This document shows positions 1 through 64,000 of a DNA stretch of 64,000 bases, piece after piece (position 1 is the first letter of the stretch; each line of letters opens with the position of its first letter). The DNA lies in NCBI RefSeq assembly GCF_022682495.2, contig NC_071388.1, forward strand, positions 81,469,073-81,533,072. Direction: 5' to 3'. A program made the translations under genes and the position numbers. Below the pieces are notes generated by a model, which saw only the letters and a list, made by a program, of their open reading frames with translations, was not told the origin of the DNA and did no database searches. The DNA comes from Desmodus rotundus. Its lineage: Eukaryota > Chordata > Mammalia > Chiroptera > Phyllostomidae.

Positions 1-159
1 CATTTTATCTTACTGGATTTTTCAGTTGTGTTAAGAATAGTAATATGATAAAGAAAGGCCCTTTGCATCTTTTCCTGTAGGAATTTATGGGAGGAACATA
101 CTGTATTTGGAAACTAGAGTAGCCGCTTCCAGTAGGACTTTCTTTGGTAATGGAAATGC

Positions 160-390
160 TTCATAGTATCCGCTCATGCACTGTGGTAGCCACTACTCAG
201 TGTGGCTTTGAACACTTGTCACGTCGTACATGCAAATTAGGAACTGAATTTTTTTATTCTGTTTAATTTAAATGAATTTATATTTAAATTGGAAGAGCCA
301 TATGTGGCTTCGGACTGGTCTGTTGGGCCGTGTTAGAACGGTCAGAAGAGACGGATTTGGCCGAGACAAGATGGCTGAATGCATTAGATG
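160..390. mobile_element. possible hAT-type MITE remnant
   Basis: The stretch has a 'tggtagccactac' start, an AT-rich centre with repeated aaattt blocks, and a 'gccatatgtggcttc' end, which is roughly a long imperfect inverted repeat. This layout recalls short non-autonomous hAT elements of mammals that begin with a 'ggtagccact..cacatgtggct' pattern. I cannot name the subfamily, and no 8-bp target duplication was made out. Confidence 0.3.
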
Positions 391-1170
391 TTTCGTCCTG
401 GAGTGCTTTGCGTTACAAGGAACCTGAGTTATGGATTTGACATTCCTTTATTTATACTGATGCTCCCTTTCTAGCAAACATGTAAAATCGTATCTTTCTG
501 GAGAAGAAGTAAGATGTGGATGTTTTCTCAATAGGAAAACATAAGGGGTTGTTTTACAAGCCTGGCTTCCTCTCATTCACCTTCTGATGCAATGTAGTGG
601 CTTTCATTTCCCATCAGATGAAAAGAGATGCCTCAAACCGATTCCAAAAGTCACTTTCAGAAAGCAGTTGGTTGTGATATCATCCTGGCTCCTAGGATGC
701 CAGAGAGTCAGTCTTTGAAACAAAGCCGGAGCTAGGCTGCTGCTGGAATCCCAGTGTGTCTTGTTAGTGTTGCTGTCCAACCACTCGGTGGTTTTATGAC
801 ACGTTTCATGACATCAAAGGACTTTACTAAATTGAATTCATGTTTCTAACACTTGTTCAGTTCACTCAGTTGGATAGGACAATACTTGCTACTTAATGTT
901 TTTCTTGTACAGAGTTCATGAACAGTACATAACCTTTTCCTGTGAGTGCCTAATGCATGCAGGAAATTCGAGCCTTTGTTTCTGTATCACAACAGGGTAG
1001 AGGGACGAGGCTGCCTGTGGCTGGAGGAGCCTGGCCCAGAGGCTCCGAATAATCCAGGCTTTACCCACCTCTGATGAACTGAGGAAATTGTCAGCTCAGT
1101 GCAACTAGAACCTGTTTGTCACACTGCAGATGGGGAGGTCTGCTGGCTTGGTGTTCGTGGACAAGGCTCC
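391..1170. other. unassigned non-coding stretch
   Basis: No open frame of note, RNA gene or recognisable repeat was found. The base composition is ordinary AT-rich mammalian DNA. Confidence 0.4.
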
Positions 1171-1315
1171 CTAAAATTTAATGTACATACGAGGCACCTG
1201 GATATTTCATTAAAGAGCAGACTGTGATTCAGTAGGTCTGCCACTGGACCTGAGACCCAGCATTTCTAACCTGCTCCTGATGTTCCACCAACTTCACTCT
1301 GGGTCACCAGGGGCT
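1171..1315. mobile_element. MER5-like hAT-Charlie fragment
   Basis: The stretch carries 'gattcagtaggtctg', 'gcatttctaacctg' and 'aatttaatgtacatacga', spaced as in the short MER5-type non-autonomous hAT transposons. The termini are eroded. The family is assigned from recalled consensus only. Confidence 0.4.
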
Positions 1316-1388
1316 AGGACATAGGTTTGATTTATACTTTGGTCAGTTTTACATTGAAAAGTATTCTTCCATCACTGTGAAGCTTACT

Positions 1389-1738
1389 TTTTAAAAATTT
1401 TATTTTTCAATTACAGTTGGCATTCAGTATTACTTTCTTTTCAGATGTACAGCATAGTGGCCGGACAATTGTATAATTTATAAAGCCATCCCCCTCAACA
1501 ATTCAAGTACCCACCTGGCACCACACACAGTTACTACAATATTATTGACTATTTCCATAAGCCATGCTTTACGTCCCCATGACTATTTTGTAGCTGCCAG
1601 TTTGTGCTTCTTAATCCCTTCACCTTTGGTGTGGAGTCCCCCAACTCCCCGCCCCTCTGGCCACCACCAGTCTGTTCTCTGTATCTATGAGTCTGTTTCT
1701 GTTTTGTGCTCTATTTTTTTCTTTAGATTTCACATATA
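1389..1738 (-). mobile_element. 5'-truncated old L1 3' end with TSD
   Basis: The oligo-T start (A-tail of a minus-strand copy) is followed by the L1 3' block 'caattacagttg' and a 3' UTR rich in 'tattgactatttcc' and 'tctgttctctgtatctatg' motifs typical of older mammalian L1s. A near-perfect target-site duplication flanks it: tgtgaagcttact at 1376-1388 and tgtgaagcttatt at 1739-1751. Only about 350 bp inserted and no coding part remains. Confidence 0.75.
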
Positions 1739-1751
1739 TGTGAAGCTTATT

Positions 1752-3189
1752 CTTGAGTTCTGCTGGCAATGATGTTGTGTTATCAGTCCAGGTGAGAATG
1801 GATAAAAAGATTGATTAAAACTCTTCCCCAGGGCTGGGAAAACGGCTCAGCACACAGTGATGTTGGGTTAGTGACCATGTGTTTACATTATCAGGGAAAA
1901 TAGTACACAGGCGAGAGCAGCATGCTCATAAACAGGCAAACACAGATTATTAGCTCATGTCAAAAGGCCATAATTAACAATTCGGTTGGAGAAGTTATGG
2001 GAATAACTCTGGACTAAGAATTGGGAGACCGGCATTCTGTACCCAACTCTCCACTGACTGGCTAACTTACTAAAGGGAAGACATTACATTTCTTTGAGTC
2101 TCAAATTTTCATCCTGAAACATGAGCCATGTGGGCGTTGGAAGGCAAACTCTCTTTTCCTTTGTCTTAACAGAGGTGTTTGAAGTGTCCTGCATGTGAGT
2201 GACGGGCTGCTGGCTACTTCATAACAACGGGCAAGATGGGCTGAGCTGCCAGTCAAAGAAGTGCCTGCTCTGTAGGAAAGAAAGACAAATTAAAAAATAG
2301 TAGCAATACTAGGTTTGTGCTTCAGGGATTTATAGATCCACTTACTTACATTCTAATCTGTTAGCTGCATCAGTGTAAGGACACTCCACCTATTGCCAAG
2401 TACCGCTTGGGTTCTTAAATTCTCGATAATAGAGATCGTGGAGGTAGAAAGCGTTTTGTGACTGTAGCCTAGAGCCAACAACCAGGCACATAGTAAGTGC
2501 ACAATAAGCAATAGTTAAGGGAATGAATGAATAGATCAATGATGGCTTATTGAGCCACTGTAGATTCCTTTTCTCTTCCTGGGGTGAGCTGTAGCAGAAG
2601 AGAAGCTGCTTCATCCCCACTGTGATTGCACAGCTTGTCCATCTTCCAGACTTTCTCTTCTCCTCTGGACACTTGTGAAGTTGTCTAAGATGCTCCCTTG
2701 AGTTTTATGCACTGGTGAGAAAGGCATGTGTCCTCATAACCAAGGTCATGTGACAAATGGGCCTGGACTATGCAGGATTTAGCTGCATCATCAGGACTCT
2801 CAAACTTTCCTTCAACTATCAGTGGGATCTATAAAATGATGACCTTACACGTAACTTCCCAGTTAATGATAATCTCGTTATTGCTTATACAGTAAAACAA
2901 ACAAAAAAATACTCGGAGCCATGCATTCGCACAGATAACCATTTGAGTCAGCATGCACTCGTAAACATTTTAAACGGATAGGTGGAAAGGAAAGCGATCA
3001 CTGAGGCATGATTAGGAACTGTCCTGAGTCTCCACAATCTCAGACCTACAAATAAATTTCAGGTAATTCACACAAGGGATTTCACCCTCTTTATGTCCCC
3101 CTCCCCTTAAATGAAAGAACATGTTTATTTTAGTAATTGATATAAAATTAATTAAATCTTTTTTCTTAGCTAAAATAATGCTGCATCTC
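1752..3189. other. unassigned stretch with faint MIR traces
   Basis: Apart from a weak MIR-like segment near 2025-2125 and a MIR tail-like 'aggcacatagtaagtgc' near 2484, nothing is recognised. Short open frames here have no recognisable motif. Confidence 0.35.
2025..2125 (+). mobile_element. MIR SINE fragment (weak)
   Basis: The order 'tctccactgactggctaactt' ... 'gtctcaaattttcatcctg' matches the core of MIR (a 'ccacttactagctgtgtgacc' region, then a 'cctcagtttcctcatctg' region) with many substitutions. It is an ancient copy with both ends indistinct. Confidence 0.4.
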
Positions 3190-3500
3190 TTAATTTATTT
3201 ATTTATGTATTGTTCAATTACAGTTGTCCCCTCTTTCCCCCCCACCTCCCACATTCAATCCCCCACCTGTCCCATTTTCTTTGTCCATGGGTCCTTGACT
3301 TGACCCTTCTCCTTCTTTCCCCTGTTATTCTCCTCTCCCCTCCCCTCTGGTCACTGTCAGTTTGGTCTTTATTTCAGTGTCTCTGGTTCTGTTTTGCTTG
3401 CTTGTTTGTTTTGTTGATTAGGTTCCACTTATAGGTGAGGTCATGTGGCACTTGTCTTTCACTGCCTGGCTTATTTCACTTAGCATAATAGTCTCCTTGT
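3190..3500 (-). mobile_element. 5'-truncated L1 3' end
   Basis: A T-rich start and 'attgttcaattacagttg' (the L1 3' terminus, reversed) are followed by the C-rich L1 3' UTR and the end of ORF2 ('ggcttatttcacttagcataat'). It lines up with 52821-53145 of the full-length L1 here but is clearly more diverged. I found no convincing target-site duplication. Confidence 0.75.
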
Positions 3501-4015
3501 CTCTACGTTGGTAAAGCTTTGTTGCGGTTGACATTAGGATGCTCTGGGTTTGAAGTAGCTGCTAGGTGCAGGTCAATAACATCATTTTCTGACAAATTTC
3601 TCAGATACACAAAAACAATTAATCCAAACCTGATTAATTTTTGACAAAGGTTTTGTTTTAAAGATAACACAGCTTACTGTAAATTCATAGAGCTCTTTCC
3701 CTTAAGAAATTTAGACTGCTTATTCTTTTCTCACTAAATAATTTAATTGCGTTATCATTTCTTAAAACCTGCACCTCCACCTTCCTACCCTAGCACACTT
3801 TACAGTGGTGTCCCAGTGAGGGCTACTGCATTAGAAGCTCTGGGGCTGGGCGTTTTAAGAAGAAATGCAGGTCACACTGATGCTCGCTTCTTTCTGAAAC
3901 TTGAAGAGTATGGTTTACATCACCAGACCCCACTAGGCTGCCTAAACAGATACCTGGAAGGAATTCTTTCTAATTCCTTTCCTTACTTCCCATATTAATT
4001 AAATTCATTTGCTCA
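3501..4015. other. unassigned stretch
   Basis: No gene, RNA or repeat is recognised. The 83-codon open frame at 3747-3998 has no recognisable motif or codon-use support. Confidence 0.35.
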
Positions 4016-4735
4016 GACCTGAAACATTGCTCTCAACAATCCTCTGTCCCTCTTTATTTCCATGTCCACTGCCTCAAGTCAAGTCCCCTTAGTTTTTCTC
4101 CTGGTCCATGGAGGTGACCTCCAATCAAGTATCTCTGCTTCCTTTCTTGCCCCTCCAGTCCAATCTCCATACTGTGACCAGAGAAACCATAAAACACACA
4201 TGGGGTTATGCCCTTCTTGGCAAGCTCCCTCTGTGTCCCCGAGTCCATGCTTGTGGACATGGCATATAGATCCCTTCTGCACTGGCTTTTCCTAACCTTG
4301 CCAGTCTCATTTTGATATCCCCCCATTTCTTCCTTTCTCTTGTGTCCCAGGTTCGCATTAATCTGGCCCACTTTGGATTTTCCAAATACAATGTATTCTT
4401 TTACTGGTCATGCATTGTCACGTTCTCGCTGCTTCACATTCTTTGTCCATTTGGCATACTCCTGATGAGTCTTCAAGATCCACTTCACAGGTCACCTACT
4501 TTCTAGATCTTTATATCACTCCCTCCCACCCCTCTTTCTTGCATAATTAATTCCTCCATAGCTGCATTCCTAAGGGACTCTGTACATAGTTTTATTAAAG
4601 AACTTATCACAGAATATGATTTGTGAATATCTGTTTTCTTTAAGAGTTTAAATTATCTGAGGATAGGGATCAGATTTACTTTATATACCCTGTTCTTGGT
4701 TAGTAAGATGCTCTATATTGTATGTTGAATTAAAT
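4016..4735 (+). mobile_element. LINE-2 (L2) 3' portion
   Basis: Ordered segments recall the 3' end of the ancient L2 LINE: 'cttgcccctccagtccaatc', 'gtgaccagagaaaccataaaa', a cytosine-rich stretch, 'tcttcaagatccacttcaca', 'aaagaacttatcac' and 'gaggatagggatcagattta' near the tail. Open frames overlapping it on both strands are short and coincidental. The assignment rests on recalled consensus; divergence is high, as expected for L2. Confidence 0.55.
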
Positions 4736-6752
4736 ATGACAGACCTTGTTGTTTTTCCCTTTCATATATGGGGAAGAAACGGCCACTCCTGGATTATAGA
4801 AGGAGGGAATGTTCTTGCCCCAGAGCCACAAGCAGGCCAGGCAGTAGCCTTAGAGGAATGAGGTTCTAGGTGGTACTGAGTTCATATTGTTCTCACATAT
4901 AAACTCTAGAATCAGAATTTGTGGAATGTAATAACAGTCTGCGAAGTCCATACTTCTGCCTTAAACAAAACTAAATATATGCAAAGCATCCCAGACATAT
5001 AGTGATGTCTTTTTACAATATTTCCTTCAGATTCTCAGCTTCAATTTCAATTGATGTCTTCTGGCATTTTGGACAGTAATTGTTATCTTCTTGGTTAGGT
5101 ATTGGTTATGGTCTGAGGGGTGATGCCACAGGCCCTCAGACGCTCTTATTTTGGACTGAGGGACGGAGAACAAGGGGTTTGGGATGTATCGTTTTTGCCC
5201 AGGGCTGGGGTGCCAGGCAGGGATTTGGAACAGAGCTAAAAGGGACACTTACATGTCGGCTGCACATCCAGATGGGTTTCAACCTAGACTTCCCTATGTG
5301 GCAGCATGAAGAGGGCAAGGGTGACATCCGGATAAAGACCTGCTAGGATGCTGGCTCAGAAGCAGGCCTGGGTAAGGGTCTGGCATAACTTCCTTCCAGA
5401 GCTAAGCATGGAATCATAGGTTATTAGAGCTGGAATACACTTTGGAATTTATCCTGTTCAACCCCAGATTTTATAGGCCATTGGTCTGAGGATTGAAAGA
5501 TAACTTGCCCAAGAACCTATAGTTGGTTAGTGGCAGGCTTAGAACTTGGAAGCTCCTAAGTGTCAAAACTACGACTTGTTCAATTGTTTTTGTTAATTTT
5601 CTATCTTTGCTACTTCTGTGTTTTTATACACCCCACCCAGTTATTGACACAACATGCACCCCCCCCCCCCCCCGCCCAAGCTTCTCTGCCAAGGTCCAAA
5701 TCCATAAAAATGTTTTGAATGCTATTACAGAGGTAGCGTGGTAAAGTAGAAAGATTGCTGGGTATGGAGTTAGAAGTCCAGGACTTGCCTTCAGTGGATG
5801 ACTTTTTTGAGTCTCACTGTCCTCCTCTATAAAATACAGACAGAGTTAAAGGTGAGATAGAGGGTGGAGGAATGGCTTGGGAGCTTCTCGGGGTAAGGCT
5901 GGGACAGTGGGGTCCAATGACTACGCTGCTGTGAGCCTGGCTACCTTGAGAGCTGACTGTGAAAATGCTTTGTAGACTTCAAAGTCCTTGCCACATGCTG
6001 GGAGAGTTTTGCTTAACTTGACCTTGAGACTGGGGCTGTGAGTTCAGCCTGCCACCAATAGCACCATAGGACGTTCATTGTGATTCAAGATATTTGTGCT
6101 CCTTGGGCAACACTTCTGTGGCCATCTGTGGCCTTGTGTCTGTCACCAGGCAGCAGGGCAGCAGGGTCTGATGGTGGCAGCAGGGGGTGAAGGTCCTGAG
6201 CACTCCAGATTTGCTGAAAAGGAAAGCACACAGCTCAGGACGCTCTCCAGTATGAGCCTCCTGTGTACCACAAAGTTCTAATGAAGAGCTGAAGAGGAAC
6301 CATAGGTCAAAATACTTTTAAACTATTAACTGCTATGAGGAGGTAACATTGATGGAAGGTCTAATTTCAGTGGCCATCTGATTTTCCTTTTTAGTTTTTA
6401 TATTAGGTTTGTAATGAAGGAGAACTAGTCTTTGTTACTCAGTGAACACTGAAACCATCCTACCTTGCTTCCTTAGCACTCTGGAAGATGACTTTGATAC
6501 ACCAAACAGCTAATTCCAGGCCAGTCCATGGAGAAGCTTGGAGCAATACATGGCAATGGTGAGAATTACAAAATGCACCAGAATTATAACCCACCGGAAT
6601 GGAAACTGGAAAAGAATCTCAGATGCTAGGGAGAAATGGTAAAGTATTTATTTTACCAAAATGATAATTTAACCTTGTGAAACTCCAGTTTGGAAATATT
6701 TTTTCTGAGGTTTAACTCAGTTTTAATATATTTTTTTTAAGAATGGAATTTA
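4736..6752. other. unassigned stretch with MIR-like traces and a C-run
   Basis: Contains a 15-base C-run near 5660, a degraded MIR-like stretch at about 5410-5590 and another at 5728-5850. Overlapping opposite-strand frames at 5080-5346 lack recognisable motifs. I see no exon-like signals. Confidence 0.35.
5728..5850 (+). mobile_element. MIR-like SINE fragment
   Basis: 'agcgtggtaaagtagaaag' followed by 'gagtctcactgtcctcctct' and 'ataaaatacagac' follows the layout of MIR/MIR3 (a 'tagcatagtggaaagag' head, then the 'tcagtttcctcatctgtaaaat' core). It is ancient and diverged. Confidence 0.4.
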
Positions 6753-6766
6753 GAATAAATTACAAA

Positions 6767-7419
6767 CTTTTTAAAACCATTTTTTATCGTTATTCCATTG
6801 CAGTTGTCTCAATCTCCCCTGCTTTGCCCTCCTCCACTCATCTCACCCCCACTCCCACAGCCTTTTCTCTGCATACTCACCAGTACTTGTTTGTTGATTT
6901 ATTAATGACGGCCATTCTGACAGGTGTGAGGTGATATCTCAATGTGGCTTTGTTTTCATCGCTCTGATGGCTAGTGATGTTGAGCATCTTTTCATATGTC
7001 TATGGGCCCTCTGTATGTCCTCCTTGGAAGTGTCTGTCCAAGTCCTTTGCCCATTTTTTAATTGGATTGTTTGTCCTCCTGGTGTTGAGTCATAGAGATT
7101 TTTGTATATTTTGGAGATCAACCCCTTGTCCAATGTATCATTGGCGAATATATTCTCCCTTATGCTCAGTTCCCTTTTCATTTTGGTGATGGTTTCTTTA
7201 GCCCAGCAGAAGCTTTTTAATTGGATGTATTCCCATTTGTTTACATTTTCCTTTATTTCCCTTGCCCTACAGGATATATCAGCAAAAATATTGCTACATG
7301 GGATATCTGAAATTTTACCGTCTATGTTTTCCTCCAGGAATCTTACGAAATCACAACTAATACTTAAGTCTTTTATCCCTTTTTAGTTTATTCTGGTGTA
7401 TGGTGTAAGTTGGTGATTT
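6767..7419 (-). pseudogene. old L1 3' part: internally deleted ORF2 C-terminus and 3' UTR
   Basis: A short 3' UTR (from 'ttatcgttattccattgcag') runs directly into the region encoding the end of ORF2, near 'gatttattaatgacggccatt'. Relative to the full-length L1 at 52821-58240, several hundred bases covering the last part of ORF2 and most of the 3' UTR are missing. The frame is broken by stops and indels: the longest minus-strand piece (6939-7181) reads '[17 protein letters not shown]', the homologue of '[17 protein letters not shown]' in the young copy. The segment ends at the target-site duplication of the nested L1 (7406-7419). Confidence 0.75.
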
Positions 7420-7670
7420 CTTTTTTAAAAAAATTTTATTGTTATTCAATTACAGTTGTATGCCTTTTCTCCCCATCCCTCCACCCCACCCCAGCTGAAC
7501 CCACCTCCTTCCCCCACCTCCACCCTCCCCCTTGGTTTTGTCCATGTGTCCTTTATAGTAGTTCCTGTAATCCCCTCTTCCCACTGTCCCCTCCCCCGCC
7601 CTCCGGCTATTGTTAGATTGTTCTTAACTTCAATGTCTCTGGTTATATTTTATTTGCTTTTTTTTGTTGA

Positions 7671-8435
7671 TTATGTTCCAGTTAAAGGTGAGATCATATG
7701 GTATTTGTCCCTCACTTCCTGGCTTATTTCACTAAGCATAATGCTCTCCAGTTTCATCCATGCTGTTGCAAAGTGTATAAGCTCCTTCTTTCTCTCTGCT
7801 GCATAGAATTCCATTGTGTAAATATACCATGGTTTTTGGATCCACTTGTTTGCTGATGGGCACTTAGGTTGCTTCCAGTACGTGGCTATTGTCAATTGTG
7901 CTGCTATGAACATTGGGGTGCACAGGTTCTTTTGGATTGGTGTTTCAGGGTTCTTAGGGTATAATCCCAGCAGCGGAATTGATGGGTCAAAGGGAAGTTC
8001 CATTTTTAGTTTTCTGAGGAAATTCCATATTGTTTTCCACAGTGGCCTCACCAGTCTGCATTCCCACCAACAGTGCACTAGGGTTCCCTTTTCTCCTCAT
8101 CCTCTCCAACATTTGTTTATTGATTTTTTTATGTTGGCCACTCTGACTGGTGTGAGATGGTACCTCATTGTGGTTTTAATTTGCATCTCCCTGATGGCTA
8201 GTGATGCTGAGCATCTTTTCATATGTCTCTGGGCCCTCTGTATGTCTTCCTTGGAGAAGTGTCTGTTCAAGTCCTTTGCCCATTTTTTAATTGGGTTTTT
8301 TGTCTTCCTGGAGTGGAATCGTGTGAGTTCTTTATATATTTTGGAGATCAGGCCCTTGTCTGAGGTATTGTTAGCAAATATGTTTTCCCATACTGTTGGT
8401 TCTCTGTAATTTGGTGCTGTTTTCTTTAGCCATGC
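7671..8435 (-). pseudogene. L1 ORF2 C-terminal segment (nested copy)
   Basis: Encodes the ORF2 C-terminal domain, ending in 'MISPLTGT' before the stop at 7671. From 8096 down, the frame is open for 135 codons and nearly identical to the end of ORF2 in the 52.8-kb copy. At 8097-8099 a TGA replaces the second cysteine codon of the C-terminal zinc-knuckle-like motif (CX3CX7HX4C in the full-length copy). The 3' UTR follows. The rest of this ORF2 lies at 10308-10860 beyond the HAL1 insertion. It cannot make a functional protein because it is truncated, interrupted and carries this stop. Confidence 0.85.
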
Positions 8436-8837
8436 AGAAGCTTTTTATTTTTTATTTATTTTTTATTTTTTTAATATATTTATTGATTATGCTATTACAG
8501 TTGTCCCATTTCCCCCCCCCCACTCCACTCCATCCTGCCCACCCCCCTCCCTCCCACATTCCCCTACTATAGTTCATGTCCATGGGTCATACTTATAGTT
8601 CTTTGGCTTCTACATTTCCTACACTATTTTTACCCTCCCCCTGTCTATTTTCCACCTATCATCTATGCTACTTATTCTCTGTACCTTTCCCCCCCTCTCC
8701 CCCTCCCACTCCCTTATTGACAACCCTCATGTTCTAGTTGTTTGCCTAGTTTGCTCTTGTTTTTGTTTTATGTGTGGCCATTAATAACTGTGAGTTTGCT
8801 GTCATTTTTACTGTTCCTATTTTTGATCTTCTTTTTC

Positions 8838-9536
8838 TTAGGTAACTCCCTTTAACATTTCATATAATAAGGGCTTGGTGATGATGAGCTTCTTTAACTT
8901 GACCTTATCTGAGAAGCACTTTATCTTCCCTTCCATTCTAAATGATAGCTTTGCTGGATTCAGTAATCTTGGATGTAGGTCCTTGCGTTTAATCTTGGGT
9001 AATGTAATTATGATGTGCCTTGGTGTGTTCCTCCTTGGGTCCAGCTTCTTTGGGACTCTCTGAGCTTCCTGGACTTCCCAGAAGTCTATTTCCTTTGCCA
9101 GATTAGGGAAGTTCTCCTTCATTATTTGTTCAAATAAGTTTTCAATTTTTTGTTCTTCCTCTTCTCCTTCTGGCACCCCTATAATTTGGATGTTGGAACG
9201 TTTCAAGGTGTCCTGGAGGTTCCTAAGCCTCTCCTCATTTTTCCAAGTTCTTGTTTCTTCATTCTTTTCTGGTTGGATGTTTGTTTTTTCCTTCTGGTCC
9301 ACACCATTGATTTGAGTCCCAGTTTCCTTCTCATCACTATTGGTTCCCTGTACATTTTCCTTTGTTTCTCTTAGCATAGGCTTCATTTTTTCATCTGTTT
9401 TTCGAACAGATTCAACCAAGTCTGTGAGCATATTGATAACCAGTGCTTTGAACTGTGCATCCGATAGGTTGGCTATCTCTTCGTCGCTTAGTTGTATTTT
9501 TTCTGGAGCTTTGAAGTGTTCTGTCATTTGGGCCAT
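8838..9536 (-). CDS. HAL1 ORF1p-like RNA-binding protein with internal deletion
   Basis: A 232-codon open frame. Known L1 ORF1 proteins are trimeric RNA-binding nucleic-acid chaperones that coat the element RNA in cytoplasmic RNPs. Visible parts: an N-terminal segment with 'LSDEEIANLSDAQFKALVI' (residues about 16-34); a charged, probably coiled-coil stretch (about 35-112); an RRM-type region starting near 'SNIQIIGVPEGEEEEQKI' (about 114-131) and ending near 'RHIIITLPK'; then 'RLLNPAKLSF' of the C-terminal domain. Against ORF1 of the full-length L1 in this window (310 aa), about 47 residues are missing between the RRM and the C-terminal block, removing the segment that contains the conserved 'ETLQARREW' motif in that protein. 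The deletion keeps the frame. The 28.3-kb HAL1 copy still has this segment, so the loss is private to this copy or a subfamily. RNA binding is therefore doubtful although the frame is open to its natural stop. Confidence 0.75.
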   Translation of the reverse strand: MAQMTEHFKAPEKIQLSDEEIANLSDAQFKALVINMLTDLVESVRKTDEKMKPMLRETKENVQGTNSDEKETGTQINGVDQKEKTNIQPEKNEETRTWKNEERLRNLQDTLKRSNIQIIGVPEGEEEEQKIENLFEQIMKENFPNLAKEIDFWEVQEAQRVPKKLDPRRNTPRHIIITLPKIKRKDLHPRLLNPAKLSFRMEGKIKCFSDKVKLKKLIITKPLLYEMLKGVT

Positions 9537-9939
9537 TTTTTGTTTGTTTGTTTGTCTTGGCGCGTCTGTTACTTTAAGGGGCGGAGCCTTAGGTGTTCAC
9601 CGGGGCGGGGTTGCGCTGGTCGCTATGCTGTGACGCTGTACGTGGGGGAGGGGCCAAGAGGGAGCAATGGCGCTCGCCTCACTGTCCTCCGGATTTCAAT
9701 CTTCCACTCTGATACCCACAATCAAACTGGGCCACTCTGCTGCTGGTTCCCGAGTAAGTGGGCCTGTGCACACTCTAGGCCCCTGTGGGTCTCTCCAACA
9801 ACCTCTCCTGTGAGGCTGCGAGTCTCTCCTGCTGCCGCCCCAACCCCCACGGGCATTTTCAATCAGAGGTTTGAGGCTTTATTTCCCTGGTGCTGGAGCC
9901 CTGGGTTGCGAGATCTGCTTCACTCCCCACCGTTCGTCC

Positions 9940-10117
9940 GTTTTATCTGTGGGCGAAAGTGGTGCCGCCGGGTGCTACTTGCTGCTCTGCCTGGCCCGTT
10001 CTCCGCCACTCTGAGACCGGCCCTCTGGGTTTATTTGTGCAAATGTGGGGCCGCAGGGTCTGCTAGTGCTCGGACTGCCTGCGCCGTTGTCCCACACTCC
10101 GCCAGTCTCGGTCCCGC
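9940..10117 (-). repeat. ~89-bp tandem duplication in the HAL1 5' UTR
   Basis: On the + strand the first unit starts 'gttttatctgtggg' and the second 'gtttatttgtgcaa'. They then share, in the same order and spacing, 'gtgg.gccgc.gggt', 'ctgcctg..ccgtt' and 'cactc'. Two units are clear; the next block on the lower-coordinate side is only weakly similar. Confidence 0.7.
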
Positions 10118-10273
10118 CACAGCCACGCGAGTCCTCTCCCCCCGGTGCCCGTCTCAGCCCCTCCTACCAGTCTGGATGAATGTTTATTTTCTATTTCCTT
10201 GTTGTTGGTCCCCCTTGCTGTTCGATTCTCTGTCAGTTCTGGTTGTGTGAGGAGGCGCAGTGTGTCTACCTAC

Positions 10274-10284
10274 GCCGCCATCCT
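10274..10284 (-). promoter_or_regulatory. YY1-like site at the HAL1 5' end
   Basis: The + strand reads gccgccatcct, i.e. AGGATGGCGGC in element sense, starting 7 bases inside the 5' end. In human L1 a YY1 site near the 5' end directs accurate start-site choice. Here the position and core match, but binding is inferred. Confidence 0.55.
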
Positions 10285-10307
10285 GGATCCGAGAAGCTTT
10301 TTATTTT

Positions 10308-10860
10308 GATGAGGTCTCATTTGTTTATTCTTTCCTTTATGTCCCTTGCTTTAGGGGACATGTCTGTGAGGATGTTGCTGCGTGGAATGTCTGAGATTTT
10401 CCTGCCAATGTTTTCCTCAAGGACTTTTATGGTGTTACAACTTATATTTAAGTCTTTTATCCATCTTGAGTTTATTTTCGTGTATGGCATAAGTTGGTGA
10501 TCGAGTTTCATTTTTTTGCACGTAGCTGTCCAGATCTCCCAACACCATCTGTTGAAGAGGCTGTTTTTGCTCCATTTTATGCTTCTGCCTCCTTTGTCAA
10601 ATATTAATTGACCGTATAGACTTGAGTTTATTTCTGGGCTCTCTGTTCTGTTCCATTGGTCTATGTGCCTGTTTTTATGCCAGTACCAGGCTGTTTTGAT
10701 TATAGTGGCCTTGTAATACAGTTTGATATCAGGTATTGTGATCCCTCCTCTTTGTTCTTCTTTCTCAAAATTGCTGCAGCTATTCGGGGTCATTTATGGT
10801 TCCATATAAATTTCTGAAATGTTTGTTCTGTATCTGTGAAATATGTCATGGGTACTCTAA
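10308..10860 (-). pseudogene. L1 ORF2 segment of the nested copy, beyond the HAL1
   Basis: Continues the ORF2 reading of the 7420-10860 L1. The minus-strand frame at 10317-10793 contains '[20 protein letters not shown]' and '[17 protein letters not shown]', typical of the ORF2 region downstream of the reverse transcriptase. It ends at the truncation point at 10860 next to the TSD copy at 10861-10874. Confidence 0.85.
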
Positions 10861-10874
10861 TAAGTTGGTGATTT

Positions 10875-13855
10875 AGTTTCTTTTTTTTTTTTTTTTTTTT
10901 TTTGCATGTACCAGTCCAGTTCTCCCAACAGAATTTATTGAAGAACCTGTCTGTACTCCATTGTATGCTCATGCCCTCATTGTCAAATATTAATTGACCA
11001 TAGAGACATGGGTTTATTTCTGGGCTCTCTATTCTGTTCCACTGACCTATGTGTCTGTTTTTATGCCAGTACCAGACTACTCTTATTACTGTGGTCTTGT
11101 AGTATAGTTTGATATTGGGTATTGATATCTCTACTACTTTGTTCTTTCTTAATATTGCTGAGGTTATTTGGGGTCTTTTTTGGTTCCATATATATTTTGA
11201 AATATTTGTTCTATATTTGTGAAATATGTCATTGGTATTTTAATAGGAATTGCATTGAATCTATAGATTATTTTGCATAGTATGGAAATTTTAATTATGT
11301 TAATTCTTCCAATCCATGAACATGGCATATGCTTCCATTTATTTGTGTATTCCTTAATTTCTTTCTTCAGTGTTCTGTAGTTTTCTGAGTACAGGTCTTT
11401 TACCTCCTTGGTTAAATTTATTCCTAGGTACTTAATTTTTCTTGTTGCTAGAGTAAATGGGATTTTTTTCTGAATTTTTCTTTCTGATATTTCATTGTTG
11501 GTGTGCAAAAATGCCTTTGATTTCTGAATATCAACTTTGTATCATACTATATTGCCAAATTCATTTATTAGGTCTAGTAGTTTTTTGGTAGAGACTATAG
11601 GGTTTTCTATGTACACAATCATGTTGTCTGCAAATAATGACAGTTTTACTTCTTCTTTTCCAATTTGGATTTTTTTTTCCTTTTCTTTTCAGATTTTTAA
11701 AAAATTGTTTAAGTACAGTTGACTCCATTTTCCCACCAATACTCTCCACTGCCCCACCTCCCCCCACCTCCCACCCTCAATCCTTCCCCACTTTGGCTTT
11801 GTCCATGGGTCCTTTATACATGTTTCTTGATGACCCTTCCCTTTCTTTCCCACATTTTTCCCCTCCACCCTCTCCTCTGTTTACTGGATGATTTTTACTT
11901 CTTTTTGTTTGATAGCTGTGGCTAGACTTCCAGTATTATGCTGAATAAGAATGGTAAGAGCAGACATTCTTGTCTTCTTCCTGATCTTAAGGGGAAAGCT
12001 TTTAGTTTTGCCCACAGAGTATAACACTGGCTGAGGTTTCTTGTATATGGCTTTTATTATGTTGAGGTATGCTCCCTCTATTTCCACTTTGCTGAATGTT
12101 TTTATCATAAATGGGTGCCAGATTTCATCAAATACTTTTCCAGCACCTATTGATATGATCATGTAGTTTTTGTCTTTCATTTTGTTTATGTGTATATTAC
12201 ATTTATTGACTTGTGAATATTGTACCATTTTTTCATCCCTGGGATGAATCCCACTTGACTATGGTGTGTGATCTTTTTAATGTATTTCTGAATCTGGGTT
12301 GCTAGTATTTCGTCAAGCATTTTAGATCTATGTTCATCAGATCTATTGGCCTGTACTTTTCTTTCCTTGTTGTATCTTTGCTGGTTTTGGAATGAGGATG
12401 TTACTGGCCTTGTAAAAAGTTTGGGAGTCTTCCCTCTTCTTGAATTTTTTGCAATATATTGAGAAGGATAACAGTTAGTTCTTCCTTAAATGTTTGGTAA
12501 AATTCACCTGTGAAGCAACCTGGTCCAGGGCTTTTGTGTGCTAGGAGTTTTTTGATTACTGCTTTGATTTTACTATTTGTTATCAGTCTATTCAGGCTTT
12601 CTGGTTCTTCTTGATTCAGCTTTGGAAGATTGTATGTTTCTAGAAATTTGTCCATTTCACCCAGGTCTTCTAATTTCTTAGCATATCGTTGTTCACAGTA
12701 ATTTCTTACAATCCTTTGTACTTCTGTGGTAGCAGTTGTGACTTGTATTTCTGATTTTATATATTTGGGTCCTCTCTCTTTTTTTCTTGATGAGTCTGGT
12801 TAAAGGTTTGTCAATTTTTAAAATCTTTTCAATGAATCAGCTCCTGGATTTATTGATCCTTGAATTGTTCTTTTAGTCTCTATGTCATTTAAGTCTGCTC
12901 TGATGTTGATTATTTCCTTCCTTGTACTCCCTCTGGGCTTTGTTTGTCATTGTTACTCTAGACCTTTTAGATGTGGGTTTAGGTCACTTATTTGAGACTT
13001 CCCTATCTTCCTTAGGTAGTCCTGTATTGCCACGAACTCCCTGCTCAGGACTGCCTTCGTTGTGTCCCATAGCTTTTGGGTTGGTGTGAGTTCTTTTTCA
13101 TGTTTCCAGATACTTTTTGATTTTTTCCTTGATCTCATCATTGGCCCATTTATTATTTAATAACATATTATTCAGTCTTCATGTATTTGAACGTTTTTGA
13201 GTTTTTCCTTGAGATTGGTCTCTAGTTTCAATCCATTGTAATCTAAGCATATGCTTGATATGATTTCAGTTTTCTTAAATTTGTTGAATCTTGTTTTATG
13301 GCTCAGCATGTGGTCTGTTTTTGGAAATATTCCATGTGCATTTGAAAATGATGTATATTTTGCTTCTTTCGGGTGAAAGGTTTTGTATATATCAATTAAG
13401 TCCATTTGATCTAGAGAGTCATTCAGTGCCACAAGATCATTGCTAATTCTTCATTTTAAGATCTATCCATTGTTGACAGTGGGGCATTAAAACACCCTAT
13501 GATGATGTTTTGTTGTCAATATCTTTCTTGAGGTGCTCCAAGATTTTCTTTATATATTTAGGAGCTCCTATGTTGGGTGTATATATGTTTACAAGGGTTA
13601 TATCCTGCTGTTGGATTGTTCCTGTAAGTATTATGTAGTGTCTTGCTTTGTCCCTATTTATGATTTTGGTTTTGAAGCCTATTTTGTGTGATATAAGTAT
13701 TGCTACCCCAGTTTTCTTTTCATATCCAGTTGTTTGGCATATTTTTTCCATCCCTTCACTTTCAGTCTGTGTAGATCATTCATTCTGAAGTGGGTCTCTC
13801 GTAGACAGCATTTAAGAGGGTCATGTTTTCTTATCCATTCTAATGCCCTATGTCT
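10875..13855 (-). pseudogene. old L1 ORF2 relic (endonuclease and reverse transcriptase)
   Basis: Broken ORF2 of the host L1. Pieces read on the minus strand include an endonuclease segment with 'VAILISHKIGFKTKI' and 'YTPNIGAPKYIKKI' (13497-13751), a segment with 'DLIDIYKTFHPKEAKYTS' (13172-13432), an RT fingers segment with 'LAHKSPGPGCFTGEFYQTF' (12401-12655), and the RT end with '[20 protein letters not shown]' (11164-11508). The frame is lost repeatedly. Coding similarity stops at 13855, equal to about ORF2 codon 24, where the purine-rich repeat begins. A short L1 3' end is inserted at about 11690-11890. ORF2 proteins nick DNA and reverse-transcribe L1 RNA at the target; this copy is inactive. 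Confidence 0.85.
11690..11890 (-). mobile_element. ~200-bp L1 3'-UTR insertion inside the old L1 ORF2
   Basis: ORF2 sequence up to 'caatttggat' is interrupted by a T-rich run, 'aagtacagttgactcc' (an L1 3' end, reversed) and a C-rich 3' UTR ending near 'cctctgtttactgg'. ORF2 sequence then resumes at 'gatagctgtggctag'. In the intact L1 these two ORF2 pieces are close together, so this is a separate, severely 5'-truncated insertion. The TSD is unclear in the T-rich context. Confidence 0.7.
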
Positions 13856-14700
13856 GGTACCCTAAAACATAAGTAAAACAGGGAAGGACAATGGCAAAAT
13901 GGAATAAGAAAAGGGAAGAATATACTATGAGGTTTGAAATAAAATTTAAAAGGTAGTGAACCAAAGGGAACAAAATAACAGAAAAACCACAGCAGGGTCA
14001 GTATCAGCGACAGGTGGGCAAAGACTACTGAAGGTGCAAAGGGAATAAGAATATCATACAAGAGAACAAAGAGAATATGAGATGTCTACAGTAAAGAAAA
14101 ACTATTTTGTGAGGCTAAGGGGAGGAAAAATAGTAAGAATATGGAATAGAATCCAGGCTAAGAAAAGGAAAAAATAAAATTCCTAACAAATAAGCTAGGG
14201 CAGGTGGAAGGCAAAATGAAGTAAGACAAGTGGAGAGTAACCTATGAGATGTGAAGTGTGAAAAATAGTGAACCAATAAGAATACCATTGAAAAAGAACA
14301 TCAATGACGATAATATCTAAGCCCAACAAGCCACAATTTATGGTGGGAAGGAAATAAGAATATTATAAGAGGGAGAAAAAAGAATGTAAACTGATTAAAG
14401 GAAGGAAGAATGCTTTTGAGAGGAGAAATAGTAAAGAATAGGAACGAGGTGTAGCATGGGAGAAAATAAAATTTGCAATGAAAATAAGAGGGCAGGAAGA
14501 AGGCAAAATGGAGTACATCAAGGGAAGGGTGCTATGAGATTTGAAGTAACAATAAAATGAAAAATAATATAAAATCTGGAAAAAGAATACAAAATAAAAA
14601 AACAAAGAGTAGTAAATTAGTTGGAATACAATTGAAGTGAAAGAAGAAATATTAAAAGGCTATGGAAAGGAAGGAAAAAAACAGAAATTCTGAAGAAAAG
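13856..14700 (-). repeat. purine-rich ~300-bp diverged tandem repeat, in place of ORF1
   Basis: The + strand is almost all A and G. Anchors recur at about 300-bp spacing: 'gcaaaatg' at 13894, 14211 and 14503; 'ataagaatat' at about 14045 and 14354; 'gaggaaaaatagtaa' at 14122 against 'gaggagaaatagtaa' at 14420. That gives roughly 2.7 units. In the host L1 it lies between the 5' UTR and ORF2, so the element-sense strand is pyrimidine-rich. I cannot tell whether it is 5' UTR sequence brought next to ORF2 by loss of ORF1 or a later expansion. Confidence 0.65.
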
Positions 14701-16195
14701 CGAGGTGGAATTTGTCTCAGGCGTTTGGTGTTTGCCTTCCGACTTCTTCATCTGGATCTCCAAGTTTTTTATCAGCTCAAGGTCCCAGGGTGAGTTGTCT
14801 AACTTCTGGCAACACCACCTGTATCACTTTCACCTGCCTCTAGAGGGGGCTTCTCTTGTGATTGGAAGGGTAGGACCCAACGTCTGCCCTGCGAGGCACT
14901 GTTCAATCTTCTGGGAAAATTGTGAGTGTGTTCCCCCTGTCCCTGAACAACCCCTCTTGATCTGTCACAGTTTATTTGCAATAATGTATAGTTTCTGATT
15001 AATTAGCTGTCTGTTTCATGGGAGGGAGCAATCTGTGTAAGAGGGTCCACTCTCTCCTGCTTGGTGTTGATGGCAGCTCTGTGTGCGAGCTGAAGCTTGG
15101 CAGGGCCCTGACTTCCCCTTGCTGCACTGCTTTCGGATCTTCCTGCTTTTTTGGCCTCAGTGAAATAGGGCCCTAGGAACCAGTGTACTTTATTTCCCTG
15201 AGAGAAGTTCAAAACGGACCCTTTAGGTGTTCCTCTTGCTGTCTTTCGCTTGTGGAAATGCACCCTGCATGGTTCTTGAGCCTGCCCTCTTTTGCAAATC
15301 TTCCCTTCTCCAGCAGGAGGTGAGGGCTAGATGAGACCTTCCCTGAGGTTCCACCAGGGAAGGGGGCCCTGTCTGGCTTTAAATAATCTCAGGTGCACAG
15401 TTCCCAGCCCATTGTTCTTGCAGCAGACAGAGGCCCACAGTCTCCACTCGGTGCACATCTGTTCTGCCAGCTGCTCTGGGCTGGGGCTGAGAAATTCCCT
15501 TGCTTTTCACCTTCCTGGTCAATCTGCCCAGCTGCACTGAGTAGAAGCAAACCTCACCCTCAGTCCTTTCCCCTTGCTGACAGGGCAGCTGCACACAGGG
15601 TCCCTGCCCAGCACACCCAGCATGCCCAGCATGGCTCCCCTTTTAAAAAGTCTCTTTAGGTGCTTGCATTGCAGCATTGAGTCACTGTCTGGCTTACCAT
15701 ACATGCTATCTCTCCCAAAAAGTCAAGAGTCTCCTGTAGTCAGAGCTGCCCATGGCCAGCCTCTTCCTCCTGACCCAGGTGCAGATAGCATCCCCCTCTC
15801 TCTACCTGGCACTCTCCCAGTTGGCACTTGCTGCTGCAACTATGGGTGTGCTGCTTGCTATGTGTGTGTATAGCTTGGATTTCCCTGACTTTGTGTATCC
15901 AAGTCACTGCTGGCCCAGGTCTGGAGATTCCCTGCCCTGGGAGGGGAGGGAGCCACAAAGCTGCGATCTCTGCCAGGCTCTCTGCGGCTGCAGGCACCAC
16001 GGGTATTTCTCCGTGCACTTATAAATCTCCTCATCGCCCATTGTGAGTGTCTTTCTGTACTCCTTGGCTTCCAAACTTCATATCAGCTAAGATTCTGTTG
16101 AATATTCTTTTTTTTTTTTTCTGGAAGATCGGCCAAGTGTCCAAGTTGAGTGCAAGGGCTAGTGGACTTCCACCTACTAGGCCACCATCTCCCTT
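14701..16195 (-). promoter_or_regulatory. long 5' UTR of the old L1
   Basis: A moderately GC-rich block ends exactly at the TSD at 16196. The 5' terminus reads in element sense 'GGGAGATGGTGGCCTAG', resembling L1 5' ends with the YY1-like ATGGYGGC core (+ strand 16181-16190). No ORF1 similarity occurs in it. Open frames of 60-99 codons on both strands (15003-16024) have no recognisable motif. Promoter role is inferred from position. Confidence 0.6.
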
Positions 16196-16209
16196 GAATA
16201 AATTACCAA

Positions 16210-19200
16210 TTCTTAGGGTTATATAATTATATAGCAATGACTAAATTTTTACTCTAGTATTAGAAGTAAAGTGATCACTGAACCAAATGTTTAAGACCCA
16301 AATTCTGGTGTGGTTTTGCTTTTGTGTTCTTATTTGTAAAATATGGCTCATTTGTAAACAATATTATTGATGTAACACTTAGGGAAAATATACATACAAT
16401 CAAAGACATTTGTGAAATTTCAAGAAAAATGTGAAACATCAATATCATAAGCAGTTTCTAAGGGGAAACAAAAAGCATAAATGAATTCCGAAGATTTATT
16501 TTTGTAACAACTTTTTAGAGACATTTGGAGAGAATCAAGTGACTCGGAAAGAACTAATTATCCCAGGGTTACACTTTGGGAAGCAGGAACATAAATTGCA
16601 AAGGGAAGCCCCATCATATAAATCCTGGACACCAAACTGAAAACAAACCAGAAGGACTACTGTTTTTTCAAGCCAGAAATTAATTTATTTTCATATAAAG
16701 TGTTGAATTAAGCCAGAGGAGCAAAAGTATTAAGTACAGTATTTTAAACTTGAAGATAAAGCAAAACCTAAAGCATCCTCAAAGAAATCATTTTCTGTCA
16801 TGGTGCAAGGAGGTGCTATTTAAAAGTTTTTACTGGTGTATTTAATTTAAAGTTTTGAATTGCTCTGCAGCTTCTGACTGCTGAGGACCTATTGTCTTGC
16901 AGTCTTCTTTGTAACCCAGACCAGGAAATCTCTGCTAGCTTGCATCTCATGGTCTCATATAAATAAGGCATGCAGATGGCTGAAATGTTAGAGCTGGCTG
17001 GCGCTTGCCTTAAAAATGGTGTTGGGAGGCAGGGTGTGAAGACTTATGAAGCTATTTGTAAAGACTTAAACATTAACAAGACAGATATGACACTTACCCC
17101 ATCAATTGGTCACAGATATGCTTCTTAAGCATTTTCCTTGACCCACTGGCCATCTACAAAACTTTATTTTTTCCTGACCCAAACCAATTCCTCAAAGTCT
17201 ACATTCTGTAGGAAAAGAAGTTGGATTAAGACTATGGCTTTCTCAGGGTTTTCTCCAGTGTTTGTTTTCTTTATTGAGGTCTCTTTTATCTACAAATTCA
17301 TAGGCAGCTGTGTCAGTAAAAAACAAGCAAAGCCCAAAGTGAGATAGATGAGGGATCTTACCAGGAATTAGCGTACCTCCTTCCTCCCCACACTCCCGGT
17401 CTCAAGCTGTTTTCTAAGAGTGTCCCATTCAACAGTTTCTGGGCAACCTTTTTAAGACCACTCAAGAACGTCCTGAATTTTCCCCTTCTCTGAATTCTCG
17501 TTATATTAATAATCTACCAACTGCTATTGAGATTAGTTTGATTTATGTTCTTTCTAATCTCTCATAGGTGTATATTAAATAGTCATATAGCTCACGTTGA
17601 AATCATAAGCTCTGTGGGGCAAGGACACCCTATAATTCTCTTCTGTACCTGCTCATTGTAGGATGTAATAAATGCACTTGCATACTGTTAAGATCTGCAG
17701 AACAGAGAAAGTCTTCAAAGAAAAAGATTTACATATTCTCAGTAAATCTCACTAAGTAATGTGGGAATTTAATCCTATTAAATATCACAGCACCAGGAAA
17801 ATGAAGGAAACACTTCTCAGAGTCTAACAGAATGACTGTCTTTTGAGTCTCATTCCTGAACTATATTCCTCTTGCTGTATAAGTAATAGGCACACTGTTG
17901 GGCCAGACATGATTTCCCATTTAAAAACAAATGTTCTGAATTAAGGAAAGCAAAATTAAATAAACTCTGAGAAGGGAATGAGCAATGGTAACAGGCTCAA
18001 ATTTTTTTAGGGGATCCAAGCATTAATGATTCTATTATCTGCCATTTGCAGCTTTGCCAAAGGTGCTTCAGGGGTGGGGAATTTGATAAGAATTCATTCC
18101 AATTAAAGAACTTTAGAAATGGCCCTCTGCTATCACCCACTGTTTTGGATTGAAGGAAGATGAATGAAGATAACATGGTCCCAACAGTCTAACTGCAGTT
18201 TCTTTCCATTTTTGCTAAGAATTTGTAGAAAAAGTCACTTCGAATTAAAAAAATTAAGAGCTTTATTGTCAGAAAGTATCACTAATGCATATAATTACTA
18301 TTTAAAATGATCGAGATGGCCTAAAGACAGACACTTTATTTTAATACTCACTATTCAATTGCATAAGTGACATTTGCTAATAACCGAAGGAAGTTACCTG
18401 CTGTGGTGGTGAGTGTCAGGGTGGGAAGTCGAGCGTTTCGACATGGGAGCCAGCGCCATGTGCAGTGCCCATAAAGACAGCAAGAATCAATAAACATGTC
18501 AATTTAAAAATGTTAAAAACCTGAAATATTCCCAGATAACTCCATTAGGAAAGACAAAATGTAATGGGCAGGAGCAGTTATTTCTCGACAGACTGCCCAC
18601 TAGACTGGTTTGCAGAACTGCCACAATTCACATTTAAAAAGTTAGGAGAATCTGGGCGGAGCGAAGGTGGCAGGTAAACTAACTCTGCAAAGTGGTAGAT
18701 GTGGGTAGGCTAATTGCTGATGCCCCAAGATATCCCTCAGCACCGTGCTTCCTGACTTGGTGCATTGGTTAAAAAATAAAAAATGTCAGTGTTCTTCCAG
18801 CCCTTAGAGACCTACCTTGTGTGATTAAGAAAATATTGGATAGTTTATTTTGTTGTTGGGAGAAGGAAGACAGATGACTCAGTTTTGAAGTTTAGAGCTA
18901 CTCCAATATGGTATTTTGAAAATGTCATCAAGCCTACTATAAAGCTAAATCTATTCATTGTGCCGAGTGGGATTTGACGACTATACATTTCAAAAGTTGC
19001 TTAATTTTCCTGATTATGAAAGTAACAAATGTTCATCATGGAAAAGCTGAGTTGAAAAGGAAGAATAAATTAGTAGAAATCTCATCATACAAATAAAACT
19101 TTAACATTTAGAATTTTTTTTTTAACTTTTTCTGTGCAGAACTTTGTCGTACACATTGTCAATCTGTATCTTCAGTTTGGGACTTTTTTTTTTAGCTTAA

Positions 19201-19221
19201 CCTGTGGAAACCAACTACAGT
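16210..19221. other. unassigned stretch
   Basis: About 3 kb of AT-rich DNA with no recognised gene. A faint L2 tail lies at 17440-17690; otherwise nothing could be assigned on either strand. Confidence 0.35.
17440..17690 (+). mobile_element. L2 3'-end fragment (weak)
   Basis: 'cataagctctgtggggcaag' followed about 60 bp on by 'taggatgtaataaatgcac' recalls the L2 terminus (an 'aagctccatgagggcaggg' block, then a 'tcaataaatattt' tail). Eroded. Confidence 0.35.
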
Positions 19222-19545
19222 GCAGGCAAGCCTCATTTTATTGTATGCTTTGCTTTATTGCACTTTGCAGGTACTGTGTTTTCAGTATTGAAGCAAGACC
19301 TTCCACCCCCAACTTAGGTGAGTTATGGTTAGCAGTTTTTAACAATAAAGTATTTTTAAATTAAGGCATGTTGATTTTTTTAATGAATAATGCTATTGTA
19401 CACTTAATAGACTATACAGTATAGTGTAAACATAACTTTCATATGCCTGGGAAACCAAAAAATTAATGTGATTTGCTTTATTGCAATATTTGCTTTATTG
19501 TGGTAGTCTCTAATTGAACCTGAAATATCTCTGAGATATACCTGT
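19222..19545 (+). mobile_element. internally deleted Tigger1-like transposon
   Basis: Begins 'caggcaagcctcattttatt' and ends 'ctctgagatatacctg', imperfect terminal inverted repeats of the Tigger (pogo-related, Tc1/mariner) type. The interior carries 'aacaataaagtatttttaaa' and 'cacttaatagactatacag', as near the 3' end of Tigger1. At ~320 bp no transposase frame remains, so it is a non-autonomous remnant. Confidence 0.7.
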
Positions 19546-20206
19546 AGCCCTTCCTTATCTACAGTTTTGCTTTCCACAGTTTAAATTACTTGCAGTCAAC
19601 CTCATTCCAAATATATTAAATAGGAAATTCCAGAAATAAACAGCTCGTGGGGTTTAAACTGCATGCTATTCTGAATAGCACGATGAAGTCTTGCACCATC
19701 CAGCTCCGTCCTACCCAGAATGTGAATCGCCCCTTTGTTCAGTGTATCCACACTGCATACATTACCCATCTATTAATCACTGAGTAGCCAATCAGTTATC
19801 AGATTGACTGTCGATATTTCAGTGCTTGTGTCCAAGAAACCCTTATAGCTAAAAACTGCTAACCGTAGCTGTCATAATGCCTACCTCATTTACCTCATTG
19901 CGTAGGTATTGTGTCATCTCTCGTCATCACAGGAAGGATAAGTACAGTAAATGAGATATTTTGAGAGAGAGAGACCACAGTCATATAACTTTTATTACTG
20001 TATATTATTATAATTGTTCTATTTTATTATTAGTTATTGTCAATCTCTTACTGTGCCTATGTTATAAATTGAACTTTATCACAGGTATGTATGCATGTAT
20101 TGGTAAAAACATTATATATATAGGATTTGGTACTATTCTGGTTTTAGGCAACCACTGGAGTTCTTGGAATGTATCACCTGCCGATAAGAGGGGACTGACT
20201 ACTATA
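19546..20206 (+). mobile_element. second Tigger-family element, abutting the first
   Basis: The left end 'tagcccttccttatctacag' and right end 'gccgataagaggggactgac' form terminal inverted repeats (CAGTAGTCCCCCCTTATC-like, diverged). The interior has 'ttccagaaataaac' and 'cgtcatcacaggaaggat', typical of Tigger non-autonomous elements. No transposase frame. It starts within a few bases of the end of the first element. Confidence 0.65.
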
Positions 20207-20535
20207 TGGGAGAAGGAAGGATTAGCTAATGGATTTAAATTATAGAGAAGACAAGGGGAGATTAGATTAAGGGTCTTCTGAATCGGAAACTGCTAGACAA
20301 CTTAATGTACATAAAGCAAGGAATGCTGTGCAACCCTAATAAAGAATGTCTTTCTTTAGTATTAATATGGGACAGACTCCAGTGTATGTTGTGGATGTGA
20401 AGAGCAAGGTAAATAGTGTATTTAGCATGCTGCTAGGGCTACGAGGAATACCAGCGCGGACTGCGTACTAATATGTGAGTGATGTCCCTCTGGAATTGTG
20501 TATTGCATGGTCCTCTAGTGACATGTCCCTGGTGT

Positions 20536-20569
20536 TGAAAAAATTTTCGGACTGAAAAAATTTTCGGAC
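20536..20569 (+). repeat. 17-bp perfect tandem duplication
   Basis: The unit tgaaaaaattttcggac occurs at 20536-20552 and again at 20553-20569 without mismatch, at the left edge of the hAT-like remnant. Confidence 0.85.
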
Positions 20570-20683
20570 TGTATAAATGTAACTACTGCTTAACTGCTAA
20601 GGAGTTGAAATTACATTCGGCCCTTTGAAGGCAACTGTGAGGCTGATGTGGCCCCCGGTGAAAATGAGTTTGGCACCCCTGCA
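20570..20683 (+). mobile_element. right half of a non-autonomous hAT-like element
   Basis: The end reads 'gaaaatgagtttggcacccctg', i.e. a CAGGGGTGCCAAACTC terminus on the other strand, preceded by 'ggccctttgaaggcaac'. This is the layout of a short mammalian/bat hAT element whose two halves are mirror-like. The matching left terminus is missing. No transposase. Confidence 0.45.
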
Positions 20684-20689
20684 GTCTAG

Positions 20690-20880
20690 GGTTGGAAAAG
20701 CGGGGAAATAGATTCTTCCCTGCAACCTTCAGATGGGAAAGCAGCCCTGCCAATGCCGCAGTCTTAACCCAGTGAGACCTAGTTTGGAATTTGACCTCCA
20801 GAACTACTAGATAATAAGTTTGTGTTGCTTTAAGCCACTAAGTTTGTGGTTATTTGTTAGAGAATTAATAGGAAGCAAGT
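20690..20880 (+). mobile_element. MLT1-like solo LTR, 3' part
   Basis: 'aacccagtgagacc', 'tgacctccagaactactaga', 'taataagtttgtgttgcttt' and 'aagccactaagtttgtgg' in order mark the 3' half of an MLT1-type (ERVL-MaLR) LTR. No internal retroviral sequence accompanies it. Confidence 0.75.
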
Positions 20881-21099
20881 ACAGCAAATAACATAAAGAA
20901 GAGAAGGGGCATCCTGTGACCACTGGTCGTACAGTGGCAGCCTGGAGAGAGCCGCCCGACACGTGGCTCCTCTTCTTCAGCTCCAGTCAGCATTTCTCAG
21001 AGGGAATCAAAGTTCAGAGTTGCCGAATTTTTCCATTTTTCAAAATAAGGTGAAAATACCATGAAAGTTACTGTCTTTAATTATTTGCAACAAATTCAA

Positions 21100-21415
21100 A
21101 TCATAAAAACGAACTCTTGTACATGTACACAAGTAGATATATATGAAGACGTTTACCACAGTATTGTTGGTGATACCCCCAAAATTTGAAACAAACTGAA
21201 TATCCATTGAATATGGATAAAAATAAATAAATCTAAGTTATGATAAAAACGCACACTTCAGTCAAAAGCAATGAACTACATATTGTAAATATGTTCGGGA
21301 AAGATGTAAAACAAACTGAGACATATAGCATGACACCTCATTTATTAGCATTAAAATATACCCATAAAAGAATAAATATAGTTTAAGGGTACTTATATGT
21401 ACACGAATAAAGAGA
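21100..21415 (+). mobile_element. old L1 (L1ME-like) fragment
   Basis: 'gtttaccacagtattgttgg' ... 'gaaacaaactgaatatccat' ... 'tagcatgacacctcattta' follows the ORF2 end and 3' UTR layout of ancient L1 families. All frames are destroyed. Confidence 0.6.
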
Positions 21416-23830
21416 GGACTGTGACCAAGGATCATAGCTGAGTGGCTGCAAAAAGCCAGCGTTCAGAAGATTGAAGAGGGAATTTGCAAGGACTGATGGC
21501 GGTCACGTGCTGTGGACCGAGGGTCAGGTTAGACTCGTGTGTTTCCACTGGGAGCCCAAAGATAGAAAGGACACAGTCTATCCCCTTAACATTTTTTTAT
21601 GGGGAATTGGGGAAGAAAAATGTGTAAGTGAGGCAGAATTTGAAGAAAAATACAGTTACAAAAAATGAACATTCATTCATTTACTCATTTATTTATTTAT
21701 TCTCCATTTCCTCAAATATTTACTAAACACCTGCTGTACTCCCAGCCGTTCGCTTATCTGCAGTGTGTCTGTGCAGTAGAGGATTCCGTTGGAAGAATAC
21801 TAAGAGCCGTGAAATTTTATTTTTCAGTCCCAGCCAGCCTCCACCCTAAGAGAAGGTCCTACTCGTGGCACAAATTAGCCCCTGTGAGTCTTGGGTTCAT
21901 CATTGGCCCAAAGGGTGTGACTCCCATTCTAACTCCATGTAGGAAGGATTGTTGTAAGAAAATAAGTGGAAGAGCTCTTGTGAAGTAGGAAGCATTGCAT
22001 AGATGAGAGGCCCCTGTATAGGGCTTCATTCCTCCTTTTGGCCTGGTGCTGCCCACTCTTCTCTAAATTGCCACTGCCTGTATCTGGCCCAGGGCCACAA
22101 TGCTGGTGCCCAAGTCATTGGCATGGACACAGTCTCCTCGCCCCATTGGTAAGTCTCATTGTCCCACTTCCCGTCAATCTGGTTTGTGATTTAAGCAAGG
22201 AAGATATTCATAAAATGTCTCTTTTATCACTAAGCCATAAACTCACAAGAGAAGGGATTTAGATGTCTCCTTCAATCTTACGCACATAGTGAGAATCCCA
22301 AAAGGCTTGTCTTGGAAATTTCCTATTTATATCTGTTTCCAATCATTCCATTACCTTTTTCTCAATTGCCTGCTGTGGTGAGGATGTGGTCATAGTTTCC
22401 TTTTGTTCCAGACAATTCCTTTATCCATGTTTCACCAACTGAAATGATCTTCTCCCCTACAGGCAGTTATGAAGATTCATTTGTGGGAAAAACTTGCCTG
22501 GAATAGAAATATTCATGCCATGATGTTTCCTGGAAAAAATTTATTCCTGATAATAGTCTTCAGAGTGTCTGCCTAATTCTCACTGATACACATCTGTTCC
22601 ATAAAAAGACATCTCTTTGGACTCAGTGGGATTTTAGAACAACTCATCAAAGAGAGTATGGAAATCAGGTTGGAGGCAAATTTTCACTTTGGAGTCAAAT
22701 ACCTCTATCAAATAAAACAATCCATATGTTCAAATTTATTAGCTCCCATTGACAATTTAAAACTATAAGCTTCCAATGAAATCAAATATTTGCCTAAAAG
22801 ATATGAAGAGACAGCTCTGTTTCATGGTTGTAGCTCCTGAGCATTTGGGGCGTTACAGCAATGCATGATTAGAGGAGGCCGTGAGCTATAAACGGAAGCT
22901 CTTTCCTGGCGAGAACGCATTTTGCAGTAACTCCCATTCAGCCGAGATTCTCAGCAAAGCAAGAAAGAGTTGAATTCCTCGTATTTACTTTTTATTGTTT
23001 GAAAATTGCTATTGCATTGCAAGTGTTATAGATGTTTGGGAAAGAAGGATGGGACATTATCAGAAACATCTCTGGGGCATAATTCAGCAACACTAGTAGG
23101 AGATTGGAGAAATGGCTTCATACTGAAAAAGCAATGTCTGAGAAATATTATCAGTAACTTGCTACTAAAACTAAATGCTGGACTGATTAAAATCAGTGGG
23201 AGTTTGGCTACATAAAAACAGCATTATTAGAACTTGTAGAAAGAAGGGAAACGGGAAATAGCTGTATTGGTAAGGTAGGTTGTACTGGGGTAAGGAACAT
23301 ATTCTGGAGAACTTATGAAAGGGTGAAAAAAGCTTTAAGAGGCCTCTTGCACAGTTATTTCATCAATTTATTTTTCTAAAGGACTCAAGGTGCTTTACAA
23401 AGTGTAAACATGACTCCTGGACTTCTGGGACTTATGCAGGTGGGGAAATATAAAGAAGAGAATTGTAATCAACTCACTAAAGTGCTGACTCTCCTATGGA
23501 CGTAGACACTTGAAAGTGAAATTAGGACTTGAATCCAGATTTATTTTTCATAAAAACTCTTTCATTGCCAATTGTGATACTTGAAATATTTTTTGTACAA
23601 ACTGAGAACTAACTTTATAGAACATTTTAATTATAGCCATAATGGTCTTCTTTTGTTTGTTCTGACAAAAATTATTTTTATCCAAAAAGAATAGAAAAAA
23701 AAGAAATTAACCTCAGTGATTAAGGCAATAAAACATTTAATTTTTGAGATCATATCTTTTAGAATCTGGTTTAATTAAAACATATTTTCATTCCTCACAT
23801 TAGTTTTTTAATGATAAAAAAGTAAATCAT

Positions 23831-23861
23831 TCACATAGTAAAAACTTCATATACTATGTGA
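23831..23861. repeat. perfect 10-bp inverted repeat, 11-nt loop
   Basis: tcacatagta (23831-23840) pairs with tactatgtga (23852-23861). It could form a short hairpin; no element or gene context explains it. Confidence 0.8.
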
Positions 23862-24169
23862 GTAGTTTAAAATGAAAAGTAAAAATATATTTTTCTCAGA
23901 CTCTAATACCCTAGAGTTTAACAATTAGCTTTCTTTTATATGCTCCTATAAGATCATTTTACTGTGTGTATGCAAAAATTATATAGCATACATCCCAAAC
24001 TCCTTTGATTATACAAATTGGTTGCTGACATGGATACTGTTTTATATTATACCTTGACTTTTTTACTTACCAGAATATCTCAGTCACTTATCTTTCCAAA
24101 TCAGTACCTTTAGACTTATCTCTTTTTCAATGGTGGTAGGTTATTTGATTTTGAGTTTTCACTCTGATT

Positions 24170-24383
24170 ATTTTTTTAAAGGTTTTATGTTATTTATTTT
24201 TTAGAGTTAGGGGAAGAGAGAGAGAAAGAGAGGGAGAGAAACATCAGTGTGTGGTTGCCTCTTGCCCGCCCCCTACTGGGGACCTGGATGGCAACTCAGG
24301 CATGTGCCTTGACTGGGAATTGAACCAGCGACCCTTTGGTTCGCAGGCCAGGACTCAATCCTCTGAGCCACACCAGCCAGGGC
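24170..24383 (-). mobile_element. Ves-type tRNA-derived bat SINE
   Basis: On the minus strand the element starts near 24383 with 'ccctggctggtgtggctcag' (tRNA-like head with A box), has the RNA polymerase III B box GGTTCAATTCC (+ strand 24316-24326), then 'ggcacatgcctgagttgcc', a GA/CT-rich stretch and an A-rich tail at 24170-24180. This is the Ves SINE pattern of yangochiropteran bats. The flanks 'tctgattatt' and 'tctaattatt' look like an imperfect TSD. SINEs of this kind are transcribed by Pol III and copied by L1 machinery. It is the best single clue to the organism. Confidence 0.85.
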
Positions 24384-24819
24384 TTTTTATTCTAATTATT
24401 GAACCAGTTTTTTCTGAGAAATATTTATGTTGTTTCTGTTGTCATGTGTGTTTTTTGTGTGTATGTGTACACACATGCATGCATGTTAAAACAAACAATA
24501 CTACAATCGATCTCCCTGTATATGTGTTTGCACACTCATGTGAGTATAACTGAAAGAAAAATTCCTACAAACAGTTTTTCTTGGCCAGATGAAGAATGTG
24601 CGTATTACACTTTGCCACATATTTTCAAATTGTCCTTGCAGAGGTGTATCAGCTTTTCCTGTATAACAAAAGTGCAAGAAACGAACTGTCTGCTAATACG
24701 CTCAGTGGAATGGTGTATTATCAAATTACATGATAGAGAGCAACGGTGTTCCATCTCTGTATTTGTATGTCTTTAAGAAACAGTGAGACGAGGGCTTTGT
24801 TCTGTGTTTTCATTTATGT

Positions 24820-25255
24820 TTTTTTTTCCCTGAAATGCTAGTTCATATCCTTGGACTAGTTTACTAATAAAGGACTAATTTACTAGTAGATTACTATTTC
24901 TAACTGATTTTGTCATACCTTTTATATATTAAGGAAATTATTCATCATCCTCTCATATTTCAAAAATACCTAATTTGTTCTTTGCATTTTGACTTTATAA
25001 TATTTTTTGCACATTGAGTTAAAATGCTTTATATACCAACTTTGATCAAATTCTTCATTTAGAATTTCTGGAGTTTGATGTTTAGGAAACCTTTTCTCAT
25101 TCTAAGTTTATAAAAAATATTCACTCACATTTTATTATAGTTCTTTTACCTTTTAATTCTTTTACATTTAAATCTTTGATCCATCTTGAATATATATTGT
25201 AGTAAGGAATCAGGTAGGAAATTATTTTAATTTTTTTCCAGATGGCTAGTTGTTG
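24820..25255 (-). mobile_element. old L1M ORF2 fragment
   Basis: 'tttatatattaaggaaatta', 'cattttgactttataatatt' and 'aaatctttgatccatcttga' follow the antisense ORF2 C-terminal region of old L1s. No open frame is left. It stops at 'ccagatggctagttg', a common landmark in that region. Confidence 0.65.
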
Positions 25256-25271
25256 TCTTAGCTTACTTATC

Positions 25272-25350
25272 GAAGGGTGAAACAGATAGTAATACAACAG
25301 TAGGAGACTTTAATACGCCACTTTCAACAATGGATAGATTATTCAGACAT
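25272..25350 (+). mobile_element. small L1 endonuclease-region fragment
   Basis: 'agtaggagactttaatacgc' and 'cactttcaacaatggataga' correspond to the endonuclease segment (VGDFNTPLSTMDR in intact copies). The same segment recurs in the larger L1M piece at 26478-26545. Confidence 0.6.
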
Positions 25351-25949
25351 AAAGTAGTGGTTATTTTTCTTACTCACTACTTCAGATTTATCAGTCCTTA
25401 ATTAAACAGAGAATAAAAAGAGGAAAATTTTAATTATAGTTTGGTAAAGTCTCCAGGGTAGATGACATTTCTCACAGTACCCCTGCTTGCCCATTACTGA
25501 AGTACAAGTAGACTCTGGACCCAGATGGTGACATAGGAAGCTCCCAAATTTCCTTTCTCCAATGACACAACTTTTCAGGCTGCCACATGGGCAATAGGTT
25601 CCCTGAATCACTTAGCTCTGAAAGCCAGTGGGGCTTGTGTTCATGCATTCCACAGGAACAAGGCAATCAAAAGAATGGTGGTTAGCAGATGTGCAAACAC
25701 TTGCTGCGTCTGTTCCCTCAGGGCTCAGTGCAGAGGGGGTGGGCAAAAATGCCCATTGTTTTTTTGCGAATATACCAATATTCCAATGCATATTGTGAAT
25801 ATACAATATAAAAATTTAAATTTTGATATCAAAAACATAAAATGCAGAAGGGGGGAGTGCAAAAATGTAAAGCTTTTCTATGCATTCACAGTTAAGTTGT
25901 TATCAGTTTTAAACAGACTTTTATAACTATCAGATGTTTTATGTAAGTT

Positions 25950-27115
25950 TCATTGTAATCAAAAAGCATAAACCTACAGTTGATACACAAAAGATAAGGG
26001 AATCAAAGCATACTACTAAAGGAAGTCATCAAATCACAAAGGAAGAGCAAAAACAGGGAAAAAGGAACAGAGGTACTACAGAATAGTGAGGAAACAATGA
26101 ACAAAATGGCAATGGTCAGTCCATATCTCTCAATAGTTACTTTAAAAGTAAATGAACTAAATTCTTCTATCTAAAGACAAGAGTGGAAGAATGGGTAAAT
26201 AAAAAAGACCGAACCCTATGTTGCTTGTAAGAGACTCAATTCAGCTTTAAGGATACACAAAGTGAAGGGATGGAAAAAGATTCCATAAAAATGGACATCA
26301 TAAAAAGCAGAAATAGCCATTTGTATCAGACAAAATAGACTTTAAAACAAAGACTGTAATGAGAGAAAGATACAATAATTAAGGAGTTAATTGATCAATA
26401 GGATATAACATTTATAAATATTTATATACCCCACACTGGAGCACCTCAACATAGAGAGCAAATGTTACCAGATTTGAAGGGTGAAATACATAGTAATACA
26501 ACAATGGTAGGAGACTTTAATACCCCACTTTCAACAATGGACAGAAACTCAGCATGGAAACTTTGGACTTAGGCTGCACACTAGACCACGTGGTCCTAAC
26601 AAACACGTACAGACATACACGTTCCACCCAACAGCAGGAGAATACACACTTTTCTCAAGTGCATGTAGAATAGTCTCCAGGAAAAATGATATGTTAGGCC
26701 TCAGAACAAGTCTTAATAAATTTAAGAAGACTGAAATCACAGTAAGCATTGTTTCAGAGCACAATACTATAAAACTAGAAATCAATGATAAGTGGTGAAC
26801 TGGAAAATTCACAAATAGGTGAAGATTAAACAACATACTTCTGAACAACCAATGGATCGAAGAAGGAATCAAAGGGGAAATAAAAATATCTTTTGATAAA
26901 TGAAAATGGAAATAATTTACCAAAATGTGTCCTCTGTAATGAAACAGTACCAAGAGGGAAATTTATAATGATAAACAGCTACCTTAAGAAAAAAGATAAA
27001 CCTCAAATAAACAACCTAATTTCACACCTTAAGAAACTAGAAAAGGAAGAACAAACTAAGTCCAAAGTTAGTAGGAGGAAGGAAATAAAGATCAGAGCAG
27101 GTGCACATGAAACAG
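25950..27115 (+). mobile_element. old L1M ORF2 5' part (endonuclease to RT linker)
   Basis: A continuous but heavily mutated ORF2 segment. It starts in sequence upstream of ORF2 motifs ('aacctacagttgatacacaa'), passes the endonuclease region ('gtaagagactcaattcagct', 'ggtaggagactttaatac', 'cacactagaccac'), and ends in the linker before RT ('gaaggaaataaagatcagag'). Stops and indels break all frames; the longest stray frame, 26893-27225, lies partly in the linker. It is far more diverged than the young L1 copies here. Confidence 0.75.
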
Positions 27116-27227
27116 AGACTGAAACACATACAGTGATACCCTTACTAGTGATATGTGCCTATCGTACTTTGGAGAAGGCACTTTGGACATTGTGGAGAGG
27201 AAATAGAAAATATTGTTTCTATTGAGA

Positions 27228-27255
27228 CACAATAGAAGTCTCACATTCTATTGTG
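27228..27255. repeat. perfect 10-bp inverted repeat, 8-nt loop
   Basis: cacaatagaa (27228-27237) pairs with ttctattgtg (27246-27255). A related half-copy, 'acaatagaagcttaca', follows at 27264. It sits between the L1M fragment and the MLT1-like LTR. Confidence 0.75.
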
Positions 27256-27289
27256 AGGAGCTTACAATAGAAGCTTACATTCCATAGTG

Positions 27290-27785
27290 TGAAAGGTAGA
27301 ATAATGGCTCCCTCACAAATTTTCAGGGCCTGATACCCTGGAATCTGTTGCTGAGCTGACTTACACAGCAAAATTCATTTTTAAATGTGATTAAAGGCAA
27401 GGTCTTTGAGATGGAGAAATGAACCTAGACCATCCGGGTGGGTCCAATGAGTCCTTAAAAGTGAAGAACCTTTCCTGGCTTTGGTCAGAGAAAGATGTAA
27501 TGAGGGAATAAGGGTCAGAGAGATGTGATATTTCTGGCTTTGAAGATGGAGAAAAGGACTCATAAGCCAAGGAATGTAAGTGGCCCCTAGAAACTGGAAA
27601 AGGCAAGGAAATGGATTCTCCCCTACAACTTCTAAAAATGAATGCCATCCTGCTGATTTATTTTTAGCCCAGTGAGACCCTAGGCTCCAGACCTATAAAA
27701 CTGGTGAATAATAAATTTGTGTTGTTTTAAGCCACTACATTTATGATAATTTGTTATGACAGCAGTAGAGAACTATACCTATAGG
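27290..27785 (+). mobile_element. MLT1-like solo LTR (ERVL-MaLR), nearly complete
   Basis: Ordered MLT1 landmarks: 'aggtagaataatggctccct' near the start, 'ggtctttgagatggagaaat', 'ccgggtgggtccaatgag', 'tttctggctttgaagatgga', 'ggattctcccctacaac', 'cccagtgagaccc', and 'aataaatttgtgttgtttta' with the 'agccactacatttatg' end. It is a solo LTR, with no internal region on either side. Confidence 0.8.
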
Positions 27786-28011
27786 AACAAGGAGTTATAT
27801 ATATTAGACTTTTAGCCCCAAAATATGTCACTTTGCATATTTTTCCAATTCAACTTTGACAATTTGAAGCAAAATATGGGAAGTGCCATAGAGACATGAC
27901 CAAAGCTCTCTAAGAGTTGAGGGCAAAAGAGGGATGAAGGAGGACTTCAAGAAAGAGGGGGTATTTAACCTGGGTTTTTGAGGTTGTACCTCAATAGAAA
28001 TTCAAGAAGTA

Positions 28012-28914
28012 CCAAATCATTGATTTGAGTCCTGGTTTCCTTCCTGTCACTGTTGGTTCCATGAATATTTTGCTTTATTTCATTTTGGGTATCTTTCATT
28101 TGTTCTTTCATTTTTCGATCAAGCTCAATCAGTTCTGTGAGCATATTGATTACCAGGGCTTTAAATTCTCTATCAGACAGGTTGGCTGTCTCCTCATCGC
28201 TTAGCTCTCTTTCTGGAGTTTTGCTCTATTCTTTCTTTTGGGCCCTGTTTCTTTGTCTCAGAGCACTTAAAAGCAGCACGAGGAAAGGATAGAGTTCCCA
28301 TGAGACTATCAGCTGATTTCTCAAAAGAAACCTTGCAGGCAAGAAGGGGTCAGAAAGAAGTATTTGAAGTCATAAAGGGCAAGGAACTACATTCAAGATT
28401 TCTCTATCCAGATAAAGTGCTTCCCAGATAAGGTAAAGTTAAAGGAGTTCATTATCACCAAGCCTTTATTATATGAAGTGTTAAAGGGACTTATCTAAGA
28501 AATTGAAGAAGATCAAAAACTATGAACAGTAAAATGACAACAAACTCACAACTATCAACAAATGAACCTAAAAAAAAGAAAAACAACAAAAACAAAAACT
28601 AAGCAAACAACTAGAACAGGAACAGAATCAGAGAAATGGAGATCACACGGAGGGTTTTCAGTGGGGAGGGGGAGGGGAGGAATAGGGGGGAAAAGATGGA
28701 ATAAGAAGCATAATTGGTAGGCATAAAATAGATGGGGAGAGGTTAAGAATGGTATAGGAAACAGAATTCAAAGAGCTTCTATGTACAACCCATGGACATG
28801 AACTAACTGGGGTGGGGGGATGCTGGAGGGTTAGGGGGTCCAGGGTGGAGGGAGGATAAAGAGGGAAAAATTGGGAAAATTGTAATAGTGTAATCAATAA
28901 AATATACAAAAACA
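28012..28914 (+). mobile_element. HAL1 copy with 5' inversion (twin priming)
   Basis: The left part (28012 to about 28258) is in minus orientation and encodes the ORF1 N-terminal region ('cctcatcgcttagctctct' antisense to the 'LSDEE' part). The right part (about 28259-28914) is in plus orientation and encodes the ORF1 C-terminal region, then the HAL1 3' UTR ('aactcacaactatcaacaaa', 'caaacaactagaacagga') and the tail 'tgtaatcaataaaatatac'. Flanks agaaattcaagaagta (27996-28011) and agaaattcataaagta (28915-28930) are a 16-bp TSD with two mismatches. There is no ORF2 between ORF1 and the 3' UTR. The copy keeps the C-terminal segment missing from the 8.4-kb copy. Confidence 0.85.
28259..28497 (+). 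pseudogene. HAL1 ORF1 C-terminal remnant
   Basis: Reads from 'ALKAARGK' through 'FSKETLQARR', a hallmark of L1 ORF1 C-terminal domains, to 'LLYEVLKGLI' before a stop. An internal stop and the missing, inverted N-terminal half make it non-functional. It is useful as a reference showing what the 8838-9536 frame has lost. Confidence 0.75.
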
Positions 28915-28930
28915 AGAAATTCATAAAGTA

Positions 28931-31900
28931 GAGATGGGGAAGACAAATTACAGCAGAAGGAATGGGATTAACGAGGCAAGCAAGTGTGACAATATGTATT
29001 ATGTTTGGGGTATAAATTGATTAATAGGTGGTGTGGTATGGATAGTTAGGTAAACATTGCTACAATATTTCTATTTTTATTGAATATTTTTATTGGATCA
29101 CAAATTTATAAAATATTCAGAAACCAATGTAGTAGCTTATGTTGGAACGAGATTGTGAAGTCTTGAATATTAGGCACAGTCTATTATTTTTATTTAACAT
29201 AGATTAAAAACTTGTTGCTTTTTGAACTATGAAAGCATTGGTCAAAGCTTACTTTAAAAAGGAGAACTGGCTGGGAAGAAAGAGGAGAAAGGTTAATTGG
29301 CAGGAGAAGAGTTAGGAGGCCACTGGGCTGTCTTGATGAGGTACTAGCATCCATCTGAATAAAACGCAGCACGGATGCCAGTCAAGTTTTGCACCCATTT
29401 TCTGTAATCTTTCTTTCAAGAAATGCTACTTCATGGTCAAGTTCTCCTATCTTGTGAACCTCTGGGTAAATGTGAACTGCAAGGCAAATGGGCTCAACAT
29501 AAAATTATTTTTCAAGCCATTTAACTAAGTTGAAACACATTTCTTCAATGACTGGCAAATGAATTGGTAACTCTCTTTCCCCAATGCTTTTCTTGGTCAG
29601 ACCAGAGTAGAATTTAGGAAAATCCCCTAAAATTTCCACCTTCTTTGCTTGGATCACAATCCCTGGGATGGTTGGACTTCCACTCCAGGAGATACATTAC
29701 CTTAAAACTTAGATGCCGCCTGCCTCAGCTGTGAGCAACTTGTACTTCAAACATCTCAAAAACTTGTTAGTTATTCCAGGAGGGGTAGAAATAATTTCCC
29801 TGAGTTTGCTTTTCCTCTCCGTACCTTTCTTTTTACCAACCGTGTCCCGTTTTCTGTGGAGTTCTTTCTTCTACAGCCATTTTTACAGACTCCTTTCTTT
29901 AAACTATTTCTCACAAGGAACAGACGTCAGCTTTATTTTTAAGGTATCATTACAGAGGGAAACAATGGAAAGGTGATAGCATTGGTGATTGATTGGACTA
30001 GGTTGAGGAGGAGGAAAGGAATAAATGGGTGACAAGATGTTTGGGATATTTCAGCCTGGGGGCCTGGGAGAATGTAATTCATTAACAGGTAATGAAAAGA
30101 CAAGACAAACTACCCAGGATGGTCAGGGTCTGATTTTTGAACATGTTAAATTTAAGGCTTTAAAGTGGAACCGTATAGCAGACATTTGGAAACAGCAGTC
30201 TGCCCTTGCAGAGATAGTGAGTCTATGGTAAAATTTGCTGGCAGACATATAGGGAAGATAATTTTGAAAGAATATGTAGAGAAGAAGAGAGGGCAACAGA
30301 CAGAAAAAGTCATGGACATGTTGCCTTTTTGTTATCTTTAACATTCTTCCTCTGCTTCTATTGCTAAGAAGTCTGGTCGACTCCTTGAGGGTGTCCAACT
30401 TTTAGCAACTGGAAGTCACTGTTCCGTTTTTTTCTTTCTTCAAGTTATAAGAGAAAGTTTATTTAGAAAGTTACAGAGGTAGTGGAAGAGAGCCACCTGG
30501 GCTGTGCAGGCTCAGGAAACAAGTTACAGAAGCAAAAGAAGGGCCCTTGGGGAGAGAAAGGCAAAGGTAACACACCTGGGCAGGGGGAAGAAGAGTAGGA
30601 AGAGAAAGGCACCAGCTTGCTCCCAGGAGGGAGAGTGCCTGGAAGTTACTGTTCTTAATCTTGGACCCACTTTTCTTCTCCTTAGCTTACGTTATGGGGA
30701 TTTAGCAAACCTTTTCTCTAGTGGCCTACCTCATTCAGGGCCATTTAACCACTAGAAATAAAAGCCCCCAACCTGAGCTGGTATCTCAGGTATCATCATA
30801 GCAAAGTTTCTCCTGGTTAATCCAGAGAGGGAAAACCCAAGTGTTCTTTTCCCTTCCGAGTCTATGGCAATGAGCAGTAATGAAAGTGTAGTCTTTGTGA
30901 ATGAAAAAAATGTTCTATACTCCTATTGGTATGCTCTGGGAATACTTCAGTGCTTCCAAATAGCTTTTGCTCTAATATATTTCTTTATAGTAATGGCTAT
31001 CTCAGCTGCACCCATGTGAAAAGCTTTTAATTTGGTTAAATTTATGCTAGGAGCTGTTGGAAACTCAAGCCTTGTGGGGGTTCCTCCCCTCCTCTCATTG
31101 TAATTCTCATGTGAATTTCTCCCCTGCAAAGTTATGCAGCTCTCCATCTGGCCATATTCATGAGCCATCTTCTCATAGAACTTTGATAAAATGCATCAGC
31201 TTTCTTAGAATTAGATTAGCATCTTGATCTGAAAGCTTTCTAGGCTCTTCCCGCTGACAAGAGATGAAAGCCTCATAAATAAAAATGCTGCTTTGTTTGC
31301 TTCTATGTTGTGGAAGAGGAAGACAATTAGATCTAAACATCTTTTTATTCAATATTACAGATATTCTCCCTTTCCATGGCTTGGTACTAATGCCCTTTCT
31401 TCGAGTGTTATCTGCTGTGAAGATTGTATAATAGCGCTAGAAAGTTAAACGGCACCCTTCAAACTAGCATTTGCTTCTTCTAACTATGTCAGAAATCTTC
31501 TCAGTAGAGAATGTGGGTTCTTTGTGCTTCATTACTGATTACTATCATTCTGAAGAAGGCAGTAATAAATGTATTTCCTCATAATTTTATGTCCCCAAAA
31601 AGTCAATAATAATTGACAGTCTGTATGGAATTAAATACATTAATAAAGTCTGCATATGTTAGACTGGAAGTAGATACTTAAATCTTTGTCTTTATTTAGC
31701 ATAGGTTAACCACTTAAAGGTGATATCTAAGCGCTACAGCAATTCAGGGATACAAGTTTCAGATTTAGGCTCCACTTGACTTGAGATATAACTGAATAAC
31801 ATTATGAGATGGGACTTGGCTTGATTGTATCAATATCATAGTCTTTGTGATTATTCTACTTTACATTAAAATTATTTGGGGGCAGGTGACCTTGTTATTA

Positions 31901-33500
31901 GTATAACCATAATAAAGTTATTGGTTGTAATAATTTATATTATTTAACAATAAGGTGTGTTAGGACCTGGAAGAGGACTGGCCACAACACTTAAGAAATA
32001 TCAGAGTCAGTGTCTGAGATTTCCGAAGAGAAAGAGAGGCGTGTAGAACACAACAACAGTCTGAAAAATGTCAAAGAGAAGAGTAGTAGATTTTGGCTGA
32101 GTGTGTTCCTCCCTGGTCCCTTGAAAAGTAGCTATAATGGGGATGCAGACAGCTTAGTACTAATCAGACCAGTTCACGAAAGAGCTGATGGGGAGCATGT
32201 GGAAATGGTGCTGGAAATAACTTTGTGTCATTGAAGCATACTCAAATTTCTGACCTTGGGATAATATGAAATTCTAAGTTTTTCAGTAAGTAGAGTTCAA
32301 ATATGATATTTGCTTCATTTACATTCTCAAGACTAATGCCCATTTCAAGCTACTTTTTACCTTTTAATAACTCCCATTTATCTTCCCCACCCTTGTAAAT
32401 AATTTTTTAAACAAATTTTAACAGGAATTATGTTATTTCTAAATAGAAAATTTTATAATGTATATATAGATACACATACATACTTTTTAAAGTTTAACTC
32501 TGTGTCAGGGAAAAACAATTGCCTAAAGGAAGTGGATAAAATTTCAGGCCATTGTGACCAACAATTTACGCCTCATTATGCTGCCTAGTGGTAGAAAACC
32601 AGGAGTGACTTTGTTCAAAATACTAGCTATGACTTCAGAAAACTGTCAGTCTCATCATGCTTTTGATATGGGAAAGGATCCTAACTGCTACAGAAATAAA
32701 AGGAAATGGACAGGAACCATATGGAACCTCATGCATTTGCTGCCAAGAAGTTGTCTTCCTTTTTTAAAACTAGTGGTGTCAAGATATATAGGGGAATGTG
32801 GTCCGTTCTGTACACGGGTGCGTTTGATTGCGTGGCATGTATTGGAAAGATAGAGTGAGATATTTGATTTTAAGAAATTATTTAAATGTGCTGGTGGTGT
32901 ATGCAATTATCCCAAATGGACTTGATCGTAGGATTTTTTACTTCCTATTGGTTAGCTTTAGATTTTTATTTATAGTCATACTTCAAGTTGGCCTTTTATT
33001 TGTTCACTTTTATAGACTGCGTGAGTGAATGTTTGTATGTTTATGTATATGTGAAAGGAGTTTTTGTTTAAAGTGGAGAATGTAAAGTGATTTTATATTT
33101 TGTAAGATATTTAAAATATATATGAAATTAAGGTGAAATAACTTGGCCTTAGTAACTTATAGTGGCTTGAGATCACATCATGAAACTGAATAGGAGAATA
33201 AATTTAAGTTTTATTAAATTTAGCATGCCAACTCCTGACACAAAAATTACAGATTGAGGAATAAATGGGTAATAGCTCCATGTGAGATCCTGGTGTTCGT
33301 AATGGAATAAGGTTGTGGAGGATGAACTCTGGGCACAGGGCTCAGTTTTAGCTCTGAGGAAGGTAGATCTTCTTGTGTTAGAAAATGGAGACTGAAAAGA
33401 AGTTATTGAGCAAACTAACAGTTTTCCTTAGAAACAGAAGATATGATTAGCAGTTATCTGACCTACTTTACATATTTGTTTGGTAATTTGTCATCATTGT
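28931..33500. other. unassigned 4.6-kb stretch
   Basis: No repeat, RNA gene or exon could be supported. Frames of 60-110 codons occur on both strands without recognisable motifs. The segment 30430-30640 is purine-rich and could be old LTR sequence, but I cannot place it. Confidence 0.35.
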
Positions 33501-33504
33501 GTTT

Positions 33505-33676
33505 TTATTTATATATTTTTCTTATTTTATTTTATTTTTTCCACATTTTATTGTCGTTCAAGTACAGTTGTCTCCGTTTTCCCCCCACAACTCTCCCCTA
33601 CCCCAACCATCCCCACTTCCCACCCTTGCTCCTACCTTCCTTTGGTTTTGTCCATGTGTCCTTTATACATGTTCCT
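33505..33676 (-). mobile_element. 5'-truncated L1 3' UTR
   Basis: A T-rich start, 'attgtcgttcaagtacag' and a C-rich 3' UTR ending at 'ccatgtgtcctttatac'. Only about 170 bp inserted. The flanks 'gtttttattta' and 'gatttttattttta' may be the TSD. Confidence 0.7.
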
Positions 33677-34681
33677 GATTTTTATTTTTACAGGAAATGC
33701 ATTTATCATAACTGTACAGCTATGGTTCAGGTTGGAGACTGCATAAGTCTATGGAGAAGTGACAGAAGGTCTTAGTCAGTGAAGGGAAGTCTGGACATCC
33801 TTTCAAGAAATAGAATCACTTTTGCACAGCAGAAAAAAAATGAACAATAAAATGAAAATGGAACTCAACTGAATGGGAGAACATATTTGCCGCTAGTACA
33901 TCTGATAAAGGGTTTATCTCCAAAATATACAAAGAACTTACACAACTCAACACTAGGGGGACAAACAACCCAATTAAAAAATGGGCAAAGGACCTGAATA
34001 GACATTTCTCCAAAGAGGACATACACATGGCCAATAGGCATGAAAATATGTTCAATGTCGCTAATCATCAGAGCAAATTAAAACCACAATGAGGTATCAC
34101 CTCATATCTGTCTATTGGCTACCATTAATAAATGCTGGAGAAGATGAGAAAAGGAAGCCCTCCTTCACTGTTGCTGGGAAAGCAGACTGGTGCAGCCATT
34201 GTGCAAAACATTATGGAGTTTGCTCAAAAAATTAAAAATGGAACTGCCTTTTGATCCAGCAATCCTACTTCTGGGACTATATCCTAAGAATCTCAAAACA
34301 CCGATCAGAAAGAATATATGCACCTCTATATTCATAGCACTGTTATTTACAATAGTCAAGATCTGGAAACAGCCCAAGTGTCCATCAACAGATGAGTGGA
34401 TAAAAAAGATGTGGTACGTTTACACGATGAATACTACATGGTTGTAAAGAGGAAAGAACTCTTACCCTTTGTAACAGCATGGATGGACCTGGAGAATGTT
34501 ATTCTAAGGGAAATAAGCCAGTCAGAGAAAGACAAATACCATATGACCTCACTCATTTGTGGAATCTAATGAACAAAAAAACTGAAGAACAAAATAAAAC
34601 TAGAGGCATGGCTACTTAGAACAGACTGACAGATCTCAGAGGGGTAAGAGGAGGAATGGAAGATATTAGCCAAAGATCATA

Positions 34682-35350
34682 CAAGGCGAATGCAGAAAAA
34701 AGTCCAATAATTGTTAATATAATGAGAACAGTTTGTATGACATTGGTATAGCCTGGCAGTCAAGGAGAGTGAACTGGGATGCACATGCATGAACAATGAT
34801 GACTTCGCTATACTAGTCAGTGGGGGCAGTAGATGCTGTTGAGTGTACTGCGTGGTCATCACATTCAAAATGAGTGAGTAGAGCAATGAATTTGCATCAA
34901 ATTTTGCACTAAGTTTGAATATTCCTGTGCAGAATCTATTCGGATGATTCAGAAGGCCACAACTATGGGCAACTGGTGATTGGCAGCTTCATCATGACAA
35001 TGCACCCACTCATGCATCATGCATCATGCGGAGTTTTTTGGTGAAACATCAAATCACCCAGGTGACTCAGCCTCTCTACAGCCCAGATTTGGCATTTTTT
35101 GACTTCTGGCTTTTCCCAAAACTAAAAGCACCTTTGAAAGGGAAGACATTTCAGACCATCAGTGAGGCTCAGGAAAATACGACAGGGCAGCTGATGGCAA
35201 TTTGGGAGAACTGTGTGAAGTCCCAAAGTGTGTCTCACTTTGAAGGAGACTGAGATGTCATTGTCCTATGTACAATGTTTCTTGTATCTTCTTAGTAAAT
35301 GTCTCTATTTTGCATAGTGTGTGGCTGGATACTTTCTGGACAGACCCCCC
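34682..35350 (+). mobile_element. internally deleted mariner-like transposon
   Basis: A DNA transposon of the Tc1/mariner superfamily within the L1 3' UTR, flanked by TA at 34680-34681 and 35351-35352. The two L1 pieces rejoin cleanly across it. The right end, read inward, is GGGGGGTCTGTCCAGAAAGT; the left end 'gaatgcagaaaaaagtcc' is a decayed match. At 669 bp it is about half the size of a full mariner and lacks the N-terminal and first-catalytic-residue part of the transposase. Confidence 0.85.
34984..35255 (+). pseudogene. mariner transposase C-terminal remnant
   Basis: An open stretch of about 90 codons. It contains 'HHDNAPTHAS' with the second catalytic aspartate (codon 34996-34998) and 'YSPDLAFFDFWLFPKLK' with the third. 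Exactly 34 residues separate the two aspartates, the D34D spacing of mariner. It ends 'SHFEGD' and a stop, as mariner transposases commonly do with a '..YFEGD'-like motif. The first catalytic aspartate and DNA-binding domain are absent. Not functional. Confidence 0.8.
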
Positions 35351-35494
35351 TATATACATATTTGCATAGCCCATGGGCACATAGAACAATGTGTTGAAGG
35401 TGGGGGCTAGGGGTTGAGTGGAGGGGGAAAAGGGTGGGAAAATGAGGGATATCTGGAATAGTGTCAACAATAAAAAATTAAAAAGGAAATAGAA

Positions 35495-38400
35495 CTAGAT
35501 GGATTACTAATGCATAGTAGAGGAAAAAGAAACACAACTTTAATTTTGCAGGGTGGCCTACATATTTTGCTTGGAAGCTTGAATTCTGTTAACACCTGTC
35601 TGGGACCATCCTGCTGCACTGGCCCTTCCACTGTCACTTTGACTTCTTAGGTCTTCAGGGATTTATCACCCATTTCAATGGCATTATTCTTTTTTGTAGT
35701 AATCCTTGCTCTTCTTTTCATCAAACAGATGAAAGATGGCCACCCTCCTCCTGTGTCTTAGTACTTTCTTTAGTCTAGTCATGGGCCTCATTCTTTGTTT
35801 CTTATTGAGTCCCTGTGTTGAAACTCCTTCATTGAGCTCACTCTCTCAGTTTCTCATAACCTTTTATGGGTATGTGGATCATCGTAAGATCCCTTGATCA
35901 ACACTATATAATTCAGCAGCCTACGTCATCTCTTGCAGTATGTATGTAGCTGCAGATGACCCCAAATGGTATGGAACACCTGGATGCCCTCTTACCTTAC
36001 ACTGAGTTCCCTACCCATCACATTAGACCTACTGGCAATAAATATGTGGTAGATTGGTTCTTCGTGGTGCCTGTGGGTAGGCCTTCCACTATACTGACAG
36101 AAAAATGAGATGCTAAAATGACTGAGTGGTAGGTTTGCTGTGCTAATTTTTTTCCAAGTCAAATTCTCTTATTCTCTCTCTTCCACATTAATGGATATAT
36201 TAATGAATGTGCATTTATATTGGTGATTCACACATCTTAATATATAACTTTATAGAAATGAATTTCAGTGAGTTTAATAAAAAACACAAGACCACATCAA
36301 AGAAAAAGAAACACTCTTTTGTTGTTGACTGGCTTTCACCACTTATTATGTGAGAAATGAAATGTCAGTAACTTAAAAGAAATTTTAAGAATAACGTGCT
36401 TGAGCTTTTCTGATTTTAAAACTCTTTACAGAAAATTGTCAAAAGTATTATGTAATAGAAACAAGGAGGTTGCAGCCTCTCTGTTACTCCTGAGTATAAA
36501 AGGTAGAGAAGTGGAATGTTATTCAGGGGAGACCCCTAGACGGGGTCAGTGAACATGTTAGTTACGTGCAGGTATTGCTTTTTAGGAACTACTGCTCTGA
36601 TTTACACAGAAACAAAGACTGGGCTTCCACCATGTATTCACATGAGCCACGGTGAAATAATTGGGGAGGCAAAGGTGGTAAATGAACCAATTGTTGGAGG
36701 CATTCAAGCCTAAATAGACTTTCTGACCTGAAGTGGCCTCAAGTCTTCCTTTGTTTCGGTCGCAGGGACCTAGTCTTACGAATGTGGTGGAAGGTTAACA
36801 TATCAGACTGTGACTTTATTCTGTCCCTGGAATAACCAAGGACGTTTTAGAAGAAGAATTGCTTTCTCTAGGAGGACTCCACTGAAGTACACAAACACAG
36901 TCTGTTGGGGAAAATTCCACTGAAGATGGACTTAGTTTCATTTCTGTTTCCTTAGCTCTTGCTGCAGAGAAGAGGATGGATCAACTTAGTTATTTGCTGC
37001 TTTTCTTATTAAGGGTTTTATCCATTTCTTTTCAACATAGGAGGGTATGGGAGCCTAAATGTGATTGCCAAGATTTGTCATTTTCAGTAGCTTAGGGATC
37101 TCCCTGAAATAAACTGAGGGCATCTGCTTTCAACACTCATGTCTATAAAACTACAACTGAGAGGGAAACGTGTGCACCTTCAAACTCCAGACACTGCTGC
37201 ATCTAAAAAGAATTGTTGCTATGGAATTGAAATACGTTCCTCCTGGTTGCTGTTTATGCTTTTTGTGTGTGTTTGCTCAGATGTACTTCACCTACTCAGG
37301 AATTCTGAATTCAAGAATTTCGCATTAGAATATTTGCTTTCCTTGATTAGATTAAGATGTAGAATTGTGTCCGTACTTTAAAGCAAGCTGCAACTTGTGT
37401 CTGAGTGATTAATGTGAAATAAAAAATTTAGCCAAGTAGCCTGTTAACATACATACATTAGTTACAGAAATTAGAGCATATATACTTTCACTTTTGTGAA
37501 ATGTTTTTACCTTAATATAATTTTAAGAAAGGTGATGTTTTTTTCTACTTCACCATTCTAAATCTCCCTTATTAAAAAAATTATGACTTTTTAAAAAAGA
37601 TGTGATACTCTTATTCAAAATGAAATAAAATAAGTGAAATAAATTCAAATGTACCCAACAGTTGTTTTTTTTTTTTTACTATTGAACAGTGTCTGTGGTA
37701 GAGGCTGCCCTGGATGTGTCTGAAGAGACCAGTTCTGTGGGGTGGAGGTAAGCCATTTAACCTTCTTTGGCCTCTTTCCTCTCAAAATTTAGGACAATCA
37801 TGAAACAATCTCTATGGTCTTTCTCCCATCTCCCCTCCCGGCTCTAAATGCTCTATTTTGCTTTTCTCTGCTATGCATACATAACTATCTTAACATCCCC
37901 TAGGGTACCATACTTTCCGCATGTTGCTCGGTTTTCAAATAGTATTCAAGAGAGAGTAAACTTGAGGCAGCATATCCAGCATTTTCAAATTTTAAGGCTC
38001 AACTGAGAAGCAAAGAATTCATCCAGAGAAGGGTATAAATTCCACTTGACTAAATCTTAGCACTTTCCACACACCTCCATTAGGGAAGCGGTTGACATTA
38101 CAGAGATTTTCCCCATCTCTAATGGCTGCGGCTGAGAGTCTTGACTGAACAGTATTTTGACTTGCACTTCAGAGTTCCCTCAATGTCTCCCTCCATGTCC
38201 ACAAGTAGCTCTCTAAATACGGCAGCTGTGCCATCTGTTTCAAATATTATTTCAGTCCTTGCTGTTTTGGGATAAATTTCATAAACTGCATCACATATAC
38301 ACACATTTAATTGAACAAACGAGAAGCCTTTCCAGTTAAAAAAAGCTTCCTAAATGACAAGAAGTGTCCAATTTCCATTCAAATAGTTACTTTGGGGCTT

Positions 38401-38885
38401 TAAAATGTGTGAATTCATCTAACAAAGGCTGGTGGTATATTTTGAGGCAGATGGCTTGATTCTGTGGCTTGATTTTTTCTACAAAAAATTAAGTGGATTT
38501 TACTATCAATCTTATCTTTTTTTTTGGGCAAAGACTGACATAATAAAGATGTGTGTATTACTGAGAAAGCTTTTTAATAATGATTCTACCTTATGTTTTC
38601 CCCCAAGAATATGGTTAACTGACTAGGAAAATCTATTTGGAGATTTTATGTTTATCCATAATGATCAGTTTAGGAAAAAAGGAAAGAAGCCCACTAAAAA
38701 TTGCTGAAATACAAAAGGAAAATAATGCTCTACAACTTTCTAAAGGAGTTCAAATAGGAAAGGAATGTGAAGTTTATCTGATATTTCTCCTGCTAAATAG
38801 TTGTAAAGTCAAGAAATTGAAGATTTTGAAGGAAGTAGAACAAATTTTATTTCTTATGAAAATATCTTCAGAGAAATATCTTCAG
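35495..38885. other. unassigned 3.4-kb stretch
   Basis: AT-rich, with no recognised repeats or exons. Short frames up to 80 codons (37139-37381) show no domain. Confidence 0.35.
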
Positions 38886-38894
38886 TAACTTTTT

Positions 38895-39040
38895 TTAAGT
38901 TTTATTTTATTTCACTTTTTTCACATTTTTTATTGTTGTTCAAGTACACTTATCTCCCTTTCCCTCCCCCCCCCCCCGCTACTCCCACCCCTACCCCAGC
39001 CATCCCCATTTCCCACCCTTGATCCTACCCCCTTTTGGTT
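38895..39040 (-). mobile_element. very short L1 3'-end insertion
   Basis: T-rich A-tail complement, 'tattgttgttcaagtac' and a C-rich 3' UTR with a 13-base C-run. TSD taactttt at 38886-38893 and 39041-39048. About 146 bp inserted. Confidence 0.75.
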
Positions 39041-40059
39041 TAACTTTTGAAGATGGTATGTCCAAGGCACTTTGTATATTGAATACCAGCAATTTTGAAG
39101 ATGAGTCATTGAAATGATTCTTAGTCACTACTGCTGTGTACTCTCAAATTTAGACTCATGTTAGTATGTGTCAAAATTATATTAAAAATTCTATGCTCTA
39201 AAGATCCTTTCAAGTCTTCCCTGGCTTATGAAACATTATAGTTTACCACCCCTCCACCTCCAACCCCTGCCAATTCACTCTTCCATTTGTAGATCGCAGA
39301 GTTGCCTGAGCTCTTGGTTAGTTCTTGATTAATTGAAACCAAACATATGTCTCATCCCTCTTAAAATGACAGTTCAGCAACCTAGGGCTAAGCCAATTAA
39401 CCCATCACTTCCTTTGGCACCAATTATTGGTTTTGGGATGCCTTTATTTCTACTGATAACTTCACGAAAACATAAGGAGGATTGACCTTAGGATGAAGTG
39501 AATGATGTGGATAGCAGAGTGAAAAATAAAAAGAACCTGCATCTTTGATAATGGAGCCTTTGGGATCATTACCCTGAATTCCACTATGCTTCTAGACTTC
39601 CCCTTATGTTAGCCAATGGTCAGTGTTAGTCAGGGTTTTTTGATACTTGCAGCGAAAACATCCCAAAAGATACACCTGAGCATGTGCACGAGGAGGAGGC
39701 AACACCACGCTCAATCGTGCGTGTCATGAAACCCTCTCCCAGTCGTGGGTGGTGAGTCCCATCTCCTTTTTCTGATATTATGGTGCTGGTTTTGATATAC
39801 AAGACATTACATGGAGGAAAATAATGCTATAAAATGATGTAATTAGGTGGGTATTGGAGTTACTATGTAGTAGAGCCTAAAGCTTCCGTGGTTGACTGAG
39901 GTGGTGATTTCCTCAGCAGGCCAGTGATTCTCAAAGTACAGTCTCCCAGAAGTTCTGATTTCTGGTGTCCTCCCAGCATTCTCAGAAATTGTCACTCCTT
40001 TCCTCAGAATGAGAAAAACACTGAATAAACTGAAAATCAACTATTCTTAGGACCATCAG

Positions 40060-40930
40060 AAAATTGAGGTGACAGGGCAAACTGGCTCATAAAAAGCTGG
40101 AGAGACAGGCAAGTACATGGCATCGCAGCGTATGAGAAGTACAAGCTGCTGCAGTTCCTGATGGGAAGACAGCTGGTCATGGACCAACTGCTGGAGGCTG
40201 AGTGTGGACAACCTGGCAAGTTAAAAACTCCTGGGGACTCGATTCGGGCAGAGCCCTCACACTTTTATGAGATTTATCAAGTTCTCACAGTGAATATCAG
40301 AGAAAAATCCCTTATTCTTTGGGCAGGACCAAAGTACCCATTTTGAAAGAAGCCCAGAGCTTTGCCATGGCGAGGGTCCGGGCTCCCAGGAACAGCTCCA
40401 CCGGAGCCTCATCTAACAAAGAGGAGGGCAATTAGACAACTGGGCCCCCTGTAGCTTTTCTGCCTCACAGAAAGTGGGGGAAAAGGCTAAAAACACTTCT
40501 GAAAGTCATAACTCAGGGACTCAGGCCTGTTAAAAACAATGGAAACTTAATCCTAAGATAATAGAATGTTCCCTTATACCTTAACCCCACATCAGCAAGG
40601 CTCCTGTATGCTCACAGTGAATTGCAATTGAGACACAGACTGTCAGTGAAGGAGTTTCTAGGGAAACACAAAGCAAACAGCAGACAAACACGATGCCACT
40701 AGAGGAAACTAAAGGCTCTGGCCCCTACAGCTACGGCAAACATCAGACTCCTAGTCAGGTAAACATAAAACCTCACACTAAAGGCCTATTTATCTCAGTT
40801 CCTATTGTCCGATACAACATGTCTATCTTTCAACAAAAAATTACAAGAGGCAAGGAAAAACAGTCTGAAAGAGTCAAAGCAAACAGAGAGACCAGACTCA
40901 GAAATGGTTGATTTCTGTGTGTCTGTAGTT
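40060..40930. other. unclassified segment, possibly an old interspersed repeat
   Basis: Contains frames of 61 codons (40161-40346) and 72 codons (40693-40911) on the plus strand. The part near 40815-40900, 'tctatctttcaacaaaaaat' followed by 'ggcaaggaaaaacagtctga', resembles a mammalian interspersed repeat I have seen but cannot name. Neither frame shows a domain I recognise, so I do not assign a function. Confidence 0.3.
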
Positions 40931-43044
40931 GCTGGATCCAAGGCAGCTGCTGTTCACTAGGGAAACTACCAGAAATGCGAATTCTTTTGTATTACCCTAA
41001 ACCTCTTGAATCAGAAAAGGACTGGGTATGGTGGGGGGAAACAGTCTGTGCTTTAACAAGTCCCCCCCAGTAATTGTGTTTGAAGATTACTCATTAAGCA
41101 GGTGTCAAATTTGTAAACTCTTGTGCTTCCTTAGGTGTCTCAGAAATAGAACAATACAATACCTGTTATCACAGTAGCAAGGTGATTTAAAATGTAAAGA
41201 ACTCACTAGTACATTGTTTATGATTTTGACTTAGTTTTATCAAACAATATCATTACTAATGAATTGTTTTGGATGGCTGCATGTGGTCTAGAGTTACCCC
41301 AACTGTGCCTGTTTGTGTGAGACTTGCAACCTTGCCACCTGACTTGAAAACCGTGCCGTCACTGGAAACTGGGTAGAGCGTGTTTAAGTCTGGATGAAGG
41401 GTGCAGGGCTGTGGAGAATTTCTCAGAGCAGGATTGTCAGGCCCCGTGTCAAGAGGATTTTACCTACCCTAGTGTTTATGAAGTGGATTTAGGAAAAGGG
41501 AGAGGGTGTTAACAAGGGCCTTTCTAAAGGCAGACTGTGTTTTTATCTTGCTCTGGACTAATTCGGTGCTCAGCTGTCCTCTGGCCTGATCACAGTTCTG
41601 CGGTCCCCCCGAGAGTCAGCTGTTAAGCCTAATTATTATTGCTTTGAACCTCCTAAGACTCTGATGTCAGAGGTTTCCTTTTAGGTTTTTGATCACAGTT
41701 TTCTGTCTTAGGTTGCCTTTTATGTGCTTGTACCTCACTGCATTCCTGTGCACACACGGGGAGCCTCTCTCCTCTTGGCGCCTCCTGTTAACCGATGATG
41801 AAGGCTTTCTGTGCAGCCCTACAAGAATCACGACTTGCTATTATTTGCAGAGGCCTCCTAATTTTACATCAGAGAAAGCTGAAGTCTGGAAAGGATGTTA
41901 CTTTACTTCCTGCATTCATCTGTACAAAAATACATACTGAACACCTACTATACACTAGGCACTGTTTAATAATGGCAAAACAAGATTAGAATGAGAGAAT
42001 CATAGCTCCCATGCCAGTGTTCTTGTCAGTGTCTTGTGTCTAAAAAGGCACTCAAACAACTAAATAAAAAGCAATGAAATAAAAATAAATGGGAAAAGAA
42101 AAATACAGAGAAAATGTCATGTGGGAGCTAAGTGCCTTCTGCCTGACTGACTAAGCACACACATCTCCTTTTCTGTCCCCATAGTTCCACTGAGATGAGT
42201 GAATACATATAAAAATAGGAAAAACAATGCAACAGTACTAGGAAACGTGACAAATGATACCAGCAGAAGCAAAACATTTCTGGTATGAAGCAGATGGCAT
42301 TGGATCAATAGAGTAACCAAATAAAACTAATAAATGCAGTCAATACAAATGAAAGAGAATAGTAATGGAGGGAAAAAGAAGGTTTTTTTTTTGTTTTGTT
42401 TTGTTTTTCTTATAAACAGAACTACTTTGGAAAAACCGCAAGATCATAGTCAGTAGGAGCTAGGGGCAGGAATCATTTGTTGAACACTTAATAGGGTGAC
42501 CAAAAAACTAGGACATTCCAAACAGCTAGAAAAGGCATACCCACCCAGCTCCAGCAGAGCTGATACAAACATTTGAGAATTAATAAGGAGTGGTTGCACT
42601 CTGCCTTTGGGAATGGGCAGGGGACTTGTGCAGTGAGTGCTGGAGCTACGGAGAGAAGTTAGGTGGTGCTCCCGTGTAGTATCAGTTGCAACCATTCCAC
42701 ATCCAGACAGCAAGCTCCCAACCCCCCGTATATCCATGGCTTCTGTCATTTGCAATCAAATTCACTATCAAGGGAACTGTGACTTTCACATTGGCCACTT
42801 GTATTAAACATCCTAAAACTTCTCTTGTAAGTACAAGTAAACAGTTAAGAATCTCCAGATATTTAAGGAAAATAACAACATAAAAATGAGTTACCAAACT
42901 CAACAAATCAAAGTAATTCTTGAGGGAATTAACTTTCTGTAGAAATAAAGAAAAGATTATTAAAATAATGTAATTGGTATCTGCAGGAAGATTTGAGGGG
43001 ACAGCACATTCATATAGCTAGAACAGGCTGTTCAGAAAACTAAA

Positions 43045-43098
43045 GGGATGGGGAGAAAATGCAGACAATTGTAACTGAATAAAAATAAAAAAAAATTT
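43045..43098 (+). mobile_element. tiny L1 3' terminus
   Basis: 'gcagacaattgtaactgaat' followed by 'aaaaataaaaaaaaa' matches the shared L1 3' end plus tail. Confidence 0.5.
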
Positions 43099-44394
43099 TA
43101 AAAAGTAAAGAATAAGAGAGAAATTATAGAAACTTAAAAACTTCTACACAATTGTTGAAATGAATGTAACAGAGCAAATGATGATGTAAAATGTAAAATT
43201 CTTAATTTCCCAAGGCTTTTTCATACATATAGATAAGATCAGTCACTCTAGAGCTAATTTGTGTTTAGAAAAGGGCCACCTAAATGTACACAATTAAACC
43301 ACTGTCCAAGTGAAACAAAATAATATGAACTCCTTTGGCTGCCAAAAGCTGCCTTTAATCTTGCTTTGGAGTGCTGAATTGATTACTGGAGAAGAATGTT
43401 TGCATAGGGTAGAAGCAATTAATCTAGAGGAAAGGCCCACTCTCTCCTTTCTGAGGTTCAGTGTTGTTAGCCCGTCTCTGACTAACCAGGTCAGCTAAAG
43501 GTTCAGTGGCATACAGGGCACTGAGGTTTCCTGGAAGGGTCTCATTTGGGAGAAGATAGAATCTGGACAGGTGAATAAGAGGAAGGGTTGAGTTGGGGAA
43601 GGTTGGGTATGGGATATCATGCAGCCAAGACCAGAAATACCTGTGAACCTAATCACCCTGACAGAGTGGTTATGGCAGCAAATAATGATTAAGCTTGAAT
43701 GTGAACTGAAAGACCTACATTCTTGGAGGGTAAGTCTTGGGCATAAGTGAAACTTGTGCAGGGACCTGTACCTCTGCAGTCATAACTGTAGTGACTGAGA
43801 AGGTACCAGAGTAGTTTTCAAAAGTGTCCTTGTGTATCAATGACAGAGCAATTAGCAGACTCATCCCACTCAAGTTTTCTTTATCAGCTTGTTGACAAAA
43901 GAGCTAATATGGCAGCCTGGAGCAAACTCTTTGGATTCTTGTGAAATTTGGGGAGAAGGAGGACTGCCTGAAGAAAAGATTAGTTAGGTGTCAGCTATAG
44001 AGCAATTGAAAAATGCAAACAAAATTCATATGCTTCAACTGCTGAAGTAAATCAGACTACCTAAAAATATCAATGAAAAAAACGGATAGATGTGATTGAA
44101 AAACAAATCAGTTCTACAGCAGATCAAGCCAAGTTTTCTAGAATGCAGCGCAAAAAGTCACAGATGAAAACTGTGAGATAAACTTGGAAGAAAGGATGTT
44201 ATTCAGTACATGAGGTATAAATATTCACAAAGCATATAATATGTTTTAAAATCCCAGTATCTACCTTGTAAAACACCTATAAGGAGAAATGAGACAAAAT
44301 GGAAGGAATGATATAATTAAGGCAAAAATAGAAGAATATTTTCTCCAACCTGAGAGTTGATATTAGTCTTTTGATTAAAAAAATAAAACAAAAT

Positions 44395-44985
44395 ACAAAA
44401 TAAGTGTTGGTAAGGATGTGGAGAAATTAGAACACTTGTGCATTGCTGATGGGATGTAAAATTATTGAGTCACTGTGGAAAATGGTATGGCAATTCCTTA
44501 GAAAGTTACACATAGAATTGCTATTCAGTCCTGTGGCTTCACTTCTGGGTATAAACTCTGAAGCAAGAGAAGTAAGGACTTGCACAGATATTTGTACACC
44601 TATGTTTACAACAGCATTATTCACAATAATCAAAATGTAGACAACTTCATGTCCACTGGTGAATGAATGGAAAAACAAAACATGGCATATGCATACAATG
44701 AAATATTATTCAGCCTTTAGAAGCAAGGAAATTCTGACACAATCTATAACATGAATGAACCGTGAGGACATATGAACTAAGTCAACCATAGAAGGACAAA
44801 TACTATATATTCCACTTATAAGAGGTAACTAGGAGGCAGAATTAGAGACAGACAGCAGAGTGGTAGTTGTTGGGCTGGGGGAGGGAACAGTAGGGCATTG
44901 ATGTAAATGGGCTCAGGGTTTCAGTGGGGAAGGGTAGAATGTTCGGGATGTGAAAGATGGTGATGGCAGCATAAGGCAGCACAAA
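44395..44985 (+). mobile_element. old L1M ORF2 end and 3' UTR
   Basis: 'tggtaaggatgtggagaaat', 'cattgctgatgggatgtaaa', 'gcatacaatgaaatattatt', 'actatatattccacttataa' and 'gtggtagttgttgggctggg' in order. All frames are broken and the copy is diverged. Confidence 0.75.
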
Positions 44986-44999
44986 GGAGAGGCACGGTG

Positions 45000-45185
45000 A
45001 TGGGGTTAAGAATGTGGGCCAGCATGTAAGTCCCAGCACCAGTGCTCGTTAGCTCTGTCCTCTTGGGCTAGTCACTTACTCTCTATGCACCTCAGTTTCC
45101 TCATCTGTAAAATATGGACAGTAATAGTAACTACCTCATGCGATAGTTTTGAGGACTTTGTTATTAATGAGAATAGCATGTAGAA
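45000..45185 (+). mobile_element. MIR SINE
   Basis: A clear MIR core: 'ttgggctagtcacttactct', 'gcacctcagtttcctcatct', 'gtaaaatatggacagtaata' and 'ctacctcatgcgatagtttt'. Confidence 0.75.
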
Positions 45186-45189
45186 ATCA

Positions 45190-46046
45190 TACAACTCAAT
45201 GGTCTAATTTGAAAAATCTATTACAATTTAAAATGCACTTACTTTCATTTTAGTGATTCCATTTTTCCATGGAGTCAATATTCAATAAAAACTAGTTGCC
45301 TAGTTAAAAAAATAACAGAATATAGAACAACAATATTGCAAAAAGAAATGTAGCACAATTAAGATGAAAATTATGAACTACTGGGAGAAAGATAAAATCT
45401 TATAAGTTTCTAAAGAGAAAAAAAAGAGGTTTTCTAGTAAGGAAGGAAAATCAGAATGATGTTAGGTATTTCTGTGTTTTGTTTTTCCAACACAATGCAG
45501 GATAATATGGGGCAATATCTGTGAAATCCTGAGGGATTCAAATCTTGAGTCTCCATTAGGAAAAGCTATGATTCACATGTGAGAGCAAAATAAACATGGG
45601 AAGTTGACCCTCACTGAAAAAATAAATTACTACAGAATGTTCCCTAGAAAGATGAAAAAGGAAATAAAGAAAGAGAAGACATGGGATATGAGTGGTGAAT
45701 GAAGCTAACAATATGACATCAGTGAGTCTGAATCATCATAGTCTGTTCACATGAACTGAGTGTGAGCTTGCCACAATTGTTAAGAAGGTGTCCCTAAAAT
45801 AGAAGAAGCCTAGAAGCATAAGGAATTATTCTAAGTGTAAGTGTAAGTCACTTGGGAGATTTCTGGTGATAGTGAGTATATATAAGCATATATCTAAAGA
45901 CTGATTATGTTTTAGGAACATAAACCGAGGAACACTATTATAAATTAAAATTTAAGCTGAAAAGGGAAAATTGGTTATGTAATAAAAAAAGGTAGTAATC
46001 AAAACCCCAAGACTATATAGTGAGACAATGCACTATTATTAGTAGC
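45190..46046. other. unassigned stretch
   Basis: AT-rich, with no recognised element or frame of interest. Confidence 0.35.
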
Positions 46047-46600
46047 TAATCTTATTTGAGGGCTTATTCCGTGTCCGATATTGTGCCAGATGGGTGCTAT
46101 TATTGTCTCCATTTATAGATGAGGACAGAGAGATTGAGCAATTTACCCAAAGTCATTAGCTGGCAAGGGACAAAGCTGGGCAATCTCACTTTTTAGCTAT
46201 GCTCTTCTTTTTCTTTCTTTCTTTTTTTAAAGAAAGGCAGACTGCCGTGTGCATTGCCTCATTTGGATGTGTTTGGAGTCTTTGAAGCTGACTACCCCAT
46301 GTTCTCTTACAAATGGACTTTGAGAGCTAGTTTGGAGGTTCTAGCAGGGGAGCGCAGCTACTCCTATACCCTTGACCAAAGACCTGTCCTCTCCTATAAT
46401 TGGGAAGGTCGTCCTCTTCCACCCAGCGTTCAGCTTCGGGAGTGATGGGCATGGATCAGTGAGGGAGGGAGGAAGGGGGCACCTGCCTAACCAGCCAGAT
46501 CAGCCGAATCAACTCTGCGATCAATGGGATGACAGATGTCGCAGCCAGGTCACCCTCACATCCTGTAGCCATGCTCTTAATGGCTACCCTAAATGTTGTC
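46047..46600 (-). mobile_element. MIR SINE split by the 7SK retrocopy
   Basis: Antisense MIR core ('attgtgccagatgggtgcta', 'ctccatttatagatgaggac', 'cccaaagtcattagctggca') runs to 46206 and seems to resume at 46579 ('aatggctaccct'). The 7SK copy and its duplicated target site lie between. Confidence 0.6.
46229..46563 (-). pseudogene. 7SK small nuclear RNA retropseudogene
   Basis: 7SK is a ~331-nt Pol III RNA that, with HEXIM and LARP7, holds P-TEFb inactive. This copy spans its full length on the minus strand. The 5' end GGATGTGAGGG is at 46563; 'GCGACATCTGTCA', 'TTGATTCGGCTGATCTGGCT', 'GTAGCTGCGCTCCCCTGCTA', 'GAACCTCCAAAC' and 'CACATCCAAATGAGGC' follow in order; the 3' end GGCAGTCTGCCTTTCTTT is at 46229. 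An A-rich tail (T-rich on +, 46207-46228) follows, and a 13-bp TSD with one mismatch flanks it (tagctatgctctt 46194-46206, tagccatgctctt 46566-46578). The 5' hairpin GCGATC, part of the HEXIM-binding stem, reads GTGACC here. No Pol III upstream promoter travelled with it. It is a processed copy, not the gene. Confidence 0.93.
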
Positions 46601-46774
46601 CTTATTGGAATATAAATTGTTCAAAAGAGGGTTTATAATAGAGAAAACCCAACAGTCTGTTTTATACAGTTTATAGGCATTTTCCCAACATGTGTCAGAT
46701 GTGTTTCTTACAGCCTGTACACCCTAGAGTAACAGTAACCTATCGCCACAAACTTCTGTGGGACAAACAGCCTC

Positions 46775-47100
46775 GATGTGCCAACGTGGATGAACCTTGA
46801 GGACATTACGCTAAGTGAAGTAAGCCAGTCACAGAAAGAAAAATATTGTGTGATTCCACTTACATGAGTCAAACTAACAGAATTAAAGAGTGGAATGGTA
46901 GTTGCCAAGGCCTGGGATGGGGTAAAAATGGGGAGTTACTAATCAATGGGCATAAAGTTTCAATTAAATGAAATGAATAACCTCTAGAGATCTACCGTAC
47001 AACATTGTACCTGCAGTCAACGATAATATATTGTACTCTTAAAATTTTGCTAAGGGGGTAGATCTCACATGGGGTTCTTACCACAATAAAATAACAAGTA
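46775..47100 (+). mobile_element. old L1M 3' end
   Basis: 'tggatgaaccttgaggacat', 'gtgaagtaagccagtcacag', 'gtgattccacttacatgagt', 'gaatggtagttgccaaggcc', and a tail with 'taccacaataaaataaca'. It appears to sit inside another, LTR-like repeat. Confidence 0.75.
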
Positions 47101-47109
47101 AAACAAACA

Positions 47110-47520
47110 AACAAACCTAATGGCTTGGAACAGCTCTCATTTTTCCTCATGGTTGTATGGGTCACCTGAGGGTTTGCTCCAGACCTGGCCTAGCCGGGTT
47201 GGTTGCCTCAGTTCCATGTGTCTTTCTTCCTCTTCTTGGGAGAACAGGCTACCTTGAACGTGTTCTTTTTATTGCATGACAGAGGTATAAGAGAGCAAGT
47301 CCAACAGTCAGGTGCTTTTCAAAGTCTTTGGTCTCATCATAACTGTTCATTCACCGACCTACATGGAGAGATGGGAAAGTCATATGGCAAAAGGTGTGAA
47401 AAAGGGAGGGGTGATGAATTAAAGCCATTAATGGTACATGCCATCACCATCACTACTTCTTTTATAGTTGCTACTGGGGGAAAAATCACATTAACAAAAC
47501 ATACACGGGGATTTGAGAGA
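47110..47520 (-). mobile_element. possible LTR-like repeat, interrupted by the L1M
   Basis: 'taacctatcgccacaaactt' (about 46736) before the L1M and 'aatggcttggaacagctctc' (about 47119) after it recall the antisense start of MaLR-type LTRs. The remainder to 47520 is too diverged to place. Confidence 0.25.
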
Positions 47521-47529
47521 CAACGGGTT

Positions 47530-49060
47530 TATTGAGAAAGAGCAGTTTAGATGTTATAGTCACACTAGAATTCTTTGAGCCCCAAAAGAATGTCTGTAAA
47601 ATATGATGCACTTAAAAATGTTGGATAAAATAATAGATTACTATTCACTCATTCAAAGAGAGCCTTGCTTAATTGGAAGTATCCTTTGAGGATGGGATGC
47701 TGGGGTCCTCCTTCCAGTATTGAGACTATTCTCTGTGCAGCAACTAAGGGAGAAGATAAGGAGAGTGAAAGAGTTAAAGGATTATATATAAATATATATC
47801 TTCTATCCTCAACTATTAAAAAATGAAATGCTGAATGTATAATTGTGAGTGAGATATGTTTTTTCTTATTCTAGGTTGGGGTTTGGGAAGGGGTATTGCA
47901 AGTAGTGGAAAGAGCACTTGATGGAATAACCTGGAACCCCTCTAAAAATCAGCTTTTTGCCCTAGGTCTGCCACTATTAAAAGATAAAACCTTGGACAAT
48001 TTCTTTCACTTGTCTGTGTGACAATTTTCTTATCAAAATTGGGCTGGAGGATCTCTAAGGTCTTTTGCAACCCTAACCCTAATTTAAGAAGGAACTTTTA
48101 AAAACTGGAAATATGACAACTGTATAAATTAAAATTCATCAAAGTGCATTTTGTAAAATTAGCAAAGGCAGCTGATTTATAAAAAGCAATAATGTGTTCT
48201 CTAAAATGATTAACTATAATTGAGTAGTTACTATTGACATAGAGATGCATAGACCTCATGAAGAAAATTGTAAAGCTCATTTGAAACTGGCATTTTTTCC
48301 AAACAAAAAGAAACAGCAAGTGCTTTATATTTTTCTAAAACTTAGTACTAAATATACTATGAATAGAAAATTTAAGATTTAAAACCTTACACTAGGTTAT
48401 AAGTCACTGACTAGTCTCTGACTCAAAGTGACATGCCACAGTAGGAAAGCAGGAAATATCATCGTTGCCCTGCCATCCCTGCTGCCCTTTCTAGGTGACG
48501 GCACTTCCTGTGCTACTACGTTATGGCAAAACACAGTTACCGCTTGTTCCATCACCTCAAAGGCTAAGGCTGTGTTCCAAACATCACCACCTTCCTCTAA
48601 AAAGCAGTTATAAATCTTCACTCCACTAATGTATAAAAATATACATTATAGATTAGGTTTACACATACAAAATGACTCACTTCACCAACTAGGAGTAGCA
48701 ATATGTCACGTCTTTGTTATCTTGCCTATTAATCATTCAAGCAACAATGTGCTCTTGTTAGCTGGAAGCCCAGCATCCCCATTTGAGTGCTTCTCCTTAC
48801 TTACTATCCCAACTTGCTCTTGGACCAGAGGCTATCAATCACTTTTCCAAGATAACTGCAAGTTCACGTTGGTCGTCTACTTACGGTTTCTCATTCCCAT
48901 GTGTTGTCACTACTGAAGAATGGTCCTGTTGTGTTCTATAGATATTCTTTACTTGGTGGTAATATCTAGTCTAAGTGCCTACGCTGCATTCCTACACACT
49001 TGGGTTCGGTATATAGATTGCCTGGTTAAAATTCTGAGTTCTGGCTCAGGTGAACTAGAT
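47530..49060. other. mostly unassigned stretch
   Basis: A weak MIR-like segment lies at about 47900-48070 ('gtagtggaaagagcacttga', 'tgacaattttcttatcaaaa'). Overlapping opposite-strand frames at 48397-48621 are unremarkable. Confidence 0.35.
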
Positions 49061-49240
49061 TTGAATTTTGCTTTTGCTTGGTTTTAGCTGTGTGATTTAG
49101 GACAAGTAATATAACTCTCTGAGCTTCAGATTCCTCATCTATAAAATAAAGATAATAATAGAATTCATGTCACAGAGTTGTTGTGAAAATTAAATGAAAA
49201 TACATAACGAGCAGAGTATCTGGCACCTTTGAGATCTGTG
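49061..49240 (+). mobile_element. MIR SINE
   Basis: 'tagctgtgtgatttaggaca', 'gagcttcagattcctcatct', 'ataaaataaagataataata' and 'cagagttgttgtgaaaatta' mark the MIR core and 3' part. Confidence 0.75.
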
Positions 49241-49449
49241 GAAATGTTTGCTGCGGCTATCGTTATGACTATTGCTACTGCTTCTAGTGATACAGCATCA
49301 TTTCCAAAGGTGCGGCAATGTGGCAAGGTTGCTGTGATGCAGGTTTAGTGTTTCCATTGTATTCCTCTTAAGAGGAACTTGAGTTCTCTATACAAATTAG
49401 TCTACCTTCATCCCAGAGCCCTGTGTACCAAAGCTGTTGACCTCCTAAT

Positions 49450-50060
49450 TGAATGTTTCTATAAGAAAAATGGGCAAAGTTTTTGAATAGTTGATTCATG
49501 AAAGAGTAAATTTGAATGGCCGATAAATATAAACTCGCTACTCCTCAGGAAAATACAAATTAAGATAAAAATGACATAACATTCTATACCCGACAGGTCT
49601 ACAAAAATAAATGACAACATCCATCTGTGGGAGCCTCCTGAAAAGGTGACCTCATGTGTTGTGTGTGAGAGGGTGAGTCATTGAAAACACTTTCTAGTTC
49701 ACATTATTTCTAAGTAGTAGGGAATGAACAAAAAGGTTAAAAAAAAGTAAACTAGAATACCACATTGTAGTCAAATGAATAAAGTGTGTGTGTGTGAACA
49801 TGGATATATATATGAAAAATATAATGTTAAGTTAAAAAGTTGCTAAAGGGTATATAGAGTATACTATTTATCTACATTTCTTAAATATACAAATATGTAT
49901 GCAAACATATAATAAAAATATTAAAACATGCAGACTAATAATACATTGCAACTTTAAGATGTTTCCTACTTCTGGGGAATGAGGAGGGTAAAAAAGAGAG
50001 AGGGGTTATGGCTGTCTATACAGTATAACATTTTATTCCCTTAAAAAAATTAAAACAACA
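49450..50060 (+). mobile_element. old L1M fragment (ORF2 end and 3' UTR)
   Basis: 'aaaatgggcaaagtttttga', 'tatagagtatactatttatc' and 'tacttctggggaatgaggag' follow the ancient L1ME-type layout. No open frame. A short TG microsatellite is at about 49786. Confidence 0.6.
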
Positions 50061-50164
50061 TGGTAACATGCTAACATCTGTTGCCTTTGTGTGATGGCTT
50101 CATAGGCACCTATGAAATCATTTCTGTTGCTTTCAAATATTTAATAACACAACACAACATAAAA

Positions 50165-50620
50165 AAGAGGGAATATAACAGCTCACTTAGCCTTTGGGAT
50201 AATTAGAAAACATTTGGAGGAGAATAAAATTAGATTTCTACCTTATGTCATATACAAAAGAAAATTCCCTCGGTTAAATTTTAAATGAACATAAAATATA
50301 CCAGAATATAACAGGTGATTATTTGTCTGCTCTTAGGTAAGGAAAATTATCTCTAAGTATTTGGACAGAAGAAATGTAGACAAAAAGTTTAGAGAAAATG
50401 AAAAAAATGAATAAATTTTTTCCTACAAAAAATTTAAATCTCGTCTATGTCCTAAAAGTATAAAGTATAAACAACATTGATATTTGTAACATGTAAAGGA
50501 TTTGTAGAAATAAAACATATAAAATCCCAAGAGAAAAATCTGATAATGACTTGAACAGACAACTTGCAACAGAATACACACCAATGAACCTCATGCAAAA
50601 ATGTTCAACAACACAGTTAT
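50165..50620 (+). mobile_element. old L1M ORF2 fragment
   Basis: 'aaaacatttggaggagaata' to 'acaacttgcaacagaataca' follows the ORF2 region downstream of RT in old L1s, with all frames lost. Confidence 0.5.
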
Positions 50621-50624
50621 TAAA

Positions 50625-51240
50625 TTATTGCCTCATAGCTCTAAATTCAGCTTTCAGTACCTACTCTGCAATAATGGACTGGGCTGTCTACACCTTCCTC
50701 TTCACATAAGCATCATATTAAGCTTTGTCAGTAGGACAAAATGTTGCTGGAGGGATATTACCAGAGTGTGCGATCCTCTCTTGCTGGGTCCAGTGTGCTA
50801 CGTTTTGTTTTTTCTTTGTAATGCTGAACAATGTGTGACCTGTACAGGAGTGTGGGGACACCCAATGGTGCTATGCCCCAGATGTGTGCCCACAGTGCAC
50901 TCTTTCTCAGAGGTCTCGCTCTGAGGATCACATTCCTGCGATCCTCCTGATGGAGGCAATGCAAAGGCGAAGCCTGGGCTTACAGAGGTACGCTTACCCG
51001 CTCTGAAGGCCCAGCTCCCAGCTTTGGCTCACCTATATCCGGAGGGCTGTTTCTTGTGGCTTTCTCAGAGAAGACACCATCCACTCCAGGTCTGTGGTCA
51101 CAGTGGTGCTTTGATACCTTTTCTCATACCTGCCGGCCTACCAGTCTTGGCTCACCTGTGTACAAGAGGACTGTTTCTTGCTCGCTAGGTGCCTGAGGAC
51201 CAGCTCTGGCCAGGGTAACACAGTCAACTTCTCTGCAGAT
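50625..51240. other. unclassified moderately GC-rich segment with an internal direct repeat
   Basis: Richer in G+C than its neighbours. A ~38-bp imperfect repeat occurs at about 51021-51058 ('ctttggctcacctatat' ... 'ggctgtttcttg') and 51143-51180 ('tcttggctcacctgtgt' ... 'gactgtttcttg'), 122 bp apart. Opposite-strand frames at 50601-50924 and 50758-50964 lack recognisable domains. It may be an old LTR; unproven. Confidence 0.4.
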
Positions 51241-52555
51241 TTTTAATAGACCCATGAAACTTCATTTTATGGCAAATAGTTTAATATGATTTATTGTTCT
51301 TTGCTTTTTATAATCATTCCTAGATAGTGATTCATACCCATCATATTATAGAGAAAGGACTTAATTCTACAAATTTTAGTAATTTCAACTTAGATCATTT
51401 TTAGAACCAAGATTTAAGATCTTATAATGAGAAAACCTAAATGATACTAGCAGTCTTCACTTGAACTCTGGCTTACTCATTTGTATTCTACCTGGGAATA
51501 AGCAGATATTGACTACCATTGATATCAACAATCATGATTTATCGATTTGAGCCAAATATCATCTAAGGTAATGTCAAAGTCAATACATGTTCAGGAGACC
51601 GTTGATCTTGTCTAAAGGCTAAAAGGTCATCAATATCTCCATTATTGTACTCCATGTATTATAAATATTTCTTTCATAAAATGTAGTTTTCAGGAAAAGC
51701 ATAATTCATTATGAAGGAGGATAAGAAGACCATTTAGAATCTGTTATAATTACAGGTATGGAAACTAAACAAATTCTTTCCTAAAACCACTCCTCCAGCT
51801 TATTTGTATTTTGAGACTGCATTTTTCCGTGCGGTGTGGCTGGGGCTACAGCTCTGTTGTCGTCAGTGTAAGGTGGCTGACGAGGGAAGTGAGAAGAGGA
51901 TCAACGATTTCAAAAATAAAGATAGCAGAAGAGCTGGGAAGAGCAGCAGAGTTGAGACTAGTGAAATTTTCGCCTTTAATAGCACTTCCCTACTCTTCAT
52001 AACTCCGTTAGGTATGGTTCTCCTGTAGCTGGCAGGGTAGTGGGACAGAGTGGAAATCAGAAGCAGAAACAGCAGGTAATGTTAAACAAATTCATGATAG
52101 AATAGAAATTATACACATGAACTAAAATAAGATTTTGATAGCCAGTGCCAATTATTTATTTTAAACCATGAGCTTAAGTTAAAACAGGACTGATTACTCC
52201 TTAGAGATGAGCAAGAACCATCAGCACTAAATCATTAGCAAAGAAGGACCTAAGTAAGTTTAGAAGAAAAGTTTATTGGGGCTTTCCTTCAGTCTTCTTA
52301 CTGAATTCCTGCTGAACCTACAAAGAACTCCCAATCCCACATATTGAAAGATAGGTTTTATTTGTTCAGCAGGGTGATCTTTCCAAAGTAATTTCCCTAG
52401 AGAGATAGGAATAAGATACTTTACAAGAGGCTTCTTCTTCTTGGCAATAATTAGAAAATCATTAATTCTTTCAATAGATTAATGTTGAATTAATTGTGGA
52501 CATAAATAGGTGTTGATATCTATATCTATAGTGTTATCACTGAATAAAGGACAAG
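51241..52555. other. unassigned stretch
   Basis: No repeat or exon recognised. Two overlapping frames at 51804-52028 in different phases have no supporting motif. Confidence 0.35.
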
Positions 52556-52805
52556 CCTGTGGACATTATTAAAAATATATCAATAATTCTTACAATTCAA
52601 TAAGAAAATATATAATTCCAAAAGAATAAAAAGGAAGTACTTTTACAGTTTATGCATAAAAGAAATACAAATTCCAACCCATGTATTAAAATTTCACTTC
52701 AGTAATAATCAATGAAGTGCTAATTAGCATTAATAATGTGATTTTTAAGAAAACTTCCAAATTTTAAGAATACAAAAAAATTACCTATTATTGATATAAA
52801 TTTGT

Positions 52806-52820
52806 GGAAATAAGCTTTTT
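52806..52820 (+). repeat. target-site duplication of the full-length L1 (left copy)
   Basis: ggaaataagcttttt; the perfect second copy is at 58241-58255. It fixes the element limits. Confidence 0.95.
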
Positions 52821-53071
52821 TTTTATTGTTATTCAATTACAGTTGTATGCCTTTTCTCCCCATCCCTCCACCCCACCCCAGGTGAACCCACCTCCTTCCC
52901 CCACCTCCACCCTCCCCCTTGGTTTTGTCCATGTGTCCTTTATAGTAGTTCCTGTAATCCCCTCTACCCACTGTCCCCGCCCCCACCCCCCACCCCCGCC
53001 CTGGCTATTGTTAGATTGTTCTTAACTTCAATGTCTCTGTTTATATTTTGTTTGCTTTTTCCTTCTATTGC
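52821..53071 (-). terminator. L1 3' UTR with G-rich tract and poly(A) signal
   Basis: The element-sense strand is G-rich, with several runs of three to six G between 52856 and 53003 (for example the complement of ccccgcccccacccccc at 52976-52992). Known L1 3' UTRs have a conserved polypurine tract that can fold into a G-quadruplex. The poly(A) signal AATAAA lies at 52822-52827 (reverse strand). Confidence 0.75.
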
Positions 53072-56000
53072 TTATGTTCCAGTTAAAGGTGAGATCATAT
53101 GGTATTTGTCCCTCACTTCCTGGCTTATTTCACTTAGCATAATGCTCTCCAGTTTCATCCATGCTGTTGCAAAGGGTATAAGCTCCTTCTTTCTCTCTGC
53201 TGCGTAGAATTCCATTGTGTAAATATACCATAGTTTTTGGATCCACTCGTTTGCTGATGGGCACTTAGGTTGCTTCCAGTACTTGGCTATTGTAAATTGT
53301 GCTGCTAGGAACATTGGGGTGCACAGATTCTTTTGGATTGGTGTTTCAGTGTTCTTAGGGTATAATCCCAGCAGCGGAATTACTGGGTCAAAGGGAAGTT
53401 CCATTTTTAGTTTTCTGAGGAAATTCCATATTGTTTTCCACAGTGGCCTCACCAGTCTGCATTCCCACCAACAGTGCACGAGGGTTCCCTTTTCTCCACA
53501 TCCTCTCCAACATTTGTTTGTGGATTTGTTTATGTTGGCCACTCTGACTGGTGTGAGATGATACCTCATTGTGGTTTTAATTTGCATCTCTCTGATAGCT
53601 AGCGATGCTGAGCATCTTTTCATATGTCTCTGGGCCCTCTGTATGTCTTCCTTGGAGAAGTGTCTGTTCAAGTCCTTTGCCCATTTTTTAATTGGGTTGT
53701 TTGTCTTCCTGGAGTGGAGTTGTGTGAGTTCTTTATATATTTTGGAGATCAGGCCCTTGTCTGAGGTATCGTTGGCAAATATGTTTTCCCATATTGTTGG
53801 TTCTCTTTGTAATTTGGTGCTGTTTTCTTTAGCCATGCAGAAGCTTTTTATTTTGATGAGGTCCCATTTGTTTATTCTTTCCTTTATGTCCCTTGCTTTA
53901 GGGGATGTGTCTGTGAGGATGTTGCTGCGTGGAATGTCTGAGATTTTCCTGCCAATGTTTTCCTCAAGGACTTTTATGGTGTTACGGCTTATATTTAAGT
54001 CTTTTATCCATCTTGAGTTTATTTTCGTGTATGGCGTAAGTTGGTGATCGAGTTTCATTTTTTTGCACGTAGCTGTCCAGATCTCCCAACACCATCTGTT
54101 GAAGAGACTGTTTTTGCTCCATTTTATGCTCCTGCCTCCTTTGTCAAATATTAATTGATCGTATAGATTTGAGTTTATTTCTGGGCTCTCTATTCTGTTC
54201 CATTGGTCTATGTGCCTGTTTTTATGCCAGTACCAGGCTGTTTTGATTACCGTGGCCTTGTAATACAGTTTGATATCAGGTATTGTGATCCCTCCTGCTT
54301 TGTTCTTCTTTCTCAAAATTGCTGCAGCTATTCAGGGTCGTTTATGGTTCCATATGAATTTCTGAAATGTTTGTTCTATATCTGTGAAATATGTCATGGG
54401 TACTCTAATAGGGATTGCATTGAATCTATAAATTGCTTTGGGTAGTATGGCCATTTTGATGATGTTAAGTCTTCCAATCCATGAGCATGGTACATGCTTC
54501 CATTTGTTTGTGTCTTCCTTAATTTCTTTATTCAGTGTTGTGTAGTTTTCTGAGTACAGGTCTTTTACCTCCTTGGTTAGGTTTATTCCTAGGTACTTTA
54601 TTTTTCTTGTTGCTATATCAAATGGGATTTTTTTCCTGATTTCTGTTTCTGCAGTTTCGTTGCTGGTGTACAGGAATGCCTTTGATTTCTGGGTATTGAC
54701 TCTGTATCCAGCTATTTTGCCAAATTCATTTATTAGGTCGAGTAGTTTTTGAGTGGAGTCTATAGGGTTTTCCATGTCCACTATCATGTCGTCTGCAAAC
54801 AGTGACAGTTTCATTTCCTCCTTTCCAATTTGGATGCCTTTTATTGCTTTTTCTTGTCTGATTGCTGTGGCTAGGACTTCCAATACTATGTTGAATAGGA
54901 GTGGTGAGAGAGGGCATCCTTGTCTTGTTCCTGATCTTAGTGGGAAAGCTCTAAGTTTTTGTCCATTGAGTGTGATGTTGGCTCTAGGTCTCTCATATAT
55001 GGCCTTAATTATGTTGAGGACTGCTCCCTTTATTCCCACTTTGCTGAGTGTTTTTATCAGAAATGGGTGCTGTATCTTATCGAATGCTTTTTCCGCATCT
55101 ATTGATATGATCATGTGATTTTTGTCTTTGCTGTTGTTGATGTGATGTATTATGTTTATTGATTTGCGAATATTGTACCATCCTTGCATCCCTGGGATGA
55201 ATCCCACTTGGTCATGGTGGATGATCTTTTTAATATATTGCTGGATGCGGTTTGCTAATATTTTGTTGAGAATTTTAGCGTCTATGTTCATCAGCGATAT
55301 TGGCCTGAAGTTTTCTTTCTTTGTTGTGTCTTTATCTGGTTTTGGGATTAGGATGATGCTGGCTTCATAAAAAGAGTTTGGGAGTCTTCCATCAGTTTGG
55401 ATTTTTTCGAATAGTCTGTGAAGGATAGGGGTTAGTTCTTCCTTAAATGCTTTGTAGAAATCTCCTGTGAAACCATCTGGTCCAGGGCTTTTGTGTGATG
55501 GGAGTTTCTTGATGACTGCTTCAATTTCCTTTGCTGATATTGGTCTGTTCAGGTTTTCTGCTTCTTCTTCATTCAGTTTTGGAAGATTATATTTTTCTAG
55601 AAATGTGTCCATTTCATCTAGGTTTTCAAATTTCTTAGCATATAGGTCTTCATAGTAATTTCTTACGATCCTTTGTATCTCTGTGGTATCAGTTGTAATC
55701 TCTCCACTTTCATTTCTAATTCTGTTTATTTGGATCCTCTCTCTTTTCTTCTTGATAAGCCTACTTAAAGGCTTGTCGATTTTGTTTATCTTTTCAAAGA
55801 ACCAGCTTCTGGATTCATTGATCCTTACAATTGTGCTTTTAGTCTCTATGTCATTTAGTTCTGCTCTGATCTAGGTTATTTCCTTCCTTCTGCTTGCTCT
55901 GGGCTGTCTTTGTTGTTCCTCCAGTTCTTGTAGGCATAGGGTTAGGTTGTTTGTTTGAACTGTTTCTACCTTTTAAGGTAGGCCTGTATTGCTATGAACT

Positions 56001-56888
56001 TCCCTCTCAGGACTGCCTTTGCTGTGTCCCATAGGTTTCGGGTTGTTGTGAGTTCGTTTTCATTTGTTTCCAGGAAGTTTTTGATTTCTTCCCTAATCTC
56101 GTTCTTGACCCATTCATTGTTTAATAGCATGCTATTCAGTCTCCATGATTTTTAGTGTTTTGGGTTTTACCCTTGGGGTTGGTTTCTAGTTTCAGACCCT
56201 TGTGGTCAGAGAAGATGCTTGATATGATTTCAATTTTCTTGAATTTGTTGAGGCTTGCTTTGTGTCCTATCATGTGGTCTATCTTTGAAAAAGTTCCATG
56301 GACACTTGAAAAGAATGTGTATTTTGCTTCTTTGGGATGAAAAGCTCTGTATATATCAGTTAAGTCCATTTCCTCTAGGGTATTGTTAAGTGACACAATA
56401 TCTTTGTTGATCTTTTGTTTGGAAGACCTGTCCATTTTTGATAGTGGGGTGTTAAATTCCCCTACTATAATTGTGTTGCTGTCAATATCTTTCTTGAAAT
56501 CCTCCAAGATTTTCTTTATGTATTTGGGTGCTCCTATGTTGGGTGCATATATATTTATAATGTTTATGTCTTCTTGGTGGATTCTTCCTTTGAGTATTAT
56601 GAAGTGACCTTCTGGGTCTCTCTTTATGGCCCTTCTTTGGAAGTCTATTTTGTCTGATATGAGAATTGCTACCCCTGCTTTTTTTTCCTGTCCGTTTGCT
56701 TGGAAAATTTGTTTCCAGCCCTTCACTTTCAGTCTGTGTAAGTCTTTTGTCCTGAGATGGGTTTCTTGTAGGCAGCATATGTGTGGGTCATGTTTTCTTA
56801 TCCATTCAGCTGTTCTATGTCTTTTGATTGGAGCATTTAATCCATTTACGTTTAAGGTTATTATCGATAGGTAGTTATTCATTGCCAT
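53072..56888 (-). pseudogene. L1 ORF2: endonuclease, reverse transcriptase, Cys-rich domain; four lesions
   Basis: Encodes about 1,270 residues in three recognisable parts. The endonuclease (56888-56136, 250 codons) keeps N13, E42 ('QETH'), N146, D204 and S227-D228-H229, but the position equal to the human L1 catalytic D145 is E144 ('GEFNT'). The reverse transcriptase (within 55870-54335) has motif A '[10 protein letters not shown]' and the catalytic 'FADD'. The C-terminal part (54331-53072) has a CX3CX7HX4C zinc-knuckle-like motif ('CWRGC...H....C') and ends 'SPLTGT'. Lesions: a frameshift near 56146-56160, a frameshift near 55968-55976, a TAG at 55871-55873, and a TGA at 54332-54334. The TGA stands where CGA would be expected, consistent with CpG decay. 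From 55870 to 53072 the TGA is the only stop. It should not make active ORF2p, though lesions are few and the copy is recent. Confidence 0.92.
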
Positions 56889-56934
56889 TATTTCCTACCT
56901 GTGTTCCTCTGTCTTTCTCTTTTCCTTCCTTTCC

Positions 56935-57867
56935 TTAAAGCAGTCCCTTTAGCATCTCTTGCAGAGCTGGTTTGGTGGAGCTGTATTCTTTTAGACTTCT
57001 TTTGTCTGGGAAACTCTTTATTTGGTCTTCTATCTTGATTGAGAGCCTTGCTGGGTAAAGTAGTCTTGGTTGCAGGCCTCTGGTTCTCATTATTTGGAAT
57101 ATTTTTTGCCATTCTCTTCTGGCTTGGAGTGTTTCCATTGAGAAGTCAGTTGCTAACCTTATTGGGGCTCCCTTGTATGTTACTTCCTTTTTCTCCCTTG
57201 CTGCCTTTAAGATCCTCTCTTTGTCTTGGAAATTTGCCATTTTAATTATGATGTGTCTTGCAGTGGGTCTCTTTGGGTTCCTCTTGTTTGGGACTCTCTG
57301 TGATTCCTGGATTTGGGTGACTTTTTCTCTCTTCAGATTAGGGAAATTTTCCATCATTACTTTTTCAAACAGGTTTTCTATCCCTTGCTCTTCTTCTTCT
57401 CCTTCTGGTATTCCTATTATACGGATATTGTTACGTTTCATGTTGTCCTGCATTTCCCTTATTGCCTCTTCATTCTTTCTGAGCCTCTTTTCCTTTTCTT
57501 GCTCCTTCTGAGTGTTTTTTTCTACTTTATCCTCCAGCTCGCTGATCCGAACCTCTGCTTCATCAAGTCTGCTTTTAATTCCTTCTTCTGTGTTCTTCAA
57601 TTCAGAAATTGTATTCTTCATTTCCTCTTGGCTCTTGTTGATATTTTCTATTTCCTTTTTCATGTTGATATAGTTTGCAGTGAGTTCATTGTAGTTTCCT
57701 TGTAGTTTCTGGTAGTTCTCTTTGAGCTCAGAGAGCTCAGTGAACTTCCTGATGACCATTGCTTTGAACTCAGTATCTGATAGTTGACTTGCCTCTTTTT
57801 CGGTTAGTATTCTTTCTGAGACTTCCTCCTTTCCTTTCATTTGGGAATTGTTTCTTTGTCTTCCCAT
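56935..57867 (-). CDS. L1 ORF1p, intact
   Basis: A 310-codon frame from ATG to stop, close to the ~338 residues of human ORF1p. L1 ORF1p forms trimers, binds L1 RNA in cis and acts as a nucleic-acid chaperone in the RNP. Visible parts: a polar N-terminus; a long heptad-rich coiled coil at about residues 45-140 ('ENYQKLQGNYNELTANYINM' ... 'ISELEDKVEKNTQKEQEKEK'); an RRM beginning about residue 145 ('NNIRIIGIPEGEEEEQGIEN'); and a C-terminal domain with 'ETLQARREWQKIF' and 'LLYPARLSIKIEDQIKSF'. The start is preceded by a 373-bp 5' UTR; ORF2 begins 46 bp after the stop, the usual L1 arrangement with reinitiation-type translation. No internal stop or frameshift. It is the only complete transposon protein frame in the window. 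Confidence 0.93.
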   Translation of the reverse strand: MGRQRNNSQMKGKEEVSERILTEKEASQLSDTEFKAMVIRKFTELSELKENYQKLQGNYNELTANYINMKKEIENINKSQEEMKNTISELKNTEEGIKSRLDEAEVRISELEDKVEKNTQKEQEKEKRLRKNEEAIREMQDNMKRNNIRIIGIPEGEEEEQGIENLFEKVMMENFPNLKREKVTQIQESQRVPNKRNPKRPTARHIIIKMANFQDKERILKAAREKKEVTYKGAPIRLATDFSMETLQARREWQKIFQIMRTRGLQPRLLYPARLSIKIEDQIKSFPDKRSLKEYSSTKPALQEMLKGLL

Positions 57868-58240
57868 TGTTTGTGAGGCTCTTCTTGTTGGCCTCTGCTT
57901 CTTAAATTGTTTTGTTCTGACTCCCTGGGTTTATGATATGAACTTCTATGGTAGAATGCCAATGGGATTCGGTGGTGCTGTCTCCTTACTCTCCTGTGCT
58001 CACTGGTCTTGAGCTGACGTTTATGTGTTTAACACGGTCTAACTCTAGTCTTTTCAGCACTCCAGGTTTTGTTGTCTCACCGTCAGATCTTTCAATGTCC
58101 TCTATCTTTGGTCTCTGATCTTCGTATATGCTGGAATACTGTTGGCTGTTCGCTCTGCTCCTCAGATCAGCTAGGTATTTCCCTGGCGTTGAGGGGAAGT
58201 GGATTCCACTCCCACCTATGTTGCCGCCATCTTCCGATCT
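57868..58240 (-). promoter_or_regulatory. short L1 5' UTR / presumed promoter
   Basis: The 5' terminus in element sense is AGATCGGAAGATGGCGGCAA, with a YY1-like core AAGATGGCGGC (+ strand 58223-58233) 7 bases inside the end, as in the HAL1. It is much shorter than the ~900-bp human L1 5' UTR. Promoter activity is inferred. Confidence 0.65.
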
Positions 58241-58255
58241 GGAAATAAGCTTTTT
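58241..58255 (+). repeat. target-site duplication of the full-length L1 (right copy)
   Basis: ggaaataagcttttt, identical to 52806-52820. Confidence 0.95.
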
Positions 58256-58445
58256 AATTCAATCTGTTAAGTGGAATATTTATCAAAACCTTAAAAAACG
58301 CTAAAAATTACTGATCATGTAATTCTATCTCTAGGAATTTATCTCAAGTAAATAATAAGAGATACAGACTTTAAATACAAGATGGTTTACGGTGGCATTA
58401 TTTAAATGAATAAAAAAATTAAGTGGTCTAAATGTCCAACAGTCG

Positions 58446-58985
58446 TTGGGAGGGGCAGTCTGTTCTGGGCCCTGAGATCCTCCACGTTCAAACAAAGTGT
58501 ACAAGATTGCAAGACTTACGTGTCTTGTGATATTGCATAGTTTCATAGGCAGCTAAGCAGTCAGGGTGACCATAGCCTGATGGCATGTAATAGCGTGTTC
58601 CTCTAGAGGAGGGGGCCTGGCTTATCTTCTAATTGCTGCAATGATTGCTCTGTATCAAGGAGTCCTTGACCTTTGGCTCTGGGTTTCTCTCTGTAACACA
58701 ACCTCTGTGCACGCAGGTATCCGCCAGAACCATGACACACCCTTGTGGGACTTAGGGCCAAAGGGAACAAATGCAGATATGCTGGCGCTCCTGTTGTTTT
58801 GTGTGCTGCAAGTGATACAATCTTTTCCTCTGACTCAGGAGTCTTGTGTCTTCTGCCAGTATCCATGAAACAGCAACAGACTAACTTGTTAGCTTACAAG
58901 TAGGGTGAAGTCTCAGACCCTTCCTGATTCTTGACACAATAGGGACTTTGTTAGTAAATTCTGGTATGTGTATGTGATAGATAGA
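58446..58985. other. unassigned stretch
   Basis: No gene seen. Opposite-strand frames at 58603-58868 overlap and lack domains. It could be part of the LTR region that follows, but I cannot align it. Confidence 0.35.
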
Positions 58986-58989
58986 GGTA

Positions 58990-59700
58990 CAATCTTAGAG
59001 CAGGCTGCTCTGATCTCTTCCTTTTATTGGGGCACTAATCCTGTAGAATCTCCAAATTTATGACCTCATTTAAAGTTAACTACCAATGTTCATAGCAGCA
59101 CAGTTTACAATAGCCAAGTGTTGGAAGCAACCTAAGTTCCCAGTAAATGAATGGATCAAAAAAGTGTAGTACATTTACACAATGGGATGCTATGCAGCAG
59201 AATGAAAGAAAGAGCTTCTACCCTTCATGTCAGCATGGGGGGATCTGGAGAGCATTATGCTAAGTGAAATAAGCCAGGCAGTGAAAGACAAATACCATAT
59301 GATCTCACCTGTAAGTAGAACCTAATCAACAAAACAAATAAGCAAGCAAAATAGAACCAGAGACATGGAAATAAAGAACAAACTGACAGTTACCAGAGAG
59401 GCAGGGGGAGAGGGATAAGGGGGGAAAATAGGAGAAGGATTGTCAAGGAACACATATAAAGGACACATGGACAAAGCCAAAGGGGGTAGGGTTGAGGATG
59501 GGAGGCGGGGATGGGTAGGGTGAGGGGGAGTGGTGATGGGGAAATGGAGACAACTGTATTTGAACAACAATAAAAAAAATAAAGCTAACTACCTCCCAAA
59601 GGTTCCACTTTCAAATATCATCACATTAAAAATTAAGTCTTCAGCATATAAAAATTTTTCTGGTGGAGGTTTACAAACATTCAGTCCATAGCAGGTGCTA
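58990..59700 (-). mobile_element. MaLR-type (MST/MLT-like) LTR split by an L1
   Basis: Left piece: 'ttattggggcactaatcct' and 'tatgacctcatttaaag'. Right piece: 'cctcccaaaggttccacttt', 'atatcatcacattaaaaatt' and 'acaaacattcagtccatag'. Together they follow the antisense start of MST/MLT LTRs of the ERVL-MaLR group. The L1 at 59085-59580 lies between them. No internal retroviral sequence. Confidence 0.65.
59085..59580 (+). mobile_element. 5'-truncated L1 inside the LTR
   Basis: Holds the last part of ORF2 and the 3' UTR, ending 'gagacaactgtatttgaaca' and 'acaataaaaaaaataa'. TSD aaagttaactacc at 59072-59084 and aaagctaactacc at 59581-59593 (one mismatch). Confidence 0.9.
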
Positions 59701-59797
59701 AGCTGCCATTGAAAGTTAAGTTCTCAAAAAAATTATCAATATATGAAAATATTTATGACATATTGATTAGATAAAAAAATTCCAATACAGTGCAATT

Positions 59798-59799
<2 letters not shown>

Positions 59800-59845
<46 letters not shown>
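59800..59845. repeat. (TA)n microsatellite, ~23 units
   Basis: An uninterrupted TA run of about 46 bases. It is likely polymorphic in length and prone to cruciform or breathing. A chance open frame (59767-59952) reads through it. Confidence 0.95.
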
Positions 59846-59848
<3 letters not shown>

Positions 59849-59939
59849 AATTGTATACATGTGCAATAATTTCTAGAAGCTTGTATATGTAAAGCTAGAT
59901 CTAAGGTCATCTTAAAAATAACTGTGTCACTTCTTAGTT

Positions 59940-60128
59940 CATAGGTTCTCAAACATTAGCACCACTCATAATCACATATAGAACTGTTAAAATACAGCAT
60001 ACTCAGTGTTACCCCCACAGATTCTGATTCAATAGGTCTGGGATGGGGCCCTAAAATGAGCATTTCTAACAAGTTCCTAGGTGACGCTGCTGCTACGTAT
60101 CAGGGAACCACACTTTGAGAACTGCCGT
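59940..60128. mobile_element. MER5-like hAT-Charlie MITE, near complete
   Basis: Terminal inverted repeats 'aggttctcaaacat' and 'cactttgagaactg'. Interior 'cacagattctgattcaatag', 'gtctgggatggggccc', 'gagcatttctaacaagttcc' and 'taggtgacgctgctgc' follow the MER5A-type element. Non-autonomous. Confidence 0.7.
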
Positions 60129-60154
60129 CTTGGTCTATGTGCCAGTTTAATACA

Positions 60155-60350
60155 ATAATTATGAGCATGGATATTGAAGCAACATCTTTGGGTTTATATT
60201 ATATCCTGTCCTATAGTTATGTGATTTTAAACAAGTTTTTAAATTCTCTGTACCTCGTTTTCTCATCAGGAAAATGGGAATAAAAATAGTAGTTAACGCA
60301 TAGTATTAAATGATAAAAAGCTTAGCATAATGCCTATGATATTATAAGGA
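60155..60350 (+). mobile_element. MIR SINE
   Basis: 'agttatgtgattttaaacaa', 'tctgtacctcgttttctcat' and 'gaaaatgggaataaaaatag' match the MIR core. Confidence 0.65.
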
Positions 60351-60439
60351 CTCTTAGTATGTTTTAGCCTGCCTAGACAGTATAAGTACATTGATTTCAA
60401 GAATTCTATTATTAGCCCTGCCAAGCTGCGCAACACTGT

Positions 60440-60610
60440 TGTGAAGAGTGTAAGATTTTAGTCTCAGGCAAACTGTGTGTACTGTTACCCACTAGTTCTC
60501 AGTTTTCATCTATAAAATGGGGCAATTATTTCTCCCCTACCTCGTTTTTGGAATGATTAAATATAATCAAATATATGAAGTACCTGGCAAGCAACCTAAG
60601 TCAATATTAA
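60440..60610 (+). mobile_element. MIR SINE, second copy
   Basis: 'gttctcagttttcatctata', 'aaatggggcaattatttctc' and 'gaagtacctggcaagcaa' fit the MIR 3' half. It is ~90 bp from the other MIR and in the same orientation. Confidence 0.55.
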
Positions 60611-60659
60611 TTCTCTTATTTCCCACAGCCCTTCTGACTAAGCACTCATTACTCATTTA

Positions 60660-62250
60660 ATTAACAAAAATTGACTGCTTATTAAATTTTTCCTACGGTT
60701 TTAGGCTTCAGGAATACATAATTTTGTAGGCACTAAAAGGTTCTACTCTCTTGAGTTTTCCATTATGTTAAAAGAAAATTTGAGACTTAGGGCTTGGAAG
60801 ATGAAGTGTTACAATGAAAGGGAAATATCAGGAGTGAGAAATTTTATTTTCCTGCTATTCTGCTACTAATTTAATGTTGAACAAGTCGTTTGTGTGTGCC
60901 TTGTTAGTAAAGTTAGAGGAATGAACAATCTATTTCTAAGATCCTTTACACACTAACATTCTTTTAATCTAAAACTTCTGATGCTTTATTAATTGGGTGT
61001 TGAAAACTGCCTGCCTTTGTGGGACAACTAAGTAATAGAAACGTGTGAAGAGGCTGGCTAATTACAGGAAGTGGTGGTGGCATGGCAATTGGGAGAGTTC
61101 ATGCCTCCGTAAGGAAGACTGTGATGGAGTTGTTTTTAAACGTTTAGCTTGTCAAGTGAAATGCATCGGTAGGCTGGATTCTGTAACACTTGGTCTAATC
61201 GTTAGTCCGGATTTAGCCATTCAGGGCATTATACTTCTCCAAGCTTCAGTTTTGCAGTGTAGGCCCAACAAATATTAATCTTAAAAGAAACTTAAGAATT
61301 TTTAAGATAATCATCTTCTAAAAGTTTTTAGTTACAATCAGGAAAAAGAATGATATTCTGATTTTAAATAGGAAAATGAGCTAATTCTATAAAACTGAAT
61401 ATACTAGGATTGTTACAAACTATTCAATGGTTTGCACTTTTCATTTCAACATAAAATGAAATAATCATAGATACTGAGGAACAATAGGTCATCTCTAGAC
61501 AAAATTAAAAAATAGGATGACAGAGCTTCTCGCTACGGGTTGGGAGGTGACGTGGACTGTTCTGCATTTGCACTGCAAGTCACTCACAGTTGAGGAGCAC
61601 ACTGATCATGTTGTCATGGGAAATAATGTGTTACATGTATGTAGAGATCATGACACAGTTTATTAAAGAAAGAATATACCCTTTGGAAGAAGAATTACTG
61701 CAAATGGCAGGGATCATAAAATAAATATTGTGACTTATTAAAAAAGAAACTTTGTGCTGACAGTATTCTGATGACACCTTCCTAAACTTATGATTCTAGA
61801 AAACGAGAACAGAGATACAAATATTTACTTGCATACTTGCTTTGATTTAACTGAGAGTGGTTAGGTTTTCACAAAGCAAAGTGACTGGAAAATCAGAATT
61901 TCACATGAATTTTGTATGTATAAAATATGGATTACTCAAGAGGACGAAGTTCACCTTGAAACTATCTACCAGGAAGGAGACTTCAAACTTCCAAAACAAT
62001 GCTATTTGGCATCACATTTGTAGTTATTAAGAATATTTTCCCCATTGAAATGCTAAGACTTTAGGAAAGTAATGAAAACATTATCATTTTAAACAGCTAA
62101 ATTTGACTTAGGGGCAAGGAAGAGAATTCATTCTTGATAAAAGTCTCTTAATATTGAGGTTTTATATTAAACATAGTTGGTTATTTTTCAAAGGTGCAAA
62201 AAACAATTTTACTTTTGAGAATTGTATATTTTAGTATAGTTCAAGGCATA
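60660..62250. other. unassigned stretch
   Basis: Only a faint L2/MIR-like tail near 60660-60720. Nothing else recognised on either strand. Confidence 0.35.
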
Positions 62251-62254
62251 CTTG

Positions 62255-62630
62255 TATTAAATAGCAAAAACCCAGTGAAGTAAATTTAAAGATCAAATTG
62301 GCTTTATTCAATGTTTCATGAGTCAGGCAGCATGCCACCTAGCAATAGAAAGGAACTCCATTGAGCTTCAGAAAAGGGAAGATTTTTAAAGGCAGAGAGA
62401 GAGAAGGAAAGAGAGGGGGAGAGAGGGAAAGGAAAAAAGAAAAGATTAGCAAAGAATGCATTGCTTTAGGGGGAAGGAAGAGGTCTGTTGAAGGTTTCCT
62501 CCCAGTGCTGACTAGGAAATTCCAAGTTGGCTGGTTAAAGTTCAGATGACTGGGGAATGTTAACCGTGAGTAGTTATTAAGTCTTCATTTACAGCAAGGG
62601 GGTCTAAGTGGCTCCATTCAGGGCCTGTTG
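62255..62630. mobile_element. possible old LTR fragment
   Basis: 'aattggctttattcaatgtt', 'catgagtcaggcagcatgcc' and a GA-rich stretch at 62390-62440 recall an ERV-type LTR. The family is not identified. Confidence 0.25.
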
Positions 62631-62631
62631 T

Positions 62632-63550
62632 CTTGTTTTTTAAATTTATTTTGGGGTGTGGCATAAGAAGGTAGTCTAGTTTCTTTTTTCTGTACATCTG
62701 TCCAGTTTTCCCAACATCATTTATTGAATAGACTACCATTAGCCCATTGTATGTGCTTGCTTCCACTGTTGAATATTAATTGACTATAGAGGTGTGGATT
62801 TATTTCTGGCCTCTCTGTTCTGTTCCATTGATCTATGTTTCTATTTTTATATGAATACCAAGCTGTTTTGATTACTATGGCCTTGTAGTATAGTTTGATA
62901 TGAGGTAGTGTGATTCCCCCAACTTTGTCCTTTCTCAGGATCACTGTTAGTACACAGGACCTCTTGTAGGTCTATATGCATTTTTGAAATATTTGTTCTG
63001 TGAAATACATCATTGAAATCTTGATAGGAATTGTGTTCAGTCTATAGTTTGCTTTGGGTAGTATGGACATTTTAATGATGTTAATTCTTCTTATTCAGGA
63101 ACATGGTCTGTGCTTCCACTTATTTGTATTTTCTTCAGTTTCTTTCTTCAGTGTTTTGTAATTTTCTGAGTACAGGTCTTTTACATCCTTGGTTAGGTTT
63201 ATTTGTAGGTATTTTATTCTTTTTGAAGCAATTCTGAATGGGATTATTTTCTTAGTTTCCCTTTCTGTTAGTTCATTATTGGCATATAAAAACACAACTG
63301 ATTTCTAGATATTAATTTTGTATCCTGCTACATTGCTGAATTCATTGATCAGTTCTAGCAGTTTCTTATAGGAATCTTTGTGGTTCTCTATGTGGAGTAT
63401 CATGTCATCTGCAAAAAAAGACAGTTTTACTTTTTCCTTTCCAATTTGGATGCCTTTTATTTCCTCTTGTCTGATTGGTGTGGCTCGGACTTCTAGTACT
63501 ATGTTGAATAAGAGAGGTGAAAGTGGACATCCCTGTCTTGTTACTGATTT
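62632..63550 (-). mobile_element. L1 inverted 5' segment (twin-primed copy)
   Basis: ORF2 region from RT to beyond RT in minus orientation. The frame at 63305-63598 contains '[17 protein letters not shown]' and 'LSFFADDMI' (RT catalytic motif); 63095-63295 has '[18 protein letters not shown]'; 62717-62944 has '[20 protein letters not shown]'. Indels separate the pieces. It joins a plus-strand L1 segment of the same copy near 63550. Confidence 0.85.
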
Positions 63551-64000
63551 TAAAGTTTTTGCACAGCAAAGGAAATAATCAACACAATAAAAAGACAACC
63601 CATAAAATGGGATAACATATTTGCCAATATATATGATAAGGGGTTAATAAACAAAATTTATAAAGCACATAAAAAACTCAACACCAAAAAACCCCCCAAA
63701 CAACCCAATTAAAAAATGGGCAAAGGACCTAAATAGACATTTCTCCAAAGGGGACATACAAATGGCCAATAGACATATGAGAAGATGCTCAACACCACTG
63801 ATCGTCAGAGAAATGCAAATTAAAAATACAATGAGATACAATCTCACGACTATCCTCAAGAAATCAGCAAACAACAATTGCTGCCATGGGTGTGGAGAAA
63901 GGGAACCCTTTTGCACTGTTGGTGGGGATGTAGATTGGTGCAACCACTGTGGAAAACAGTATGGAGATATCCGAACAAACTAAAAATGGCTCTGCCTTTT
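63551..64000 (+). mobile_element. L1 3' segment of the twin-primed copy, cut by the window end
   Basis: Starts 'aagtttttgcacagcaaagg', then 'ataaggggttaataaacaaa', 'aattaaaaaatgggcaaagg' and the zinc-knuckle-like region '[20 protein letters not shown]' in the frame at 63762-63983. It continues past 64000, so the 3' end and TSD are outside the window. Confidence 0.85.

What the first reader, a model, noticed from the sequence alone, without database searches (positions are those of the whole stretch)
8452..10291. Young, structurally complete HAL1: an ORF1-only element with no ORF2
Two copies in this window (here and 28012-28914) run from ORF1 directly into the same 3' UTR. A family that keeps only the RNA-binding protein and borrows the endonuclease/RT is a parasite of L1 that still codes for protein. 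The exact TSD, open frame and retained CpGs suggest recent mobility. HAL1 as a class is known; recent activity in this species is the point to test.
Basis: partly seen in the sequence, partly recalled or inferred. Interest (0 to 1): 0.75.

Follow-up and report, generated by a model that had tools for sequence, protein, structure and literature searches.

The report
Bat half-LINE with a broken RNA-binder
This is a young copy of a mobile element in a bat-like genome that kept only one of the two genes it needs to move, and that one gene has lost the core of its RNA-binding part, yet related copies still spread recently, most likely by borrowing the machinery of an active full-length relative.

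Summary
Confirmed: 10291..8452 (minus strand) is a full-length HAL1 ("half-L1") insertion with a perfect 16-bp target-site duplication, an open 232-codon ORF1, no ORF2 and a short 3' UTR; the joined flanks match an empty L1 site elsewhere in the window. The genome behind the window answered: the 39 other copies scored (of 8586 candidates) are 93-96% identical, full-length or nearly so, without ORF2. None is 98% identical to this copy, but 15 of 780 pairs among the 40 are; the four closest pairs share no flank similarity. So the family, rather than this copy, was very recently mobile. Older full-ORF1 HAL1s (30 of 30 fetched show no ORF2) surround this deletion lineage in the tree. Substitutions inherited within it show no purifying selection. 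Best reading: an RNA parasite of a very young L1 that takes ORF2p and probably ORF1p in trans; its own frame looks like a relic. HAL1s and recent HAL1 activity are known; this is a new variant.

The parts
8452..10291 (-). HAL1 insertion, deletion subfamily, 1840 bp, full length
   Evidence: Matched over all or nearly all its length by 39 other scored genomic copies; TSD and empty-site test
9537..10291 (-). 5' UTR, 755 bp, CpG-rich, begins CGGATCCAGGATGGCGGCG; 27 of the other 29 copies begin at or within a few bases of GAGAACCAAGATGGCGGCG (L021 and L030 begin later). A YY1-like ATGGCGGC near the start is recalled from human L1, not tested
8838..9536 (-). ORF1, 232 codons plus stop, open; lacks 47 codons of HAL1/L1 ORF1
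8973..8996 (-). Scar of the 141-nt in-frame deletion (codons 181-188); CAAGGA lies at both edges in an undeleted variant
   Evidence: 25-nt segment in 40 of 40 deleted copies; 166 nt in 29 of 30 and 163 nt in 1 of 30 undeleted copies
8452..8837 (-). 3' UTR joined directly to the ORF1 stop, ending in an A-rich tail
   Evidence: 3' UTR match directly after ORF1 in 30 of 30 undeleted copies
10292..10307 (-). Target-site duplication, 5' copy
8436..8451 (-). Target-site duplication, 3' copy
7434..8451 (-). 3' part of the 5'-truncated L1 into which the element inserted (other part 10292-10862)
   Evidence: 94.9% and 96.9% identical to the L1 at 52-58 kb
28012..28256 (-). Second HAL1, inverted 5' piece (ORF1 N-terminal part)
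28257..28926 (+). Second HAL1, 3' piece: ORF1 C-terminal part with sequence from the stretch that the first copy lacks, then 3' UTR
   Evidence: imperfect TSD at 27996 and 28915
53072..57867 (-). Nearly intact L1 (ORF1 56935-57867; ORF2 pieces 56136-56888, 54332-55612, 53072-54316): candidate helper family
   Evidence: 39 further copies scored, about 99% identical over 1732 bp (40 of 3743 candidates scored)

Best explanation
The element is a HAL1 retrotransposon of a bat (probably phyllostomid, inferred). Shown: its closest relatives with a longer ORF1 also lack ORF2; one lineage carries a 141-nt in-frame deletion in ORF1, and that lineage multiplied as copies with target-site duplications and A-rich tails. 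Inferred: RNA polymerase II transcribes it from its CpG-rich 5' UTR; the A-tailed RNA is taken up by the ORF2 protein, and most probably also the ORF1 protein, of a very young L1 family; L1 endonuclease nicks the target and target-primed reverse transcription inserts the copy. Its own truncated ORF1 protein is not needed; the frame stays open mainly because the copies are young.
For: TSD, A-rich tail and empty site; TSD of 9 bp or more in 27 of 40 copies against 64 of 1560 swapped-flank controls. Deletion in 40 of 40 scored copies and in 49 of 120 listed database proteins. Deletion lineage monophyletic (UFBoot 76) inside undeleted HAL1s; mean distance within deleted 0.046, within undeleted 0.089, between 0.092. 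No ORF2 in 40 of 40 deleted copies (stretch lengths) and no endonuclease match in 30 of 30 undeleted ones. Recent movement: L023/L026 11 differences in 1826, L020/L040 12 in 1684, L035/L036 17 in 1846, no flank similarity. Inherited non-CpG changes in ORF1: 26 missense to 12 silent in 2-3 copies, 10 to 1 in 4 or more; dN/dS 0.3 rejected (P 0.0011 and 0.0048), neutrality not. The lost stretch holds R235 and R261/R262; R261A lowers RNA binding and abolishes retrotransposition (PMC10202459, passages). RNA-polymerase-II transcripts needed added ORF1p besides ORF2p in a cell assay (PMC2666806, abstract). Helper: 39 L1 copies about 99% identical.
Against: No expression or mobilisation data. 32 of 40 copies keep the start and have no premature stop against 25.8 (20-31) in a neutral simulation. 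Undeleted HAL1 against the window's L1 ORF1 gives dN/dS 0.17 with saturated dS, so the frame was constrained in the long term and the point where constraint ended is not resolved; undeleted HAL1s also give about 0.8-1.0 for inherited changes. Between majority states of deleted and undeleted copies missense changes are in excess (21.5 to 1.5; dN/dS 3.8, bootstrap 1.2-13.8), which could mean adaptation instead of decay. In vitro, R261A protein still drew RNA into condensates (PMC10202459, passage), so loss of these residues need not end all RNA contact. The deleted copies studied are the best-scoring 40 of 8586 candidates, chosen by likeness to this copy. An ORF1 control on the L1 family could not be run.
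Confidence: 0.72

Rival explanations
1. The truncated ORF1 protein still works for the element: it keeps the N-terminal region and the coiled coil, so it could trimerise (with itself or with L1 ORF1p) and bring the HAL1 RNA into L1 particles or compete with L1.
For: Frame intact in 31 of 40 copies; slightly more open frames than the neutral simulation; excess of missense over silent change between undeleted and deleted majority states; the deletion is exactly in frame; PMC10202459 (discussion passage) cites another study's finding that N-terminal region plus coiled coil alone condense.
Against: dN/dS near 1 within the lineage, 0.3 rejected; residues needed for RNA binding by human ORF1p are lost.
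Confidence: 0.12
2. The 47-codon gap is a spliced intron: RNAs of undeleted HAL1s lose the segment again and again (SpIRE-like) and are inserted, so there is no deletion lineage.
For: Same edges in 40 of 40 copies; N-terminal variants occur with and without the gap among database proteins.
Against: No GT...AG in any register of the lost segment and CAAGGA at both edges (read). The gap goes with linked residues downstream (K204, S209, K216, T232), and the 40 genomic copies form one clade (UFBoot 76). The mixed N-termini may come from how the hits were chosen, or from template switching.
Confidence: 0.05
3. An ordinary L1 that lost ORF2 in this one place (a single broken L1, not a family).
For: ORF1 and 3' end resemble L1.
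Against: 39 of 39 other scored copies at 93-96% have the same layout without ORF2; 30 of 30 undeleted relatives fetched too.
Confidence: 0.01
4. The family is already extinct; the near-identical pairs come from gene conversion or assembly duplication.
For: This copy differs at 4% or more from every other scored copy, while the L1 family is about 99% identical.
Against: The close pairs lie on different contigs; of the eight closest pairs five share no flank similarity and three share only short matches of 109-352 bp at 73-83%. L023 and L026 have different TSDs (L023 by script; L026 read by eye).
Confidence: 0.1

Closest known systems
HAL1 (half-L1) retrotransposons of mammals (Bao and Jurka 2010, not held; cited in PMC5322556, passages read)
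   Same: ORF1 only, A-tail, TSDs, dependence on L1 reverse transcriptase/endonuclease
   Different: ORF1 lacks 47 codons of the RNA-binding core, in 40 of 40 copies of the lineage scored
Young HAL1 families of guinea pig, marmoset and rat (PMC3183009 Table 2 passages: HAL1-1H_Cpo 106 copies, HAL1-1C_Cja 32 copies under 1% divergence; rat in PMC8535693, passage)
   Same: Recent HAL1 activity
   Different: None of the 15 families under 1% listed for the bat Myotis lucifugus in that table is a HAL1; whether the other species' HAL1 ORF1s are complete was not checked
SpIREs, spliced L1 insertions (PMC5860796, start of abstract and passages)
   Same: L1-type RNA with an internal loss that alters ORF1p
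   Different: Here no splice signals, and the deleted form is inherited by many copies
SVA, Alu and processed pseudogenes (from the abstracts)
   Same: Moved in trans by L1 proteins
   Different: HAL1 derives from L1 itself and still has a protein frame

Membership tests
HAL1 | ORF1 homologous to L1 ORF1 present | tested here: met
   PF02994 4.5e-17, PF17490 1.6e-10; 37% identity to window L1 ORF1 over an alignment with 76 gap positions in 304
HAL1 | No ORF2 between ORF1 and 3' UTR, as a family trait | tested here: met
   40 of 40 scored copies by stretch length; 30 of 30 undeleted relatives without endonuclease match within 1.5 kb
HAL1 | TPRT hallmarks: TSD, A-rich tail | tested here: met
   TSD in 27 of 40 against 64 of 1560 controls
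HAL1 | Full-length (complete) ORF1 frame | tested here: not met
   47 codons absent in 40 of 40. The cited passage does not make completeness a defining feature, so membership stands
HAL1 | Mobilised by L1 proteins in trans | not testable with these tools
   Inferred from the TSD and from 67% identity over 203 aligned positions to the host L1's 3' end
Recently active family | Independent insertions over 98% identical | tested here: met
   15 of 780 pairs, 14 of 40 copies; the four closest pairs share no flank similarity
Recently active family | Insertion polymorphism between individuals; germline transcripts | not testable with these tools
   One assembly, no reads
Functional ORF1p (RNA chaperone) | Residues equivalent to human R235 and R261/R262 | tested here: not met
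   (numbering set from Y282 of YPAKLS, PMC5478143 passages)
Functional ORF1p (RNA chaperone) | Purifying selection on the frame | tested here: inconclusive
   dN/dS 0.88 and 3.1 for inherited changes, 1.13 for singletons; 0.3 rejected, 0.5 borderline; slight excess of open frames

The most novel reading that the evidence does not exclude
A HAL1 lineage turned its ORF1 into a different tool: a protein with coiled coil but no RNA-binding core that joins L1 ORF1p trimers, captures or poisons L1 particles in favour of HAL1 RNA, and was shaped by positive selection around the deletion.
Probability: 0.09. Interest if true: 0.8.

Novelty: new variant of a known kind. Interest (0 to 1): 0.42.

Why it matters
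Why HAL1s keep ORF1 at all is a natural question: to serve their own RNA in cis, or merely as left-over sequence. A lineage that lost the RNA-binding core and still spread is a natural experiment on it, and with deleted and undeleted HAL1s and a very young L1 in one genome the answer can be tested directly.

Tried and rejected
Copies outside the genome: no match in phages, viral contigs or genome contigs. Splicing as cause of the gap: rejected. Codon-45 stop as a sign of a stop-bearing master: 3 of 40 copies have TGA and 2 have CAA at this CGA codon, and the three TGA copies lie in different parts of the 30-copy tree, so recurrent CpG decay is enough. The first DNA alignment was wrong because loci were not turned to one strand; repeated. 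A protein tree of the 120 hits was too noisy and labelled cut-off proteins as undeleted; not used. Singleton dN/dS in the undeleted set (0.59) is biased because those copies were found by protein score; not used. Papers: the listings show no paper on a bat HAL1 with an ORF1 deletion, but most listed papers were not opened; Bao and Jurka 2010 is not held, so priority is not settled.

Full report
What is there. The element runs from 10291 down to 8452 on the minus strand: 5' UTR of 755 bp, ORF1 of 232 codons at 9536-8838, 3' UTR joined to the stop codon, A-rich tail. It is flanked by a perfect 16-bp TSD; joining the flanks with one TSD gives a sequence that aligns over 1158 bp, 39 mismatches and 2 gap openings, to the L1 at 54410-53253. 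So it inserted into a 5'-truncated L1 that is itself young. If both L1 copies come from one source, each carries about 1.7% change, which bounds the HAL1 insertion to roughly the last 6-8 million years at a recalled bat rate of 2.2-2.7e-9 per site and year (inference). The second copy, 28012-28926, is inverted in its 5' part, has an imperfect TSD (14 of 16) and is 25-27% different.

The protein. Pfam finds the RRM-like PF02994 (profile 1-74 of 98) and the C-terminal PF17490 (17-64 of 65) back to back. Against the window's L1 ORF1 the middle is missing. Against human ORF1p structures the match is split in two, chain residues 29-130 and 168-215, while the L1 ORF1 of the window aligns in one piece. 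With Y282 of YPAKLS as anchor (PMC5478143, passages) the missing stretch corresponds to about residues 227-273 and so includes R235 and R261/R262 (counted on the alignment). R261A strongly lowers RNA binding and abolishes retrotransposition, although the mutant protein still drew RNA into condensates in vitro (PMC10202459, passages).

Database proteins. The protein search gave 7997 hits, 120 listed. Of these 120, 49 have the same gap, 52 have the segment and 19 end or diverge before it (motif sorting, alignment). One of the 49, P0116, has another background and a glutamine at the joint and may be an independent event. Residues downstream of the gap go with it, N-terminal residues hardly do; as hits were chosen by likeness to this protein, that difference is partly selection. 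Nearly all listed hits are from short unnamed contigs; one, P0113, with the full segment, bears an Artibeus name.

The genome. The genome search answered three times; 8586 first-look candidates, 40 scored; the 39 besides the query itself are 93-96% identical over most or all of its length. The 40 copies (30 loci, ten) all have the deletion and 31 of 40 have the full 232-codon frame. Among the first 30 the mean pairwise distance is 4.2% (2.8% outside CpG). Among 780 pairs 15 are at least 98% identical, in 14 copies; the three closest differ at 11 of 1826, 12 of 1684 and 17 of 1846 sites. Flanks were compared for the eight closest pairs: five show no similarity, three only short matches (109 bp at 83%, 134 bp at 78%, 352 bp at 73%) (for L031-L040 only 200 bp of flank were held). 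L023 and L026 have different TSDs (L023; L026 read by eye, where the script had found none). Outside CpG L023/L026 differ by 0.18%, some 0.4 million years at the recalled rate. The window copy is not among these: 74 differences in 1830 to the nearest, 1.0% private change.

Undeleted relatives. with P0006 scored 140 of 124471 candidates; 30 were fetched. In none of the 30 was an endonuclease frame found in the 1.5 kb after ORF1, and all 30 match the same 5' UTR (some in part) and have the same 3' UTR directly after ORF1, so these are HAL1s too. Their mean distance is 8.6%, minimum 5.5%. Mean distances are 0.046 within deleted, 0.089 within undeleted and 0.092 between; 29 of 30 undeleted copies have 166 nt where 40 of 40 deleted ones have 25, and one has 163. 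The tree puts the deleted copies in one clade (UFBoot 76) inside the others. The minimum distance in the undeleted set is not a fair measure of its youngest members, as it was found by protein score; a DNA search for young undeleted copies did not complete.

Origin of the deletion. One undeleted variant reads AAGATTAAACA-CAAGGA-GAGAATC before the segment (the commonest reads AAGATGAAACAGAAGGAGAGAATC), the commonest form after it reads ATGAAAGG-CAAGGA-CCTAC, and deleted copies read AAGATTAAACG-CAAGGA-CCTAC. The loss thus lies between two CAAGGA repeats, and no register has GT...AG. Slippage or template switching is likely (inference). The codon at the scar, CGC, is decaying among copies (28 CGC, 7 TGC, 1 CAC, 4 others of 40), as expected for a CpG in independent copies.

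Selection. In 40 deleted copies, outside CpG: singletons 105 missense, 32 silent, 4 nonsense (neutral expectation 100.5, 34.7, 5.8); variants in 2-3 copies 26, 12, 0 (26.1, 10.6, 1.3); in 4 or more 10, 1, 0 (8.0, 2.5, 0.5). dN/dS of 0.3 is rejected for the inherited classes, 1 is not; 0.5 is borderline (P 0.068 and 0.038). With the first 30 copies alone, inherited against singleton changes had fewer missense ones (odds ratio 0.44, P 0.08), a hint of weak constraint that the larger set did not strengthen. In undeleted HAL1s the inherited classes give about 0.8-1.0, so relaxed constraint may precede the deletion. Against this, undeleted HAL1 versus L1 ORF1 gives 0.17 with saturated dS: the frame was constrained for long, in L1 or in both. 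Results that do not fit pure decay: 32 copies with start and without premature stop against 25.8 (20-31) expected (that simulation counts inherited CpG changes as new and so expects too few), and an excess of missense between deleted and undeleted majority states (21.5 to 1.5).

Mechanism. Shown: insertion with TSD and tail, no ORF2, shared deletion, recent copies. Inferred: transcription by RNA polymerase II, uptake by L1 proteins. A cell study found that such transcripts need ORF1p besides ORF2p (PMC2666806, abstract); as the HAL1's own ORF1 lacks the RNA-binding core, ORF1p would come from L1. A helper is at hand: 39 other copies of the window's L1 (of 40 scored among 3743 candidates) are about 99% identical over 1732 bp, many with the same score.

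What is known. HAL1s as ORF1-only elements dependent on L1 are known (PMC5322556, passages, citing Bao and Jurka 2010, which is not held). Recent activity is known in guinea pig and marmoset (PMC3183009, passages) and rat (PMC8535693, passage). The listings show no paper on a HAL1 lineage that lost the RNA-binding core of ORF1; most listed papers were not opened. Species: the look of the repeats (recalled) and the Artibeus hit point to a bat, and 14 large contigs in 2.12 Gb would fit a phyllostomid; this is inference.

Noticed in passing
window 53072-57867: L1 family of the window is extremely homogeneous: 39 other scored copies about 99% identical to this one, many with the same bit score, suggesting a very recent burst.
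   Followed up: partly
window 46229-46563 (-): Full-length 7SK RNA match (282 bits, E 5.5e-79), probably a retrocopy or a 7SK gene copy.
   Followed up: no
P0116: Same ORF1 gap on a different background with glutamine at the joint: possibly a second, independent deletion at the same repeats.
   Followed up: partly
Of the 49 database proteins with the gap, 22 begin at the residue aligned to 51 or 54 of this protein; codon 45 is CGA in 35 of 40 genomic copies and TGA in 3, which would make a gene caller start there. Whether a stop-bearing source exists elsewhere is open.
   Followed up: partly
Private deletions and inserted bases are far rarer in ORF1 (1 and 0) than in the 5' UTR (11 and 28) of 40 copies, although these copies should be free to decay.
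   Followed up: no
window 59083-59583 and 11669-11911: Further L1 3'-end matches near the two L1s, the first in opposite orientation: nested or inverted L1s.
   Followed up: no
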